Shown: piece after piece, positions 1 to 64,000 of the stretch
How positions within the stretch are numbered: the stretch's first letter is position 1
How the letters are laid out: every line of letters starts with the position of its first letter
Assembly: GCA_015066105.1 (NCBI GenBank)
Contig: SVOY01000001.1
Span: 124,001-188,000, forward strand
DNA: 64,000 nucleotides
DNA from: Oscillospiraceae bacterium
Lineage (GTDB): Bacteria > Bacillota > Clostridia > Oscillospirales > Acutalibacteraceae
Reading direction: 5' to 3'
Position numbers and translations under genes: made by a program
The notes under the pieces: generated by a model
Told to the model about the DNA's origin: nothing
What the model saw: only the letters and a program-made list of their open reading frames with translations
Database searches by the model: none

Positions 1-1
1 T

Positions 2-1153
2 CTTAAGGATTATATGTTCAATTATGACCCCCGTCTTGACCCTTGGGAGACCGCAGTTGAGCTTAAGGAATATATCGACGACGTTCTTGCGGTAACGGGC
101 AAAAAGAAGGTAAACCTTATCGGCCGTTGTATGGGTGCCTGCTTTATTTCTGCTTATCTTTGCAGATACGGCCGCTCAAAGGTTGATACCGTAATTTATT
201 ATGCTTCAGCCGCCAAGGGCTCAAAAATCTGCAGTGAGCTGTTTTCGGGCAAGCTCAACTTTGATACGGCAACAATAAACAACTATGCAAGCGAATATAT
301 GGGTGACGATGAAATTTCTGCTCTTCTCGGTGCAATCGTCAACGTAACCTATACACTCAATATGCTTGGTATGGGCACGGACTTTGCTTCCGATATTTTC
401 GAGCAGCTTTCCGTTGAGGTATTTCCCGACCTTCTTCGCAGAACCTACGCCAATATGCCCTCTTATTGGGCAATGGTAGGCGAGGATGATTATGAGGACG
501 CCAAAAACTACATCTTCGGCGGATATGAGGAAGAATATGCAGGCCTTATCAAGAAGATAGACAACTATCACAACAAGGTTAAGGTGCCCCTTGACAAAAA
601 GCTCAAGCAGTACAGAAGCGACGGAATGAAAATCGCCGTTATCGCCAAGTATAACGTTCCCTTCCTTCCTCTTATTGAAAGCAGTAACGTGCAGGCTGAC
701 GGCAAGGTAGATATTACAGAGACCTCCTTCGGCGCAACCGCTGCCGAATACGGCAAGACCTTCACCGTGGATTATCTAAACGAGGCAAAGGAAAAGGGCA
801 CAATAGACTACGTTTCAGATGACCTTATCGTTGACGCCTCCTCCTGCCTCTTCCCGAATATGACCTGGTTTATAAGAGATATCGACCACAGCGAAATCCC
901 CAAGGTAATTGATACCCTTATGCTGAAAATTCTCAGAAGCAAGGGACAGAAATCCGTAAGAAGCTTTGAGGAGTATCCGCGCTTCACCTCGTACGACAGC
1001 GAAACGGGAAAGCTCACCCCCATTACGGGCACAATTCCCAGCGGAACAACGGGTAATGAGGGCGGCGGACTTTCCAACCTTCTCAGCGTTTTCTCATCCT
1101 TCTTCACAATTATTTTAAATGTTATCAAGCTGCTTATCAAGCAGACAGTTTAA
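2..1153 (+). CDS. alpha/beta hydrolase, 5' end outside the window
   Basis: The reading frame is already open at the window edge (four sense codons before the first ATG at 14), so the N-terminus lies upstream. From that ATG a strand-turn-helix nucleophile elbow of the form G-R-C-M-G places Cys39 as nucleophile, the arrangement of PHA synthase and related alpha/beta hydrolases rather than the usual serine. A D-H pair in W-F-I-R-D-I-D-H near residue 290 fits the catalytic histidine. The C-terminus is a Gly-rich linker and then about 25 hydrophobic residues, suggesting membrane association. Substrate unknown. The thioredoxin gene follows after 12 nt and may share the transcript. The class is fairly secure, the function is not. 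Confidence 0.75.
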   Translation, partial: LKDYMFNYDPRLDPWETAVELKEYIDDVLAVTGKKKVNLIGRCMGACFISAYLCRYGRSKVDTVIYYASAAKGSKICSELFSGKLNFDTATINNYASEYMGDDEISALLGAIVNVTYTLNMLGMGTDFASDIFEQLSVEVFPDLLRRTYANMPSYWAMVGEDDYEDAKNYIFGGYEEEYAGLIKKIDNYHNKVKVPLDKKLKQYRSDGMKIAVIAKYNVPFLPLIESSNVQADGKVDITETSFGATAAEYGKTFTVDYLNEAKEKGTIDYVSDDLIVDASSCLFPNMTWFIRDIDHSEIPKVIDTLMLKILRSKGQKSVRSFEEYPRFTSYDSETGKLTPITGTIPSGTTGNEGGGLSNLLSVFSSFFTIILNVIKLLIKQTV

Positions 1154-1165
1154 TGAGGTGAATTT

Positions 1166-1489
1166 ATGTCTTATATTGAGCTTTCAAAGGATAATTTTGA
1201 AAAAGAAGTTACAAACGAAAGGGACTGTCCCGTTCTTGTGGACTTCTGGGCAAGCTGGTGCGGACCCTGCCAGATGCTTTCTCCCGTCATTGACGAGCTG
1301 GCTGATGAGCTTGACGGCGAGGTTAAGGTCTGCAAAATGGATTGCGACGAAAACTCAGATTTCATTATGGAAATGGGCGTAATGACAATTCCTTGCCTTG
1401 TGCTTTTCAACGGCGGCGAGGAAAAGGGCAGACTTATCGGCTATAACGAAAAGGAAGCCATCATTGACTTCATAAACGAAAACAAATAA
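1166..1489 (+). CDS. trxA: thioredoxin
   Basis: A 107-residue cytoplasmic dithiol oxidoreductase. The active site W-C-G-P-C has its cysteines at residues 32 and 35, and the cis-proline turn M-T-I-P follows about 40 residues later, as in canonical thioredoxins. ATG is preceded by GAGGTG at a good distance. It reduces protein disulphides with electrons from thioredoxin reductase, which is not in this window. A second thioredoxin begins at the right edge of the window, so this organism has at least two paralogues. Confidence 0.95.
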   Translation: MSYIELSKDNFEKEVTNERDCPVLVDFWASWCGPCQMLSPVIDELADELDGEVKVCKMDCDENSDFIMEMGVMTIPCLVLFNGGEEKGRLIGYNEKEAIIDFINENK

Positions 1490-1496
1490 TTTGCAG

Positions 1497-1526
1497 GGAG
1501 CGACACTCTCGTCGCTCCGTTATTTA
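1497..1526 (+). terminator. hairpin after trxA
   Basis: An 8-bp perfect stem GGAGCGAC/GTCGCTCC with a 6-nt loop, followed by a T-containing but weak tail. It sits between trxA and the cyclophilin gene and could be a weak terminator or a processing/stability hairpin. Confidence 0.45.
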
Positions 1527-1548
1527 TGAAAACGGAGGACTCTATATT

Positions 1549-2052
1549 ATGGAAAACAAAATCATTAAGGTAACAATGGAAAACGGCACAGAGTACAGAA
1601 TTGAGCTCTATCCCGAATTTGCTCCCAAAACAGCTGCCAATTTTGTTTCACTTGTTGAAAGCGGCTTTTATAACGGCCTTACCTTCCACAGAATCATCCC
1701 CGGCTTTATGGCTCAGGGCGGTGACCCCGAGGGTACGGGTATGGGCGGAAGCAAGGATAAGATTTACGGCGAATTTGCCGCAAACGGCTGGACTGCCAAC
1801 AGCCTCAGCCACAAGAGGGGAGTAATCTCCATGGCAAGAAGCCAGGATATGAACTCAGCCTCAAGTCAGTTCTTCATCTGCTTTGACGATTGCACCTTCC
1901 TTGACGGTAACTATGCCGCCTTCGGCAAGGTTATTGAGGGAATGGAAAACGTTGATGCTCTTTGCGATGTGCCCAGAACCTTCAGTATGAGCGGTGAAAT
2001 GGCTTCTCCCGTAGAGCCTGTTGTTATCAAAGAGATGACAGTTGAAAAATAA
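1549..2052 (+). CDS. peptidyl-prolyl cis-trans isomerase, cyclophilin type
   Basis: A 167-residue cytosolic cyclophilin (no signal peptide). Visible family signatures are F-H-R-I-I-P-G-F with the catalytic Arg, M-A-Q-G-G-D-P, and S-S-Q-F-F-I further on. It catalyses X-Pro bond isomerisation during protein folding. An AACGGAGGA ribosome site precedes the ATG. Its placement between a thioredoxin and the rpmG-secE-nusG block suggests a general folding role. Confidence 0.95.
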   Translation: MENKIIKVTMENGTEYRIELYPEFAPKTAANFVSLVESGFYNGLTFHRIIPGFMAQGGDPEGTGMGGSKDKIYGEFAANGWTANSLSHKRGVISMARSQDMNSASSQFFICFDDCTFLDGNYAAFGKVIEGMENVDALCDVPRTFSMSGEMASPVEPVVIKEMTVEK

Positions 2053-2086
2053 ACAGAAAAAAATGTAAAAAGTTGCAAAAAAGCCC

Positions 2087-2115
2087 TTGACGGACGGTGT
2101 GTTATGTGTTAAAAT
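2087..2115 (+). promoter_or_regulatory. sigma-A promoter of rpmG-secE-nusG
   Basis: TTGACG and TAAAAT hexamers separated by exactly 17 bp. They lie 120 nt upstream of rpmG, leaving a long untranslated leader. Confidence 0.75.
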
Positions 2116-2234
2116 AATTGCACCTCTGATTGAGGGCTTTATTTTTGTGCCCTGAAAAAGAGGGAGGCCTTGCTGAGTTATCGGAAGTAGCGCCTTCCGG
2201 ATAACTAAAAATTCCTATAATGGAGGTGCCGTTC
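2116..2234 (+). promoter_or_regulatory. 5' leader of rpmG with hairpin
   Basis: About 110 nt of untranslated leader. It holds an imperfect hairpin at 2174-2206 (AGTTATC-GGAAG pairing with CTTCC-GGATAACT, one bulge). The hairpin has no T-tract, so it is not an obvious terminator. A role in mRNA stability or ribosomal-protein feedback is possible but unproven. Confidence 0.4.
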
Positions 2235-2384
2235 ATGAGAGTAAAAATTACTTTATCCTGCACAGAGTGCAAGCAGCGCAACTACAACACAATGAAAAAC
2301 AAAAAGAACAATCCCGATAGGTTGGAGATGAACAAGTATTGCAGATTCTGCAAGAAGCACACTCTCCACAAAGAAACCAAATAA
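2235..2384 (+). CDS. rpmG: 50S ribosomal protein L33
   Basis: A 49-residue protein starting M-R-V-K-I-T-L with two Cys pairs (C-T-E-C at 9-12 and C-R-F-C at 36-39), the zinc-binding C+ form of L33. ATG follows GGAGGTGCC. As in most Firmicutes it directly precedes secE and nusG. Retaining all four cysteines makes it the zinc-dependent paralogue type. Confidence 0.95.
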
Positions 2385-2402
2385 TTACGGAGGTTAAGAG
2401 TA

Positions 2403-2924
2403 ATGGCTGACAAAGAAAAGAAAGTTGTTTCCGACTCCAAGGTTGAAAAGGCCACAACCGAGGAAAGCAAAGCAGCTGCTAAGGTTGCTAAGGCTGCAAA
2501 AGGCGGCAACAAAAAAGACAAGCCTAACTTCTTCTCCCGTGCAGGCAAGGGTACAAAGAAATTCTTCAAGGACTTCAAAGGCGAGTGCAAGAAGATTGAT
2601 TGGCCCGATGCTCAGACAATCCTCAAGAGTACCGGTGTGGTTCTGCTTGTGGTTGCTCTTGTTTCAGTATTTGTTTTCGCTCTTGACTTCGGTCTCAAAG
2701 AGGGCATCGAGGGTCTCAAGTATCTTGCAGTAGGTGAGGTTCAGGAAGAATCCGCTGAAGGCACAGAGGGTACATCTGAGAACGCAGATGACCACGAAGG
2801 TCACAACCACGACGAAGAGACAACAGAAGCTAAGAAGGAAGACACTACAAAAGAAGAAAAGACCACAAAGGCTAAGGAAGAAGATACTACCAAAGCTGAA
2901 AAAACCACTGCAAAAGCAGAATAA
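2403..2924 (+). CDS. secE: preprotein translocase subunit SecE with long extensions
   Basis: SecE is the small clamp subunit of the SecYEG channel. The conserved core runs from F-F-S-R-A-G through K-K-I-D-W-P and a single membrane span (T-G-V-V-L-L-V-V-A-L-V) at about residues 77-100. At 173 residues it is far longer than the usual ~60-80. A Lys/Ala-rich cytoplasmic head of ~45 residues comes first. After the span, an extracytoplasmic tail of ~65 residues is acidic and contains D-D-H-E-G-H-N-H-D-E followed by repeats of the K-E-E-D-T-T-K kind. Position between rpmG and nusG confirms identity. Confidence 0.93.
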   Translation: MADKEKKVVSDSKVEKATTEESKAAAKVAKAAKGGNKKDKPNFFSRAGKGTKKFFKDFKGECKKIDWPDAQTILKSTGVVLLVVALVSVFVFALDFGLKEGIEGLKYLAVGEVQEESAEGTEGTSENADDHEGHNHDEETTEAKKEDTTKEEKTTKAKEEDTTKAEKTTAKAE

Positions 2925-2949
2925 AAACGGTTTACAGGAGGTCTGACAA

Positions 2950-3519
2950 ATGGCAGAAGCCAGATGGTTTGTAGTACACACTTATTCAGGCTACGAAAAC
3001 AAGGTAGCATCAAACATCGCAACAGTTGTTGAAAACCGTAAGATGCAGGATCAGATTTTCGAGGTTAAAATTCCTACGGAAATCGTAACCGAAATCAAGG
3101 ACGATAAGGTACGCGAGATTGAGCGTAAGCTCTTCCCCGGCTACGTTATGGTCAAGGTTGCAACAATTTACAAAAAATGCGGTGAAAACGGAGAAGACGA
3201 AGAGCTTGGTATGACTGATGAGGCTTGGTACGTAATCAGAAATACCCGTGGCGTTACAGGCTTTGTAGGCCCCGACAGTAAGCAGCCTGTTCCCCTTTCA
3301 GATGAAGAGGTTATCGCACTCGGCATCGAAAAGAGAACAGTAAAGGTCAACTATGCAGTTGGCGACTTCGTCAATATTTTAAGCGGACCCTTCGACGGCT
3401 ACAGCGGTGTTGTTGACAGCATCGACGTAGAAAAGAACATTGTTGTCGTAATGATTTCAATGCTCGGCCGTGAAACACCCGTTGAGCTTGAGCTCAATCA
3501 GGTAGAGGTCGCAGAATAA
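2950..3519 (+). CDS. nusG: transcription termination/antitermination protein NusG
   Basis: A 189-residue protein with the NGN domain first (W-F-V-V-H-T-Y-S-G-Y-E-N, K-L-F-P-G-Y-V) and a C-terminal KOW motif (V-G-D-F-V-N-I-L-S-G-P-F-D-G) around residues 135-150. It binds RNA polymerase and modulates pausing and Rho function, and can link to ribosomal protein S10. AGGAGGT lies just upstream, 26 nt after secE, so the two are co-transcribed. Confidence 0.96.
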   Translation: MAEARWFVVHTYSGYENKVASNIATVVENRKMQDQIFEVKIPTEIVTEIKDDKVREIERKLFPGYVMVKVATIYKKCGENGEDEELGMTDEAWYVIRNTRGVTGFVGPDSKQPVPLSDEEVIALGIEKRTVKVNYAVGDFVNILSGPFDGYSGVVDSIDVEKNIVVVMISMLGRETPVELELNQVEVAE

Positions 3520-3548
3520 CAGCGATAAAAATCAAAAACGATAATTTT

Positions 3549-3653
3549 CGGCAAAATGCCGTTTATTATGTGGGGAGAATAACATCTCCCTGTGGGAGAT
3601 TTGTAAATACATTACAAATCGCCATCAACCACTAAATTTGGAGGTATAAAAAA
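3549..3653 (+). promoter_or_regulatory. rplK leader with overlapping hairpins
   Basis: Three stems lie between nusG and rplK. CGGCA-aaa-TGCCG (3549-3561) is followed by TTTATTA and may terminate weakly. ATCTCCC/GGGAGAT (3584-3600) shares three bases with a perfect 9-bp stem GATTTGTAA/TTACAAATC (3598-3620). The shared bases mean the last two stems cannot both form completely. The L11-L1 operon is known to be autoregulated by L1 in other bacteria; whether these stems mediate that is inference. Confidence 0.45.
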
Positions 3654-4079
3654 ATGGCTCAAAAAGTTGTAGGTTTAATTAAGCTCCAGATTCCTGCAGG
3701 TAAGGCTACACCCGCACCCCCTGTTGGTCCTGCTCTTGGTCAGCACGGTGTTAACATCATGGCTTTCACAAAGGAATTCAACGAGCGCACAAAGAATGAC
3801 ATCGGTCTTATCATTCCTGTTGTAATTACAGTTTACGCAGACCGCACATTCTCATTCGTAACAAAGACACCGCCCGCAGCAGTTCTTATCAAAAAGGCTT
3901 GCGGTATCGAAAGCGGTTCAGGCGTACCCAACAAGACTAAGGTAGCAACTATTACCAAGGAACAGGTAACTAAGATTGCAGAGCAGAAAATGCCCGACCT
4001 TAATGCAGCTACTGTTGAAGCAGCAGCAAGCATGATTGCCGGTACAGCTCGCTCAATGGGCATCGTAGTCGCTGACTAA
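3654..4079 (+). CDS. rplK: 50S ribosomal protein L11
   Basis: A 141-residue L11, the standard length. The Pro-rich N-terminal signature ([20 protein letters not shown]) and the C-terminal rRNA-binding domain are both present. It forms the GTPase-associated stalk base. A TTTGGAGGT ribosome site precedes ATG. rplA follows after 55 nt. Confidence 0.97.
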
Positions 4080-4134
4080 TGCCCGGGTGGGAGGAAAAAT
4101 CCGATTTAACCACTCTATAGGAGGATAAAAGACA

Positions 4135-4848
4135 ATGAAACATGGTAAAAAATATGTCGAAGGCGCAAAGCTTGTAGACAAGGCAAATCTTTATGATCCT
4201 GCAGAAGCACTTGAGCTTGCTTGCAAGACTGCTACTGCAAAGTTTGATGAAACAATCGAAGCTCACATCCGTCTCGGTGTTGACTCACGTCATGCTGACC
4301 AGCAGGTTCGCGGCGCTGTTGTTCTTCCCAACGGTACAGGTAAGAGCGTTCGTGTTGCTGTTTTCGCAAAGGGCGAAGAAGCAAAGGCAGCAGAGGCTGC
4401 AGGTGCTGAAGTTGTTGGCGCTGAAGACCTCGTTGCAAAGATCCAGGGCGAAGGCTGGATGGAATTCGATGTTGCTATCGCACATCCCAGCATGATGGGC
4501 CTTGTAGGTCGTCTCGGTAAGGTGCTCGGCCCCCGTGGTCTTATGCCCTCACCCAAGGCAGGTACAGTTACTCCCAACGTTGCTCAGGCTGTTACTGAAG
4601 CAAAGGCAGGTAAGATTGAGTACCGTCTTGACAAAACAAACATCATTCACTGCCCCATCGGTAAGGCATCCTTCGGCGCAGAAAAGCTTATGGAGAACTT
4701 CACAACTCTTCTTGACGCTGTTATCAAGGCAAAGCCCGCCGCTGCAAAGGGTCAGTACATCCGCTCCTGCGTAGTTACAGCTACAATGGGCCCCGGCGTT
4801 AAAATCAACCCCTCAAAGGTTGGCTCAGCAGCTGCTGAAGCAAAATAA
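4135..4848 (+). CDS. rplA: 50S ribosomal protein L1
   Basis: A 237-residue L1 of usual length with the signature [14 protein letters not shown] near residue 126. L1 builds the mobile stalk at the E site and is the classic repressor of its own operon. Strong TAGGAGGA ribosome site. Nothing unusual. Confidence 0.97.
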
Positions 4849-4860
4849 TTTAAAAAATAC

Positions 4861-4889
4861 TTGACAAGGCAAAAGCTTTGTGGTATTAT
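4861..4889 (+). promoter_or_regulatory. sigma-A promoter of rplJ-rplL
   Basis: TTGACA and TATTAT with 17-bp spacing. It begins 12 nt after the rplA stop, so rplJL has its own promoter inside the ribosomal cluster. Confidence 0.8.
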
Positions 4890-4894
4890 ACTTA

Positions 4895-5035
4895 AGCTGT
4901 CCAGCCCTAAGACAGCAGGTGTAAGACTTAAAGGTTAAATTATTAACCGCCTGCCGAGGAACGGAGCATAATTAATTGATTTTTTGATTAACTATGTCAC
5001 CCTTTCTCTCGGTATGAGGGAAAGGGTTTTTCTTA
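4895..5035 (+). ncRNA. L10 leader RNA (rplJ autoregulatory leader)
   Basis: The CTGTC-CAGCCCTAAGACAG hairpin, then CAGGTGTAAGAC and CGCCTGCCGAGGA, match the architecture of the Firmicutes L10 leader family. In that family the L10-L12 complex binds the leader RNA. Downstream is a strong terminator hairpin (4999-5010 with 5016-5027) and TTTTTCTT, so the element likely works by transcription attenuation. Confidence 0.85.
4999..5033 (+). terminator. attenuator terminator in the L10 leader
   Basis: ACCCTTTCTCTC pairs with GAGGGAAAGGGT around a 5-nt loop and is followed by a T-tract. It lies inside the leader, 46 nt before the rplJ start. Confidence 0.8.
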
Positions 5036-5079
5036 TCCTACACCCAGGGTACTAAAAATATTACAGGAGGTGAATTCAT

Positions 5080-5619
5080 TTGCCCAGCGCTAACGTTTTA
5101 GAACAGAAGAAGGTTGTTGTTGCTAATCTTACCGAAAGACTTAACAACTCAATCGCAGGTGTAATCGTTGACTACAAGGGTATCAACGTTGCTGACGACA
5201 CAGCTCTTCGTAAGGAGCTTCGTGAAGCAGGCGTTGAATACACAGTTGTTAAGAACACACTCTTAAAGCTTGCTATTGCAAACACTGAGCTCAACGGTCT
5301 TGACGCAGTCCTCGAAGGTACAACTGCTATCGCTACAAGTGCAGATGATTACGTTGCTGCAGCTCGCATTCTCAGCAAGTTTGCAGACAGCCACAAGAAT
5401 TTCGAAATTAAGAACGGTTTCATCGACAAGGAAGTTATCGGCCTTGATAAGATTTCAGGTCTTGCAAAGCTTCCCTCAAGAGAAATCCTTCTTGCAAATG
5501 TTCTCGGTGCTTTCCAGGCTCCCATTTCAGCATTTGCACGTGCTATCCAGGCTATCGTAGACAAGGATGGCGAAGCTGCTCCCGCAGAAGAAGCTGTAGA
5601 AGCTCCTGCAGAAGCATAA
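5080..5619 (+). CDS. rplJ: 50S ribosomal protein L10
   Basis: A 179-residue L10 that anchors L7/L12 dimers to the ribosome. The conserved core Y-T-V-V-K-N-T-L and the K-L-P-S-R-E region are present. The C-terminus ends in an Ala/Glu-rich tail. The start is TTG at 5080, chosen because AGGAGGTGA lies 7-13 nt upstream and no better ATG exists. It is controlled by the preceding leader and followed by rplL. Confidence 0.96.
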   Translation: MPSANVLEQKKVVVANLTERLNNSIAGVIVDYKGINVADDTALRKELREAGVEYTVVKNTLLKLAIANTELNGLDAVLEGTTAIATSADDYVAAARILSKFADSHKNFEIKNGFIDKEVIGLDKISGLAKLPSREILLANVLGAFQAPISAFARAIQAIVDKDGEAAPAEEAVEAPAEA

Positions 5620-5659
5620 TCAAACTTTTAAAATTACATTTATTTGGAGGTAAAATACC

Positions 5660-6037
5660 ATGGCATCAGAAAAAATTACTGCTATCATTGAAGAACTTAA
5701 GACTCTCACAGTTCTCGAGCTTTCAGAGCTCGTACACGCTGTTGAAGATGAATTCGGCGTATCCGCTGCTGCTGCAGTTGTAGCTGCAGGCCCCGTAGCT
5801 GCTGAAGCTGCTGCTGCAGAAGAGAAGACAGAATTTGACCTTGAACTCACAGAAGTTGGCGCAAACAAGATTGCTGTTATCAAGGTTGTTCGTGAAATCA
5901 CAGGTCTTGGCCTTAAGGAAGCTAAGGAAGCTGTTGACGGCGCTCCCAAGGTTCTTAAGGAAGGCATGTCAAAGGAAGACGCTGAAGCAGCTGCTAAGAA
6001 GTTTGAAGAAGCAGGCGCAAAGGCAACAGTTAAATAA
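5660..6037 (+). CDS. rplL: 50S ribosomal protein L7/L12
   Basis: A 125-residue stalk protein with an N-terminal dimerisation segment, an Ala-rich hinge (residues ~34-55) and the C-terminal factor-binding domain ([18 protein letters not shown]). It recruits translational GTPases. A perfect terminator follows within 35 nt. Confidence 0.97.
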
Positions 6038-6070
6038 TTTAACTGACATTAAAACCTTTTGTAATGAAGA

Positions 6071-6101
6071 AACCTCTCACTTACGGGTGAGAGGTTTTTT
6101 G
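6071..6101 (+). terminator. rplJL terminator
   Basis: AACCTCTCAC pairs with GTGAGAGGTT around a short loop, followed by six Ts. A textbook intrinsic terminator. Confidence 0.9.
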
Positions 6102-6213
6102 TTGTATAAATACAAGGTTAAATGTGCTTTAACTGACCGTGTTATATTTAATTTTTTCTGACCTCGCCGGTCGGGCGTTACTTTCTTATAAGAAAGTAAC
6201 CAAAGAATTTTAC

Positions 6214-7215
6214 TTATTTTATTTCATAGGTGGTTGTGGCCTTTAAATTCATTCCCACATCAGCCGTAAAGGAGCCTACACCGCCCGTTGACATAACCGT
6301 TACGGGCTGAGTGATAATAAGCCTTGTCAGCTTACCCTCAGCGTTGGTCTCTGCCTTGATTTCAGCACCGGGGTACTGAATGTCGGCACTCACAATTTTT
6401 ACGGGACCGAGGGCGAAGGTGGCAAAATCAAGCACGTCGGTAGCAGAGTCAACATACTGAGGCATCACCGTCTGACCGTTTGCGAAGCTTGAGGAGTCTG
6501 CCTTGAATTTAAGGGTAATCGTACCGCTTGCATCCTTTTCTGCGCTTAAAAGGTCGTCAGCCGTTACATCGGGTGCGCTCTTTGCGGCTGGGGGTAAAAA
6601 GGCAGAGAGGCTTACCTTGCCGTCCTCCTTGGCTTTTCCGTTTGAAAAATTATAGGTAATGTCCGTTTCGGGTATAAGCTTTGCCATAAAAGCGTTGATT
6701 GTTTCGGTGGATACAGGCAGAGAAAAATGAGTGATTTCCATATTGATTTTCTCTGTTTTGTGAATGTTAATGCTTTCCTTGCTTGCCTTAACCGCACCTA
6801 CAAGGTCGTTATATTGCTTGCATATTTCCTCTGTTGAAAGCACGGCGGGGGCAGCTGTTGTGGTTGCGGAGGTTGTGGGCAGGGTTGCTGCAGAGGGCGC
6901 AGTTGTTGCATTTGCGTTGGGTGCAACAGTCAGTGCGGGCAGGGTGGTGCTTGGCACTGTTGTTGTTACAGTTGTGGGAGTTGATGTAGTGGTTGAAGCT
7001 TCGGGCGTATTGCCTGTGTCGCGCATTATTACCGCAATAGCCGCAACAATCAGCAGAACACCTGCCGCAACAATCAGCTTATGGTTTCTCTTTTTTCTTT
7101 CAAGGGCCGTATCTCTCACCTCGGGCTGACCTCTGAAAAGAGCACCGCATTTTTTGCAGAAATTTGCATTTTCGGGGTTTTCTGTCTGACAGTAGGGGCA
7201 AATTTTAAGTATCAT
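6214..7215 (-). CDS. zinc-ribbon membrane-anchored protein of unknown function
   Basis: A 333-residue protein. Residues 1-30 form a zinc ribbon (C-P-Y-C at 6-9, C-K-K-C at 20-23). A single membrane span follows at ~45-65 (L-I-V-A-A-G-V-L-L-I-V-A-A-I-A-V-I-M). Then comes a Thr/Ala-rich linker of ~60 residues, and an extracytoplasmic domain of ~200 residues that I cannot assign. The arrangement implies a cytoplasmic ribbon with an external domain. It ends near the L7/L12 terminator on the opposite strand. No partner is obvious. Confidence 0.8.
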   Translation of the reverse strand: MILKICPYCQTENPENANFCKKCGALFRGQPEVRDTALERKKRNHKLIVAAGVLLIVAAIAVIMRDTGNTPEASTTTSTPTTVTTTVPSTTLPALTVAPNANATTAPSAATLPTTSATTTAAPAVLSTEEICKQYNDLVGAVKASKESINIHKTEKINMEITHFSLPVSTETINAFMAKLIPETDITYNFSNGKAKEDGKVSLSAFLPPAAKSAPDVTADDLLSAEKDASGTITLKFKADSSSFANGQTVMPQYVDSATDVLDFATFALGPVKIVSADIQYPGAEIKAETNAEGKLTRLIITQPVTVMSTGGVGSFTADVGMNLKATTTYEIK

Positions 7216-7239
7216 AGCTTTTCTCCTTTTGACGGATTT

Positions 7240-8541
7240 TTATCTTATCACTTTATATATAAGGGGTGAGGGCTCTTTTTTATTACTGCTTATTTTTATT
7301 GCATCAAGAAAAAGCCTTTCGGCAGACTCGATGCTTTTTTTGTTGTTTGTGTAGAGAGTGGCGAGCAAGTCGCCCTTTTCAACTCTGTCGCAGGTCTTTT
7401 TGTTGAGGATTATGCCTGCCGCAAAGTCAATGGAGTCGTCCTTTTTCGCTCTTCCCGCACCGAGTATAACACTCGATGAGCCTATCATTTCAGCGTTCAT
7501 ACGCTCTATATAACCGCTTTCACGGGCGATAATTCTGTGACAGAATTCCGCCTTCGGAAAAAGCTCCGGGTTTTCAATCTGCTCGAGTGAGCCGCCCTGA
7601 GAGGCGATGAATTCCTTGAATTTTTCAAAGGCCGCGCCGCTTTCAAGCTGAGCTTCTGCCTTTTTGCAGCCTTCTTCAGCAGTAACACCCTCGGCAAGTG
7701 CAATAATGTTACCTGCAAGCACAAGGCAGACCTCACGCAAATCCTCACTGCCCTTGCCCTTAAGCACCTCAACGGCTTCAATAACCTCAAGACTGTTGCC
7801 GATGTTTTTTCCGAGAGGAGTGTCCATATCGGAAATCACCGCCGCAACGCGTCTGCCTGCACTGTTTCCTATATCCACCATTTTACGGGAAAGCTCCTCA
7901 GCCTCCTCGGGTGTTTTCATAAAAGCTCCGCTGCCCGTTTTAACGTCGAGAACAATGCACTGTGCTCCGGCGGCGAGCTTTTTGCTCATAATGCTCGAGG
8001 CAATCAGCGGCATTGAGCCTACGGTAGCCGTTGAATCTCTGAGTGCGTAAAGCATCTTATCTGCGGGGGCAAGGTCGCCGGACTGACCTACAACGCATAT
8101 GCCGTGCTTTTTCACGTTTTCTGTAAAGGCCTCGGGAGAAAGGGACGTGCAAAAGCCCTTGATTGCTTCAAGCTTATCAATCGTGCCGCCCGTGTGACCG
8201 AGACCTCTGCCGCTCATTTTTGCCGTTTTCAGGCCGAGGGAGGCTACGATGGGAGCCACAATAAGGGTAGTTTTATCACCGACACCGCCCGTTGAGTGCT
8301 TGTCAACGGTAATGCCGTCAATTCCGCTCAAATCAAGCATATCGCCGCTTTCGGCCATCTCCTTTGTGAGGGTCACGGTTTCCCTTTCCGTCATACCGTT
8401 GAGGTAAATTGCCATAAGAAGTGCCGAGGCGTGGTAGTGCTCAATCTCGCCCTTAACGTAGCCCTTTACAAAATAGCGGATTTCCTCATCGCTGAGCTCC
8501 GCTTTGTCGCGCTTATGAGCAATTATATCATAGATTCTCAT
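7240..8541 (-). CDS. pdp: pyrimidine-nucleoside phosphorylase
   Basis: 433 residues, the normal length for the thymidine/pyrimidine phosphorylase family. The signature S-G-R-G-L-G-H-T-G-G-T-I-D-K-L is present, as is the phosphate-binding D-K-H-S-T-G-G-V-G-D-K near residue 80. It cleaves uridine, deoxyuridine and thymidine with phosphate. It lies directly downstream of the nucleoside ABC importer genes on the same strand, 24 nt after the second permease, which fits a nucleoside salvage operon. Confidence 0.95.
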   Translation of the reverse strand: MRIYDIIAHKRDKAELSDEEIRYFVKGYVKGEIEHYHASALLMAIYLNGMTERETVTLTKEMAESGDMLDLSGIDGITVDKHSTGGVGDKTTLIVAPIVASLGLKTAKMSGRGLGHTGGTIDKLEAIKGFCTSLSPEAFTENVKKHGICVVGQSGDLAPADKMLYALRDSTATVGSMPLIASSIMSKKLAAGAQCIVLDVKTGSGAFMKTPEEAEELSRKMVDIGNSAGRRVAAVISDMDTPLGKNIGNSLEVIEAVEVLKGKGSEDLREVCLVLAGNIIALAEGVTAEEGCKKAEAQLESGAAFEKFKEFIASQGGSLEQIENPELFPKAEFCHRIIARESGYIERMNAEMIGSSSVILGAGRAKKDDSIDFAAGIILNKKTCDRVEKGDLLATLYTNNKKSIESAERLFLDAIKISSNKKEPSPLIYKVIR

Positions 8542-8565
8542 TTTATCATATCCTTTTCAAGAAGT

Positions 8566-9576
8566 TTATCTTTTTGATTTATCGTAAGGTATGCCTGCCG
8601 CCTTGGGTACACGGGAGCTTTTTGAGGTGAAGGCAAGCACAACCAACGTAATTAAATAGGGCAGCATACGGTAAAAGCTTGTGCTTATACCGATTTCTGC
8701 GAGAAAATATCGTCCGTCGCCGTTAAGGTCAAGGGTGGAATAGGCGGCGGCAATGCACTTGAAAAGACCGAAAAGAAGTGAGGTAAGAGCAATAGGCAGA
8801 GGCTTCCAGTTGCCGAAAATCATAACAGCAAGGGCAAGAAAGCCGAAGCCTGCAACATCGCCCGTGGCGGAGCAGTTTGCCGTTGTGAGCACAAAAACAA
8901 AGCCGCCGAGAGCCGCAAGGGCACCCGAAATGCCCGTGCCGAGATAGCGCATTTTTCTTACGCTGATGCCAAGTGAATCGGCGGCATGGGGATTTTCACC
9001 CGAGGCACGAAGCCGCAGACCGAAACGGGTTTTGTAAAGCACAACGGAAAGAATAATGAAAAGTGCAATGCAGATATAATCTGCCGGGTAGCTTTTGAAA
9101 AAGAAGGTCTCCATAAAAAAGCCGTAGTCCCTTGATACGTCAAAGCCTAAAGCCTTTTTTCTTATCATAAACCAGGAGGAGGCGTCACCCTCTGCCATGG
9201 AAAGCACATTCTGATTTGCAATAAGATTTATAAGAAACAGCACAAGGGCCGGTGAAAGCATATTCAGCGCCGTGCCCGTAACTGTTTGATTAGCACTGAA
9301 ATTTACTGCGGCAAGGGACAAAAGCAGTGAAAATATTATTCCCGAAAGGGTTGAAACCGCCATTGCAAGGCACATTAGTGACATAGCGTTTTCCTTTGCA
9401 AGGGCACCGCTTTTTTGCATAAGGTTGACAAAAAGCACGCCGCAGAAGGCACCGAAAATCATAATACCCTCAAGGGCAAGGTTTATAATACCGCTTCTTT
9501 CGGCAAAAACGCCTGCAAGGGCAATAAGCATAAGAGGCACGGCATAAATCAGTGTCTGCTGAATTAAAAAGGTCAT
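8566..9576 (-). CDS. nupQ: nucleoside ABC transporter permease (NupQ type)
   Basis: A 336-residue multi-span membrane permease of the BMP-family nucleoside importers. The conserved G-I-I-N-L-A-L-E-G-I-M segment near residue 30 is characteristic, as is R-A-S-G-E-N-P-H-A-A-D-S-L-G in a cytoplasmic loop. Its start overlaps the end of the other permease by 4 nt, indicating translational coupling. Confidence 0.9.
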   Translation of the reverse strand: MTFLIQQTLIYAVPLMLIALAGVFAERSGIINLALEGIMIFGAFCGVLFVNLMQKSGALAKENAMSLMCLAMAVSTLSGIIFSLLLSLAAVNFSANQTVTGTALNMLSPALVLFLINLIANQNVLSMAEGDASSWFMIRKKALGFDVSRDYGFFMETFFFKSYPADYICIALFIILSVVLYKTRFGLRLRASGENPHAADSLGISVRKMRYLGTGISGALAALGGFVFVLTTANCSATGDVAGFGFLALAVMIFGNWKPLPIALTSLLFGLFKCIAAAYSTLDLNGDGRYFLAEIGISTSFYRMLPYLITLVVLAFTSKSSRVPKAAGIPYDKSKR

Positions 9577-10757
9577 TTTACCGCCTCTCTTTCTCTTTTT
9601 CTTTTTGCGAAAATCAGCTGACCGATTACGGCGGAAAAAGCAGAGAGGTAAACAATAACAGCTATTATTATATCGGCGACGTATTCGTTATAGGCCGTAA
9701 GGTCCTTCAGCTGCTGACCCGCAACACCGAGCGAGGACATAAAGCAAGCCGTGAATATCACGCCTAAGGGATTGTTTGAAGCAAGCAGGGCAACGGGAAT
9801 ACCGTTAAAGCCCTCTGCGGGAAGAGACTGATAGGTGGACCAAAAAAACTCCGTATCGCCGGAAAGGTAGTAAAGTGCCGCACCGCCGCCGGAAAGGGCA
9901 CCTGCAATGGCCATTGAAAGCACGGTTCTTCTTTTGCTGTTTATGCCTGCATATTCGGCGGCGTGAAGGTTGCTTCCGCAGGCACGGTTTTCAAAGCCGA
10001 AGGTTGTTTTGAAAAGCACAATATATATTATTACGGCAAAAATAATTGCAACGATAATTCCGCCGTTTATCTGAGAAGAAGAAAAAATCCGGTCAAGTCC
10101 GAGCTTTGCCGTGGCGACACCCTTCATTGATGTTGGCATAATATAACCTATTTTGCCCGATTGCACCGTGTTGCGAAGACTGCTGTTTTCAAAAATACGG
10201 GTTACGAGATTGGCGGCAATCCAGTTTGTCATAATAGAGGAAAGCACCTCGTTTATTTTAAAGCGTGCCTTGAGAAAGCCGGGTACGCTTCCCCACAGTG
10301 CACCTGCTGCCAGGGCGCATAAAAAGGCGAGAAGCCACCTTATAATTGAGGGCAGGGCCTCGGGCAGAGAAAGAGCGACGGTAAGACAAGCCGCAGTGCC
10401 AATAAGGTACTGACCCGAAGCACCGATATTGAAAAGGCCCGTTTTAAAGGCAAAGGTAACGGAAAGGCCCGTCATAATAATCGGTGTTGCTCTGAAAAGC
10501 AGGTTGCCGATATTTGTGCCGCCGAGGCCGAAAGCAAGGCTTCCCGCGGCATCACGGCCTTTTGCGAAAACACCTAAAAGAATGAGCTTAGCGGCATCAA
10601 GGCCTGACTTCAAGGTGATTTCGTCATCTGCAAGGCAAACGATAAATATAATGATACAGCCCGTAAAAAGGCCGAGGAATATTGAAAGCAAAGAGGCGCA
10701 CAGGCTTTTTACGCCGTCGTTTTTCAAAAGAGGGGAGAGTGCTTTACGGTTAAGCAT
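9573..10757 (-). CDS. nupP: nucleoside ABC transporter permease (NupP type)
   Basis: The start is set at the ATG beginning M-L-N-R-K-A-L-S, giving 394 residues. The frame stays open further upstream, but that would overlap the ATPase gene by more than 170 nt and the chosen ATG has GGAGGTAACGCC just before it. The protein is a multi-span permease with G-L-F-N-I-G-A-S-G-Q-Y and N-L-H-A-A-E-Y-A-G-I-N, typical of the YufP/NupP subunit. It overlaps the ATPase gene by 8 nt. Confidence 0.9.
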   Translation of the reverse strand: MLNRKALSPLLKNDGVKSLCASLLSIFLGLFTGCIIIFIVCLADDEITLKSGLDAAKLILLGVFAKGRDAAGSLAFGLGGTNIGNLLFRATPIIMTGLSVTFAFKTGLFNIGASGQYLIGTAACLTVALSLPEALPSIIRWLLAFLCALAAGALWGSVPGFLKARFKINEVLSSIMTNWIAANLVTRIFENSSLRNTVQSGKIGYIMPTSMKGVATAKLGLDRIFSSSQINGGIIVAIIFAVIIYIVLFKTTFGFENRACGSNLHAAEYAGINSKRRTVLSMAIAGALSGGGAALYYLSGDTEFFWSTYQSLPAEGFNGIPVALLASNNPLGVIFTACFMSSLGVAGQQLKDLTAYNEYVADIIIAVIVYLSAFSAVIGQLIFAKRKREREAVK

Positions 10758-12288
10758 CGGCGTTACCTCCCTTTTTTGTGCCCGCCATATAGAGTCCCAA
10801 CTCCTCGGGCGAGGTGCTTTCGGGGTCAAATTCGCCTGCAATGCTGCCCTCATGAATAACAATAATGCGGTCAGAAAGGTTAAGCACCTCGTCAAGCTCA
10901 AGGGATACAAGCAAAACCGCGTGACCCTCATCGCGCTTTTTTACAAGCTGAGAGTGTATATATTCAATAGCGCCCACGTCAAGTCCCCGTGTGGGCTGAA
11001 CGGCGATTATCAGCGGCCTTCCGCGGTCAAACTCCCTTGCAATAACCGCCTTTTGCTGATTTCCGCCGGACATACTTCTTGTAACGGTCTGCGTGCCCTC
11101 GGCACAGCGTACATCGTATTTTTCTATAAGCCTTTCGGCATAGGCGCGTACCTTTTCCTTATCAATAAAGCCCCTCTTCTGAAACTCGGGCTCAAAATAG
11201 CGTTGAAGCACAATGTTATCCATAAGCGGAAAATCAAGCACAAGGCCGTGCTTGTGTCTGTCCTCGGGAATGTGGCTTAAAAAATCCGTGTTGCGCCTTC
11301 TTATGGAAAGGTCGGTAATATCCTCCTCAAAAACGAAAACTCTGCCCTCGCTTATTCTGTCAAGGCCCGTAATGCCGCCCACAAGCTCTGTCTGTCCGTT
11401 GCCGTCAATGCCTGCAAGCGAAAGTATTTCTCCGCGGTGCACCTTGAATGAAACGTTTTTAACCGCAAGCTTATCCTTGTGAAGCCTTGAGCGCACACTC
11501 ATACCCACAACCTGCAAAACCGCCTCGCCGGGGTTGGCTTTGTCCTTTTTCACCTTAAGCTCAACGCTTCTGCCCACCATCATTGAGCAAAGCTCATCCT
11601 TATCGGTGTCGCGCGTGTTCACCGTGCCGATATACTTACCCTTGCGAAGCACGGTAACACGGTCTGAAACCTCCATAATTTCGTCAAGCTTGTGGGTGAT
11701 GAAAAGGATTGACTTGCCCTCTGCACGCAGATTTTTCATCGTATTCATCAGCTTTTTAATTTCTTCGGGGGTAAGCACCGCCGTCGGCTCGTCAAAAATA
11801 AAAATCTCGTTTTCCCTGTAGAGCATTTTAAGGATTTCAACCCTTTGCTGCATACCTACGGTAATATCCTCAATTTTAGCATCAAGGTCAACAGAAAGGC
11901 CGTATTTTTCTGAAAGCTCCTTAACCCTTTTGCGTGCCTTTGCTTTTTTCAAAAAGCCGAAGGAGGTGCTTTCTGAGCCTAAAATGATATTATCAAGCAC
12001 CGTAAAAACATCAACAAGCTTAAAGTGCTGGTGCACCATACCTATGCCAAGGTCCGTGGCCTCATTGGGATTTTTAATACTGACCCTTTCGCCGTTTTTT
12101 CTAATCTCACCCTTTTCTGGCTTGTAAAGACCGAAAAGTATCGACATAAGGGTGCTTTTTCCAGCTCCGTTTTCGCCTAAAAGCGCGTGAATTTCGCCCT
12201 TTTTTAACTGAAGTGTTATGTTGTCATTGGCAATAATACCGGGAAAATACTTTGTGATGCCCAGCATTTCAATGATATACTCGCTCAA
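10750..12288 (-). CDS. nupO: nucleoside ABC transporter ATP-binding protein (tandem NBDs)
   Basis: 512 residues with two nucleotide-binding domains, as in NupO/YufO and ribose-type importers. The first has Walker A G-E-N-G-A-G-K-S-T near residue 38; the second starts near 255 and carries G-I-D-G-N-G-Q-T-E-L and the signature S-G-G-N-Q-Q-K. The degenerate second Walker A is usual for this family. It is the first gene of a minus-strand operon nupO-nupP-nupQ-pdp. The lipoprotein substrate-binding gene usually found first is absent here. Confidence 0.92.
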   Translation of the reverse strand: MSEYIIEMLGITKYFPGIIANDNITLQLKKGEIHALLGENGAGKSTLMSILFGLYKPEKGEIRKNGERVSIKNPNEATDLGIGMVHQHFKLVDVFTVLDNIILGSESTSFGFLKKAKARKRVKELSEKYGLSVDLDAKIEDITVGMQQRVEILKMLYRENEIFIFDEPTAVLTPEEIKKLMNTMKNLRAEGKSILFITHKLDEIMEVSDRVTVLRKGKYIGTVNTRDTDKDELCSMMVGRSVELKVKKDKANPGEAVLQVVGMSVRSRLHKDKLAVKNVSFKVHRGEILSLAGIDGNGQTELVGGITGLDRISEGRVFVFEEDITDLSIRRRNTDFLSHIPEDRHKHGLVLDFPLMDNIVLQRYFEPEFQKRGFIDKEKVRAYAERLIEKYDVRCAEGTQTVTRSMSGGNQQKAVIAREFDRGRPLIIAVQPTRGLDVGAIEYIHSQLVKKRDEGHAVLLVSLELDEVLNLSDRIIVIHEGSIAGEFDPESTSPEELGLYMAGTKKGGNADA

Positions 12289-12317
12289 AATTTTTCCGCC
12301 ACCTGACTTTAAATAAT

Positions 12318-12346
12318 ATTTTATAATATTATTGCGTAAAAAGCAA
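12318..12346 (-). promoter_or_regulatory. promoter of nupOPQ-pdp
   Basis: On the minus strand TTGCTT and TAAAAT are spaced by 17 bp, about 30 nt upstream of nupO. Reasonable but not perfect match. Confidence 0.55.
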
Positions 12347-12363
12347 GGAAATATGTAAAGAAG

Positions 12364-12386
12364 CAGTAAGTAGTAAGTAGTAAGGA
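12364..12386 (+). repeat. TAGTAAG heptad repeat
   Basis: Three tandem copies of a 7-bp unit AGTAAGT in the divergent gap between nupO and the BlaI-type gene. It is the only array in the window not placed just after a stop codon on its own strand. Confidence 0.7.
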
Positions 12387-12434
12387 AATAGGACAGAGGA
12401 AAATCAAGAGCGTAAAGGAAAAATTATAAAACCC

Positions 12435-12489
12435 TTGACAAAACGGTCTATAGGTGATAGACTAAAGATGTAGTCTATAGACAATAGAC
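12435..12489 (+). promoter_or_regulatory. BlaI/MecI-type promoter with two palindromic operators
   Basis: Two copies of GTCTAT-N5-ATAGAC (12446-12462 and 12473-12489), centre to centre 27 bp apart. The first lies between TTGACA (12435-12440) and a TAGACT -10 (12458-12463). The second covers the expected transcription start. This is the expected layout for repression by a BlaI/MecI dimer pair encoded immediately downstream. Confidence 0.8.
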
Positions 12490-12506
12490 CAAAAAGGAGT
12501 GATAAT

Positions 12507-12863
12507 ATGGAAGAAATCCGTCTGGGTGCGGTTGAAAGCCGTTTTGCCGATATCATTTGGGAGAACGAGCCCATTTCATCGGGTGAGCTTGTAAAAATTT
12601 GCGAAAAGGAGCTCACCTGGAAAAAAAGCACCACCTACACCGTTTTAAAAAAGCTTTGCGAAAAAGGCATCTTTCAGAATGAAAAGGGGATAGTTACTTC
12701 CCTTGTTTCAAAAGAGGAGCTTTCCTCCCGTCAGAGTGAGCAGTTTGTTGAAGAAAACTTCAAGGGCTCATTGCCTGCCTTTATCGCCGCCTTTACAAAG
12801 CGTAAGGCTCTTTCGGAAAAGGACTTAAAGGAGATAAGGAAAATGCTTGAGGAGGTGGAGTAA
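12507..12863 (+). CDS. BlaI/MecI family transcriptional repressor
   Basis: 118 residues, the family length. An N-terminal winged helix (E-S-R-F-A-D-I-I-W-E near residue 10, then T-W-K-K-S-T-T-Y-T-V-L-K-K-L, the recognition helix region) precedes a C-terminal dimerisation segment. Such repressors bind TACA/TGTA-type or similar palindromes and are inactivated by proteolysis when the partner M56 sensor is triggered. The gene is preceded by twin palindromes and its stop overlaps the start of the M56 sensor gene (TAATG). Confidence 0.93.
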   Translation: MEEIRLGAVESRFADIIWENEPISSGELVKICEKELTWKKSTTYTVLKKLCEKGIFQNEKGIVTSLVSKEELSSRQSEQFVEENFKGSLPAFIAAFTKRKALSEKDLKEIRKMLEEVE

Positions 12864-15385
12864 TGGCTTTTACAGTAACCGAAAGCGGAACTTATATGTG
12901 GAACGGACTTATGGAGCTGCTGACTGCCTGTGGTTTTAGTGTTTTTAATGTCAGCATCAGCGTAACCTTTCTCGCACTTGCAGTTATTCTTTTTCGCTTT
13001 GTTTTCAAAAAAGCACCCAAGTGGCTTATTGTTGCTCTCTGGGCTCTTGTGGCAATCAGAATGGTTTGTCCCTACTCAATAGAAAGCTCCCTGAGCCTTA
13101 TTCCGAATGCTGAAACCATACCCATTTATGGGGTACTTAATCTTGATGAGCAGTGGACACCCTATGCATCCTTTGACCTTGTTGAAAACCCTGTCTATTC
13201 GGAATTTGTTGACAGTAATGTTGTAGTAGATGATGTTGAGCTTTTTTCGGTAGGAGTTTTACTGGGCGTGCAGGTCTGGTTCTGGGGTGCCGTTGCAATG
13301 CTCATTTATGCCGCCCTGAGTTACATAAGGTTAAGGTGGCTTGTCCGTACGGCAATTCCCTTAAAAGAGAATGTTTGGCTTTGCGACAGCGTGAAAAGTC
13401 CCTTTATTTTAGGTGTTTTCCATCCCCGTATTTATCTTCCCTCTGATATGGACGAGCAAACAGCAGAGCTTGTCCTTCGGCACGAGAGGGCTCACCTTAA
13501 GCGCAGAGACCACCTTTGGAAGCCCTTCGGCTTTGTACTTTTGTCAATTTATTGGTTTAATCCCGTTTTGTGGCTTTCCTACATCCTTCTTTGCCGTGAC
13601 ATTGAGCTTGCCTGCGATGAAAAGGTTATAAAGGGTATGGAAAATGCAGACAAAAAGGCATATTCCGAGGCTCTTCTTTCCTGCAGTATACCTCACAGAA
13701 TGATTGCAGCCTGTCCCGTTGCCTTTGGCGAGGTGGGCGTTAAAAAGAGAATAATGAGTGTGCTTAACTACAAAAAGCCTGCCTTCTGGGTAATTCTTAT
13801 TGCTTTTGTTGTAAGTGTTGTAATTGCTGTTTGCTTTATGACTGACCCCAAGGGTCAAAAAGGCGGAACTGTTACCTTGGATGAAATATCTGAACTGTCC
13901 TTTAATATGGATAAAATAATGTCGTCTGCTTACGCCTATACGGTTTACAGCGGCATAAGCACAACAGACGATTATTTTGAAGTGAAATCAGATGATGCTT
14001 TCATCTTTCAGGAGCTTTCATCCTTCTTTATTAATGAGCTTTCTCTGAGCAGAATTGATGACGGCGTTGTTAATCCGATGCACGAGCCGCAGACAAGCGG
14101 AGTTGTTAAAATAAGCTATGACGATTACTGGTCGGTAAGTGTGATTTTTCACGATGATTTCAGTAAAATGTATATGCAGAAAAACAGCCCGGACTATTTT
14201 CTCAGAAGCAAGGATTACGCTGTAGATAACCCGTCGGCAGTAAAAAAATTCTTTAACGAAAAGCCCTATATAGATAATTTCTTTATATGGGAATTCAATC
14301 CTGCAAGCAGCGCATTGGGTAACGGAGAAATAAATTTTTATTTTGACAGCAGGTACAAAATAGACGGTGAAATTATCGGAGAGGGTAGAATAGCAAAGAT
14401 TACCAATGAGGGCACGGGTGCTGAGGGTTTTTCATGGAGTCCTGAAATTATAGATAATCCGGGTGAGTACGAATTCGAAATTCCCGTTATCCGTGACGGT
14501 GAGAAAAGAGTGTTCACCTTTGGAATGAAAATGTTAGGCAAAAGAGGACTTGCAAGCTATTACATTATTCGGACCGGTAACCTGCAGATAGAGAATCACT
14601 ATGACGGGTACAAATATGAAATGACACCTGCATATTCCGTGGACAGCGTATCGTGGATGTATAATCCGAGGACATCTGACTTTATGGCATGTGTTCTTCC
14701 GTCAGGTTATAAAATAAAATCTGTCGCGGCTACAAGCGGAACAACAAAGTCTTATGAATCTTTGTTTTTTGATCGTGGAGGAACTGTATATTGGACGCCT
14801 GGTAAAACATCAGAGGATGCTCTGCTTATGATCAACTCTGAAAAGGACGGCAGAAGTGTAGAATTCACGCTTTATATAAAGTTCTTGGAGTATTTTCCGG
14901 CAGGGGAACGAAGATCATATACAATAAGCCCTGTCGATTGCTGGATACATGATGAAGTAAGAGGAAGTGGTATATTTTGCATTGAAGAAAAGCCGCAACA
15001 GGATGAAGGTATCATTTGGTATTATAATCCTTTTGCGGGGGCGACAGGGTGGTATCTGATAGATTATATTTTTCCAAAAAGCTACGAGATTAAGTCTGCA
15101 GAAGCTTCTAACGGCGCAATTCAGGTTGAAAACAGATTTTACGGTGATGATGACGGAAAGAAAAAGGTTATATGGACGCCTGATTTTTATGAGAATGAAA
15201 CACCGCCTGCAGAAACTGATATTGTTATAACTGCCGTTAAAGATGGCAAAGAGGTACAGTTTAAACTGAAAGTAACCCTCGTTTCGGGTGCTGAGGGCTA
15301 TGCGTTAAATACCTTTAAAATAACTCCCGTTAACTGCAAGCTTACGGAAGAAGCCTGGGCAACCTACCTTCTCGAAGAAAAGTAA
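12863..15385 (+). CDS. BlaR1-family M56 metallopeptidase sensor with unusual extracellular domain
   Basis: 840 residues. The N-terminal ~325 residues are an M56 domain: several membrane spans, the zinc motif H-E-R-A-H at 207-211 and E-L-A-C-D-E shortly after. A last span near 312-330 leads to an extracellular part of ~500 residues. True BlaR1 sensors carry a penicillin-binding domain there with S-x-x-K, which I cannot find. Instead a module recurs three times, marked by F-S-W-S-P, V-Y-W-T-P-G and V-I-W-T-P-D, each followed by K/R-D-G-(E/K/R) and a beta-rich stretch. It likely senses a non-beta-lactam cell-surface signal and cleaves the repressor encoded just upstream. Confidence 0.88.
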   Translation: MAFTVTESGTYMWNGLMELLTACGFSVFNVSISVTFLALAVILFRFVFKKAPKWLIVALWALVAIRMVCPYSIESSLSLIPNAETIPIYGVLNLDEQWTPYASFDLVENPVYSEFVDSNVVVDDVELFSVGVLLGVQVWFWGAVAMLIYAALSYIRLRWLVRTAIPLKENVWLCDSVKSPFILGVFHPRIYLPSDMDEQTAELVLRHERAHLKRRDHLWKPFGFVLLSIYWFNPVLWLSYILLCRDIELACDEKVIKGMENADKKAYSEALLSCSIPHRMIAACPVAFGEVGVKKRIMSVLNYKKPAFWVILIAFVVSVVIAVCFMTDPKGQKGGTVTLDEISELSFNMDKIMSSAYAYTVYSGISTTDDYFEVKSDDAFIFQELSSFFINELSLSRIDDGVVNPMHEPQTSGVVKISYDDYWSVSVIFHDDFSKMYMQKNSPDYFLRSKDYAVDNPSAVKKFFNEKPYIDNFFIWEFNPASSALGNGEINFYFDSRYKIDGEIIGEGRIAKITNEGTGAEGFSWSPEIIDNPGEYEFEIPVIRDGEKRVFTFGMKMLGKRGLASYYIIRTGNLQIENHYDGYKYEMTPAYSVDSVSWMYNPRTSDFMACVLPSGYKIKSVAATSGTTKSYESLFFDRGGTVYWTPGKTSEDALLMINSEKDGRSVEFTLYIKFLEYFPAGERRSYTISPVDCWIHDEVRGSGIFCIEEKPQQDEGIIWYYNPFAGATGWYLIDYIFPKSYEIKSAEASNGAIQVENRFYGDDDGKKKVIWTPDFYENETPPAETDIVITAVKDGKEVQFKLKVTLVSGAEGYALNTFKITPVNCKLTEEAWATYLLEEK

Positions 15386-15390
15386 ACACA

Positions 15391-15436
15391 AAAAGGCACC
15401 GTTAAGGTTCAAAACCAAAACGGTGCCTGCTTTTTG
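15391..15436. terminator. bidirectional terminator after the M56 sensor
   Basis: AGGCACCGTT pairs with AACGGTGCCT, with A-rich and T-rich flanks on the two sides. It serves the plus-strand sensor gene and possibly the converging phosphodiesterase gene. Confidence 0.8.
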
Positions 15437-15491
15437 CTTGTTTCTTGCCTCTCCCTTTGGAGAACGCAATTCAAAACGCCGACAGGCGTTC

Positions 15492-15522
15492 CCTGACTAC
15501 TGGCTACTGACTACTGACTACT
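15492..15522 (-). repeat. TAGTCAG heptad array after the phosphodiesterase gene
   Basis: Four tandem units, reading AGTAGTC/AGTAGCC on the minus strand, begin about 5 nt after the stop of the minus-strand phosphodiesterase gene. Confidence 0.8.
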
Positions 15523-15526
15523 ATAA

Positions 15527-16486
15527 TCACAGTACCGCTGCAAAGGTCATTCTCTCCTGAATACTCTCCTTGCCGTGGCCCGTGCCGATACCACCGTGGT
15601 CGGCAGTAATGATAATCAGCCAGTCCTCGTTTTCATAGGTAGGTCTTGCCTTTATGGCGTTTATTGCCTCAAGTGCATAGGCATCCTCTTGCTTAAAGGC
15701 TTCTTTATACTTCGGGTTGTTGAAGGTAAAGCCTCTGTTGTGACCTGTCGAATCCGTAGGCTCATAAATTGTGAAAATAAAGTCTGCACAGTCAGCCTTT
15801 TTGATTTCCTCCATGGTGTATGCGTGGGTAGCCTCGTCGTTGTCGCATTTTGCAAAGCTTACATTGAGGGCGTTATCCTCGCAGTATTTCTTTTCGTCAA
15901 GGTAGGTGGCATTGTCTCTTGAAAAATGACCTGCCCACTTTGTTACAAATGCGGAGGAATCGGCAAGCTTGTCCTCAACAAGTGAGGTCAGCAGAGTTTT
16001 TGTGTCCATTGTTTTTGTAATGTCGTTGCCCGTAATGCCGTGAACATCTGCCCAGTAGCCCGTGAGAATTGAGCACCAGCCGGGAGCAGTTGAGGTGTCC
16101 TGAGTGTTAAGCTCGGGGTAATTCACGCCGCCGCAGTAGTAAAGGTCAAGTGCAGCACCCTCGTTTTTGAGTGCGGCAATACCGCTGTTTGCCTCGTCAA
16201 TTTCGGCAAGAATATCGGCACGGCAGCCGTCATAGCCGAGAATAATTGCCTTCTTTTCCGTTTTGCCCTTTTCGAGAGGTGACTCAAAATGGAATTTTAT
16301 TGTATTATAAAGCTCTGTCTGGGGCAGTGCGGCTTCAACGGTGTTTCCGTAGCCGACAGCGGCAACATTCTGTCTGAAAAGCTCTTCGGTATCCGTGGGG
16401 TCCCACATATAGCGGACAAAGGGGAAGGCGATTGCAGCTGCAAGCACAAGAATTACAGCAAGGGCAATTAAAATTTTCTTTTTCAT
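15527..16486 (-). CDS. alkaline phosphatase superfamily (type I phosphodiesterase-like) secreted protein
   Basis: 319 residues with an N-terminal hydrophobic signal/anchor (K-K-K-I-L-I-A-L-A-V-I-L-V-L). Metal and nucleophile motifs of the alkaline phosphatase superfamily are visible: I-L-G-Y-D-G-C near residue 85, T-A-P-G-W as the Thr nucleophile site near 135, D-S-T-G-H near 245, and T-A-D-H-G-G with G-H-G near 295. It probably hydrolyses phosphodiesters or phosphomonoesters outside the membrane. Single-gene unit with its own promoter. Substrate unknown. Confidence 0.85.
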   Translation of the reverse strand: MKKKILIALAVILVLAAAIAFPFVRYMWDPTDTEELFRQNVAAVGYGNTVEAALPQTELYNTIKFHFESPLEKGKTEKKAIILGYDGCRADILAEIDEANSGIAALKNEGAALDLYYCGGVNYPELNTQDTSTAPGWCSILTGYWADVHGITGNDITKTMDTKTLLTSLVEDKLADSSAFVTKWAGHFSRDNATYLDEKKYCEDNALNVSFAKCDNDEATHAYTMEEIKKADCADFIFTIYEPTDSTGHNRGFTFNNPKYKEAFKQEDAYALEAINAIKARPTYENEDWLIIITADHGGIGTGHGKESIQERMTFAAVL

Positions 16487-16520
16487 TTTATTTTTTCTCC
16501 TTTATTTTAACTTCAGTAAA

Positions 16521-16555
16521 AATATACACCCCTCGACTTTTCTTGTCAAGGGGTG
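16521..16555 (-). promoter_or_regulatory. promoter of the phosphodiesterase gene with embedded inverted repeat
   Basis: On the minus strand TTGACA (16544-16549) and TATATT (16521-16526) are 17 bp apart. An inverted repeat (16527-16537 with 16545-16555, one mismatch) fills the spacer and overlaps the -35. It could be an operator, and also the last hairpin of the upstream groEL transcript. Confidence 0.6.
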
Positions 16556-16591
16556 ATTTTTTTGATTTTCATAGCAGTAAAGCGGCAAGCC

Positions 16592-16651
16592 ACTCTGCCT
16601 ACTGCCTACTCGGCCCTGAAAACTGCCTACTGCCTACTGCCTACTCGGCCC
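16592..16651 (-). repeat. TAGGCAG heptad array after groEL
   Basis: Two blocks of GTAGGCA units on the minus strand, three and two copies, separated by TTTTCAGGGCCGA. They start within about 15 nt of the groEL stop. The block GTAGGCAGTAGGCAGAGTGG recurs after dtd near 53.5 kb. Confidence 0.8.
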
Positions 16652-16655
16652 TTTC

Positions 16656-18591
<1,936 letters not shown>

Positions 18592-18635
18592 AGTATGTTC
18601 CTCCTTGTATATCATTGTTATGTATTTGTTAGTTT

Positions 18636-18662
18636 TTAGCACTCTCACTCGTTGAGTGCTAA
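18636..18662 (-). promoter_or_regulatory. CIRCE operator of groESL
   Basis: A perfect TTAGCACTC-N9-GAGTGCTAA. This is the HrcA-binding site that represses groESL and dnaK operons in the absence of heat stress. It lies between the promoter and groES. Confidence 0.97.
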
Positions 18663-18666
18663 ATCT

Positions 18667-18695
18667 ATTTTAGCCGATTTTTCTGTATAGGTCAA
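18667..18695 (-). promoter_or_regulatory. sigma-A promoter of groESL
   Basis: On the minus strand TTGACC and TAAAAT with 17-bp spacing, immediately upstream of CIRCE. Confidence 0.85.
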
Positions 18696-18810
18696 GTCTT
18701 TTTACAAAAATAGTTTAATTTAATTGGAAAAAATTTAATGTCGATAAAGGAAGGGTGCAATGAAATAATAAAAATATATTGTTTAATTGCGTTTTTTATA
18801 GGTGATTTTT

Positions 18811-20418
18811 ATGTTCCGTTCTTCAAAAAGGATACTTTCATTATATATGCTTTTCACCCTGTGCTTTATGGCAATTTTGGCAAGAATTGCTTATATTAGC
18901 TTTTCCTCTTATTCAGATGCAGCCAACACCGCCTCGGGCAAGGTGGTTGAAATTGGCACAACAAGGGGGAAAATCTACGACCGCAACAAGGCGCTTCTTG
19001 TTGATAATGTGAAAAAGCTTGTTGCCGCCGTAACGCCCGTTGCCACCGCAAAGGAATATATCAGCGGAATTTTTGACGGGGAGGTCTATGCAAAAAGCAT
19101 TGAAAAGGGCTACCCCTTTGCCGCAGAGGTGACAAGTGAAATTGACAACGAGCTTATCAAAACCTTTCAGGTGCCCGTGCGCTACGGAGAGGATGACGTT
19201 GCAAGCCACGTTGTCGGCTATGTTGATGCTGACGGCAGGGGAGTGACGGGAGTTGAAAGGGCCTTTGACAAGGAGCTTTCAGCCTACGGCGGAAGGCTCA
19301 GCGTAAGCTTTGAGGTTGATGCCGTCGGCAGAGTCCTTGCAGGTATGGATAAAACCGTAACGGATGAGAATTTTAATTCAAAGGGCGGTGTTATGCTGAC
19401 CCTTGACAAGCGTATTCAGCAGCTTACCGAGGAGGCACTGGAGCAAAGTAATATTGAAAGCGGCTGTGCCCTTGTAATGCACATAAATTCGGGTGATATA
19501 GTTGCAATGGCAAGTGACCCCGATTTTGACAGAAACAATGTCAGCTCAAGCCTTGATGCCGAAAATTCGCCCCTTGTCAACAAGGCACTTTCAAGCTACA
19601 GTGCAGGCTCTGTTTTTAAAAGCATTGTTGCCGCTTATGCGCTTGAAAACGGAATAAGCGAGGATTTTTCACATAACTGCGAGGGCAGTGTTGAAATCAA
19701 CGGCAAAAGGTTTATCTGTTACGGCGAAACCGCTCACGGCAGGCTTACAATGGCGGGAGCGTTGCAGAAATCCTGCAACACCTATTTTATAAAGCTTTTT
19801 GAAAGGCTTCCCTATGAGGATTTTCTTTCCTTCTGCCGTGAGCTGGGCTTCGGTGAGGTGATAGAGCTGTGTGAGGGCATAGAGTGTGAAAGCGGAAGAC
19901 TGCCCGACGAAGAGACTCTTGCATTTGAGGGCAACAGAGCAAATTTAGCCTTCGGTCAGGGTGAGCTTCTTGTAACGCCCCTGCAGCTTGTAAAGGCCTA
20001 TCACGCCCTGGCAATGGGTACGGTTATCGAGCCAAGGCTGATTTACGGCTTTTGCGATGCTCAGGGCAAGGTGACAAGAGAGGCTGAAATGCCGACAAAA
20101 AGAGTTTTCAGTGAAGCTACAGTAAGTAAAATGCGTCAGCTGCTTTATGAGGTTACGGAAAAGGGGATTGCCACCAATGCGAAAAGCAGTCTTATGAAGC
20201 TTGCAGGAAAAACGGGTACTGCCGAAAGCGGAGTCTATAACGAAAACGGCGAGGAGCTTTACCGCACCTGGTTTGCAGGCTTTTACCCCGCAAACAATCC
20301 CCATTACATTGTGGTGGTGCTGAATGAGGACGGAAGCGGCGGCAACAGCGACTGCGCACCCGTTTTTAAAAACATCTGTGAATGGATAGCCTGCGACAGC
20401 CTTCGCGGCAGTGAATGA
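18811..20418 (+). CDS. class B penicillin-binding protein (D,D-transpeptidase)
   Basis: 535 residues from the ATG that follows AGGTGA; an in-frame GTG 9 nt earlier is less well placed. One N-terminal membrane span (residues ~10-30), a short PBP dimer domain with the T-T-R-G-K-I-Y-D-R-N motif, then the transpeptidase with S-V-F-K (Ser267), S-C-N (321-323) and K-T-G (467-469). It crosslinks peptidoglycan. At this length and without PASTA repeats it is a compact FtsI/SpoVD-like enzyme. It sits alone, away from a division cluster. Confidence 0.92.
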   Translation: MFRSSKRILSLYMLFTLCFMAILARIAYISFSSYSDAANTASGKVVEIGTTRGKIYDRNKALLVDNVKKLVAAVTPVATAKEYISGIFDGEVYAKSIEKGYPFAAEVTSEIDNELIKTFQVPVRYGEDDVASHVVGYVDADGRGVTGVERAFDKELSAYGGRLSVSFEVDAVGRVLAGMDKTVTDENFNSKGGVMLTLDKRIQQLTEEALEQSNIESGCALVMHINSGDIVAMASDPDFDRNNVSSSLDAENSPLVNKALSSYSAGSVFKSIVAAYALENGISEDFSHNCEGSVEINGKRFICYGETAHGRLTMAGALQKSCNTYFIKLFERLPYEDFLSFCRELGFGEVIELCEGIECESGRLPDEETLAFEGNRANLAFGQGELLVTPLQLVKAYHALAMGTVIEPRLIYGFCDAQGKVTREAEMPTKRVFSEATVSKMRQLLYEVTEKGIATNAKSSLMKLAGKTGTAESGVYNENGEELYRTWFAGFYPANNPHYIVVVLNEDGSGGNSDCAPVFKNICEWIACDSLRGSE

Positions 20419-20431
20419 GTAAAAAAGAAAC

Positions 20432-20530
20432 GGGGCCGTGAAAAAATGCAGAAGGGTTTCTTCGGACCTTCAATCCAAAGAAACCCTTTGTTTATCCCGG
20501 TTTATGCGGTCTGCATTTTTTTACAGCCCC
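20432..20530. repeat. inverted-repeat intergenic element, copy 1
   Basis: Outer inverted repeats (20432-20451 with 20511-20530, built on GGGGC and AAAAAATGCAG) enclose a second hairpin, AAGGGTTTCTT/AAGAAACCCTT. Read on the minus strand, 51 bp (20525 to 20475) match 37733-37783 at 47 positions. It lies between convergent genes and probably terminates both. Confidence 0.75.
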
Positions 20531-20543
20531 TACAGTCTGTTGC

Positions 20544-21911
20544 TTATTCTCCTGCAATCCTTCTTGCAACGTGAACACCGCTTGCAGATGCGTGTGAAAG
20601 CGAGTGGGTGATACCGCTGCCGTCTCCGATAATGTAAAGTCCCTTGTAACGGCATTCAAGGCTTTCGTCAACCTCAACCTCCATGTTGTAGAACTTGACC
20701 TCAACGCCGTAAAGCAGAGTGTCCTCGTTGGCTGTTCCGGGTGCAACCTTGTCAAGGGCGTATATCATTTCAATAATGCCGTCGAGCAATCTTTTGGGGA
20801 GCACAAGGCTGAGGTCACCGGGGGTTGCGTTAAGGGTGGGGGTGATAAAGGCCTCCTGAATACGGCTCGGAGTGGAGCGGCGGCCTCTTATAAGGTCACC
20901 GAAGCGCTGAACGATTACACCGCCGCCGAGCATATTGCTGAGGCGTGCGATTGATTCACCGTAGCCGTTGGAGTCCTTGAAGGGCTCTGAAAAATGCTTT
21001 GCAACAAGCAGGGCAAAGTTGGTATTGTCCGTCTGCTTTTCGGGGTCCTCGTAGCTGTGGCCGTTAACGGTGATAATGCCGTTTGTATTTTCGTTAACAA
21101 CACTGCCCTTGGGGTTCATACAGAAGGTGCGCACCTTGTCACCGTATTTTTCTGTGCGGTAAACAATCTTGCTTTCGTAAAGCTCATCCGTAAGGTGAGC
21201 AAAAACTGCCGCGGGAAGCTCAACTCTTACACCGATGTCAACGCGGTTTGAGCTTGTGGGAATTTCAAGGTCGCGGCAGACTTCTTCCATCCATTTGCTG
21301 CCGCTTCTGCCCACGGAGATAATACACTTGTCACAGCCGTAGCTGCCATCCTTTGTTATAATGCTGTAGCCTTCGTCTTCGGCCTTGACGGTGATTACGG
21401 GTGTGTCAAAGTAAAACTCCGCCTTATCCTTAAGGTAAGCATATATATTTTCAAGCACAATGTAGTTGATGTCCGTGCCGAGGTGGCGAACGGATGCATC
21501 AAGCAGATGCAGGTCGTTGCGGATACACTCCGTTTTGAAGCGTGAGCCCGCCGTGGAATAAAGCTTTGTTCCCTCGCCGCCGAAGCTGAGATTTATGCGG
21601 TCAACATAACGCATAAGCTCAAGAGCTTGGTTTTTGCCGATGTACTGATAAAGAGTTCCGCCGAAATCGTTGGTGATGTTGTATTTGCCGTCAGAGAAGG
21701 CACCGGCACCGCCGAAGCCGCTCATAATACTGCAGCTTTTGCAGCCTATGCAGGTTTTGATTTTTTCACCGTCAATGGGGCACTTGCGCTTATCGAGTGA
21801 ATGACCCGCCTCAAAAACGGCAACCTTAAGCCCGGGCTTTTTCTGTATAAGCTCGTATGCGGCGAAAATGCCTCCCGGACCTGCACCGATGATAATTACG
21901 TCATATTTCAT
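20544..21911 (-). CDS. FAD-dependent oxidoreductase, COG2509-like
   Basis: 455 residues. An N-terminal Rossmann motif G-A-G-P-G-G (residues 8-13) is followed by a Cys-rich segment K-C-P...C-I-G-C-K-S-C near 43-61, typical of the uncharacterised FAD dehydrogenases in COG2509. The C-terminal FAD contact G-D-G-S-G-I-T-H is present. Reaction and partner unknown. It is transcribed alone and separated from the upstream gene by a terminator. Confidence 0.88.
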   Translation of the reverse strand: MKYDVIIIGAGPGGIFAAYELIQKKPGLKVAVFEAGHSLDKRKCPIDGEKIKTCIGCKSCSIMSGFGGAGAFSDGKYNITNDFGGTLYQYIGKNQALELMRYVDRINLSFGGEGTKLYSTAGSRFKTECIRNDLHLLDASVRHLGTDINYIVLENIYAYLKDKAEFYFDTPVITVKAEDEGYSIITKDGSYGCDKCIISVGRSGSKWMEEVCRDLEIPTSSNRVDIGVRVELPAAVFAHLTDELYESKIVYRTEKYGDKVRTFCMNPKGSVVNENTNGIITVNGHSYEDPEKQTDNTNFALLVAKHFSEPFKDSNGYGESIARLSNMLGGGVIVQRFGDLIRGRRSTPSRIQEAFITPTLNATPGDLSLVLPKRLLDGIIEMIYALDKVAPGTANEDTLLYGVEVKFYNMEVEVDESLECRYKGLYIIGDGSGITHSLSHASASGVHVARRIAGE

Positions 21912-21947
21912 TTTAATTCCTCCTGTAATAATTAACGGGCAAAATAA

Positions 21948-21977
21948 AAGACCATTATCGGAATAGATAAAGGTCTT
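21948..21977 (-). terminator. terminator after the metallophosphoesterase gene
   Basis: AAGACCATTATC and GATAAAGGTCTT pair with one mismatch, and the minus strand continues with TTTTATTTTG. Confidence 0.65.
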
Positions 21978-22029
21978 CCTAAAAAATATTCCTCTTAATT
22001 ATAACACGTGTAAAATACACTGTCAATAA

Positions 22030-22986
22030 TTAAATAAGCTTGATTTCAAACTTAGTGTAGTCGCCCTCAATGTATTCGCCGCTGATGAATTTGCGTGCGG
22101 TGAAAACAACTCTGTCGTCATAGACCTCACCGTAGTAGCCGGTGCCGCAATCGTTTATACCGAAGTTGTTTTCCTTTCTGTAGCCGGGCACGGAAAGGGA
22201 GTAAACATTATTTTCCTTGTTAAGCACCTCAAGGGTTTTTTCAAAAATACCGCCGTGAAGGTGTCCGTTGAGGAAGAAGACGTTCTTATATTTTTCCATA
22301 ACGGCCCTTACCTCGTCGGATTCATTGCCCATATCACCGGTTTTCCACACCTCGGGAAGACCGTGGGTGTTTTTAAAGGCCTGGTGGCACATTATAAAAA
22401 CGGGCTTGCCGTCCTTTGTGCCTCTTGCAAGCTCACTGTCAAGGAAAGCAATCTGCTCTTTTGTAAGTGAGGCCTTTTCAAGAAGCTTTTTTTCCGTGCA
22501 AAGAACAATAAAGGTGTAGCCCTTAATGTCGTAGGAGTAATAGCTTTTGCCCTTTGTGTCAATGCCGAGATACTGATTTACCTTTTCTGTAAGATATTTC
22601 ATACTGCGCCTGAAGAAAAGGCGGACGTCGTGGTTGCCCATTGTGATGAAAATGTGAGGGAAAGCCGTCTGATTATCAAGCACGTCAAAAAAGCGCTTAT
22701 ACTCTGAGTGAAAGCCCCAGTCGGCAATATCGCCGGCCATTAAAAGTGCATCGTATCCGGCACCCGATTTTTCGGCATCAAGAACAAGATTGTTAAGGTT
22801 GAGCGAGGCACTTTCACGGTTGGGCAGATGAGTGTCGGCAACAGCCGCAAAGGAAAGGCGAAGCTCATCCCTGTTCTGATAAACAACGGGATTTTTTTCG
22901 CTCTGAAGCTCAAACACCTTATCGTATTTCGGATTGAGTGCCTTAAGCTGAGCAACGTATTTAAGAATAAAGATTTTAGCTGACAT
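22030..22986 (-). CDS. calcineurin-like metallophosphoesterase
   Basis: 318 residues from the ATG of M-S-A-K-I-F, which has AAAGGAGAGG at 8-10 nt; a farther upstream ATG lacks this. Metal-binding motifs are visible in order: D-T-H near residue 52, G-D-I-A-D near 85, G-N-H-D near 118, then a C-terminal G-H-L-H-G. No signal peptide is evident, so it should act in the cytoplasm or at the membrane face. Substrate unknown. Own promoter and terminator. Confidence 0.9.
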   Translation of the reverse strand: MSAKIFILKYVAQLKALNPKYDKVFELQSEKNPVVYQNRDELRLSFAAVADTHLPNRESASLNLNNLVLDAEKSGAGYDALLMAGDIADWGFHSEYKRFFDVLDNQTAFPHIFITMGNHDVRLFFRRSMKYLTEKVNQYLGIDTKGKSYYSYDIKGYTFIVLCTEKKLLEKASLTKEQIAFLDSELARGTKDGKPVFIMCHQAFKNTHGLPEVWKTGDMGNESDEVRAVMEKYKNVFFLNGHLHGGIFEKTLEVLNKENNVYSLSVPGYRKENNFGINDCGTGYYGEVYDDRVVFTARKFISGEYIEGDYTKFEIKLI

Positions 22987-23019
22987 AATAACCTCTCCTT
23001 TGATTTGTTGTACCCTCAC

Positions 23020-23048
23020 ATTATACAGTTAAGTTTTGCAAATGTCAA
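23020..23048 (-). promoter_or_regulatory. promoter of the metallophosphoesterase gene
   Basis: On the minus strand TTGACA-17 bp-TATAAT, both hexamers perfect. It begins just after the terminator of the ncRNA candidate, so the two are separate transcription units. Confidence 0.88.
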
Positions 23049-23049
23049 A

Positions 23050-23654
23050 TAAAGTAAAAATAAAAGCCGCTACTTTTTCGGTAACGGCTTTTGATTTATT
23101 ATAAGATGTCGTCTTATTTTTTTTATTATGATATTTAATTGTCCTGTTATCCCTTTTATTCACTGTGATTTTTATTATTAAACCTTTGGTTTCGGCAGGT
23201 TACTTGAAAGGGGAGTAATATATTCTCAACCTTAAGTTATGCTTCTGCCCTTATCTTATCGTTGTGAATGCCTTGATTTATCGGGCCTTCTCCGTGCCCG
23301 TCAGATACACCTTCTTCGGTATCTGTTCTTCAGTATTAAATCAATTCTCCTTGGCTACGGGATATTTTGTTTTCTTCATCTCCTTCCTTCCTCTGCAGGA
23401 AAGAGCACTTAAAAGTGATTTTCTTTATATATTCAAGTCGAATCGTATCGATCTGATAATCTTTATTTTACGTTACAAAACACTGCAACCTAAGCTTACT
23501 GACCTTGACCGTTCCTGATGTCTGAGGCGGCTTGCTCTGCTCACCTGACCTCGACAGCGGTTAACCGTCGTTTTAAATTTAGTCCTTGTAATGTTATCAA
23601 ATCGTACGGTTTATACTAAACAGTACATTGGTAACACCCCTTTCTTTTTTCTGT
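23050..23654 (-). ncRNA. candidate large structured non-coding RNA (~600 nt)
   Basis: No convincing gene occupies this 600-base stretch. On the minus strand it begins at a consensus promoter and ends at a strong terminator. Local hairpins (plus coordinates): 23604-23626, 10 bp with one mismatch; 23520-23549; 23406-23417; 23302-23325, CAGATAC/GTATCTG; 23282-23300, CGGGC/GCCCG. A perfect 8-bp long-range helix pairs 23637-23644 with 23206-23213 and would close most of the molecule. No tmRNA, RNase P or SRP signature was recognised. The size and host suggest large ornate RNAs such as ROOL or OLE, but the family is not established from sequence alone. Confidence 0.65.
23062..23092 (-). terminator. 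terminator of the ncRNA candidate
   Basis: A 12-bp near-perfect stem, AAAAGCCGTTAC with GTAGCGGCTTTT on the minus strand, followed by ATTTTTACTTT. Confidence 0.85.
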
Positions 23655-23660
23655 GGCTTC

Positions 23661-23689
23661 ATTATATATTATTTTCAGCTAAATGTCAA
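23661..23689 (-). promoter_or_regulatory. consensus promoter of the ncRNA candidate
   Basis: On the minus strand TTGACA (23684-23689), 17-bp spacer, TATAAT (23661-23666). Both hexamers match the sigma-A consensus exactly, implying strong expression. Confidence 0.88.
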
Positions 23690-23759
23690 TAGTTTTCAAC
23701 AAAACAGAAATATTTTATATAATATGCACAATAAGAATGAGGCGAGCGGTATAAACAAA

Positions 23760-23798
23760 GCCCCTTTTTCCGTTTTTGTTACATTCGGAAAAAGGGGG
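23760..23798. terminator. terminator between PHP gene and ncRNA promoter
   Basis: CCCCTTTTTCCG pairs with CGGAAAAAGGGG. T-rich sequence follows on both strands; it closes the minus-strand PHP gene's downstream side. Confidence 0.75.
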
Positions 23799-23831
23799 AT
23801 TTTTGTTTAATTTAAACAATGGGCAGGCTGA

Positions 23832-25193
23832 TTACAGTCTTGTAAGCTCAACGGCGATGGTCCAGATAAGCGAGCTCTTTATAAGGTAAATGAAATTTTT
23901 AATAATTGCGGCAAAGCCCGTGGGTGCACTGTAGTTAAGCGGAGCACTGCCGTCATCTATTGTAAGGGCCTGTGTAAGGCAGATGCCGCCCTTGCCGAAA
24001 AGCTCTGCTCTGATGTAGGTGAAGTCCTCTGCGCCCTCAATGCTGTCAAGGTCAAGGGTGAATTCGCCGTTTGTGATGTCTGAGCTTGCAATCACCCTGC
24101 CGTCTGCAATCCACTGAATTGTGTCGGCATTTTCGGCCTTGATGCTCACTGTGTGGCCGTCAACGGCAACCTTTGTGAAAACGGGGTAGGGGATGTCCGT
24201 GTTTCTTGCATCAATTTCCTTTTCGGGGCCGATAATGTCGTTTGCCTTGAGTCTTCTCGTAACTGCGAAGAAGGCACCCGTCTGCATTGTTTCCTTAATG
24301 TTTTCCACCGTGTTTTCCTCCATCATAAATACGCTGAAGGAGGTGTCGATATCCTCGGTTCTGTGAGCGTCAGTGTTGCTGAAGCCGATAACATTCTTGC
24401 CGTAGGGCAGGCAGTACATAAGCAGATTATCCCAGAGGATACGGTCATAGGGGGTTACGCTGTTGTTTTCGTTAAACACCTCAATGCCCAGGCATGAGTC
24501 GTATCTGAGAAGAAGGTCACCGAAAAAGGCAACATTCTCCTTGTCGCTTACCTCGTCAATGTTGCTGCTTGATTCAAGGAAGTCGCCGGGGTGGTTGATG
24601 TGTGAAAGGCCGCCGGCCTTTTCAACAAAGGCAATGGCAAGCTCATAGCCGTTTTCTCTGCCGCCGAAGCCGTCACCGACACCCTCGGGAAGGAAATAGC
24701 CGTTAACGTGGCTTTTTGTAAGGGTGAGGTTGTTAAGCTCGTTTGCGCCCACAACGCAGGTCATACCGCCCCTTCTTGCAGTGCCGTCAGCCTTTGCGTA
24801 GGTGCCCGTTGTAATGCCGACAAATTCATCGTCGGTAAGGTGTGCAACCTTGTTGCCGAGAAGCTTCTGATAAGCATAAAGGGGAAGGAAGGTCTGAGCC
24901 TTGTTCCAGGCCTTGCCCGTAATACCGTGGTCGGCATTGGCAAGAAAATCGTAATCCTGGTTGTAGTATTCCTTGACCATTGTGGCAAGGTCAATGTCAG
25001 CATCGCTGTAGGTTGTGTGGGAGTGGAGGCTGCCCTTGTAGGCACCCCAGGCATTTTCGCCCTCCCAGATTACATCTGCATAGGGTGAAACTATTGTGTA
25101 GTCAGCGTCTGCTGCAAAAGCAACAGCTGAAAGTGAAAGGAGCATCATAACTGAAAGTATAATGCTTAAGGTCTTTTTTAAGGGTTTCTTCAT
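23832..25193 (-). CDS. secreted PHP-domain phosphoesterase
   Basis: 453 residues with a clear signal peptide (basic start, hydrophobic core, A-V-A-F-A cleavage site near 27). The PHP metal motif H-S-H is at 56-58, with further metal-site residues in A-D-H-G (~92) and I-N-H-P-G (~205). A beta-rich domain of ~100 residues follows, and the C-terminus has a hydrophobic stretch F-I-Y-L-I-K-S-S-L-I-W that could anchor it. Probably a cell-surface phosphoesterase; substrate unknown. Confidence 0.85.
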   Translation of the reverse strand: MKKPLKKTLSIILSVMMLLSLSAVAFAADADYTIVSPYADVIWEGENAWGAYKGSLHSHTTYSDADIDLATMVKEYYNQDYDFLANADHGITGKAWNKAQTFLPLYAYQKLLGNKVAHLTDDEFVGITTGTYAKADGTARRGGMTCVVGANELNNLTLTKSHVNGYFLPEGVGDGFGGRENGYELAIAFVEKAGGLSHINHPGDFLESSSNIDEVSDKENVAFFGDLLLRYDSCLGIEVFNENNSVTPYDRILWDNLLMYCLPYGKNVIGFSNTDAHRTEDIDTSFSVFMMEENTVENIKETMQTGAFFAVTRRLKANDIIGPEKEIDARNTDIPYPVFTKVAVDGHTVSIKAENADTIQWIADGRVIASSDITNGEFTLDLDSIEGAEDFTYIRAELFGKGGICLTQALTIDDGSAPLNYSAPTGFAAIIKNFIYLIKSSLIWTIAVELTRL

Positions 25194-25261
25194 AATTTTA
25201 CCACCTTTTTAATTGATAGATTTATTAAATCACAAAGAAGCAGAAGTGTCAAGAATTTTTA

Positions 25262-25290
25262 TTGACAAGCAGGGTGATGAGTGCTAAAAT
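25262..25290 (+). promoter_or_regulatory. promoter of the phosphoribosyltransferase-comEC-holA run
   Basis: TTGACA and TAAAAT with 17-bp spacing, about 35 nt upstream of the start codon. Confidence 0.8.
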
Positions 25291-25325
25291 TATAAGGAAA
25301 TATGTCGTAAAAGGAAGGAAACATT

Positions 25326-25865
25326 ATGAGCTTTTATAAAATGACTATTGCAGGACTTGAAAGGAATTTACCCATCTGTAAGGTTAATGACAAGCTTGAT
25401 ATTGCAGGCTTTGTTATCTTCGGCGATGTTGAAATGACCGTGGCCGCCGCAGGTGAGCTTATAAAAAAATGCCCCGAATTTGATGCTATTGTTGCCCCCG
25501 AGGCAAAGGCAATTCCCCTTGCCCACGAAATGGCAAGGCAGAGCGGTAAGCCCTACTACATCTGCCGTAAGGGTGCAAAGCTTTATATGCAAAGCCCCGT
25601 AAGCGTAAATGTGCGTTCAATCACCACCGATAAGGAGCAGACCCTCTTCCTTGATTCTCTTGAGGGTGAAAAGCTTACAGGCAAAAGGGTTGTAATTCTT
25701 GACGACGTTATAAGCACGGGCGAATCGCTTCTCGCAGTTGAAAAGCTTCTTGAAAAGTTTGACACCAACATCGTTGCAAAGGCCGCCATTCTTGCTGAGG
25801 GCGATGCCGCAAAGCGTGACGATATAATCTTCCTTGAAGAGCTTCCTCTTTTCTTCCATGACTGA
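25326..25865 (+). CDS. adenine/xanthine-type phosphoribosyltransferase
   Basis: 179 residues with the PRPP-binding loop V-V-I-L-D-D-V-I-S-T-G-E-S near residue 120, closest in form to adenine phosphoribosyltransferase. It transfers ribose phosphate from PRPP to a purine base for salvage. AAGGAAGGAAAC precedes the ATG. It may be Apt itself or the Apt-like paralogue common in Clostridia; the exact base is not decided by sequence. Confidence 0.85.
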   Translation: MSFYKMTIAGLERNLPICKVNDKLDIAGFVIFGDVEMTVAAAGELIKKCPEFDAIVAPEAKAIPLAHEMARQSGKPYYICRKGAKLYMQSPVSVNVRSITTDKEQTLFLDSLEGEKLTGKRVVILDDVISTGESLLAVEKLLEKFDTNIVAKAAILAEGDAAKRDDIIFLEELPLFFHD

Positions 25866-25870
25866 TTGAA

Positions 25871-27943
25871 ATGAAAAGACCCTTTGCAGTAATCGGCTTT
25901 ACATTCTTTTTTGTTGTCCTTGTGCTTTTTCTTTCAGAAAGCATAAAGGCGGCTTACTATGCTTTTTTTGCCTTTACTGCAATCGGCTCGGCAGCTTTAT
26001 TCAACAAGAATCTCAGGCAGGCCATGACCGTACCCGTATGTCTTTTTGCGGGGGCGGCGGCCTGCCTTTTGTTTATCGCCGAGGGCTCACAGATAAGCTC
26101 GGCACAGACTCTTACGGGCGAAAACGTAAGGGTTGAGGCAGTTGTGGCCGAAAGGCCTTACCTTAAAAAGGAGAGCGGCAGACATTACTGTGTGCTTGAG
26201 CTGCTGCGTGTGGGCACAGAAAAGGTAAGCGGCAGACTCCGCCTGTCCTTTTCTCCGTCAAAGGACGGCATAGCCGCCGAAAGCCTTGAAATCGGCAACA
26301 AGGTCAGCTTTACGGGCACGGTGTATATTCCCGGTGAGGCGGAAAAGAGCATCAGCCGCTATTTTGCCGGTGAAAGCATAGTGCTCGGTGCTTACTCTGC
26401 CCGTGATGTAAGCATTTATTCCGTCGGGGTGAAGAGTCTGACCCGCATTTTTGCAGAAATCAGACATTCGGTTTCACAAAGGCTGCGTTACGGCTTCGGT
26501 GACAGGATGGCAGGTCTCATTGTCGGCATACTCACGGGTGACAAAGCCTGCCTTGACGGCAAGCTTTACGACAGCTTTAAAAAAACGGGCATTGCCCACC
26601 TTATGGCAGTTTCGGGTCTGCACCTTTCTCTGTGGGTCTTTTCTCTCGGCGCACTTATTCCCGAAAACGGAAAAGCCTCAAGGCTTAAGTATATTCTGCT
26701 TGCCCTTGCCGTGGCTTTCATTATGCTGCTTGCAGGTATGAGCGAGTCCGTTAAAAGGGCGGGCTTTATGTCCCTTGTCTTTCTCCTCGGCAAGCTTTGC
26801 AAAAGAAAAAGCGACGGCCTTAACAGCCTCGGCATTGCCGTGACCCTGATGCTGCTTTATAACCCCGCCTGCGTGCTCAGCACCTCTATGCAGCTTTCCT
26901 TTCTGTCAACTCTCGGCATACTCACCCTCGGCAAGCAGCTTACGGGGCTTTCCGCTGACCTTTTCGGCGGTAAAAAAATCAACGCACCCCTGAAAAAGGC
27001 ACTGAGAAGCTGCGCCGATGTCTTTTTTATAAGCATAAGCGTGCTTGTTTTCACCTTCCCCGTGCTGATTTATTCCTTCGGCGGAATTTCGGCGGCTTCC
27101 GCCTTTGTCAATGTTTTCGTCAGCTTTGCGGTTATGCCCTTGCTTTTGTTGTCGGGTGCCTATGCCTTGCTTGCACCGCTTAGCTTCATTGCCTATCCCA
27201 TAGCCCTCGCCGTCAGGCTTCTTGCAGAATATATCATAGCCGTTGCGCGGTTTTTTCTGAGCTTTCGCAATGCCTTTCTCGTTTTTGAAAGGGAAAACCT
27301 TTTCCTTTATGCGGCGGGTGCGGTTATAGTTTTCTTCTTATGCCTTTTTGCTCTTAAAAAGAACAGCCGAAGTCTCGGCGCGCTGATTTTGTGCCTTGTG
27401 CTTTCCTCGGCTTTTATAATTGCAGACAATGTGGCCGTAAAGGAGAATGTAAGGCTTCATTCCGCCTTGTGTAACGGCTGCAGTATGCTTGCCGTTGAAA
27501 AGGACGGGCAGGCGGTGCTTCTGAGTGAAGCCGGGGAATACGAAAAGAGCATTTTCATCTCCTTGCTTGAAGAAAAGGGTGTAACCGTTTATGCTGAGGC
27601 TGATGCTTTCGGTCAGGCTTTTTTAAAAAGCACCGCCGACGGAAAATATATCAGCGCAGAGGATTCGTCCGTGCCCCTTGAGGGCGTGAGCCTTGAGCTT
27701 TCGGGAAAAGAGCAGTGTGTTTCAGCCTTCGGAAAAGATATTCACATTTTTTACTCTGAGGCTTTGCAATGCAGCTACGATTGTGATATAATAATAAAGT
27801 TAACCGATAACGATGCTACGGTAAGCGTGGGCGAAAGCAGCTTTTCTCTTGAAAAAGAGGGGAGCCTCACCCTTGTGCTTACGGAAAATAAAACTGTTTT
27901 GCGAGGTAAAAGCAAATGGCTGAATTTGATGAAAAGCAGCTGA
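25871..27943 (+). CDS. comEC: ComEC/Rec2-family membrane protein, apparently without nuclease motif
   Basis: 690 residues. An N-terminal DUF4131-like part is followed by the competence domain with G-I-L-T-G-D, H-L-M-A-V-S-G-L-H and many membrane spans (to about residue 490). The channel takes single-stranded DNA into the cytoplasm in competent bacteria. The last ~165 residues replace the usual metallo-beta-lactamase domain, and I see no H-x-H-x-D-H motif there. It follows the phosphoribosyltransferase by 5 nt and overlaps holA by 28 nt, the common comEC-holA order. Confidence 0.9.
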   Translation: MKRPFAVIGFTFFFVVLVLFLSESIKAAYYAFFAFTAIGSAALFNKNLRQAMTVPVCLFAGAAACLLFIAEGSQISSAQTLTGENVRVEAVVAERPYLKKESGRHYCVLELLRVGTEKVSGRLRLSFSPSKDGIAAESLEIGNKVSFTGTVYIPGEAEKSISRYFAGESIVLGAYSARDVSIYSVGVKSLTRIFAEIRHSVSQRLRYGFGDRMAGLIVGILTGDKACLDGKLYDSFKKTGIAHLMAVSGLHLSLWVFSLGALIPENGKASRLKYILLALAVAFIMLLAGMSESVKRAGFMSLVFLLGKLCKRKSDGLNSLGIAVTLMLLYNPACVLSTSMQLSFLSTLGILTLGKQLTGLSADLFGGKKINAPLKKALRSCADVFFISISVLVFTFPVLIYSFGGISAASAFVNVFVSFAVMPLLLLSGAYALLAPLSFIAYPIALAVRLLAEYIIAVARFFLSFRNAFLVFERENLFLYAAGAVIVFFLCLFALKKNSRSLGALILCLVLSSAFIIADNVAVKENVRLHSALCNGCSMLAVEKDGQAVLLSEAGEYEKSIFISLLEEKGVTVYAEADAFGQAFLKSTADGKYISAEDSSVPLEGVSLELSGKEQCVSAFGKDIHIFYSEALQCSYDCDIIIKLTDNDATVSVGESSFSLEKEGSLTLVLTENKTVLRGKSKWLNLMKSS

Positions 27944-28944
27944 AGGCTCACATAAAGGGCGGCGACTTTCTGCCCGTATATCTTTTTTACGGCGACGAGG
28001 CCTATCTGAAAAAATTCTACAGCGATTCGCTTTGCGAAAAGGCTGTGGGAAAGGATTTTCTTGATTTCAATTTTCAGGTGTTTGACGGCAAAAGCCTTGA
28101 TATGAGAGATGTGACCGATGCGGCAATTATGATGCCCATGATGAGTGAAAGGCGTGCCGTGCTTGTGCGCGATGCAAGGCTTGAGTCACTCGGTGAGGAT
28201 AATCTGGCCGTTCTTAAGGCTTATCTTGAAAATCCTTCACCGAGCACCGTTCTTGTCTTTCTGCAGACCTCGGCTGAGTTTTCGCCCGCAAAGGCAAAGG
28301 CCGTTTCAGAGCTTGTAAAAAAGCAGGGCGCACTCTGTCAGCTCAATAAAAGAAAGGGCAATGAGCTTATAAAGCCCCTTATTTCCTCTGCCTCAAAGCA
28401 GGGCTGTGTGCTTTCAGCCGATGCGGCCAATTATCTTGTCAGCGTTGCCGGTGACGATTTCAACGTGCTTATCAACGAGCTTTCAAAGGTCTGCCACTAT
28501 GCGGGCGGCGGCGAAATCAGAAAAGAGCACATTGACGAGGTTGTTATAAAAACCGACGAGGCAAAAATCTACGACCTTACAAAATATCTGCTGATGAAAA
28601 ATTTTGACAAGGCCTATGAGGTGCTGAATATCCTTTTAAGGCAGAAAACCGAGCCCGAGTACATTCTCGGCACCATAATCAGTGCCTATGTGGATATGTA
28701 CCGTGCAAAGGTGTCGCTTACCTGCGGCAAGGGTGCCGAGGCACTTTCCGAGGCCTATTCCTACGGCAGGCTTGCCTTCCGCCTTAAAAACGCGGCGAGG
28801 GATGCCTCGAGGCTTGACCTTGACACCATACGCAAATGCCTTGATGAGCTTTCTCAGGCAGATATGAGGCTCAAGGGCAGCAGGGATAACCCGGAGCTGA
28901 TACTTGAACAGCTTATGGTAAAACTTTTTCTTGTGGGACAATAA
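27916..28944 (+). CDS. holA: DNA polymerase III subunit delta
   Basis: 342 residues, the family length. Y-L-F-Y-G-D-E-A-Y near residue 22 and G-D-D-F-N-V-L-I-N-E-L-S-K near 177 are typical. Delta opens the sliding clamp for loading during replication. The start overlaps comEC by 28 nt. Downstream an RNase M5-like toprim gene follows at once. Confidence 0.93.
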   Translation: MAEFDEKQLKAHIKGGDFLPVYLFYGDEAYLKKFYSDSLCEKAVGKDFLDFNFQVFDGKSLDMRDVTDAAIMMPMMSERRAVLVRDARLESLGEDNLAVLKAYLENPSPSTVLVFLQTSAEFSPAKAKAVSELVKKQGALCQLNKRKGNELIKPLISSASKQGCVLSADAANYLVSVAGDDFNVLINELSKVCHYAGGGEIRKEHIDEVVIKTDEAKIYDLTKYLLMKNFDKAYEVLNILLRQKTEPEYILGTIISAYVDMYRAKVSLTCGKGAEALSEAYSYGRLAFRLKNAARDASRLDLDTIRKCLDELSQADMRLKGSRDNPELILEQLMVKLFLVGQ

Positions 28945-28945
28945 T

Positions 28946-29536
28946 ATGATTAAGCTTGACAGACCCGTGATAGTTGAGGGTAAATATGATATAATAAAGC
29001 TGTCCGGCATAATAGACGGACTGCTTATAAAAACCGACGGCTTCGGCATTTTCAAGGATAAGGAAAAGCAGCTTCTCATCCGCCGCCTTGCCGCGGAAAA
29101 GGGGATAATAGTGCTCACCGACAGTGACTCGGCAGGCTTTTTGATAAGAAGCTTTATTTCCGGTGCGGTTCCTGCGGATAAAATTACCAACGTATATATT
29201 CCCGACATTTTCGGCAAGGAAAGGCGCAAAACCGAGGCCGGAAAAGAGGGAAAGCTGGGCGTTGAGGGAATGAGCGAGCAGATTATTCTCGAGGCTTTTG
29301 AAAAGGCGGGTGTGCTTTGCGGAAAAAGCGAGGAAGCAGAAAGAAGACTCATTACCCCGCTTGACCTTTATGAGGCAGGCCTTTCGGGAAGAAGGGACAG
29401 CAGGGCAAAAAGAAAAATGCTTTTAAAGGCACTTTCTCTGCCCGAGAGAATGTCAACCGCATCGCTTATAAAAATACTTAACACCTTTGTAACCTATGAG
29501 GAATTTATTGAAAAAGTAAAGGAGCTTGACTTATGA
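28946..29536 (+). CDS. toprim-domain protein, RNase M5-like (DUF4093 family)
   Basis: 196 residues from the ATG of M-I-K-L-D-R-P, one base after the holA stop; a GTG 15 nt earlier overlaps holA and is less likely. The toprim motif V-I-V-E-G-K-Y-D is at residues 8-15 and the D-S-D metal motif in L-T-D-S-D-S-A-G near 58. RNase M5 matures 5S rRNA in Firmicutes; this family is related and may do so or act on other small RNAs. Reasonably sure of family. Confidence 0.85.
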
Positions 29537-30000
29537 GAATAGGACACGGATATGATGTACACAGGCTTGTTGAGGGCAGACGGCTCATTATCGGCGGCGT
29601 TGAAATTCCCCACGAAAAGGGGCTTCTCGGCCATTCCGATGCGGATGTTCTGCTTCACGCAATCAGCGATGCGCTTCTGGGTGCGGCCGCCCTCGGTGAT
29701 ATCGGCAAGCTTTTTCCCGATAACGACCCCGCCTATGAGGGTGCGGACAGCCTTATTCTTTTAAAAGAGGTTTGCCGCAGGGTGAGAAAGTCGGGCTTTG
29801 AGATTGAAAACATAGATGCCACCGTGCTTGCTCAGGCACCCAAGCTTCGCCCTTATATAGATGAAATGCGTTCTCTCATATCCGCTTATACCGGCGTTGA
29901 CATTGATGCTGTAAGCGTAAAGGCAACAACGGAGGAGGGCTTAGGCTTTACGGGCGCAAGGGAGGGCATTGCCGCTCACGCGGTGTGCCTTCTTAAATAG
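29533..30000 (+). CDS. ispF: 2-C-methyl-D-erythritol 2,4-cyclodiphosphate synthase
   Basis: 155 residues. The N-terminal G-H-G-Y-D-V-H with the zinc ligands, H-S-D-A-D near 36, and the C-terminal [14 protein letters not shown] are all present. It forms the cyclodiphosphate in the MEP isoprenoid pathway. The start overlaps the toprim gene by 4 nt (ATGA). Confidence 0.97.
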
Positions 30001-30014
30001 TAGTCAGTAGTCAG
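30000..30014 (+). repeat. TAGTCAG heptad array after ispF
   Basis: Two AGTAGTC units follow directly on the ispF stop codon, leading into the terminator. Confidence 0.7.
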
Positions 30015-30015
30015 G

Positions 30016-30040
30016 AAAACGCCCGCAGGGGCGTTTTTTT
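30016..30040 (+). terminator. ispF terminator
   Basis: AAACGCCC pairs with GGGCGTTT, followed by seven Ts. Confidence 0.9.
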
Positions 30041-30457
30041 AATGCGCATTGCGCATTGCGAATTCGTCTCTTTGTCAGTTTATCACACGGGCTTTCCTTC
30101 TTTTTAATTTCCTTTAAGGTTGGCGTGATAATATTACACTGCGGTATTTGAATGAGATTATATACGCAGCTTACCTCCCTTTGTTTCCCCCCCTTTTTCT
30201 TGCAAAGGGAGGTAAAAAATGCCCTTTTTTATGTTGAAATTGCATAGACACCTGTTGTTTTCTTTGCAGTTTATTAAAAAACGGGTATCTCTCAGCTTTC
30301 TGTTGGTAATTTTTAACAATGTGATTTTGACGAAAAAACAACCGAAAATACTGCCTTTCGTGCTGAAAATCACAAAAAATTATATCAAAAAAGTAAATAA
30401 ATAAAAAATTATCTAAAAAAGTTGCTCATTTATATTGCAAAATGCCGATAAATTGTG
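30041..30457. other. gene-free stretch with a 13-bp hairpin
   Basis: No credible gene. After the terminator comes a short octamer repeat (GCGCATTGCGCATTGC). A perfect 13-bp inverted repeat, TTACCTCCCTTTG (30171-30183) and CAAAGGGAGGTAA (30203-30215), has a 19-nt loop with a run of seven Cs. It lacks a T-tail on the plus strand. The remainder to the promoter is AT-rich. Confidence 0.5.
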
Positions 30458-30463
30458 TACAAT
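30435..30463 (+). promoter_or_regulatory. promoter of the PucR-type regulator gene
   Basis: TTGCAA and TACAAT with 17-bp spacing, about 65 nt before the start codon. Confidence 0.65.
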
Positions 30464-30529
30464 GGTGAAAGTGACAATAGTCAAAATATCCAATATCAAC
30501 AGAATTTTAAAGTTGGGGGGACATTATAA

Positions 30530-31615
30530 ATGTCTAACAGATTATTTCAGGGAATTATCCATCAGATGAAGGATGCCATTGACAGAACAATCGGTGTTGT
30601 TGATACAGCCGGTACGGTTATCTGCTGCAGTGACCTGGGCCAGATAGGCCACACCAATTTTGTCGATATGAAGGAGGTTCTTTCTTCAGCCGAGGTTAAG
30701 GTTATCGGCGGCAAAACCTTCCTTGCAATCGGCGGTCAGAATCATCCTGACAGTGCAATCTTTGTTGATGGCAACGATGACAACGCCGCAAACTTTGCAC
30801 GCCTTATTTCAATTTCCCTCGGCGGAATCAAGCAGTACTACGACGTAAAGTTTGACAGAAGCAACTTTATCAAGAACGTTATCCTTGATAACATCCTTCA
30901 GGGCGACATCTACCTTAAAACCCGTGAGCTCGGCTTCAATAACGACGTATCACGCTGCGTTCTGCTTATCAGAACCTCTGAAAGGTCAGAAATTTCCGTA
31001 AGCGAAACAATCCAGGCACTTTTCCCCGATAAGAATAAGGACTTTGTTATCAATATCAACGAAACTGACATAGCTCTTGTAAAAGAGGTCCGCCAGGGCA
31101 ACGAAATCAAGGACCTTGAAAAGCTTGCAAGAAGCATTGTCGATTCGTTACATACCGAGTATTACATCAACGCCATCATCGGTGTCGGCTCAATAGTAAC
31201 AGGCATCAAGGAGCTTCCCCGTTCCTTTAAGGAAAGTCAGATTGCCCTTGAGGTCGGCAAGGTGTTTGATACCGAAAAAACTATTGTTACCTATGAAAAT
31301 CTCGGTATTGCAAGGCTTATTTATCAGCTCCCCACAACTCTTTGCGAAATTTTCCTTAAGGAGATTTTCAAAAAAGGCTCAATCACGGGTCTTGACCACG
31401 AAACTCTCTTTACAATCCAGAAGTTCTTCGAAAACAATCTCAATGTTTCCGAAACCTCAAGAAAGCTCTTCGTTCACAGAAATACCCTCGTTTACAGACT
31501 TGAAAAAATCAAGAAGCTCACGGGCCTTGACCTTCGTGAGTTTGACGATGCTATTGTGTTCAAGGTAGCTCTTATGGTTAAAAAGTATCTTGATGCAAAG
31601 CCCATCAAGTACTAA
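30530..31615 (+). CDS. PucR/CdaR-family transcriptional regulator
   Basis: 361 residues. The N-terminal ~130 residues resemble a sugar-diacid/PAS-like sensor, the middle a GGDEF-like domain typical of CdaR-type regulators, and the C-terminus a PucR helix-turn-helix (V-S-E-T-S-R-K-L-F-V-H-R-N-T-L-V-Y-R-L) around residues 310-328. No ligand can be inferred. It lies 30 nt ahead of ftsE with no terminator between, so it may be co-transcribed with the FtsEX system. Confidence 0.85.
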   Translation: MSNRLFQGIIHQMKDAIDRTIGVVDTAGTVICCSDLGQIGHTNFVDMKEVLSSAEVKVIGGKTFLAIGGQNHPDSAIFVDGNDDNAANFARLISISLGGIKQYYDVKFDRSNFIKNVILDNILQGDIYLKTRELGFNNDVSRCVLLIRTSERSEISVSETIQALFPDKNKDFVININETDIALVKEVRQGNEIKDLEKLARSIVDSLHTEYYINAIIGVGSIVTGIKELPRSFKESQIALEVGKVFDTEKTIVTYENLGIARLIYQLPTTLCEIFLKEIFKKGSITGLDHETLFTIQKFFENNLNVSETSRKLFVHRNTLVYRLEKIKKLTGLDLREFDDAIVFKVALMVKKYLDAKPIKY

Positions 31616-31645
31616 GCCTAATTACAATCAGGAAGTGACTGAACA

Positions 31646-32461
31646 ATGATAGAATTTAAAAACGTAAAAATGCGCTATAAAACAAACGGTGCAGTTGCGC
31701 TTGACGATGTAAGCGTCAGAATTGACGACGGTGAGTTTGTTTTTATCGTTGGCGCATCAGGTGCGGGTAAAAGCTCCTTTCTCAACGTTATTATGGGTCA
31801 GGAAAAGGTTGACTCGGGCATTGTGCGCGTAGGCCCCTATACCCTTAATACAATAAGAAGAAGACAGCTTCCCTATTTAAGAAGAATGCTCGGTATCGTT
31901 TTCCAGGATTTCAGACTTATCCCGAAAATGACCGTTTACGATAATGTTGCTTTCGCCCTTCGAGTTATCGGTATGCGCGAAAGAAAAATAACAAAAAGAG
32001 TACGCTATGTATTAAAGCTTGTTGACCTTTCACATAAGGCAGACAGCTTTCCTCACCAGCTTTCCCAGGGCGAAAGACAGCGTGTTGCCATTGCAAGGGC
32101 TCTTATCAACAACCCCGGTGTAATCATCGCCGACGAGCCTACGGGTAACCTTGACCCCGTGCTTTCGGGCGAAATTATGAGCCTTTTTGACAAAATCAAT
32201 GCCCTTGGCGCAACGGTTGTGGTTGTTACCCATGACCTTGAGCTTGTCCACCAGTTTGACCACAGAATAGTTACTATAGAAAACGGCAGAATCCTCTCCG
32301 ATATTCCTGCAAAAAATGCAGGCGAGCTTATCAAAAAGGAAGAGCCTGCCGCTCCTCAGGAGGAGGTACCTCTTTCTCAGGAAAATGAGGCTGAAACTCC
32401 CGAAGCCGAGGTACCGCTTCAGGAAGCCGTAAAGGAAGGGGAGGAAGCTGAAAATGCCTAA
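31646..32461 (+). CDS. ftsE: cell division ATP-binding protein FtsE with acidic tail
   Basis: 271 residues. Walker A G-A-S-G-A-G-K-S-S near residue 38, signature L-S-Q-G-E-R-Q and Walker B V-I-I-A-D-E-P-T-G-N-L-D-P are intact. Typical FtsE is ~228 residues; here ~45 extra residues at the C-terminus are Glu/Pro-rich (E-E-V-P-L-S-Q-E-N-E-A-E-T-P and similar). With FtsX it activates a peptidoglycan hydrolase during division, and the hydrolase gene follows ftsX. It overlaps ftsX by 8 nt. Confidence 0.95.
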   Translation: MIEFKNVKMRYKTNGAVALDDVSVRIDDGEFVFIVGASGAGKSSFLNVIMGQEKVDSGIVRVGPYTLNTIRRRQLPYLRRMLGIVFQDFRLIPKMTVYDNVAFALRVIGMRERKITKRVRYVLKLVDLSHKADSFPHQLSQGERQRVAIARALINNPGVIIADEPTGNLDPVLSGEIMSLFDKINALGATVVVVTHDLELVHQFDHRIVTIENGRILSDIPAKNAGELIKKEEPAAPQEEVPLSQENEAETPEAEVPLQEAVKEGEEAENA

Positions 32462-33437
32462 GAAAGAAAAAGAATCAAGAGAAATAAAAAAGCAGAGAAA
32501 GGCCAATAAAAAAAGAGGCGGCGGTCTCAACACCTCCTACCTTACAAAAATGGGTGCACACAACCTTATTGCCAACAGAAGCATGTCCTTTTCGTCAATA
32601 AGCGTGCTTTCCGCCTGTCTTCTTCTTATCGGTATTTCAATGATTATTATTCTCAACATCCAGAACCTTGTTCAGGACGTTGAAAAGCAGAACGTTATCA
32701 TCGCCTTTATTGACGAGGGCGCCGACGATACTCAGATTGCAAAGGTCGGCACGGACCTTCGTGCGGTTCCCGATGTAATCGGCGTGGAATTCGTTTCAAA
32801 GGAGGCCGCCTATGAGGAGCAGCTTCGCGAATTCGGTGTTGACAGAGAGCTTTTTGAAAGTGCGGGCGTACAAAACCCCTTGCCCGATGCTTACAGAATT
32901 TCCGTAGGCAACCTTGAGGAGTTCAACAAAACCCTTGAGAGCATCAAGGCGGTTGAGAATATAGATTCCGTGCGTGAAAGCCAGGAGGTTGTAAATCAGA
33001 TTACAACAATGCAAAGCTCAATTACGGCAATATGCGTAATGCTTGTTGCGGTGCTGAGCATTGTTTCAATCTTCATCGTTTCAAACACAATCAAGATTAC
33101 AATGGTTTCAAGAAAAATCGATATCCAGGTTATGAAGAGCGTTGGTGCAACAAGCCTGTTTATCTGCTGGCCCTTTATGATTGAGGGTATTATCATCGGT
33201 CTTATTTCCGGCGGTATTTCTCTCGGTCTCACGGTTCTCGTTGAGCATTTTGAGGGCGGAGCAATGACCTCACTTCTTGAAATGTTCGGCAGTACGGCAA
33301 TTGACTTCGGTGCATATCTGCCAATGCTTTCCGTTGCCTACATTGCCTCGGGTGTAATCATTTCCTCCTTCGGCAGTCTGGTTTCAATCAGAAAGTATCT
33401 TAAAAGAGAGGGCAGTGAAGCAAGCGAGCTTGCATAA
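32454..33437 (+). CDS. ftsX: cell division permease-like protein FtsX with basic N-terminus
   Basis: 327 residues with four membrane spans: one near residue 50, a large extracellular loop (~75-180), then three C-terminal spans. The first ~25 residues are strongly basic (K-K-E-K-E-S-R-E-I-K-K-Q-R-K-A-N-K-K-R), longer than usual. FtsX transmits FtsE ATPase activity to an extracellular hydrolase; the extracellular loop is the usual hydrolase contact. Confidence 0.94.
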   Translation: MPKKEKESREIKKQRKANKKRGGGLNTSYLTKMGAHNLIANRSMSFSSISVLSACLLLIGISMIIILNIQNLVQDVEKQNVIIAFIDEGADDTQIAKVGTDLRAVPDVIGVEFVSKEAAYEEQLREFGVDRELFESAGVQNPLPDAYRISVGNLEEFNKTLESIKAVENIDSVRESQEVVNQITTMQSSITAICVMLVAVLSIVSIFIVSNTIKITMVSRKIDIQVMKSVGATSLFICWPFMIEGIIIGLISGGISLGLTVLVEHFEGGAMTSLLEMFGSTAIDFGAYLPMLSVAYIASGVIISSFGSLVSIRKYLKREGSEASELA

Positions 33438-33467
33438 AAAAGCACCCCACAGTAAAGGAGTTTACCG

Positions 33468-34805
33468 ATGAATTATAAAAGATTATTGTGCCTTTTGCTT
33501 TGCCTTTGTGTCGCTTTCGGTGCAGTTTTTCAGTCCTTTGCCGTTACAGAGGAAGAGCTTCAGCAGAATATAGAAGATATTCAGCAGCAGATTGATGACA
33601 ATCAGGCGGCTCTTGAAGACCTTAACGAAAGTGCCGAGGCACAGAAGGAAGAGCTTGCAAGCCTTGAAAGTGAGCTTGACAAAATGGAAACTCAGGCTGC
33701 AAATCTTCAGGCAGAGGTTCATAATACAAACGAACGCATTGTTGAGCTCACCACCTTATATAACGAGCTCACCGACGAAATTGAGGAAAAGAACAGAAGC
33801 ATTGTCCGCACAAAGCAGACAATCAAGGAAACGGAAAAAAGCATTGAAAACAACAGGCAGCTGCTTGCTTCAAAGCTCCGCTCCGCCTATGTCAACGGCA
33901 ATGATTCCACCCTCAAAATCCTTATGGGCTCCGACAGCCTTGCCGGCTTTCTCACAAGGCTTGAGCTTATGAAGAGAACGTCGGAAAACGACAAAAAAGC
34001 CATTACCGACTTTGAAAAGAAGGTTAAAACCCTCAACAAATCAAAGGAAAAGCTTGAAAAGGATAAGGCAACCATAGAAGAGGACCAGAAAAAGGTTTCT
34101 GAAACCAAGCGTGAATACGTTGTCAAAAAGAACGAGCTTGAGGTAAAGCAGAAGGAATACGACAAAAAAATCAAGGCCGTTGAAGAGCAGTATGCAAAGG
34201 TTGAATCCTATATTGAAAAGCTTGACAAGGAAGGCGCCGCTTATCAGAACTATATTGCAGAGCTTGAACAGCAGAAGGCTGAAGCAGATGCCGCCCTTGA
34301 TGAGTTTATCAGAGACTACCTTGCCAACAATCCTCCGCTTTCTTCGGATAACAACACAGAGGGTCAGTCCCAGGGCAGCGTGTATTACGAATCAAATGAC
34401 GATTGGGTTTGGCCTGTAGGCGGTTACGGCTATTATATAAGTGCTTATTTCCTTGACCCGACCTATTATGCCGAATTCGGCACGCCCCATTACGGTGTTG
34501 ACATAACCGGCGGCGGCTTCTACGGCACAAGCATTTATGCTTCAAGGGCAGGCACGGTTATTGCATCCGGCGATGCCGGTGACGGCTACGGCTGCAAGGT
34601 TATCATTGACCACGGAGACGGCTTCCTTACGGTTTATGGCCACAATTCATATAATGTTGTTTCAGCAGGGCAGTATGTAAGCAAGGGTGAGCTTATCGGC
34701 TACGGCGGAAACTCCGGCTATTCATCCGGACCCCACCTTCATTACGAGGTGCGCTACAACGGCGAAAAGGTTGACCCTGCATACTATCATCCCGGTAAAA
34801 TATAA
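33468..34805 (+). CDS. secreted coiled-coil M23 peptidoglycan hydrolase (FtsEX effector)
   Basis: 445 residues with a signal peptide (C-L-L-L-C-L-C-V-A-F-G-A-V-F to about residue 25). A long charged coiled coil (~30-270) is followed by a linker and a C-terminal M23 endopeptidase (~320-440) with H-Y-G-V-D and H-L-H-Y-E-V zinc motifs. This is the EnvC/PcsB-like plan: the coil binds FtsX and the M23 domain cuts or activates cutting of peptide crosslinks. Third gene of the ftsE-ftsX operon, 30 nt after ftsX. Confidence 0.92.
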   Translation: MNYKRLLCLLLCLCVAFGAVFQSFAVTEEELQQNIEDIQQQIDDNQAALEDLNESAEAQKEELASLESELDKMETQAANLQAEVHNTNERIVELTTLYNELTDEIEEKNRSIVRTKQTIKETEKSIENNRQLLASKLRSAYVNGNDSTLKILMGSDSLAGFLTRLELMKRTSENDKKAITDFEKKVKTLNKSKEKLEKDKATIEEDQKKVSETKREYVVKKNELEVKQKEYDKKIKAVEEQYAKVESYIEKLDKEGAAYQNYIAELEQQKAEADAALDEFIRDYLANNPPLSSDNNTEGQSQGSVYYESNDDWVWPVGGYGYYISAYFLDPTYYAEFGTPHYGVDITGGGFYGTSIYASRAGTVIASGDAGDGYGCKVIIDHGDGFLTVYGHNSYNVVSAGQYVSKGELIGYGGNSGYSSGPHLHYEVRYNGEKVDPAYYHPGKI

Positions 34806-34811
34806 TGACCT

Positions 34812-34846
34812 GAGGGGCGGATTTTCTGCCCCTCTGTTTTCCTTTT
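34812..34846 (+). terminator. ftsEX-hydrolase operon terminator
   Basis: GAGGGGC/GCCCCTC stem followed by TGTTTTCCTTTT. Confidence 0.75.
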
Positions 34847-34873
34847 ACATCAGAACAAGAAAGGGTGTTTACT

Positions 34874-37717
34874 GTGAGTGTAAAGGTAACGGTTGCAGTT
34901 GCCGTTCATAACGGCGGCGAGGCGCTTAAGTGTTGTCTTGACTCAATCAAAAATCAGACCTTGAAAGAAATTGAAGTAATAATGGTCGATGCGGCCTCGG
35001 ACGACGCGACGGCTGAAATTATGAAGACCTATCTTTCCGACAGCCGCTTCAGATATATAAGAAGCGGGTTCGACAGCATTTCAAGGGCGAGAAATCTTGC
35101 AATTTCAGAGGCTGAGGGCAAGTATATCTCCTTTGGTGATACAAATGTTATTTTCAGCTGTAGCCTGCTTGAAAATCTTTACGAATCTGCCGAAAGAGAG
35201 AACGCCGAGCTCTGCGTTGCACCTATGGCCTCCTCCGATGTTTACGGCAAGCATGAGTTCACCTCCTCGGGTCTTCTCAAAAAAAGCAGAAAAACAACAA
35301 AGTTTGACGCTAATCTTATATGGAACCCCGCCGTTACAAACAAGCTTTTTCTCAAAAGCAAAATTGCAGAAACGGGCCTTGAATTCAGAGCCTACGGCAA
35401 GGCGAGGGAGGCGGCCTTCACTCTGCCCTTTGCAATGAGCAGTAACACCATTGTGTCAACAAACCGAGGCGCGGCAAGCTATATAATCCCCGTCATAAAC
35501 GAGGGTGTGTCGGCCTTTGAAATTGAGCATTATCTTGCCGCCTACGAATTTATAATCAGTGAGGCGGAAAAGGCCTTTGAAGTGGCGGCGGAAAACGCAA
35601 CCACGGACTTTGACAAAAAGGAGCTCAGAAAGCTCTCTGTTTTCTACATTGACCAGGTTTACCACAAGGAAATTACCGTTCTGCTTTACAGCTATTACAG
35701 GCATTTCTGGAGCCTTACCGACGGCAACATAAAAAAGTATGCCGATATTATTATGCAGCTTTACGATAAGCTTTCAAAATCGGGTAAAAGTGCGTTGAAA
35801 AAGAAAAACGCAGACGTTTTTTACGACGGCAGGCTTATTGACAACCGCCTCGAAATGGCAGATAATCCCAAGGCCACGGTATGTATAGGCAAAAACGATA
35901 TCCGCGGCAGACATTACGGTGACCGGCTCAGCATACAGATTGAATCAATCTTTATGCAGACAATGCCCTCCTTTGAGCTTCTTGTGGATGCAAGGCTCAA
36001 GGACGAATTCCCCGAAAAATGGAAAAGCTGTGAGAATATCCGCTTTATTGAAGCCTCAAGCCTCGGCGACTTCAAGGATAATGCCCTTGCGGCGGCACGC
36101 ACGGATTACATTATGTTCCAGGACGGCTTTGCAAGGCTTAACCCGAAAATCCTTATGAGGCATTATGAGGCACTTCGCTCCTGCACGGAAAAGTACGGCT
36201 TCACCACCTCGCCCCTTACCCGCTTTGACGGTCAGCACACCACGGAATATTCCTTCTCCGAGCTTTGCTTCAATCACAATATGAAGCAGACAAGAACCAA
36301 AGAGGGGGACACCACCTTTGCCCTTGACCTGTTTTTCTGCAACAAGCTTTTCAGAACGGAGCATTTAAGGGGTATACGCTTTTCCTTCAGCGATAACAAT
36401 ATACTTGATATGTACAAGCTTTACGAGCATTCACGCTTTAAAAAGCTCTCTCACAGAGGCGCCTATCTTCCCTATACCGAGGAGGAGGCACTTGCCTATC
36501 TGCGCGGCGAGGAAAAAACAATGCCCGTGCCCTGCAGAAGAATTTACAAAAAATACAAGAGCGTTTACTTTAAAAAGGTAACCGCACAGAAATATAAGCG
36601 AAAGGGCATAATGCTGCTTAAAAAGGTAAAGAACGTTGCCCTTAACTATCTTCTTAAGTTTATTACAATTTTCTTTACAAAAAGAAAGCTCAGAAACAGA
36701 GTTTTCTTCTATACAATCCGTGCCGACGGGGCACTTAAGGAAAACATCAACTGCATTTATCAGGGCCTTGACTGCGATAAGGTTGTTTTTGCAAAAATGC
36801 TTCCGCACTCCTTACTGCACATAATAAAGGTAAGGATGTATATGCTTACAAGCAAGGTTATTGTAACCGATGACTATATGAAGTATTTCAGGGCGGTCAG
36901 ACTTCGCCCGGAGCAGAAGGTTGTTCAGCTCTGGCACGCAGGCGGTGCCTTCAAGCGCTTCGGCCTTGATGCCCCCTCAAGGCTTACAAGGCTTGAGGAA
37001 TACAGAACGCACGCACCCTATACCGACGTTTGCGTAACAAGTGAAAATGTAAGGCAGTTCTATTCCCACGCCTTCGGTGTTGATATGGAGGTTGTAAAGG
37101 CTCTCGGTTCGCCGAGAACCGATGCTCTGCTCGACGGCGAAAGGGTTAAAAACAGCCGTGACGTAATCTGTCAGAAGCATCCGCTGTTAAAGGGTAAAAG
37201 GGTTTACGTTTATCTGCCCACCTTCAGAGAAAACGAGGGCGCGCTTACGGATTTTGACCCGCTTATAGACTGGGCACAGCTCAACAGCGACCTTGCTGAC
37301 GACGAGGTGTTTGTAATCGGCAGACATCCCGTTATGAAAAAGCCCTTCTTCAGCGAGTTCTATTCACGCATAAAGGACTATACCGTTGACCCCACACCCG
37401 AGCTTCTTGCCGTTGCCGACGTTGTGGTTACGGACTATTCCTCGGTAATTTTTGATGCCTCCCTGCTTAATAAGCCGATGGTCTTCTACTGTCCCGATTA
37501 CGGCAGCTATGAAAGAGATTTTTATCTCGACTACGATAAGGACCTGCCCGGTGAAATTGTAACCTCGGGCGAAAGGTTGCTTGAGGCCCTGCGCAGTGCC
37601 GGCAGTCAGGAAAGCCTTAAGCGCGTTGCCGCCTTCCGTGAAAAGCAGATGGGAGCCTGCGACGGCAAATCAACCGAAAGGATATGCAAGATAGTTAAAG
37701 GCTATCTTGAAGCTTAA
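34874..37717 (+). CDS. glycosyltransferase family 2 fused to CDP-glycerol glycerophosphotransferase
   Basis: 947 residues from GTG at 34874, which has AAGAAAGGG at the right distance; an in-frame GTG 9 nt earlier is possible. Residues ~1-300 form a GT2 domain (V-A-V-H-N-G-G-E-A-L, then V-D-A-A-S-D-D-A). A second GT-like segment and a linker lead to a TagB/TagF-type domain at ~600-945 with V-Q-L-W-H-A-G-G-A-F and D-Y-S-S-V-I-F-D. It likely adds sugar and glycerol-phosphate units to a wall or capsule polymer on the cytoplasmic face. No other teichoic-acid gene is adjacent. Confidence 0.88.
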   Translation: MSVKVTVAVAVHNGGEALKCCLDSIKNQTLKEIEVIMVDAASDDATAEIMKTYLSDSRFRYIRSGFDSISRARNLAISEAEGKYISFGDTNVIFSCSLLENLYESAERENAELCVAPMASSDVYGKHEFTSSGLLKKSRKTTKFDANLIWNPAVTNKLFLKSKIAETGLEFRAYGKAREAAFTLPFAMSSNTIVSTNRGAASYIIPVINEGVSAFEIEHYLAAYEFIISEAEKAFEVAAENATTDFDKKELRKLSVFYIDQVYHKEITVLLYSYYRHFWSLTDGNIKKYADIIMQLYDKLSKSGKSALKKKNADVFYDGRLIDNRLEMADNPKATVCIGKNDIRGRHYGDRLSIQIESIFMQTMPSFELLVDARLKDEFPEKWKSCENIRFIEASSLGDFKDNALAAARTDYIMFQDGFARLNPKILMRHYEALRSCTEKYGFTTSPLTRFDGQHTTEYSFSELCFNHNMKQTRTKEGDTTFALDLFFCNKLFRTEHLRGIRFSFSDNNILDMYKLYEHSRFKKLSHRGAYLPYTEEEALAYLRGEEKTMPVPCRRIYKKYKSVYFKKVTAQKYKRKGIMLLKKVKNVALNYLLKFITIFFTKRKLRNRVFFYTIRADGALKENINCIYQGLDCDKVVFAKMLPHSLLHIIKVRMYMLTSKVIVTDDYMKYFRAVRLRPEQKVVQLWHAGGAFKRFGLDAPSRLTRLEEYRTHAPYTDVCVTSENVRQFYSHAFGVDMEVVKALGSPRTDALLDGERVKNSRDVICQKHPLLKGKRVYVYLPTFRENEGALTDFDPLIDWAQLNSDLADDEVFVIGRHPVMKKPFFSEFYSRIKDYTVDPTPELLAVADVVVTDYSSVIFDASLLNKPMVFYCPDYGSYERDFYLDYDKDLPGEIVTSGERLLEALRSAGSQESLKRVAAFREKQMGACDGKSTERICKIVKGYLEA

Positions 37718-37732
37718 AATCATAGTAGTGGT

Positions 37733-37810
37733 TGCAAAAAAGTGCAGACCGCATAAACCGAGATAAACAAAGGGTTTGTTTGGAGCTTAAAAGCCGGACA
37801 AACCCTTTAA
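37733..37810. repeat. inverted-repeat intergenic element, copy 2
   Basis: Begins with the 51-bp segment shared with copy 1 at 20.5 kb (47 of 51 identical) and continues into its own hairpin AAAGGGTTTGT/ACAAACCCTTT. Like copy 1 it fills a gap between convergent genes. Confidence 0.75.
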
Positions 37811-37835
37811 AATATAAAAACTTCAAAAGCTGTGT

Positions 37836-38795
37836 TTATTCTGCGCATTTTTTAAGCCTCTTTTTAATCATTTTTACATTTACAAGCCTCTCACTCATTT
37901 TTATCAGCAGGTCGCCGAAGGGCATCAGAAGCACCGTTGAAAGCACGTTGAAGGCAATGTGCATAAAGGAAACCTGCTGAGAGCCGTTGCCGATTTGCTT
38001 TATAAAATCGGGGAAGGGGAGAATTTGAAAAACAAGGAAGAAAAACACTGTGCCGATAAGATTGAAAAGCAGATGTATTATTCCAACCTGCTTTGCCTGC
38101 CTTGTTGCCCCAGCCGAGGAAAGAATAGTAGGCACCACGGCTCCTATATTCTGCCCGAAAATAATATACATTGCACTTTCCGTGCCTACAATTCCCGAAA
38201 GGGCAAGGGCCTGGAGAATACCAACCGTTGCCGAGGAGCTTTGCAGTATGGCGGTCATTACAATACCCGTAAGAATACAGGCTATTTTGCCCCTGCAGGC
38301 AGAAACAAGGCTTAAAAAGGCTTCACTGCTTTTCAGGTGCGAAAAGGAAAGGGACATGGTGTTCATACCGAGAAAAAGCAGACCGAAGCCGATTATAAGA
38401 AAGGAAAGGTGGTTTGTTCTTTCTTTTTTGGCAAAAAGCCTGATGGCAACGCCTATAAAAACCGCAAGGGGAGCAAGGGCGGAAAAATTGAAGGCAATGA
38501 GCAGACTTGTGACCGTTGTGCCGATGTTTGCGCCCATAACAATGCCCACGGCCTGGGAAAGGGTCATAATGCCCGACGAAACAAAGCTTACGGTCATTAC
38601 CGTGGTGGCGGAGGAGCTTTGTATTATTCCCGTAACCGCAAGGCCCGTGAGCATACCCGTGAAGCGGTTTTTCGTCAGTATGCCCAGGGTACGGCTCAGC
38701 TTTTCGCCAAAGGCTTTTTGAGTGTGCTCACCCATAAGAAATATGCCGCAGAGAAAGAGGCCTGTGCCGCAAAGCAGATTTACGGCGCTTTCCAT
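37836..38795 (-). CDS. Na/Pi cotransporter family protein, no PhoU domain
   Basis: 319 residues, all membrane spans in the NptA/YjbB core with repeated Q-S-S-S-A-T motifs (near residues 60 and 190) that line the phosphate path. Most bacterial family members are ~540 residues with a C-terminal PhoU domain; here the protein stops after the transporter core and a short basic tail. It should move phosphate, likely outward or sodium-coupled. It is divergent from the hexosaminidase gene. Confidence 0.88.
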   Translation of the reverse strand: MESAVNLLCGTGLFLCGIFLMGEHTQKAFGEKLSRTLGILTKNRFTGMLTGLAVTGIIQSSSATTVMTVSFVSSGIMTLSQAVGIVMGANIGTTVTSLLIAFNFSALAPLAVFIGVAIRLFAKKERTNHLSFLIIGFGLLFLGMNTMSLSFSHLKSSEAFLSLVSACRGKIACILTGIVMTAILQSSSATVGILQALALSGIVGTESAMYIIFGQNIGAVVPTILSSAGATRQAKQVGIIHLLFNLIGTVFFFLVFQILPFPDFIKQIGNGSQQVSFMHIAFNVLSTVLLMPFGDLLIKMSERLVNVKMIKKRLKKCAE

Positions 38796-38879
38796 AAAAT
38801 CACCCCGAAAAGATTTTCCTATTGCAATAATAGAAAATATGAGTTATAATAAAAATAATATTATGATAGGGGTGTTATT

Positions 38880-40343
38880 ATGTCTTTAAATATTATTCCT
38901 GCGCCGAATAAAATTGAGCTTTACGGCGGAGAGGTCAGGGCGGCCGAGCTTCCTGTTGAATATGTTACAGACAGCAGCTTCGGTGAGGAAAAATATGTTC
39001 TTGATATACAGAAAAACAAGGTAACCGTTATTTCAAAGGGTGAAAAGGGTAAGCATTACGCAAAAATTACTTATATGAAGCTTACCGAAAACGGTAACGT
39101 TCCTCTTTGCAGAATCACAGACGAGCCCGCCTTTCCCTTCCGCGGCTTTATGATTGACTCTGCAAGACATATGCAGACCGTTGACGAAATCAAAAAATAC
39201 ATTCTTGCCGCCGCCGAGTTCAAGTTCAACGTTTTTCACTGGCATCTTTGCGACGACCAGGGCTGGAGAATTGAAAGCGAGGCTTTTCCTGAGCTGCTTA
39301 CAAAGGCGGCTTACCGTGACTGCCACGGCTTCGGCTCGGATAACGGCGAGAGATACGGCGGATATTACACAAAGGCTGAAATCAGAGACGTGGTTGACTT
39401 CTGTAAGGAGCATTTTATCGATGTTATCCCCGAAATTGATATGCCCGGCCACACAACTGCCATAATTTCAGCTTATCCCGAGCTTTCCTGCCGCGGTGAG
39501 CAGATTCCCGTTGCAACCAACGGCGGTATTTTCAAGGATATTCTCTGCGCAGGCAAGCAGGAGGTCTACGATTTCTGCTTCAAGCTTCTTGATGAGGTGC
39601 TTGAGCTGTTTCCCTTTGAATATGTTCATATCGGCGGTGACGAGGCTCCCAAGGCCCGTTGGTGCAGCTGTGAAAAATGTCAGGCCGTAATCAAGCGTGA
39701 GGGCCTTAAGGATGTTGAGGAGCTTCAGGGCTACTTTGCAAACAGAATTGTTACATATCTTGAAGAGGAAAAGGGCAAAAAGGTAATTGCCTGGAACGAG
39801 ACACTCAATTCCGGCATTGTAAAGGACAGCGTGGTTATCGCTGACTGGATGGACAGAACAGACAAATGTGCCGAATACGCCAACAAGGGCGGCAAAGTTA
39901 TCGCAGAGGATTTTTACCACTACTATCTCGACTATCCCTACGGTATGACACCGCTTAAAAAGACCTACGGCTATTCGCCTTATATCGACAAGCTCAACGA
40001 AGAGGGCAAAAAGAACATAATCGGTGTTGAAACACCCATCTGGACAGAGTACGTTGAGGACTTTGACAGAATGTGCTATATGTGCTTCCCGAGGCTTATT
40101 GCCTGCGGTGAATCGGGCTGGACAAAAGAAAGCAACAAATGCTACAAATCCTTCAGAGAAAGGCTTTGCAGCTATGAGGGAAAGCTCCTTTCCATCGGCA
40201 TAAGAATGGCCGACGAGGCTGAGTGGGACCCCAACTTTATCACAAGAGCAAAGGACATTGTCAAGCGCTGGATTGACTGCCTCAACCCCCAGGCAATAAG
40301 TGTCTTCCTCTTCCCAAACAGAGACGAGAAGAAGGATAAGTAG
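38880..40343 (+). CDS. beta-N-acetylhexosaminidase, GH20
   Basis: 487 residues without a signal peptide, so cytoplasmic. A short N-terminal GH20b-like region precedes the catalytic barrel, with H-W-H-L-C-D-D-Q-G-W-R near 120 and the catalytic pair in G-G-D-E (Asp254-Glu255), the substrate-assisted mechanism of GH20. It removes terminal GlcNAc or GalNAc from imported oligosaccharides or wall fragments. The transcript ends at heptad repeats and a terminator. Confidence 0.93.
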   Translation: MSLNIIPAPNKIELYGGEVRAAELPVEYVTDSSFGEEKYVLDIQKNKVTVISKGEKGKHYAKITYMKLTENGNVPLCRITDEPAFPFRGFMIDSARHMQTVDEIKKYILAAAEFKFNVFHWHLCDDQGWRIESEAFPELLTKAAYRDCHGFGSDNGERYGGYYTKAEIRDVVDFCKEHFIDVIPEIDMPGHTTAIISAYPELSCRGEQIPVATNGGIFKDILCAGKQEVYDFCFKLLDEVLELFPFEYVHIGGDEAPKARWCSCEKCQAVIKREGLKDVEELQGYFANRIVTYLEEEKGKKVIAWNETLNSGIVKDSVVIADWMDRTDKCAEYANKGGKVIAEDFYHYYLDYPYGMTPLKKTYGYSPYIDKLNEEGKKNIIGVETPIWTEYVEDFDRMCYMCFPRLIACGESGWTKESNKCYKSFRERLCSYEGKLLSIGIRMADEAEWDPNFITRAKDIVKRWIDCLNPQAISVFLFPNRDEKKDK

Positions 40344-40394
40344 GAAGTAGGCAGTAGTAAGTAGCAAGTAGTAAGTAGTAAGTAGTAAGTAGTA
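40341..40394 (+). repeat. TAGTAAG heptad array after the hexosaminidase gene
   Basis: About seven tandem units (AGTAAGT, AGCAAGT and similar) immediately after the TAG stop, the longest array in the window. The array runs straight into a terminator hairpin. Confidence 0.85.
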
Positions 40395-40398
40395 AGGA

Positions 40399-40421
40399 AC
40401 CGCCCTTTCGGGCGGTTTTTT
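40399..40421 (+). terminator. hexosaminidase terminator
   Basis: ACCGCCC/GGGCGGT stem with six Ts after it. Confidence 0.88.
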
Positions 40422-40862
40422 AGAGCCAAGGGCCAAGGGCCAAGTGCCAAGGGCCGGGAATGCCCAATTCGGAATTAAGGGTCGCTTCGCTCCGATTGTA
40501 TCCGCTTTTACAAGGTTCAAGAAACAACCCTTTCCCCGCCGAGTGTATTTATCATATTAACCACAAAAAAAGAAAAAAGCAGATGATTTCGTTTTACTGA
40601 AACATCTGCTTTTGCATTATTTAATTTGGCGGGCGACCATCTTCATCGTTTCCGCTCTGTCGGGCGCGATTGCAAATTGCCCCTCTCCGTCAGACCTTTG
40701 GTCTGCCACCTCTCCCGATGGGAGAGGCAAGGGCGATTTCCGTTTTTTTCTTGGCTCTCCCTGTGGGAGAGCTGTCAACTGAAGATTGACTGAGAGGGTA
40801 ATTCTCCTGCGCCGTAGGCGCCCCTTGGCCCTTGGCCCTGAAAAAACCGCCCGAAGGGCGGT
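40422..40862. other. gene-free stretch of intergenic repeats
   Basis: No gene seen. It holds (GGGCCAA)n heptads at 40430-40455. A second hairpin with CATCTGCTTTT lies at 40576-40613 (terminator-like). Two inverted motifs follow: CCTCTCCC/GGGAGAGG near 40710-40724 and GCTCTCCC/GGGAGAGC near 40753-40771, then a (GGCCCTT)n block at 40823-40840. The right terminator, ACCGCCC/GGGCGGT at 40846-40862, serves the convergent TetR gene. The two ends mirror each other. Confidence 0.6.
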
Positions 40863-40863
40863 T

Positions 40864-40929
40864 TCCTTACTACTTACTACTTACTACTCAATACTTACTA
40901 CTACCTACTTCCTACTTCCTACTTCCTAC
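40864..40929 (-). repeat. TAGTAAG/TAGGAAG heptad array after the TetR gene
   Basis: About nine 7-bp units. On the minus strand they read (GTAGGAA)n then (GTAGTAA)n, starting a few bases past the TetR stop and leading into a terminator. Confidence 0.85.
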
Positions 40930-40932
40930 CGC

Positions 40933-41532
40933 TCACTGACTGCCATTATTTCTCTCCTGCATTGCACGGGCAAAATTGACGCTTCGCTTTATACCGTGAG
41001 TCATCACAGAGCTTATAACAAGTGCAACGTCCTCGGCAGAGCGGCGGTTTTCCTTGTTCAGCCAGGTCCAGATAAAGCTCGTCATACCTGCGGCAATGAA
41101 CTGAATAATGTAAACTCTCAGCTCGCTTGTGTTTTCACTGTCGATAAAGCGGCTTGTAAAGCGGTTAAAGGTTTCGCCCATGCTTACGTTGCCGTGACCG
41201 CTGAGAATTACAAGGAAGGTGTCGCGGTTTGCTTCAATATATTTAAGAATTTCGGCAAGAAAAGTCTGTGCCGTATAATCGTCACCCGAGCAGGATAAGT
41301 AGATTTCGCCTATATCCTTTGTGATGTCCTCAAGCACCTCGTCGTAAAGCTCGTACTGGGTGTTATAGTGGCGGTAGAAGGTGCTGCGGTTGATGTCTGC
41401 ACCCGTGCAGATGTCCTTAATGCTAATTTCGTGTATTGATTTTTCGTGCATAAGCTCAATAAGACTCTGCTTGAGCAGCATTTTTGTCATTCTGACTCTT
41501 CTGTCTGAGCCTTTTTTGTTCGTTGCTTCCAT
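40933..41532 (-). CDS. TetR-family transcriptional regulator
   Basis: 199 residues. The N-terminal helix-turn-helix (I-S-I-K-D-I-C-T-G-A-D-I-N-R-S-T-F-Y-R-H-Y) at ~35-58 is typical of the TetR subgroup with a C-terminal DUF-type dimer domain. Ligand unknown. The ABC exporter genes are divergent on the other side of a 240-nt gap, so it may control them; no operator was identified. Confidence 0.88.
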   Translation of the reverse strand: MEATNKKGSDRRVRMTKMLLKQSLIELMHEKSIHEISIKDICTGADINRSTFYRHYNTQYELYDEVLEDITKDIGEIYLSCSGDDYTAQTFLAEILKYIEANRDTFLVILSGHGNVSMGETFNRFTSRFIDSENTSELRVYIIQFIAAGMTSFIWTWLNKENRRSAEDVALVISSVMTHGIKRSVNFARAMQERNNGSQ

Positions 41533-41773
41533 ACCGTTACTCCTGAAAATTCAAATTATTAAAGACATTATACACCATTTTTTTCAAAAATGCAACATTA
41601 TGTTTTAAAAAAACCACAGTGAACTGAAAAAAGCGTAATAATAATACTTGTAGCTTTTTTAAACATAAGAAATTTTTTAAAAAATTCTCTGTTCAAACGG
41701 ATTATTATGTGTTAAAATAAAGTGATATAGTATTTTTATATTATGTTTATAATCATCGGCGGAGGGAAAGAAA

Positions 41774-42466
41774 ATGCTGAAAACAGAAAACGTTACCAAG
41801 TGCTTCAGAGGTGTAAAAGCAAACAACAGCATTTCTCTTGAAGCGAAAAGGGGAGAGGTGTCACTGCTTCTCGGCCTCAACGGTGCGGGCAAGTCCACCT
41901 TTATAAAGTGTATCTGCGGACTTCTCAAGTTTGACGGAAAAATCCTTGTCGGCGGCAAGGATTGCCGAAGCCTTGAGGCCAAGCGTGTTATCGGATACAT
42001 ACCCGAAACCCCCGCCCTTTACGATTATCTTACGGTGGATGAGCACTTAGACTTTATTGAGCGTGCTTATAAATGCAAAAATCCCGCGCTTCGTCAGCAG
42101 CTGCTTGACCGCTTTGAGCTTGCGGATAAAAAGCAAAAGCTTGCCAAGGAGCTTTCAAAGGGTATGCAGCAAAAGCTTTCAATCTGCTGTGCGCTTTTGC
42201 ATGAGCCTGAGCTTATTATATTTGACGAGCCTATGGTGGGTCTTGACCCCCTTGCAATTAAAACGCTCAAAAGTATTTTCGAAGAGCTTAAAAATGAGGA
42301 CAAGGCCGTTCTCATCAGCACCCATATTCTTGACAGTGTGGAAAACTGCTGGGACAAGGCTTATATTCTTTCACTCGGTGAGCTCAAGGCGGAAATGGCC
42401 TCGGATGAGGACGGAAAGAGCCTTGAAGAGATGTTTTTTGCCGTTACGGGGGTGGAGGATAAGTGA
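41774..42466 (+). CDS. ABC transporter ATP-binding protein
   Basis: 230 residues with Walker A G-L-N-G-A-G-K-S-T near residue 38, signature L-S-K-G-M-Q-Q and Walker B L-I-I-F-D-E-P. Its closest kin are export ATPases with ABC-2-like partners. The GGCGGAGGG ribosome site is strong. The last codons overlap the permease gene by 4 nt. Confidence 0.9.
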   Translation: MLKTENVTKCFRGVKANNSISLEAKRGEVSLLLGLNGAGKSTFIKCICGLLKFDGKILVGGKDCRSLEAKRVIGYIPETPALYDYLTVDEHLDFIERAYKCKNPALRQQLLDRFELADKKQKLAKELSKGMQQKLSICCALLHEPELIIFDEPMVGLDPLAIKTLKSIFEELKNEDKAVLISTHILDSVENCWDKAYILSLGELKAEMASDEDGKSLEEMFFAVTGVEDK

Positions 42467-43986
42467 CGCCGCTTTTATTTCTCACTCTGTGCAAATTAAA
42501 AAACAAGCTTCTTGAGCTTTTGCGTAAGCCCGGGAGGCTTATTGCCGCCCTTGCCTTTCTCGTTATTCTTGTGATGAATTTCAGCCTTTACGCCGACGGC
42601 TTATCCGGTCAGAGACCCCTTGCCGAGTTCAGGGCCATTATTTTCGCCTTTTATATTCTCTGCTTTGCTACGGAGTCAAAAAAGGGCTTTCACAGCGGCG
42701 GAACAATGTTTTCCATGGCAGACGTAAATATGCTGTTTATGTCGCCGCTGAGGCCGTCACGCATACTTTTTCACGGAATGCTCAGCCGCCTCGGCTCCTC
42801 GCTTTTTATGGCTCTTGCCTTTGTTTATCAGTTTACTCTGCTTCGCTCCCTTTATCCCATAACGGCAGGCGATATGCTTGCGGCAGTGGGCGGCTATGCG
42901 GCGGTTGTTTTTCTTTCTCAGCTTACGGGTATGCTTATTTATTTTTACACCTGCGGTCAGCCTGAGAAAATCAGAGCCGCAAGGGTAATTTTCTGCCTTA
43001 CGGGCGTGCTTTTCCTTGCTGTATTTTTAACTGCTCTTTTGAAAAACGGATACATCACTTTTTCGGCGGCGGTGCTTGCTTTTACTTCGTCACCGATGAA
43101 GCTTTTCCCCGTTGCGGGCTGGGTGCTGTCGGTGCTTGACGGAATAATGCTCGGCAAAACCTCTGAGCTTTTAGCGGGCGGCATAATCTGCGTTGCCTTT
43201 TCGTTCGCGGTCTTTCTTCTTATCGCCTTTTCAGATAAGGGCTATTATGAGGACGTGCTGCTTTCGGCCGAAGGGGGAGCGGACAGCAAGGCAGGTGAGG
43301 GCACACCGTCTGACGTAAAAATCAAAAGCCGTTCCGCCTCGCTTAAAAGGGGCAGCGGTGCGTCGGTGCTTTTTTATAAGCATATGCTTGAAAACAAACG
43401 CACAAGGGCCTCGCTTTTTTCGCCCTCGTCACTTGTCTATCTTGTGCTTCTCGGTGTTTACGGCTTTGTTTTCGGTGGCGATTTTACCCTGCTTTTTTTC
43501 TTCAGCTGTATGGTTTCCTTCATCCCCGTTTTAAGCGGCAGATGGCTTAAGGAGCTTACAATGCCTCACGTTTATCTCATTCCCGAGCCGCCCTTTAAAA
43601 AGCTGCTTTACATTCTTCCCGAGCTTCTGCCGAAGCTTGTCACGGAAAGCGTTCTTCAATGCGCCCTTATCGGCTATATCTGCGACCTTACGCCGCCTAC
43701 GGTTATATCAGTCACCGCTTCAAGGCTTTCGGTCTCTTTTGTGCTTGTGGGCTCGGCACTTCTTGCGGCAAGGCTTTTCCGTGAAAAGGAAAAGAACAGC
43801 GTTTTTCTTTCACTGAGCGTTTTGCCGGGCATTTTGTTCACATTGCCCTCGGCCGCTTTATGCATTTCGGCACTGAATTTCGGCTTCGGCATCACCGTTG
43901 CCTTTGCACTTATGTCGGCAGTTAATCTTCTTGTTGCCCTTGTGCTTGTTTTTCTCTCGCGTAACATACTGAAAATTTCAGAATAA
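42463..43986 (+). CDS. ABC exporter membrane protein
   Basis: 507 residues with roughly twelve hydrophobic segments and a charged central cytoplasmic loop (~265-300). GTG start overlapping the ATPase stop (GTGA). Together the pair form an exporter; the substrate is unknown. The neighbouring TetR gene is a plausible regulator. Confidence 0.8.
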   Translation: MTPLLFLTLCKLKNKLLELLRKPGRLIAALAFLVILVMNFSLYADGLSGQRPLAEFRAIIFAFYILCFATESKKGFHSGGTMFSMADVNMLFMSPLRPSRILFHGMLSRLGSSLFMALAFVYQFTLLRSLYPITAGDMLAAVGGYAAVVFLSQLTGMLIYFYTCGQPEKIRAARVIFCLTGVLFLAVFLTALLKNGYITFSAAVLAFTSSPMKLFPVAGWVLSVLDGIMLGKTSELLAGGIICVAFSFAVFLLIAFSDKGYYEDVLLSAEGGADSKAGEGTPSDVKIKSRSASLKRGSGASVLFYKHMLENKRTRASLFSPSSLVYLVLLGVYGFVFGGDFTLLFFFSCMVSFIPVLSGRWLKELTMPHVYLIPEPPFKKLLYILPELLPKLVTESVLQCALIGYICDLTPPTVISVTASRLSVSFVLVGSALLAARLFREKEKNSVFLSLSVLPGILFTLPSAALCISALNFGFGITVAFALMSAVNLLVALVLVFLSRNILKISE

Positions 43987-44013
43987 AACATTTTTAAGGA
44001 AAGGATTTTTGCT

Positions 44014-44898
44014 ATGAAAGGTATAATTTTAGCCGGAGGCTCCGGCACAAGGCTTTATCCCCTTACAATGGTTATGTCAAAGCAGCTTCTTCCCGTTTAC
44101 GATAAGCCTATGATTTATTATCCTCTTTCCACGCTGATGCTTGCGGGGATAAGAGACATACTCATTATTTCCACCCCTCACGATTTGCCCAACTTCAAAA
44201 GGCTTCTTGGTGACGGCAGCAGTATCGGCCTTAACCTTACCTACGCAGAGCAGCCCTCTCCCGACGGCCTTGCCCAGGCCTTTCATATCGGTGAGGAGTT
44301 TATCGGCGACGATTGCTGTGCAATGGTTCTCGGCGACAATATCTTTTACGGCAACGGCTTCAGAAGGCTCCTTTTAAACGCCAAGGAAAAGGCGGAAAGG
44401 GGCATAGCCACCGTTTTCGGCTATTATGTTGATGACCCCGAGCGCTTTGGCGTTGTTGAGTTTGACAGTGAGGGCAGGGCGGTTTCCATTGAGGAAAAGC
44501 CGAAAAATCCAAAGTCAAATTACTGTGTAACGGGTCTTTATTTTTACGATAACAGAGTATGCCGCCTTGCAAAGAGCATAAAAAAGAGCGCAAGGGGTGA
44601 GTATGAAATCACCGACCTCAACGTGAAATATCTCGAGGCTGAAAGCCTTTCCGTTGAGCTTTTGGGCAGGGGCTTTGCCTGGCTTGATACGGGCACCGTT
44701 GACAGCCTTAACGATGCATCAGACTTTGTGAGAATGGTTGAAAAAAGGCAGTCCGTAAAAATTTCCGCCCCCGAGGAAATTGCCTTTATAAACGGCTGGA
44801 TAACAAAAGAAAAGCTGCTTGAGGCGGCTGAAAGATACGGCAAATCCGCCTACGGAGAGCACCTTAAAAAGGTTGCAATGGGAAAATATCATTACTGA
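44014..44898 (+). CDS. rfbA: glucose-1-phosphate thymidylyltransferase
   Basis: 294 residues, family length. Nucleotide-binding [11 protein letters not shown] at residues 8-18, then [12 protein letters not shown], both diagnostic of RfbA/RmlA. It makes dTDP-glucose, first step to dTDP-rhamnose. The usual rfbB, rfbC and rfbD genes are not next to it. Confidence 0.95.
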
Positions 44899-44913
44899 TA
44901 AGGAATTAAAAAA

Positions 44914-46185
44914 ATGAGAAAAAATACGTTCGATTGGTTCCGCCTTGACAATGCGGCAAAAATCTTCCCCGGTCAGAACACACGGGGATGGTCAAGCGTT
45001 TTCCGACTCGGTGCAGAGCTTAAGCAGGAGGTTGACCCCGAAATACTGCGCAAGGCCCTTGATAATACCCTTAAAAGAATACCGAGCTTCAACGTCCGCA
45101 TAAGAAAGGGTGCCTTCTGGTTCTATTTTGAAAAAAATCCCGGGCAAGCACCCATTATGCCCGATATAAATAATATCTGCTACCGTATAAGCTTCAAGGA
45201 GAATAACGGCTTCCTTTTCCGCCTTTATTACAGGGGCAGAAGAATAAACGTTGACGTTTATCACGCCCTTTGTGACGGCTACGGTGCGATTGTTTTCCTC
45301 GGCACTCTTGTCGGCGAATATCTCAGGCTTCAGGGTGAGGAGGTTGCCTACAACAATTTTGTTCTTGATACAAAAGAGCCGCCCCGTGAATCCGAGCTTG
45401 AGGACTCCTACAATAAATATGCCGACTCTAAGGCAAAATTCAAGCGGCCCGACAAGTGGGTATACCACTACCGCGGAACAAAAATGCCTATGCACAGGGC
45501 AAACTATACCATTGCGGAAATGCCCTTTGAGCAGGTGCACAGGCTTTCAAAAAGCTACGGCGTAACCGTTACTGAGTTTCTTGCCGCCCTTGTTATAGAC
45601 GTGCTTTACAGAAATCAGCTCAGCGAGGGTAAAACCCAAAAGGAAATAAGCGCACAGATACCCGTAAATCTGCGTAAGCCCTTCCCCTCAGAGACACTTC
45701 GTAACTTTGTGCTTTGCCTCAGAGTGGTGATTGACCCCACCCTCGGCGAATATACCTTTGAGGAAATTCTTCGCAGTGTCAGCCTTCAGCTTAAGCTTGC
45801 AAACGATAAAAAGCTCATCAATGCCCTTATGACGGAAAATCTGAAGCTTGAGCGTCATCCCGTGCTGAAATATCTGCCGCTGCCCGTTAAAAACCTGGGT
45901 GTAGGCATCAGCTTTGCAATCACCGCCGAGCAGACAACGAGCACCCTCGTTTCAAGCCTCGGCCTCATAAGCTTCCCCGACGAGGTCAGCCGGCATATTG
46001 AAAAGCTTTTGTTTTTCACCGGTGCGGGTATGGTCAACGGCACACGCTGTGCAACCCTTACCTTCAAGGATAAGCTGATGTTCTCTTTTTCAAACTGCTA
46101 TAAGGAAAGCGACCTTGAAAGAGAGTTTTATACCCGCCTTGTGAAAATGGGCGTACACGTAAAAATTGAAAGTAACAGAGATTGA
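44914..46185 (+). CDS. condensation/alcohol-acetyltransferase-like acyltransferase
   Basis: 423 residues. The motif H-A-L-C-D-G-Y-G near residue 115 matches the HHxxxDG-type catalytic site of the CoA-dependent acyltransferase/condensation superfamily, with a reduced first His. A Q-I-P-V-N-L-R-K segment near 248 fits the second subdomain. It likely acylates an alcohol or polymer hydroxyl. The next gene overlaps its end region and probably forms a unit with it. Confidence 0.78.
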   Translation: MRKNTFDWFRLDNAAKIFPGQNTRGWSSVFRLGAELKQEVDPEILRKALDNTLKRIPSFNVRIRKGAFWFYFEKNPGQAPIMPDINNICYRISFKENNGFLFRLYYRGRRINVDVYHALCDGYGAIVFLGTLVGEYLRLQGEEVAYNNFVLDTKEPPRESELEDSYNKYADSKAKFKRPDKWVYHYRGTKMPMHRANYTIAEMPFEQVHRLSKSYGVTVTEFLAALVIDVLYRNQLSEGKTQKEISAQIPVNLRKPFPSETLRNFVLCLRVVIDPTLGEYTFEEILRSVSLQLKLANDKKLINALMTENLKLERHPVLKYLPLPVKNLGVGISFAITAEQTTSTLVSSLGLISFPDEVSRHIEKLLFFTGAGMVNGTRCATLTFKDKLMFSFSNCYKESDLEREFYTRLVKMGVHVKIESNRD

Positions 46186-46195
46186 GGTGAATAAT

Positions 46196-46903
46196 ATGTC
46201 ATACTGCGTTAATTGCGGCGTTGAGCTTCACGAAAGTGCTGAAAAGTGCGTGCTTTGCGGCACCGCCGTTTTAAATCCGAATAATGTGGGCAAGGAAAAG
46301 CCGGAATCACCCTTTGCCCCCGAGCTCCATATACCCGAAAGCGTTTCACAGCGTTTTGTTGCTTATGTTATAAGCATGGTTATGCTTATCCCCAACATCG
46401 TCTGCCTTCTGTTCAACGCAACCCTTTTTAAGGATAGCTTCTGGTCACTTTATATTTTTGAAACAAGCTTTCTTGTATGGACCGTTTTCGTATTTCCCTT
46501 CTTCACAAAAAAGCGCAAGCCTTATCTTATGTGGGCCTTTGATACGGCGGTTGTGCTTTCTTACTTTTATTTCTTCTGGGCTATGGGCGACGGAACGAAT
46601 AATTGGTTCTTTACCGTTGCACTTCCCGTTGTTCTCACCGCAAGCGTGCAGATGCTCGTTTATATGCTCTGGGCGCTGGGTAAAAAAAGGCACGTGATTC
46701 TTAAAACCCTCCATCTTTTCATTGATTTTGCAATTTTTTCACTTATCAGCGGACTTGTGATTTCGGCAGGTCTCGGCTTTAAAATTGCGGGAATAATCGG
46801 TCTGATTGTTTTTGTTTCCTGCCTGTGCATAATCGGCTTTCTCGTTTACTGCTACAACAGCAAGAGTATGAGAAGATATTTGTCAAAAAGATTTTTTACC
46901 TGA
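46196..46903 (+). CDS. zinc-ribbon, multi-span membrane protein
   Basis: 235 residues from the ATG of M-S-Y-C-V-N-C-G with GAGGTG just upstream; an earlier ATG lies inside the acyltransferase gene. Two CxxC knuckles (C-V-N-C at 4-7, C-V-L-C at 22-25) are followed by about six membrane spans from residue ~58. I recognise this as a small uncharacterised membrane family, often beside acyltransferases (tentatively DUF6320). Gene order suggests a joint role with the preceding acyltransferase. Confidence 0.75.
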   Translation: MSYCVNCGVELHESAEKCVLCGTAVLNPNNVGKEKPESPFAPELHIPESVSQRFVAYVISMVMLIPNIVCLLFNATLFKDSFWSLYIFETSFLVWTVFVFPFFTKKRKPYLMWAFDTAVVLSYFYFFWAMGDGTNNWFFTVALPVVLTASVQMLVYMLWALGKKRHVILKTLHLFIDFAIFSLISGLVISAGLGFKIAGIIGLIVFVSCLCIIGFLVYCYNSKSMRRYLSKRFFT

Positions 46904-46915
46904 TGAGGTGTCAGC

Positions 46916-48727
46916 TTGAATAAGCAAGAGGTTCTTGAAAAATACTTCGGCTACAGTGAGTTCCGCGACGGGCAGGAGAAGCTGATTGATGCGGTGCTTT
47001 CGGGCAGGGATGCCTTCGGCATAATGCCCACGGGTGCGGGAAAATCCCTTTGCTACCAGGTGCCCGCAATGCTTTTGCCGGGGGTTACGGTTGTTATTTC
47101 ACCCCTTATCTCCCTTATGCAGGACCAGGTGAGTGCCCTCAACGAGTGCGGAATTCCCTCAGCCTTTTTAAACGCTTCAATGACGGCTCAAAAAATGAAT
47201 GCAACGGCCCGTGAGATAAAAAATGGCAGGGTGAAGCTTGTTTATGTTGCCCCCGAAAGGCTTGATACCCCGTTTTTTCTCTCCCTTTGCGCAGAAATTA
47301 CCGTAAGCCTTGTTGCCGTTGATGAGGCTCACTGCGTTTCACAGTGGGGACAGGATTTCCGCCCGAGCTATCTCAAAATACGCAGCTTTGTTGAAGGACT
47401 TGAAAAAAGGCCCGTTCTCTGCGCCTTTACCGCAACGGCAACCCCTAAGGTAAGGGATGATATAGAAAGACTTATCGGCCTTGAAAGCCCCGAAAAGCTT
47501 GTTACGGGCTTTGACAGAAAAAATCTCTATTTTGAAGCCGTTAAGCCGAAAAATAAGCGTGTTGCCCTCACAAGATATCTTGACCTTTATACGGGCAAAA
47601 GCGGAATAGTTTACTGCTCTTCACGCAAATGCGTTGAGGAGCTTTACGAATATCTTTCAGCTGAAAAGTATTCCGTGGCAAAATATCACGCAGGTATGTC
47701 TTCCGAGGAAAGAAGAAAAAACCAGGAGCTTTTTTCCTTTGACGAAAGGGAGATTATCATTGCAACCAACGCCTTCGGTATGGGTATTGATAAATCCAAC
47801 GTGGGCTTTGTCATTCACTATAATATGCCCGGTGACCTTGAAAGCTATTATCAGGAGGCGGGCAGGGCAGGCCGTGACGGCAAAAACGCCGACTGTATTC
47901 TTTTTTACGGCGGCGAGGATATACGGGTGCAGAAGTATTTCATCAACAATCCCGAGGATAATCCTCAACTTTCCGACGTGGAAAAAAGCAGACTCAGACA
48001 GCTTCGCCACCGCAAGCTTTCGGATATGCTTGCCTACTGTGAGAGTGAAGCCTGCCTTAGGAAGAATATGCTTTCCTATTTCGGCGAAAAAAGCGAAAGC
48101 TGCGGTAACTGCTCAGTGTGCACGGGGCTTAAAAGCAGTGAGGACGTAACTGTTTGTGCGCAGAAGATTTTTTCCTGCATAAAGCGCCTTAAGCAACAGG
48201 AAAAAAGGCAGACCGTCCGTGACGTGCTGAAGGGTAAGGCGGATAATTATATTACGGAAAAGGGCCTTGACGGCCTTAGCACCTTCGGTATTATGGATGA
48301 CGTTGCCGAAAGCGTAATTGACGGGCATATTGATTATTTCACCGAAAGAGGCTTCATCACCGTCGGTGAAGACGGAGCTCTTTCGCTCACCGCCAAATGC
48401 ACGGATGTGCTTAAAGGAAGCAAGCATTTAAGGCGTGAGACGGCAAAGAAAAGCACAAGGGCTCAGGCGCAGAGGCCCGACGTTCAGCTTTACGTAAGGC
48501 TCAGAAGCCTGAGAAGCGATTTCGCCAAAAGGGCCGGTGTTCCCGATTTTATAATTTTCACCGATGCAACGCTTCTTTCCTTGGCAAGGCATAAGCCGAA
48601 AAGTCTTGAGGAGTTTTCGAAAATTCCGGGTGTAAGTGCATCAAAGCTCAATAAATACGGCGTGATTTTTATAAGAGAAATCAACAAACATTGTGCTTTA
48701 AATATTGAAAAAAAGGAAATAAACTGA
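46916..48727 (+). CDS. recQ: ATP-dependent DNA helicase RecQ
   Basis: 603 residues, start TTG with GAGGTG 6 nt before it. Walker A P-T-G-A-G-K-S, D-E-A-H, and S-Q-W-G-Q-D-F-R-P are present, then a Cys-rich zinc region (C-R-K...C-G-N-C-S-V-C, ~380-405), winged helix and a C-terminal HRDC domain (~520-595). It unwinds DNA 3' to 5' in recombination repair. It precedes recJ, its classical partner. Confidence 0.96.
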   Translation: MNKQEVLEKYFGYSEFRDGQEKLIDAVLSGRDAFGIMPTGAGKSLCYQVPAMLLPGVTVVISPLISLMQDQVSALNECGIPSAFLNASMTAQKMNATAREIKNGRVKLVYVAPERLDTPFFLSLCAEITVSLVAVDEAHCVSQWGQDFRPSYLKIRSFVEGLEKRPVLCAFTATATPKVRDDIERLIGLESPEKLVTGFDRKNLYFEAVKPKNKRVALTRYLDLYTGKSGIVYCSSRKCVEELYEYLSAEKYSVAKYHAGMSSEERRKNQELFSFDEREIIIATNAFGMGIDKSNVGFVIHYNMPGDLESYYQEAGRAGRDGKNADCILFYGGEDIRVQKYFINNPEDNPQLSDVEKSRLRQLRHRKLSDMLAYCESEACLRKNMLSYFGEKSESCGNCSVCTGLKSSEDVTVCAQKIFSCIKRLKQQEKRQTVRDVLKGKADNYITEKGLDGLSTFGIMDDVAESVIDGHIDYFTERGFITVGEDGALSLTAKCTDVLKGSKHLRRETAKKSTRAQAQRPDVQLYVRLRSLRSDFAKRAGVPDFIIFTDATLLSLARHKPKSLEEFSKIPGVSASKLNKYGVIFIREINKHCALNIEKKEIN

Positions 48728-48770
48728 TATAATTATATATTATTAAATTTTTAAGGAGGGGATTGATAAA

Positions 48771-50807
48771 ATGAGCCGTAAAAAATGGGTAGTTAACGAA
48801 ATTGACAAGGCTCTCGCATGCGAAATTGCGGATAAATATGATATCGATCCCTTTGCTGCCCTTCTGCTCGTTTCAAGGGGGATAACCCGAAGCGATGAAA
48901 TTGAAGGCTTTTTTGCCTGCGAGACTCTGCTGTCCGACCCCTTCACCCTTAAGGATATGGATAAGGCCGTTGAACGCATAAGCGAGGCGATTGAAAATGA
49001 TGAAAAAATTGCCGTTTACGGCGATTACGATGCCGACGGCGTTACGGCAACAGCTCTTGTGTGCGAATATCTTAATATGAACGGCTGTAGGGTGGTACCC
49101 TATATTCCCGACAGAAACAGCGAGGGCTACGGCCTCAACTGCGAGGCAATCAGAAGCCTTTGTGAAGCGGGAGTGAGCCTTATCATCACCGTTGATAACG
49201 GTATTTCCGCCCTTGAAGAGGCAGAATACATAAAAGAGCTCGGTATGGACCTTGTTATAACCGACCACCACAAGGTCGGCAATGCTATCCCCGAGGCCGT
49301 GGCGGTTGTCAACCCTCACAGAGCCGACTGCCCCTCACGCTTCAAGCATTTTGCAGGCGTGGGTGTTGCCTTCAAGCTTGTTTCTGCCCTTTGCGGTGAC
49401 AGTGAGCAGGCACTTTCAATGTTTGCCGACCTTGTCACTATCGGCACAATAGGCGATATCGTTTCCCTCACGGGAGAAAACCGCCTTATTGTAAAAAAGG
49501 GCCTTGAGCTTCTTAATTCAGATACGGGCGTAGGCATTGAGCAGCTTAAAAGGGCTGCAGGCGTAAGCGAAAAAACAATGACAAGCTCCTCGGTGGCCTT
49601 TTCTCTTGTGCCGAGGATAAATGCCATAGGCAGAACGGGTCACGCCTCAAGGGCACTTGAGCTGCTTTTAAGCGAGGATTACGATAGTGCCGGTGAAATT
49701 GCGGCTGAAATTGACCGCTCCAATATAAGAAGGCAGGAGATTGAAAAGGAAATTACCCTTGAAGCTCAGCGGCAGATAGAGGAAAATCCCGATATGCTCA
49801 ACAACCGTGTACTCATTTTCTCAGGTGAAAACTGGCACGGCGGTGTAATCGGCATTGTTGCCGCAAGGCTTGTGCAGAAATACGGTAAGCCCTGCCTTGT
49901 TATAACCGATGACGGAAAGCAAGCAAAGGGCTCGGCAAGGAGCATTGACGGCTTTTCACTTTACGAGTGTGTCAGCAGTGCCGCAGACCTTCTTACCCAT
50001 TACGGCGGCCACGTGCTTGCCGCAGGCTTCGGAATGAAAAGCGAAAACCTTCCCGCATTTAAAAGGGCGGTGGAGGATTATGCAAAAACCGTTGAAATGC
50101 CCTTCCCGAGGCTTGAAATAGACTGCCGACTCCGCCCCGACTTCATTACGTCAGACATACTTGAGGTCATTGATTCCCTTGAGCCCTTCGGTGCGGGCAA
50201 TCCTCAGCCTATGTTCGGCCTTTTCGGTATGACCCTTACGGGTATTCAGCCCATCGGCGGCGGAAAGCATCTGCGCCTTAGCTTCAAAAAGGGCACGGCA
50301 AACGCAACGGGGCTTCTTTTCGGCGTTACGCAAAGGGATTTTGCATATAATACCGGCGACAGAGTTGACCTTGCCGTAAGGCTTGAAAGAAACGAATATA
50401 TGGGTCAGGTCAAGGTCAGCATATATATTAAAGAAATCCGTATGTCGGGTACGGATGACGAGCTTTATCTCAAAAGCATACGTCTTTACGAAAAAATTAT
50501 GCGTAAGGAAAGGCTTACATCCGCGCAGGCACGCTTTGCCCTTCCCGACAGACAGCAGATTGCCAACGTCTTCCGCTTTATCCGTGACTGCGGCGGCTGG
50601 ACTCACGATACGGATATTCTCTGCTACCGCTTAGGCGGTGACGGCAGTGATGCGGTGAGGGTGCTTATAGCCGTTGACGTGCTTTGCGAGCTTGGCATTT
50701 TCAGAAAGGAAGGGGAGAGCATCCTTCCCCACAATATGGAAAACAAGGTCAATCTTGAGGATTCGGCCCTTATGAAATATCTCAAAAACGCAGGAAAGGA
50801 GAGCTGA
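48771..50807 (+). CDS. recJ: single-stranded-DNA-specific exonuclease RecJ
   Basis: 678 residues. The DHH phosphoesterase motifs Y-G-D-Y-D-A-D-G near residue 82 and I-T-D-H-H near 163 are intact, and the DHHA1 part with G-G-H near 405 follows. RecJ degrades 5' single-stranded ends with RecQ. AAGGAGGGG precedes the ATG. The C-terminal ~100 residues are an extra domain seen in Clostridia RecJ. Confidence 0.95.
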   Translation: MSRKKWVVNEIDKALACEIADKYDIDPFAALLLVSRGITRSDEIEGFFACETLLSDPFTLKDMDKAVERISEAIENDEKIAVYGDYDADGVTATALVCEYLNMNGCRVVPYIPDRNSEGYGLNCEAIRSLCEAGVSLIITVDNGISALEEAEYIKELGMDLVITDHHKVGNAIPEAVAVVNPHRADCPSRFKHFAGVGVAFKLVSALCGDSEQALSMFADLVTIGTIGDIVSLTGENRLIVKKGLELLNSDTGVGIEQLKRAAGVSEKTMTSSSVAFSLVPRINAIGRTGHASRALELLLSEDYDSAGEIAAEIDRSNIRRQEIEKEITLEAQRQIEENPDMLNNRVLIFSGENWHGGVIGIVAARLVQKYGKPCLVITDDGKQAKGSARSIDGFSLYECVSSAADLLTHYGGHVLAAGFGMKSENLPAFKRAVEDYAKTVEMPFPRLEIDCRLRPDFITSDILEVIDSLEPFGAGNPQPMFGLFGMTLTGIQPIGGGKHLRLSFKKGTANATGLLFGVTQRDFAYNTGDRVDLAVRLERNEYMGQVKVSIYIKEIRMSGTDDELYLKSIRLYEKIMRKERLTSAQARFALPDRQQIANVFRFIRDCGGWTHDTDILCYRLGGDGSDAVRVLIAVDVLCELGIFRKEGESILPHNMENKVNLEDSALMKYLKNAGKES

Positions 50808-50809
50808 CA

Positions 50810-53008
50810 GTGGAGGATTACGAAAAAGATTATCACAAGCTGATAGAGGATTATCAGAACACATTTTCACCAAATGATATTGAAAAAATAAAAAAGGCCT
50901 ATGCCATTGCCTCTGAGGCACACTCAAACCAGAGGCGCCGCTCGGGTGAGCCCTATATTATGCACCCCGTGGCCGTTGCAAAAATTCTTGCGGATATGGG
51001 TATGGATGCCGAATCCGTTTGTGCGGCCCTTCTTCACGATGTTGTTGAGGATACGGAAACCACATCAGAGGAAATACGCAGTATGTTCGGCGAAAGCATT
51101 GAGCAGCTTGTTGACGGAGTAACAAAGCTCGGTCAGATTCCTCTTTCCGCAAGCAAGGAGGAGCAGCAGAGCGAAAACGTGCGCAAAATGTTCCTTGCAA
51201 TGTCAAGGGATATCCGCGTAATCATTATCAAGCTTGCCGACCGTGTGCATAATATGAGAACCCTTATGTTTATGCCCGAGGAAAAGCGCCGCTACAAGGC
51301 AAGGGAGACCCTTGAAATTTATGCACCCATTGCTCACCGTCTCGGTATCCGTGCCTTCAAGGATGAGCTTGAGGACCTTGCCATAAGCTATCTTGACCCC
51401 GTGGCCTATGACGAAATTGCAAAAAACCTTGAATCTCAGGGCGAATCGCGCCACACCTTCCTTGAAAACATCAAGTCCGAAATTCTTGAGCGCGTAAGGC
51501 AGGAGGTTCCCAACGTTCACATTGAGGGACGTATAAAATCCGTTCACGGCATTTACAGAAAAACCTATATGAAGGGCAGAACCTTCGACGAAATATACGA
51601 TATCTACGCAGTAAGGCTTATTGTTGACTCTGTTTACGAGTGCTACTGCTGTCTCGGCGTTATCCACGATATGTTCAACCCCATTCCGGGACGCTTCAAG
51701 GACTATATTTCAACGCCCAAGCCCAATATGTATCAGTCGCTTCACACCACCGTTATCGGCAGGGCAGGTGTGCCCTTTGAGGTGCAGATAAGAACCTGGG
51801 AAATGCACCACACCGCCGAGTACGGTATTGCCGCCCACTGGAAATACAAGCTTGGAATGAGCGGCAAGGCAAAGTTTGAGGAAAGGCTTTCCTGGATAAG
51901 GCAGCTTCTTGAAAATCAGCAGGACAGCGACGACGTTGAGGACATTGTAAAAACAATCAAAACCGATTTTATACCCGAGGAGGTATTTGCCTTTACCCCC
52001 AAGGGTGACGTTATCAGCCTTCCCATGGGCTCATGCATTATTGACTTTGCCTATGCCATTCACTCGGGTGTGGGCAACAAAATGATAGGTGCAAAGGTTG
52101 ACGGACGAATTTCAACCCTTGACCACAAAATCAACAACGGCGAAATTATTGAAATCCTTACAACCTCCTCGCGCGATAAGGGCCCGAGCCGGGACTGGAT
52201 AAAAATTGCAAAGACCTCCTCGGCAAGGACAAAAATCAAGGCCTGGTTCAAAAAGGAAAGGCGTGAGGAGAATATTATCGAGGGTAAGGCTGAGGTTGAG
52301 CGTGAGTTCAAGCGCAGCGGCATTACCCTGCCCGATAAGCAGATGGCAGAGCTTCTTATGAAGTTTGCCGAAAAGCAGCACTGCAACAGCCTTGACGATT
52401 TCTTTGCCGCAATAGGCTACGGCGGAGTTATACTTACAAATCTTCTCCCGAGAATCAAGGAGGAATATCAGAAGCTTGTCAAGGAAAGTCAGCCCCTTTC
52501 CGAAACCCCTGCCGAGGTTAAAACCGTGCCGCCCAAAAAGGCTGTGAAAAGCGCGGAGGGCATTATCATTGAGGGCATTGACAACTGCCTTGTCAAGTTC
52601 TCACGCTGCTGTGACCCTCTGCCCGGTGACGATATCATAGGCTTTATCACCCGCGGACACGGCGTTTCAATCCACACAAGAAAATGCACCAATGTGCCAA
52701 AGGATATTTCAAAGGCGGCAGAGCCGGAAAGGTGGATAAATGCCCGTTGGGATACAAAGGTAAACAACTCCTACCGTGTAACCCTTGCCGTTACCTGTAT
52801 GAACCGCGTGGGTATGCTTGCAGACCTTTCGGCGGTTATTGCAAATATGCACGTTATGATTCATTCAATCTTCACCAAGGATGCAAACGCAGGCAGAAGC
52901 ATTATCTATATGACAATTACCGTCAACGGCGCAGAGCACCTTAAGAGCGTCTGTGAAAAGCTTCATAAAATCAAGGGCGTTCTCACAACAGAAAGATCAG
53001 GTTTGTAA
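50810..53008 (+). CDS. relA: bifunctional (p)ppGpp synthetase/hydrolase
   Basis: 732 residues, GTG start 2 nt after recJ with AAAGGAGAG. Domains in order: HD hydrolase (H-P-V-A-V-A near 45, H-D-V-V-E-D near 70), synthetase (~230-350, with K-D-Y-I-S-T-P-K-P-N), TGS (~385-445), and a C-terminal ACT (~650-730). Full Rel/SpoT architecture, so it both makes and degrades the alarmone. recJ-relA-dtd is a common Firmicutes order. Confidence 0.96.
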   Translation: MEDYEKDYHKLIEDYQNTFSPNDIEKIKKAYAIASEAHSNQRRRSGEPYIMHPVAVAKILADMGMDAESVCAALLHDVVEDTETTSEEIRSMFGESIEQLVDGVTKLGQIPLSASKEEQQSENVRKMFLAMSRDIRVIIIKLADRVHNMRTLMFMPEEKRRYKARETLEIYAPIAHRLGIRAFKDELEDLAISYLDPVAYDEIAKNLESQGESRHTFLENIKSEILERVRQEVPNVHIEGRIKSVHGIYRKTYMKGRTFDEIYDIYAVRLIVDSVYECYCCLGVIHDMFNPIPGRFKDYISTPKPNMYQSLHTTVIGRAGVPFEVQIRTWEMHHTAEYGIAAHWKYKLGMSGKAKFEERLSWIRQLLENQQDSDDVEDIVKTIKTDFIPEEVFAFTPKGDVISLPMGSCIIDFAYAIHSGVGNKMIGAKVDGRISTLDHKINNGEIIEILTTSSRDKGPSRDWIKIAKTSSARTKIKAWFKKERREENIIEGKAEVEREFKRSGITLPDKQMAELLMKFAEKQHCNSLDDFFAAIGYGGVILTNLLPRIKEEYQKLVKESQPLSETPAEVKTVPPKKAVKSAEGIIIEGIDNCLVKFSRCCDPLPGDDIIGFITRGHGVSIHTRKCTNVPKDISKAAEPERWINARWDTKVNNSYRVTLAVTCMNRVGMLADLSAVIANMHVMIHSIFTKDANAGRSIIYMTITVNGAEHLKSVCEKLHKIKGVLTTERSGL

Positions 53009-53012
53009 TATT

Positions 53013-53468
53013 ATGAAAGCAGTAATTCAGCGAGTAACAAAGGCAAGCGTCACTGTAGACGGAAAAATCACGGGTCAGATAGGCACGGGCTTTCTTGTGC
53101 TTTTGGGCGTAATGCAGGAGGATACGGAAAAGGAAATGGAGCTTCTTGCAAAAAAGGTTGCGGAAATCCGTATCTTCACCGACGAAAACGACAAAATGAA
53201 TCTGTCCCTTGCTCAGGTTGACGGAGAGGTGCTTGCGGTTTCACAGTTCACCCTTTGTGCCGATATCAAAAAGGGCAGACGCCCCTCCTTTATTCCCTCG
53301 GCACCTGCCGAAAAGGCAAACAGACTTTACGAGGCCTTTTGCGACGAGCTTATCAAAAACGGGGTAAGAAAGGTTGAAAAGGGCATTTTCGGCGCCGATA
53401 TGAAGGTTGAGCTTCTTAACGACGGCCCCGTCACAATCATTATGAACACTGACGAATGGCTTAAGTAA
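53013..53468 (+). CDS. dtd: D-aminoacyl-tRNA deacylase
   Basis: 151 residues from the ATG of M-K-A-V-I-Q-R-V, which matches the family N-terminus; the longer open frame overlaps relA. The signature motifs S-Q-F-T-L near 80 and G-P-V-T-I near 138 are present. It hydrolyses D-aminoacyl-tRNA to keep D-residues out of proteins. Starts 4 nt after relA. Confidence 0.96.
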   Translation: MKAVIQRVTKASVTVDGKITGQIGTGFLVLLGVMQEDTEKEMELLAKKVAEIRIFTDENDKMNLSLAQVDGEVLAVSQFTLCADIKKGRRPSFIPSAPAEKANRLYEAFCDELIKNGVRKVEKGIFGADMKVELLNDGPVTIIMNTDEWLK

Positions 53469-53469
53469 A

Positions 53470-53640
53470 GTAGTCAGTAGTTAGTAGTCAGTGTTAGTAG
53501 TCAGTAGGCAGTAGGCAGTAGGCAGAGTGGTGCTTTGCAAGCCTTTTGCTACACCTGCTGTCACAGTTCATCATTCTTTGCGCCGTAAGGCGCACCCTGG
53601 CCCTCGGCCCTTGGCCCTTGGCCCTCTTACGGAGGTAACT
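53470..53640 (+). repeat. heptad arrays after dtd
   Basis: Eight or so 7-bp units (AGTAGTC, AGTAGGC) run from 53470 to about 53528, directly after the dtd stop. Then comes spacer with GCCGTAAGGC and a (GGCCCTT)n run at 53598-53628, ending at the MBL ribosome site. No terminator seen. Confidence 0.75.
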
Positions 53641-54270
53641 ATGCTTAAGCTTATAACCTTTTCCCCTGCAATGGTATATGCCAACTGTTATATTTTAAAG
53701 GATACCGAAAGCGGCGAGGCTCTTGTTGTTGACCCCGGCTGCTTCAACAGGCGTCTTGAAGCCATACTTAAGGATGAGGGCATCAGCTCACTTCGTTATA
53801 TTCTTCTTACTCACGGTCACTTTGACCATATTTCGGGTGTGGGCGACCTTCAGTCGGCTTACGGCGGCGAGGTGGTAATTCACCTTGAGGATGCGCCCTG
53901 CCTTCATAACCGTGACGAGTCCCTTGCCTCCAAATTTCATTTTTCACAGAATGAAGCAAGGGCTGACATCGTCCTTGACGGCGGTGAGGAGCTGAGCTTC
54001 GGCAATTACACAATAAAGGTGCTTCACACTCCCGGTCACACAAGGGGCAGTGTCTGCTATACTATTGACGGCCTTATGTTTTCAGGCGACACACTCTTTA
54101 AGGATACCGTCGGAAGAACGGATTTTCCCGGCGGAAGCTACGGGGAAATGATGCTTTCAATGAATAAGCTTGCGGCACTTGAAAAGGATTACACCGTTTA
54201 TCCCGGCCACGATGTGAGCACAACCCTCAAAAGGGAAAAGCGCTTTAACCCTTATATGAAAGGAATATAA
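53641..54270 (+). CDS. metallo-beta-lactamase-fold hydrolase
   Basis: 209 residues from the ATG of M-L-K-L-I-T-F preceded by ACGGAGGT; upstream in-frame codons lie in repeat DNA. The zinc motif H58-x-H60-x-D62-H63 is complete, with further ligands in H-T-P-G-H (~135) and G-D-T-L-F and P-G-H-D near the end. The pattern fits glyoxalase II-like hydrolases of small thioesters. Next gene starts 1 nt after. Confidence 0.88.
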   Translation: MLKLITFSPAMVYANCYILKDTESGEALVVDPGCFNRRLEAILKDEGISSLRYILLTHGHFDHISGVGDLQSAYGGEVVIHLEDAPCLHNRDESLASKFHFSQNEARADIVLDGGEELSFGNYTIKVLHTPGHTRGSVCYTIDGLMFSGDTLFKDTVGRTDFPGGSYGEMMLSMNKLAALEKDYTVYPGHDVSTTLKREKRFNPYMKGI

Positions 54271-54271
54271 A

Positions 54272-55735
54272 ATGTATCTTGTAAACCTTAATCACAAGTA
54301 TCATTACGAAACGGAAAATCTGCTTCGTCTTTTCTTTCCCGAAAAAATAGAGCAGAGCGATACTCTCCCCGAGGGCGAGGACGGAATAATTACCTCAAAG
54401 GACGGCAACAGCCTTACGGTAAGTCTCAGCCTCGGCGGTGAAAAAAGCACCTTAAAAAAAGAATATGACGAGGGTGATATTCCCTCTTACGATACTGCGG
54501 AAAGCTTTTTTGAAAGAAAGCTTGCCCTTATGATGTTTGAGCTTCTTACGGAAAAAACGGGCTACACTCCGCCCTGGGGTATACTCACGGGGGTAAGGCC
54601 TGCCAAGCTTATGAGTAAGCTCACCGCCTCAATGGGTCAGGAGCAGGCAAAAGGGTATTTTCAGTCTGAACTTCGTGTAACAAAGGAAAAAACGGAGCTT
54701 GCCCTTTGCGTTGCAAAAAAAGAGGCACCGATAATAAGCGGCGCCTCGGGGGAAAAATCCTTTTCCCTTTATGTTTCAATTCCCTTTTGTCCCACAAGGT
54801 GCAGCTACTGCTCCTTTATCTCACATTCAAACGATAAGGCAAAAAAGCTTATGCCCGAATATACCGATTACCTTATAAAGGAAATTGAGGAAACGGGAAA
54901 AATTGCAAAGGCACTCGGCCTTAAGCTGGAAAGCGTGTACTACGGCGGCGGCACACCCACCGCACTTACTGAAGAGCTGCTTGAAAGAGTGACCGATGCC
55001 GTAAGCGCAAGCTTTGACCTTGCCGATATAAAGGAATACACCATTGAAGCCGGCAGACCCGACAGCGTTACAAGGGATAAATTCCGCATAATGAAAAGCT
55101 GCGGCTGTAACCGTATCAGCATAAATCCGCAGACCTTCAACGACAGCGTGCTTCGCGAAATAGGCAGAAATCACACAAGTCAGCAGACCCTTGAGGCTAT
55201 GAGAACGGCCCGTGAGGAGGGCTTTGACTTTATAAATATGGATTTAATTGCGGGTCTTCCCACAGATACCCTTGAAAGCTACAAAAGCACTCTTTCTACC
55301 GTGCTTTCTCTTGAGCCGGAAAACATAACCGTGCATACCCTTGCCTTAAAGCGTTCGGCAACCCTTGTTACCGATAAAAGGCAGACCAACACGGGTGACC
55401 TTGCCTCGCAGATGCTTTCGCACACCTACAAAACCCTTACCGGGACAGGCTACATTCCTTATTATATGTACCGCCAGAGTAAGAGCCTGGGCAACCTTGA
55501 AAATGTCGGCTGGGCAAAGGAGGGCTACGAGGGACTTTATAACGTTTATATGATGGAGGAGTGCCACAGCATCCTTTCCGTCGGTGCGGGCGCGGTCACA
55601 AAGCTTAAAAATCCCAGGGGAAATGAAATTGAAAGAATTTTTAACTACAAATATCCATACGAATATATAAACGACTTTGATGAAATATTGAAGCGTAAAA
55701 AAAGAATTGCCGAATTTTACAGTGAAATAAGATGA
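54272..55735 (+). CDS. hemZ: HemZ-like radical SAM protein (coproporphyrinogen III oxidase family)
   Basis: 487 residues. The [4Fe-4S] motif F-C-P-T-R-C-S-Y-C has Cys173, Cys177 and Cys180. The Y-G-G-G-T-P motif and a HemN-type C-terminal region follow. About 160 residues precede the radical SAM core, as in HemZ. HemZ acts in anaerobic oxidation of coproporphyrinogen; many Clostridia members are reassigned to other roles. The nearest heme genes are not in this window. Confidence 0.85.
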   Translation: MYLVNLNHKYHYETENLLRLFFPEKIEQSDTLPEGEDGIITSKDGNSLTVSLSLGGEKSTLKKEYDEGDIPSYDTAESFFERKLALMMFELLTEKTGYTPPWGILTGVRPAKLMSKLTASMGQEQAKGYFQSELRVTKEKTELALCVAKKEAPIISGASGEKSFSLYVSIPFCPTRCSYCSFISHSNDKAKKLMPEYTDYLIKEIEETGKIAKALGLKLESVYYGGGTPTALTEELLERVTDAVSASFDLADIKEYTIEAGRPDSVTRDKFRIMKSCGCNRISINPQTFNDSVLREIGRNHTSQQTLEAMRTAREEGFDFINMDLIAGLPTDTLESYKSTLSTVLSLEPENITVHTLALKRSATLVTDKRQTNTGDLASQMLSHTYKTLTGTGYIPYYMYRQSKSLGNLENVGWAKEGYEGLYNVYMMEECHSILSVGAGAVTKLKNPRGNEIERIFNYKYPYEYINDFDEILKRKKRIAEFYSEIR

Positions 55736-55745
55736 GGTGAGCAAA

Positions 55746-56654
55746 TTGGCAAGCTATGATGTTGAAACGGTTAACAGGCTTTTAAAACAGGACTGTCAGA
55801 AATACATTATGGAATGTGAAAGGGCTTATCGCAGTCAGCTTGATGTAATTGCAGACGAAATGACGGCCGAAAAGGGCAGGGGACTTCTTATGCTGGCAGG
55901 TCCCTCCTCCTCGGGCAAAACAACAACGGCACGCCTTTTAAAGGAAAAGCTTAACGAAAAAGGCAGAAGTGCAACCGTTGTTTCACTTGACGATTTTTAT
56001 CTTATCCAGGATGAGCCCTTTACCTTTGAAGACGGCACCGTGGATTTTGAAAGGGTAGAGGCTCTTGACGTGCCGCTTATTTCAAGGTGCCTTCATGAGC
56101 TTATGGATAAGGGCGAAAGCCTTTTGCCCGAATTCTGCTTCAGGCAGAAAAAAAGAAGCGACTTTAAAAGGGTAACCGTCAGCCGGGACGAAATTATAAT
56201 TGTTGAGGGGCTTCACGCCCTTAACCCGGTTATTACCGAGCCGCTTAACGATGAAAGAACGGGCCTTTATTATGTCAGCGTATCCTCAAGAATAACCGAC
56301 GGCGACAAGGTGCTTTTTTCAAAAAGGGACCTTCGCCTTATAAGGCGTATGATAAGAGATTACAACCACAGAAACAGCGATGTGGAATACACCTTTTATC
56401 TGTGGAAGGCGGTGCGAATGGGCGAGGACAGATACCTTTTCCCCTATAGCGGCAGAGCCCACAGAAAAATTGACTCAATTCACCCTTACGAGACGGCACT
56501 TTTCAAAAATAATGCAATAAAACTGCTTGACCGTGTGGCTGAGGATAGTGTATACTATGAAACTGCAGCAGAGCTTAAGAAAAAGCTTCAGCGCTTTGTT
56601 TCTGTTGAAAGGGACCTGCTTCCCGAAAAATCCCTGCTTGAAGAATTTATCTGA
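55746..56654 (+). CDS. uridine kinase-like P-loop nucleoside kinase
   Basis: 302 residues from TTG at 55746, which has GAGGTG 6 nt before it; GTG at 55737 is the alternative but sits in the ribosome site. Walker A G-P-S-S-S-G-K-T-T is near residue 41. V-V-S-L-D-D-F-Y follows. The family comprises uridine kinases and phosphoribulokinase-like enzymes; many such clostridial proteins are threonyl-tRNA-synthetase-like fusions, and this one lacks that N-terminus. Substrate not certain. Confidence 0.85.
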   Translation: MASYDVETVNRLLKQDCQKYIMECERAYRSQLDVIADEMTAEKGRGLLMLAGPSSSGKTTTARLLKEKLNEKGRSATVVSLDDFYLIQDEPFTFEDGTVDFERVEALDVPLISRCLHELMDKGESLLPEFCFRQKKRSDFKRVTVSRDEIIIVEGLHALNPVITEPLNDERTGLYYVSVSSRITDGDKVLFSKRDLRLIRRMIRDYNHRNSDVEYTFYLWKAVRMGEDRYLFPYSGRAHRKIDSIHPYETALFKNNAIKLLDRVAEDSVYYETAAELKKKLQRFVSVERDLLPEKSLLEEFI

Positions 56655-56686
56655 TTATATTATAAAAAATATAGGAGTTGAATGTT

Positions 56687-58450
56687 TTGGCTGAAAGAAA
56701 AAGGCAATCCTTACTCACGGGTGCAGGCGTGCTTGCAATAGCTACGGTTGTGGTCAAGCTCATCGGTGCCGTTTATAAAATTCCTCTTACAAATCTCATA
56801 GGTGCCGAGGGCTACGGCTATTTTACTGGTGCTTATGCAATATACACGCCCCTTTATGCAATTTCAATGGCAGGTCTGCCCGTTGCCGTTGCCGCAATGG
56901 TGTCGGGCAACGTTGAAATGGGCAGAATAAAGGATGCACAGAAGCTTTTTAAAATATCAAAGCGTATTTTCCTTTTAATCGGTATAATCTGCACCACGGT
57001 GCTTGTGCTTATAGCTTATCCCTGCTCGGTAATGTTAGGTGCTCCCGATAACTATATCAGCATTATCGCCATTGCACCCTGCGTGCTCTTCTGTTGCCTT
57101 ATGTCAGCCTACAGAGGCTATTATGAAGGCCTTAACAATATGACACCTACGGGCGTTTCTCAGGTTATTGAGGCCGCCGTAAAGCTGATTATCGGCCTTG
57201 CAGGTGCTTATGTTTTTATGGACAAGTCTCTGAATTATTACCGCGAAAATGCAGTTAACGGTGCGGTGTCAATGTTCGGCAAGCAGGTTACCGACGAGGC
57301 TACGGCCCTGAGTGCAATTTATCCTTATGCCGCCGCAGTTGCCATTATCGGTGTTACAATAGGCTCCGTGCTTGCCTGGCTTTATCTTGTTATACTTTAT
57401 AGGAAAAAGGGCGCAGGCTTTACCCGTGAGGAGCTTGTCAATTCTCCCGAGGCAAAAAGCTCAAAGGAGCTTACAAGGGAGCTTATGAAGCTTGCAATTC
57501 CCGTTGCCGCTTCATCAATTATACTTAATGTCACAAATATGATTGACGACTTCACCATAAGGGCAAGGCTCAAATATGCCATGGAAACCGGCGGTGAAAT
57601 CATCAAGGCCATGTACGCCGAGGCACTTGAAATCTCGCAGACCCTCGACAGCGGTATTCCCACCTATCTTTACGGTGTACACGGCTCTGTTATCAACATA
57701 AAGAATCTTATCCCCACAATCACAATGACCCTCGGCATCAGTGCCATTCCCGTGCTTGCAAAGGCCTGGGCGGCCAAGGACAAAAATGCCGTAAAGGTAT
57801 CAACGGAGTCTGCACTGCGTGTCACTATGATGATAGGTCTTCCCGCAGGCTTGGGCATTGCCGCACTTTCAGAGCCCATACTGGAGCTTCTTTATTCCTC
57901 AACGGCTGAGATTGTTCCCATTGCGGCACCTATTCTCCGCACCTACGGCTTTGCAATGTTCCTTTTTGCCGTTGCAACGCCTATGACAAACATCCTTCAG
58001 GCAATCGGCAACACAAGGGCACCGATTATAAGCATTGTTGCAGGTGCAGTCGCAAAGTTCATTTATAACTTTATTATGATAGGTAACCCGGAAATCAACA
58101 TTCAGGGCGCGGCAGGCGGCTCGGTTGCCTGCTATGTAATGATGGTCGGCATCAACCTTTATGCAATCATCCGCACCACCCACGTAAAGCTTGACTATGT
58201 GTCAATTTTCCTCAAGCCCTTTGTTGCGGCGGCGTCCTGCGGCGGTGTTGCATGGGTCAGCTTTATGCTCCTTACGGAAAAATTGGGCCTTTCCTCAAAG
58301 CTTTCCTGCGTTGCGGCAATCGGTGCAGGTGCGGCAATTTATGCAATTGTGTTGCTTTTAATTAAAGGAATTGCAAAAGATGACGTAGAAATGCTTCCAA
58401 AAGGAGAAAAAATTGCAAAAGTCCTTGAAAAATTTAAATTATTAGGGTAA
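56687..58450 (+). CDS. lipid II-type flippase of the SpoVB/MurJ family
   Basis: 587 residues from TTG at 56687, with AGGAG 9 nt upstream; another in-frame TTG sits 9 nt earlier. About fourteen membrane spans and the conserved R-G-Y-Y-E-G-L-N-N-M-T-P near residue 145 indicate the MOP superfamily (SpoVB, MurJ, YtgP). It probably flips a peptidoglycan or polysaccharide lipid carrier. It is the first of the spoVB-mazG-hup-rqcP set. Confidence 0.9.
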   Translation: MAERKRQSLLTGAGVLAIATVVVKLIGAVYKIPLTNLIGAEGYGYFTGAYAIYTPLYAISMAGLPVAVAAMVSGNVEMGRIKDAQKLFKISKRIFLLIGIICTTVLVLIAYPCSVMLGAPDNYISIIAIAPCVLFCCLMSAYRGYYEGLNNMTPTGVSQVIEAAVKLIIGLAGAYVFMDKSLNYYRENAVNGAVSMFGKQVTDEATALSAIYPYAAAVAIIGVTIGSVLAWLYLVILYRKKGAGFTREELVNSPEAKSSKELTRELMKLAIPVAASSIILNVTNMIDDFTIRARLKYAMETGGEIIKAMYAEALEISQTLDSGIPTYLYGVHGSVINIKNLIPTITMTLGISAIPVLAKAWAAKDKNAVKVSTESALRVTMMIGLPAGLGIAALSEPILELLYSSTAEIVPIAAPILRTYGFAMFLFAVATPMTNILQAIGNTRAPIISIVAGAVAKFIYNFIMIGNPEINIQGAAGGSVACYVMMVGINLYAIIRTTHVKLDYVSIFLKPFVAAASCGGVAWVSFMLLTEKLGLSSKLSCVAAIGAGAAIYAIVLLLIKGIAKDDVEMLPKGEKIAKVLEKFKLLG

Positions 58451-58473
58451 AATAGACCCATTGAGGTTTTGAT

Positions 58474-59280
58474 ATGGTAAATTTTGACTTTAAAGACAGA
58501 TACGATATAAACGACCTTCTCAGAATTATGGAGCTTCTTCGCTCACCGGGCGGCTGTCCCTGGGATGCACAGCAGACTCATGAGAGCATCCGCAACGGTC
58601 TTATAGAAGAAACCTATGAGGTTATTGAGGCCATAAACAAAAATGACCGTGAGCTTCTTTTAGAGGAGCTGGGCGATGTGCTTTTGCAGGTTGTTTTCCA
58701 CGCAGAGCTTGAAAGAGAAAAGCAAAGCTTTGATTTTTCCGATGTCTGCGACGGAATTTGCAAAAAGCTTGTTGAGCGTCATCCTCACGTTTTCGGCTCT
58801 GTCAGCGTTGAAAACACCGACGAGGTGCTTAAAAACTGGGACGACATAAAGCGTAAGAGCAAGGGCCAGAAAACCCAGGGCTCCTCAATGCTCAAGGTGC
58901 CCAAGGAGCTTCCCGCACTTATGCGTGCCGAAAAGCTTCAGTCAAAGGCAAAAAAGGTCGGCTTCGACTGGCCTGAAATAGGCGGTGCACTCGATGCCCT
59001 TGAAAGCGAAATCAAGGAGCTTAAGGCGGCAATGAGCTCGGGCAGCCACAGCGAAATTGAAGGTGAAATGGGCGATGTGCTTTTCTCCTGTGTCAACGTT
59101 TCAAGGTTTCTTGATGTTGACCCCGAGCTTGCCCTCACCCGTTCAAACGAAAAATTTATCAGCCGTTTTCTCGAGGTTGAGCGCCTTGCAGCTGAAAAGG
59201 GCATCAATATGAAAGAGAAAACAATAGAAGAGCTTGATGAGCTGTGGAATCAGGCTAAAATCAATTTAGGATCCAATTGA
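58474..59280 (+). CDS. mazG: nucleoside triphosphate pyrophosphohydrolase MazG
   Basis: 268 residues with two MazG domains. The first has C-P-W-D near residue 28 and E-E-L-G-D-V-L-L-Q near 70; the second repeats E-G-E-M-G-D-V-L-F near 190. MazG cleaves NTPs to NMP and pyrophosphate, protecting against damaged or excess nucleotides. Standard length for the family. Confidence 0.95.
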   Translation: MVNFDFKDRYDINDLLRIMELLRSPGGCPWDAQQTHESIRNGLIEETYEVIEAINKNDRELLLEELGDVLLQVVFHAELEREKQSFDFSDVCDGICKKLVERHPHVFGSVSVENTDEVLKNWDDIKRKSKGQKTQGSSMLKVPKELPALMRAEKLQSKAKKVGFDWPEIGGALDALESEIKELKAAMSSGSHSEIEGEMGDVLFSCVNVSRFLDVDPELALTRSNEKFISRFLEVERLAAEKGINMKEKTIEELDELWNQAKINLGSN

Positions 59281-59304
59281 GTCAAGGCTCGTGGAAAATA
59301 TACT
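59277..59304 (+). promoter_or_regulatory. possible promoter of hup
   Basis: TTGAGT and TATACT with 16-bp spacing, overlapping the mazG stop. hup has codon use typical of high expression, which would fit a dedicated promoter. Confidence 0.45.
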
Positions 59305-59325
59305 ATTTTTTGGAGGACACAAAAA

Positions 59326-59598
59326 ATGAATAAAACAGAACTTATCAATGCAGTAGCAGCTAAGGCTGAAATCTCAAAGAAGGACGCTGACAAGGCTGTT
59401 TCAGCAGTTCTTGCTTCAATCGAAGAAGCACTCGTAGCAGGCGAAAAGGTTCAGCTTATCGGCTTCGGTACATTCGAGGTTAAGGAAAGAGCTGCAAGAA
59501 CAGGTCACAACCCCAAGACAGGCGAAGCTATCGAAATCGCAGCTGCAAAGCTTCCTTCATTCAAGGCAGGCGCAGCACTCAAGAACGCTGTTAAATAA
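59326..59598 (+). CDS. hup: DNA-binding protein HU
   Basis: 90 residues, the family length. The DNA-arm motif [18 protein letters not shown] is complete. HU bends and compacts the chromosome. Codon use resembles the ribosomal genes. Confidence 0.97.
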
Positions 59599-59614
59599 TT
59601 TACGGCAAAAATCG

Positions 59615-59643
59615 GGACTGTTCGCTTGAACAGTCCTTTTTTT
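59615..59643 (+). terminator. hup terminator
   Basis: GGACTGTTC/GAACAGTCC, perfect 9-bp stem with a 4-nt loop and seven Ts. It lies just before rqcP, so the latter depends on read-through or its own start. Confidence 0.9.
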
Positions 59644-59661
59644 AAGGTGGCGAGTATTACA

Positions 59662-59904
59662 ATGAGATTGGATAAATATTTAAAGGTTTCCCGACTTATC
59701 AAAAGAAGAACTGTTGCAAACGAGGTCTGTGACGCAGGCCGCGTAACCGTAAACGGCAAGGTTGCAAGAGCCTCTTACGATGTAAAGGTCGGTGACAGAA
59801 TAGAAATACAGATGGGCGAAAACCTTCTCAGGGCAGAGGTGCTCATCGTAACCGAGCACGCAACAAAAAACGATGCAGGCCTGATGTACAGGATTGTTCA
59901 GTAG
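59662..59904 (+). CDS. rqcP: S4-domain RNA-binding protein RqcP
   Basis: 80 residues from the ATG of M-R-L-D-K-Y-L-K-V; the longer frame would start inside the hup terminator. The S4 fold is clear (M-R-L-D-K-Y-L-K-V-S-R-L-I-K-R-R-T). RqcP (YabO) works with RqcH in rescuing stalled 50S-nascent-chain complexes by alanine tailing. mazG-hup-rqcP is the usual order; yabP and yabQ, which often follow in spore formers, are absent here. Confidence 0.93.
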   Translation: MRLDKYLKVSRLIKRRTVANEVCDAGRVTVNGKVARASYDVKVGDRIEIQMGENLLRAEVLIVTEHATKNDAGLMYRIVQ

Positions 59905-60167
59905 GCAGGAAAAATTCGCAATGCGTACGATAGGTAGTAGTGAGTAGTAAGTAGTAAGTAGTAAGGGGCGAAGCCGAGCTTCGCAGGGTCAAGGCCCTTG
60001 GCCCTTTATTATCCGTTATCTTTTATCTTAGCCGCCGATGCGGCGGCGCTACTGATTTCCCTCGGCCCTGAAAAAAACCGCCCGCAAGGGCGGTTTCCTT
60101 ACTACTCGCTACTGTTATCGTGCAACTTCCGCATTCCGAATTCCCGTCCCCGAAATGTCCCTCCTCC
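59905..60167. repeat. heptad repeats and hairpin between rqcP and DUF4363
   Basis: No gene seen in this 260-nt gap. (TAGTAAG)n units lie at 59934-59965, close to the rqcP stop. A (GGCCCTT)n fragment lies near 59995-60005. A terminator hairpin, ACCGCCC/GGGCGGT, occupies about 60077-60094. Further repeats follow on the other side (CTTACTACTCGCTACTG). Confidence 0.7.
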
Positions 60168-60548
60168 CTACATAATATTCTTTATACTCAGCTTTTCGTT
60201 TTCCGTAATTTCCTGCAAAAGCAGCACGCACTCTCGCAGCCTTTCAAGGGCGTGCTCCGTGTTTTTGTCCTCAAGATGAGCCCTAATCATTGCAAAGCCC
60301 ACGTTCATTTCCTCAATCTTGTCGGCATCAACAATAAAGCTGAAAAGCGTTTCCGTCTTTTTCCAGGTCTTTTCCGTTTCGGCGAGGCTTTGCTCAGCCA
60401 TTTGCGTATTTTCCGAAACAATAAGCTCACCTGCTTTTTCAAGCTCGCTTCGCATCTGAAGCGAGCTTTTTTCCACTGCCTTACTGCTGAAAACACAGAT
60501 GAAAAGGGCAAGGGCAATGAGCCCGAGCGCAATGTAGAGTCTTTTCAT
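60168..60548 (-). CDS. DUF4363-family protein
   Basis: 126 residues. One N-terminal membrane span (Y-I-A-L-G-L-I-A-L-A-L-F-I-C-V-F) and then an amphipathic helical region, the DUF4363 layout. It overlaps the DUF421 gene by 4 nt and is usually paired with it. Role unknown. Confidence 0.8.
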   Translation of the reverse strand: MKRLYIALGLIALALFICVFSSKAVEKSSLQMRSELEKAGELIVSENTQMAEQSLAETEKTWKKTETLFSFIVDADKIEEMNVGFAMIRAHLEDKNTEHALERLRECVLLLQEITENEKLSIKNIM

Positions 60549-61222
60549 TTCTTTGCATCCTTTCTTATAATGTTGGTTTTACCGCTTCGGTCTGCAGTCA
60601 TAATAAAAACCTCTTCACTTTGCACATTTGCCTTTTTAAGCAGCCTTGAAAGCTTTTCCTGTGTCATACCGCAAAGCTCAAAATCCTTTGTAATAACCTT
60701 GCCGTCGCTTATAACAAGGCAGGTAAGGGGCTCACCGCTTACGGGCAGCTTTAAATCCTTGGGTGTAACGGGCTGCTCCTCCTCCTTCAATACAACGCTT
60801 AAGGAGCCGTTGGTTTCCACATAGGCATATTTTACCGTTGAAATATCAAAAACGTCCTTCAGACGAAGTCCCTCAAGCAAATCGTCAATGCTGTATCTCA
60901 GGCTTTCCATTTTGTCCTGCAAAAGCTTACCGTCCTTGATTATCAGTGCACTTGAGCCCTGCATAAGCTTGCGGAAGGTGTCTGACTTTACGGCAAGCAC
61001 GGAGAAAATCACCTCAAGACCGACTATCATAAAAATCAGCACAAGGCAGTTGAAAAGTGAAATATCCTTGTTCTGCAGGGGCATTGAGGCCACCTCAGAC
61101 AAAAGGAAGGTGGTAACAAGCTCTGAGGGCTGAAGCTCGCCAATCTGCCTTTTTCCCATCAGTCGCACGGAGACTATAACCGTGATATAAACAATCAGAC
61201 CGCGAAGCATAATATTTATCAA
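60545..61222 (-). CDS. DUF421-family membrane protein (YetF-like)
   Basis: 225 residues from TTG at 61222, which has GAGGTG 6 nt before it, as seen at several other genes here; a GTG 9 nt earlier falls inside the ribosome site. Three membrane spans at the N-terminus are followed by a cytoplasmic DUF421 domain (R-L-M-G-K-R-Q-I-G-E-L near residue 20). In spore formers some YetF proteins act in germination. No function can be claimed. Confidence 0.82.
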   Translation of the reverse strand: MINIMLRGLIVYITVIVSVRLMGKRQIGELQPSELVTTFLLSEVASMPLQNKDISLFNCLVLIFMIVGLEVIFSVLAVKSDTFRKLMQGSSALIIKDGKLLQDKMESLRYSIDDLLEGLRLKDVFDISTVKYAYVETNGSLSVVLKEEEQPVTPKDLKLPVSGEPLTCLVISDGKVITKDFELCGMTQEKLSRLLKKANVQSEEVFIMTADRSGKTNIIRKDAKK

Positions 61223-61256
61223 AAAAATCACCTCTGTTTATTCTGCACACAAAAAA

Positions 61257-61290
61257 ACATCCCGAAACAAATCGGGATGTAAAAATTATT
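61257..61290 (-). terminator. azlCD terminator
   Basis: ACATCCCGA pairs with TCGGGATGT. Runs of Ts follow on the minus strand (TTTTTTT). Confidence 0.85.
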
Positions 61291-61293
61291 TTT

Positions 61294-61620
61294 TCAGAAC
61301 ACAAACTGCACAAGCAGCATATAGCATATTGTTCCTGCCGAAATTGAAAGAAGCATCTTCTTTTTCCAAAGGTGAACAGCGGCAGTGGCGGCAATGGCAA
61401 GCAACTCGGGAATTCCGTGGCCGCCCGAAAAAAGGTCAACACCCTTGAGTGCGTAAATCATCAGCAGACCGAAAACCGCCGCAGGCAGTACAACGCCGAG
61501 GTAATGAATGAATTTTGGCGTAGGCTTGTTGTCGGGGAAAAGCACAAAGGGGAGAAAACGCATTATCACCGTTGCGAGTATGATTACGGCTACGGTGATT
61601 AACTGCTGCTTAAAGCTCAT
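61294..61620 (-). CDS. azlD: branched-chain amino acid export protein AzlD
   Basis: 108 residues with four short membrane spans, typical of AzlD/BrnE. It pairs with AzlC to export branched-chain amino acids or azaleucine. The start overlaps the end of azlC by 11 nt. Confidence 0.9.
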
Positions 61621-62350
61621 CGTAGCTCACCTCCATCTTTTTTTCAAGGTAAGGCTTTGAAAGGGTGAGGGCAATTAAAATGCTCACCATTGAGGGAATA
61701 ATGAAATTATCCTTGCCGAAAATAAGAAGGCACAGTGCAGAAAGGCCGAGACCTAAAACGGCACTCAGGTGGGATTTATCCTTTTTCCACTGCTCAATGA
61801 AAATTACGGTGAACATACTTGTCATAACAAAGTCAATGCCCTCGGTGCTGAATTTTATCATAGTGCCGAAAAAAGCACCCACGGCTGAGCCGAAAATCCA
61901 ATAAAGGTGGTCAAAGGCGGTAACAAAAAACATAAACCAGCCTCTGTCAACGTCGGCAGGCGGGTTTGCGGAATAGTTGATGGAAAAGGTTTCGTCCACC
62001 ATGCCGAAAATCATATAGAGCTTTTTCAAGCCTAAATTTCTGTATTTTTCAAGCATTGAAATGCCGTAGAAGATATGCCTTGCGCAAAGCACAAAGGTGA
62101 TGATGAAGCTGTGCAAGGGTGAAAAGGCACCGGTCAGAAGCTCAACGGCAACAATCTGCACCGAGCCGCCGAAAACAAGGGCACTCATCATTGTTGTAAA
62201 AAGGGGCGAAAAGCCGTTTACACTCATCAGTATGCCGTAGGCAAGGCCTAAAAAGCCGTAGCCCGCAAGAATGGGCAGAGAATGGGGGAGTGCCACGTAG
62301 GCGGCACGTTTGAGAACCTTGCTTTTTTCTTTCAGCTTCAATTTTTTCAC
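61610..62350 (-). CDS. azlC: branched-chain amino acid export protein AzlC
   Basis: 246 residues with about six membrane spans. The AzlC motif [16 protein letters not shown] near residue 22 is conserved. First gene of azlCD. The codon before its start is followed upstream by a 300-nt gap shared with ireB, so the two units are divergent. Confidence 0.92.
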
Positions 62351-62650
62351 TCCTTGCTAAAGCTTATCGGGTACCCTTGAATTATAACAAGGCAAAGGTG
62401 AAAAGTAAACCGCAAAAAGGAATATACAGTAAAAAAAAGAAAAAAACTGCAACAAAAGGCTCTGCTCAATTCTGTGATAAATTGCAGAAAAAATTTTAAT
62501 TGACGGCGATTTTTACGAAAAAACGCAGTAATAAGGGAAAAAAGAGATAAAAAGTTTATAAAAAAATTGAAAATACCATTGTGTTATTGATAAAAATAGG
62601 ATATAATGAAACATATTCAATTTTTTCTCAGTTGACAAGGAGGGCTTGTT
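62351..62650. other. divergent intergenic region between azlC and ireB
   Basis: About 300 AT-rich bases without a gene. It carries the ireB promoter at 62579-62607. I see no convincing hairpin or repeat in the rest. Confidence 0.5.
62579..62607 (+). promoter_or_regulatory. ireB promoter
   Basis: TTGTGT and TATAAT with 17-bp spacing, ~44 nt before the start. Confidence 0.65.
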
Positions 62651-62896
62651 ATGAGTGACCAGACAATACAATTCAGACTTAAGGCAGAAACTCCCGAGGA
62701 CATCAAAGAGGTTCTTACCCAGGTTTACGAGGCTCTTACCGTAAAGGGCTACAATCCCGTAAATCAGATAGTCGGCTACATTCTGTCCGAGGACCCCACT
62801 TATATCACTACCTATAATAATGCCCGCAGTCTTATAAGAAGACTTGACAGAGACGAGCTTTTGCAGGAGCTTGTCAGAAGCTATCTGAGTAAATAA
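62651..62896 (+). CDS. ireB: IreB-family regulatory phosphoprotein
   Basis: 81 residues matching the UPF0297/IreB family (T-I-Q-F-R-L then [17 protein letters not shown]-x-Y-I-T). IreB is phosphorylated by the IreK/PrkC kinase and negatively regulates cephalosporin tolerance in enterococci. The usual neighbours alaS and ruvX are absent on the right; instead a small unknown gene follows. Confidence 0.93.
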
Positions 62897-62911
62897 TCCG
62901 GAGGTAAAACA

Positions 62912-63205
62912 ATGGCAGCTAAAAAGAAGGCAGAATTTCTGACATATAAAGATAAGCCCCTTGTAAGAAAGGGCAACACCCTTTACTACGGTAATATGAG
63001 TGACAAGTTTGTTATTATGTTTCAGATTTTAAGCACAAAGGACGTTGACGGACTCCAGGTTGCAGACCGTGTTTCCGTTCAGCTTATCAACACAGACCCC
63101 GATGTAAGACCCCACGACAGAATTGCACAGAAGACTGAGAAGAAGGGCCTTTACAACGCAATGGACATCGGCAAAATCTGGCTTGAAAGAGCACTTGCAG
63201 AATAA
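62912..63205 (+). CDS. small protein of unknown function
   Basis: 97 residues, 15 nt after ireB with CCGGAGGTAA ribosome site, so co-transcribed with it. Basic N-terminus (M-A-A-K-K-K-A), no membrane span, compact alpha/beta composition. I do not recognise a family. Being locked to ireB with a shared terminator makes it a real gene rather than noise. It may be a clostridial replacement for the DUF1292/RuvX neighbours, but that is guesswork. Confidence 0.8.
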   Translation: MAAKKKAEFLTYKDKPLVRKGNTLYYGNMSDKFVIMFQILSTKDVDGLQVADRVSVQLINTDPDVRPHDRIAQKTEKKGLYNAMDIGKIWLERALAE

Positions 63206-63221
63206 TCACAGAAAAGGACGG

Positions 63222-63250
63222 GCGGCGGCATAAGCTGTCGCTTTGTTTTT
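63222..63250 (+). terminator. ireB operon terminator
   Basis: GCGGCGGC/GCTGTCGC stem (two G-U pairs), 4-nt loop, then TTTGTTTTT. Confidence 0.7.
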
Positions 63251-63267
63251 GAAAAAACCGAAAATCA

Positions 63268-63344
63268 CCGCTCATGGCGCAGCTGGATAACGCAGCAGAT
63301 TCCGATTCTGAAGAACGGGGGTTCGAATCCCTCTGGGCGGGCCA
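63268..63344 (+). tRNA. tRNA-Arg (anticodon CCG)
   Basis: 77 nt with encoded CCA. The acceptor CCGCTCA pairs with TGGGCGG (G-U at one position). The D arm GCGC-AGCTGGATAA-CGC, the T arm GGGGG-TTCGAAT-CCCTC and the anticodon loop T-T-CCG-A-T (63300-63306) are all present. It decodes CGG. Confidence 0.95.
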
Positions 63345-63385
63345 AAAATCGACGAATTTCGACAGAAGTTCGTCGATTTTACTTT
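63345..63385 (+). terminator. tRNA-Arg terminator
   Basis: AAAATCGACGAA/TTCGTCGATTTT, a 12-bp perfect stem with a T-tail. Confidence 0.88.
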
Positions 63386-63484
63386 TTGCCTATTCACTAT
63401 TCACTCTTCACTAACATTCGTGTCGATTTTTGGAAAGTAAGAAGTAAGAGTGAATAAGTGATGGCGGGACACCCCCCCACCTGA

Positions 63485-63513
63485 TTGTACTTTCAGATGG
63501 TGTGTGATATAAT
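63485..63513 (+). promoter_or_regulatory. candidate promoter of the 63.5-kb element
   Basis: TTGTAC-17 bp-TATAAT pointing into the inverted-repeat element. Confidence 0.6.
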
Positions 63514-63519
63514 TATCTC

Positions 63520-63700
63520 AACAAAAAATTTTGACAGATACTGCAATATGCCTTTCTGAAACAGCACTTTTTTGCTCATCTGTGTAAACTTTTTCATAAT
63601 ATTTACCTGCTTAAAATTTGTACCGGTAATGAGCGGATTACCCATTATAATCGTACAATATTTTAAGAAGCAAGTGAACGGGTAGAAAGTGCTGTTTTAT
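63520..63700 (+). ncRNA. candidate rod-like structured RNA or small inverted-repeat element
   Basis: Nested pairing: a perfect 12-bp closing stem (63559-63570 with 63686-63697), an inner 14-bp stem with one bulge (63610-63623 with 63653-63667), and an apical 6-bp hairpin (63625-63642). Large internal bubbles between them give a rod shape like 6S RNA, and a T-rich stretch follows. The same symmetry could be a MITE-like element. On the other strand lies a 34-codon open frame (63597 to 63493) that I consider incidental. Confidence 0.45.
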
Positions 63701-63801
63701 TATTTTATATAATTTTCTTTACGATATAACCATATTAACCTTATAATTTGTGGTTAAATCACGTGCTCGATCTTATTAACATTTTCTATAATAATAAGAA
63801 A

Positions 63802-63843
63802 TGTGATGTCATCACAGAACGGTGCCGAAAGCTGTGATATAAT
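63802..63843 (+). promoter_or_regulatory. thioredoxin promoter with palindromic operator
   Basis: A perfect 15-bp palindrome TGTGATG-T-CATCACA (63802-63816) reaches the -35 position of a TATAAT -10 at 63838-63843; the -35 hexamer itself is poor, suggesting activator or repressor control. Confidence 0.5.
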
Positions 63844-63874
63844 GAGGCCACAAAGAAAAAAGGAGGACGTGAAT

Positions 63875-64000
63875 ATGTCTGCTATCAACATCAATAAAAA
63901 CAATTTTCAAAGTGAAGTATTAAATTCCGAAAAGAAAGTCCTTCTGGACTTTTGGGCTCCTTGGTGCGGCCCCTGCCGTATGGTGGTACCGATTGTGGAG
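63875..64000 (+). CDS. thioredoxin, 3' end outside the window
   Basis: The first 42 codons of a second thioredoxin, with W-C-G-P-C at residues ~31-35 after D-F-W-A-P. AAGGAGGACGTG precedes the ATG. It is not identical to the copy at 1.2 kb. The palindrome at its promoter suggests regulated expression. Confidence 0.9.

Follow-up and report, generated by a model that had tools for sequence, protein, structure and literature searches.

We examined the gap between two genes in a 64,000-nucleotide stretch of DNA (the window) from a 2.48-Mb draft genome that is 85% complete. One neighbor was named PHP-like by the initial annotation and has no Pfam match; the other is a metallophosphoesterase gene (Pfam PF00149). 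Between them lies an RNA unit of approximately 590 nt on the minus strand, with the following extent and boundaries:

23661..23689, minus strand: promoter TTGACA-17-TATAAT, score 12/12
23060..23654, minus strand: RNA gene (predicted transcript), its start placed approximately 7 nt past the −10 box; identified by promoter, terminator, and full-length homologues
23062..23092, minus strand: intrinsic terminator of 12 pairs, approximately 570 bases past the promoter

The promoter of the next gene (23048..23020) likewise scores 12/12, and only three TTGACN-16/18-TATAAT sites occur on either strand of the 64 kb. These observations bear out the initial description of a gene-free gap bounded by a consensus promoter and a 12-bp terminator and followed by a separate perfect promoter for the next gene. 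When folded, the 596-nt RNA reaches −144.3 kcal/mol (z = −4.7), and none of 100 shuffled sequences folded as well. Behind the PHP-like gene, a long inverted repeat at 23748-23809 (CCCCCTTTTTCCG..CGGAAAAAGGGG) is likely the terminator of that gene; a similar arrangement with different letters is present in homologue L002.

We found no sign of a conserved protein in the gap. The longest open reading frame (ORF) listed there has 84 amino acids, and a Pfam search with this ORF and a 57-amino-acid ORF, both on the plus strand, returned no match. The best homologue match of the 84-amino-acid ORF (L005, E 4e-6 over 53 amino acids) is broken by a stop, as expected if it merely reflects similar DNA, and the remaining matches are short. 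ORFs of 50-79 codons are present in some copies on either strand, but none longer than five codons is conserved on either strand across the homologues. A longer frame over the 5′ element (KERGVTNVLF...) was rejected because no start codon occurs at a fixed position and the ATG in the window overlaps the −10 box; in L024 an ATG lies slightly further down, and the frame is not strictly excluded in that copy. We consider it very likely that a genuine RNA gene occupies the minus strand of the gap.

Copies of the RNA and their genomic surroundings

Using a covariance model built on the 57-nt 5′ element, we identified 16 copies within the genus, in 14 of its 34 genomes (8 of the 15 of best quality), with two copies each in G003 and G008. 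The weakest accepted copy scored 56 bits and the following match 23 bits. Fifteen copies, including that of the window, are full length (499-602 nt) and share a common plan; the remaining one (L009) ends at a contig edge and entered the peptide table only, so that structural work covered 15 of 16 copies. TTGAC is found 50-70 nt ahead of GTGTTACC in all 15 full-length copies, and a terminator hairpin with a T run could be selected in 14, L022 having a hairpin with a weak T tail. The proposal of a large structured RNA under a promoter and terminator of its own is supported, since the unit is preserved in the 15 full-length copies. The group III copies (L011-L014) carry an extra stretch between the −10 box and the Shine-Dalgarno box, CAATCAAAC...GATTG, which could form a short hairpin.

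DNA matches confined to the promoter region (such as L015-L018, L020, L028, L029, and L031-L034) or to the terminator end (L025) were excluded from the copy count, and L021, L023, L026, L027, and L030 are additional pieces of copies already counted. The match in L019 extends into the 5′ element (query 5-75), and the model finds nothing in its genome up to E 3. Two promoter-like matches fall outside the genus (G051 and G053). In wider samples, which had stricter filters, overlapped, and included the genome of the window itself, the model matched three genomes out of 300 in the family and a single genome in each of the order (394 sampled), the class (291), and the phylum (398), all within the genus. 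A pattern scan of genome contigs returned 19 stretches, 14 of which are true copies; the other five (L061, L068, L069, L075, and L077) were dropped as they lie inside long ORFs of other bacteria. The organisms carrying these 14 copies are labeled Clostridia bacterium or Oscillospiraceae bacterium, and 12 of the record titles name the ruminant gut (SIG582 and SIG583 give no source). Phage and plasmid collections contained no blastn match to the RNA, and we regard eight pattern matches in IMG/VR as chance, since their similarity stops short of the rest of the element.

The genes around the copies are not constant. By eye, a PHP-like gene precedes L001, L002, and L005; L003, L004, L007, and L008 follow a gene for a flavin adenine dinucleotide (FAD)-dependent oxidoreductase, with L022 near one; L011-L014 are near a glmM-like gene; and L006, L010, and L024 lie elsewhere. 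A homologue of the FAD-dependent oxidoreductase is also close to the window copy (Pfam). Conversely, the 5′ element is absent from 11 of the 15 PHP-like loci examined among those found, including loci in genomes that carry the RNA (G032, G016, G008, G006, and G005). Downstream genes vary as well, with a metallophosphoesterase (Pfam) in one case and a zinc-ribbon protein, a QueT-like transporter, and a Gfo/Idh-like protein (by eye) in others, and in L006, L007, L010, and L022 the downstream gene is convergent. This variation argues that the RNA is not an obligate leader. Rather, a constant promoter-RNA-terminator unit set among changing neighbors, four of them convergent, makes it most likely that the RNA would act in trans.

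In L012, L013, and L014, a conserved leader, GCGGTCAGTTCGA(A/G)ACCTTCCTGACCTAAACCG, stands ahead of the gene named by eye as a QueT-like transporter. It might be a preQ1-type element, although an Rfam search of these leaders gave no preQ1-type match.

Conserved 5′ element and long-range helices

The most conserved stretch of the RNA consists of a Shine-Dalgarno (SD) box, six bases, and an ATG followed by four codons and TAA. The features of this element and of the helix P1 that starts behind it are as follows:

23635..23643, minus strand: Shine-Dalgarno box AAAGGGGTG, in 16/16 copies
23611..23628, minus strand: five-codon ORF ATG TAC TGT TTA GTA TAA (MYCLV), in 16/16 copies
23604..23626, minus strand: hairpin H1, GUACUGUUUA/UAAACCGUAC, whose outer 4 bp compete with P1
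23594..23608, minus strand: helix P1, 5′ strand CGUACGAUUUGAUAA (complement search, pair counts)
23444..23459, minus strand: helix P1, 3′ strand UUAUCAGAUCGAUACG (complement search, pair counts, isolated-domain fold)

The box is the strongest match to the anti-SD sequence within the RNA in all 15 full-length copies, and its variants AAAGGAGTG and AAAGAGGTG retain scores of −8.6 and −9.6 kcal/mol. The anti-SD sequence was assumed, since a search of the draft genome for the 16S 3′ end did not find it. The encoded peptide is MYCLM in 10 copies, MYCLV in 4, MYRLV in 1, and MHCVA in 1, each ending in TAA. In 29 of 300 shuffled RNAs, too, the best anti-SD site reached −8.6 kcal/mol or better and preceded an ATG, and the case for the ORF therefore rests mainly on its conservation. 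Anti-SD-like sites inside the RNA are hardly enriched (61 GGAG/GAGG/GGGG versus 53.3 expected).

The ORF segment doubles as the segment that forms H1, five of whose nine pairs are disrupted in L024. Local stems at the 5′ end display almost no covariation (one pair with a double change), and in group III the stem GUGUUA/UAACAU does not hold. P1 pairs CGUACGAUUUGAUAA of the 5′ element with UUAUCAGAUCG-N-UACG further along. In 14 of 15 copies the 5′ strand finds its best complement at the homologous site, and the remaining copy, L024, does so with a shifted strand; in 10 of the 15 RNAs none of 60 shuffles matched it. Pairing holds in 84.9% of cells, compared with 25-46% (maximum 45.6%) when the strands are slid against each other. 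Sequence changes in P1 are mostly one-sided: two pairs have double changes, a count as high in 399 of 500 shuffles, and the covariation score of 0.226 was equaled by 18 of 500. One pair changes from GC to AU in common among four related group III sequences.

The initial annotation had drawn a different helix, a perfect 8-bp pairing said to close a domain of approximately 440 nt:

23637..23644, minus strand: 5′ strand GAAAGGGG, which would mask the Shine-Dalgarno box in the window RNA
23206..23213, minus strand: 3′ strand CCCCUUUC

The pairing of GAAAGGGG with CCCCUUUC is exact in the window RNA (−13.8 kcal/mol), and the full-length minimum-energy fold takes this helix, not P1. As an 8-bp helix it is not conserved in the 14 other full-length copies, whose best partners are weaker (−4.3 to −8.6 kcal/mol) and mostly at other sites, although a remnant of 4-5 bp may persist at a comparable place in L002 and L012-L014. 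Its 5′ strand overlaps the conserved Shine-Dalgarno box ahead of the five-codon ORF, and the helix may be a mask peculiar to the window copy. Mean P1 pairing in the full-length ensemble is 0.78 for the window RNA and 0.34 for L004; the value for L022 and L024 is 0.00, but another site was scored there. The box is mostly paired in full-length ensembles (unpaired fraction 0.11 for L001 and L024), that of the window RNA included. When the 5′ domain of the window RNA is folded in isolation, P1 forms and the box is touched by one 2-bp pair alone.

Further elements were recognized along the remainder of the RNA:

23472..23489, minus strand: hairpin P2, GUUGCA/UGUAAC (by eye; homologues have a hairpin with a different stem here)
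23406..23417, minus strand: hairpin CACUUUUAAGUG (CACAGUUAUGUG in L002)
23380..23405, minus strand: octaloop hairpin CUCUUUCCU[GCAGAGGA]AGGAAGGAG
23369..23377, minus strand: conserved stretch GAAGAAAAC, probably single-stranded (alignment)
23359..23364, minus strand: helix Pa, 5′ strand UAUCCC (complement search, pair counts, group III fold)
23148..23153, minus strand: helix Pa, 3′ strand GGGAUA (complement search, pair counts, group III fold)
23264..23269, minus strand: helix Pb, 5′ strand AUUCAC (by eye in L001, L002, and L005)
23158..23163, minus strand: helix Pb, 3′ strand GUGAAU (by eye in L001, L002, and L005)
23245..23250, minus strand: helix Pc, 5′ strand GGGCAG (by eye)
23194..23198, minus strand: helix Pc, 3′ strand CUGCC (by eye)

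Pa connects GUAUCUC with GAGAUAC close to the 3′ end, with CCC/GGG in place of CUC/GAG in L001 and L005. In 11 of the 13 sequences with an anchor, its best complement lies just 3′ of a GAAGAAAA-like stretch; the anchor is absent from L006 and L008, and L010 and L024 fail the test. Across the 11 of 15 copies counted (8 distinct rows), 83.3% of positions are paired, a figure favored by choosing the strands by motif, and the two pairs with double changes were matched by 112 of 500 shuffles. RNAalifold, applied to the four group III RNAs, recovered P1, Pa, and a Pc equivalent (GGAUAAG/CUUAUCC); 10 of the 103 pairs are doubly changed, and covariation contributes little to the energy (−2.12 of −75.58 kcal/mol). 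In one comparison, the L012 and L014 rows start 27 nt early, in the promoter, and lack the terminator.

We also projected single-sequence folds onto relatives, using 11 of the 15 copies in 22 ordered, non-independent pairs. This yielded 176 compensatory pairs, where the null averaged 88 and never exceeded 107 in 200 draws, and 717 broken pairs against 854 in the null. Compensatory changes overall are at twice the null; taken individually, P1 and Pa contain few double changes. The sequences show a 5′ domain closed by P1 and a 3′ domain closed by Pa.

A recurrent feature of the RNA is an octaloop on interchangeable stems. Loops of the forms GCAGAGGA, GUAAAGAA, and GUGAAGAA (including the GURAAGAA type) cap stems of 4-9 bp in 11 hairpins distributed over 9 of the 15 RNAs, at differing positions and on mostly unrelated stems. 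Dinucleotide-shuffled sequences contained a mean of 0.07 and a maximum of 1, a comparison that is descriptive, as the consensus GYRRAGRA was written after the loops had been seen. The exchange of stems beneath a fixed loop suggests that the octaloops could make tertiary contacts or bind protein. A search by eye for kissing partners of the octaloops gave none that was consistent, and the literature on octaloops offered nothing useful. In the 3′ half of L006, L008, and L010, another recurrent loop, GGAUGUAGU or GGAUGAAGU, sits on the stems GUCAGUC/GAUUGAC, AUCGGUC/GACCGAU, and GUAAGUC/GACUUAC.

Relation to known RNAs and possible modes of action

Few bacterial RNA classes longer than 500 nt are known. 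Nothing credible emerged from scans against all Rfam models, which covered the window (gathering threshold), the region (E up to 10), and the 14 homologue loci (E up to 1); this supports the earlier suggestion that the RNA may be new. Fourteen weak matches in the region (E 0.03 to 10) were all below gathering, many of them on the terminator hairpin, and were set aside as chance, and a SNORD75 match in L006 (1927-1978) lies outside the RNA. The window itself has two gathering matches only, a ribosomal protein L10 leader (RF00557, 4888-5042, plus strand, 67.6 bits) and a tRNA (63268-63341). Membership in ROOL, which the initial annotation had raised without confirming, was tested by a direct search. 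The ROOL model (RF03087) alone found nothing in this genome or in 14 control genomes, while among 150 genomes of the same bacterial family it detected one true ROOL (G089, 349.6 bits, E 3.4e-82), and we therefore rejected membership. OLE and GOLLD, whose models belong to Rfam, had no match in the all-Rfam scans; the positive control covered ROOL only. No description of the RNA was found in a search of the open-access literature.

The RNA nevertheless shares general properties with several known systems. OLE usually adjoins the oapA gene. According to a recent report, OLE RNA is approximately 600 nt, forms mutually exclusive helices, and binds ribosomal protein bS21 via an SD/anti-SD mimic (PMC12054373); the window RNA resembles it in size, structure, and Gram-positive host, but in the window RNA the SD is at the 5′ end, ahead of an ORF. 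ROOL is of similar size (574 model positions), occurs in the same family, and is patchy (1 of 150 genomes), yet blastn of the 15 RNAs against ROOL copy L122 gave short stretches only (best E 0.004) and no extended similarity. Recent structures show that three large bacterial RNA classes build RNA-only complexes, with ROOL and GOLLD forming RNA-only cages, and GOLLD, too, is a large structured RNA that has both conserved and variable regions (PMC12286853). A 520-nt long noncoding RNA of Lactobacillus salivarius is similarly restricted to a narrow group, and no function was identified for it (PMC5643018); it lies on a megaplasmid and its great abundance was measured, whereas the window RNA lies on a 639-kb contig with groEL nearby. 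The odc1 and uORFC motifs also place a short ORF inside a conserved RNA fold, but upstream of the gene they are thought to control (PMC8632094), whereas the window RNA has its own terminator and no constant neighbor.

The RNA has its own promoter and terminator, keeps its pairing beyond its sequence (though P1 and Pa alone have few double changes), and contains no conserved coding frame beyond the five-codon ORF. We consider it highly probable that the unit is a standalone large structured RNA gene and that it represents a real new family. What would be new is a family of such RNAs with an unusual, translated-looking 5′ end. Our best overall explanation, a new large standalone RNA family possibly coupled to translation via its 5′ end, has in our estimation an even chance of being correct in full.

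How might such coupling work? We propose that the RNA would be abundant and act in trans as a folded particle whose 5′ end would engage a ribosome. The five-codon ORF runs to 23611 and the P1 strand starts at 23608, three bases on, so a terminating ribosome would cover the P1 strand. A ribosome on the ORF would then block P1 and a free 5′ end would permit it, coupling the folding or stability of the particle to the translation state. We regard a ribosome-coupled mechanism of this general kind as possible, though we lean against it. Its specific form, in which a ribosome translating or stalling on the ORF decides closure of the 15-bp P1 and the particle thereby senses the translation state, we judge unlikely. 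To our knowledge, no other large ornate RNA has a built-in start codon for such gating, and our literature search found none.

The same features can be read in other ways. A somewhat unlikely but serious alternative is an RNA-only or protein-bound scaffold in the style of OLE, ROOL, and GOLLD, in which the SD-like 5′ end would be an untranslated structural motif and the octaloops tertiary or inter-subunit contacts. Its size, A-rich sequence, recurrent loops on changing stems, and long-range helices would suit a scaffold, for which ROOL and GOLLD offer a precedent (PMC12286853), and H1 could account for conservation of the ORF segment. Against this, each of the three forms of the 5′ box is still complementary to the anti-SD sequence, and the ORF and its stop persist in L024 despite the altered hairpin sequence. 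The concentration of conservation in the SD and ORF element, with much of the remainder poorly kept in sequence, makes it quite unlikely that the RNA is a trans-acting antisense regulator of the RNAIII type, even though the strong promoter and terminator, the multi-domain fold, and conserved stretches that look single-stranded, such as GAAGAAAAC, which would bind target mRNAs, are what such a regulator might display.

Three further readings fare worse. That the RNA is a diverged member of a known large class is very improbable: ROOL does occur in the same family, but neither the window copy nor the 14 homologue loci has a credible Rfam match, and similarity to L122 is limited to the short stretches described above. 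An mRNA for a small protein or type I toxin could explain why some copies have ORFs of 50-79 codons on one strand or the other; it is highly improbable given that no ORF past five codons is conserved on either strand, that the two plus-strand ORFs of the window have no Pfam match, and that compensatory change tracks base pairing. The short ORF, competing helices, and terminator look attenuator-like, as if a leader peptide and terminator controlled the downstream gene, but differing downstream genes, convergent in L006, L007, L010, and L022, largely refute this reading, and the next gene in the window has its own perfect promoter; we hold it to be extremely improbable.

A large RNA that opens with a ribosome-binding element and carries interchangeable octaloop hairpins would offer structural work a new target and, if the proposed coupling is true, would add a second case, after that of OLE and bS21, of a large RNA linked to translation. 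The narrow distribution of the family suggests that other RNAs of this kind may be hidden in single genera and missed by Rfam.

Elsewhere in the window, at 21912-22026 on the minus strand, another perfect promoter (TTGACA-17-TATAAT, first base 22026) precedes an attenuator-like leader of approximately 85 nt. The leader contains the hairpin AAGACC..GGUCUU, then UUUAUUUU, then AGGAGG right before the FAD-dependent oxidoreductase gene, and its fold is of ordinary stability (z = −1.2, with 19 of 200 shuffles as good).
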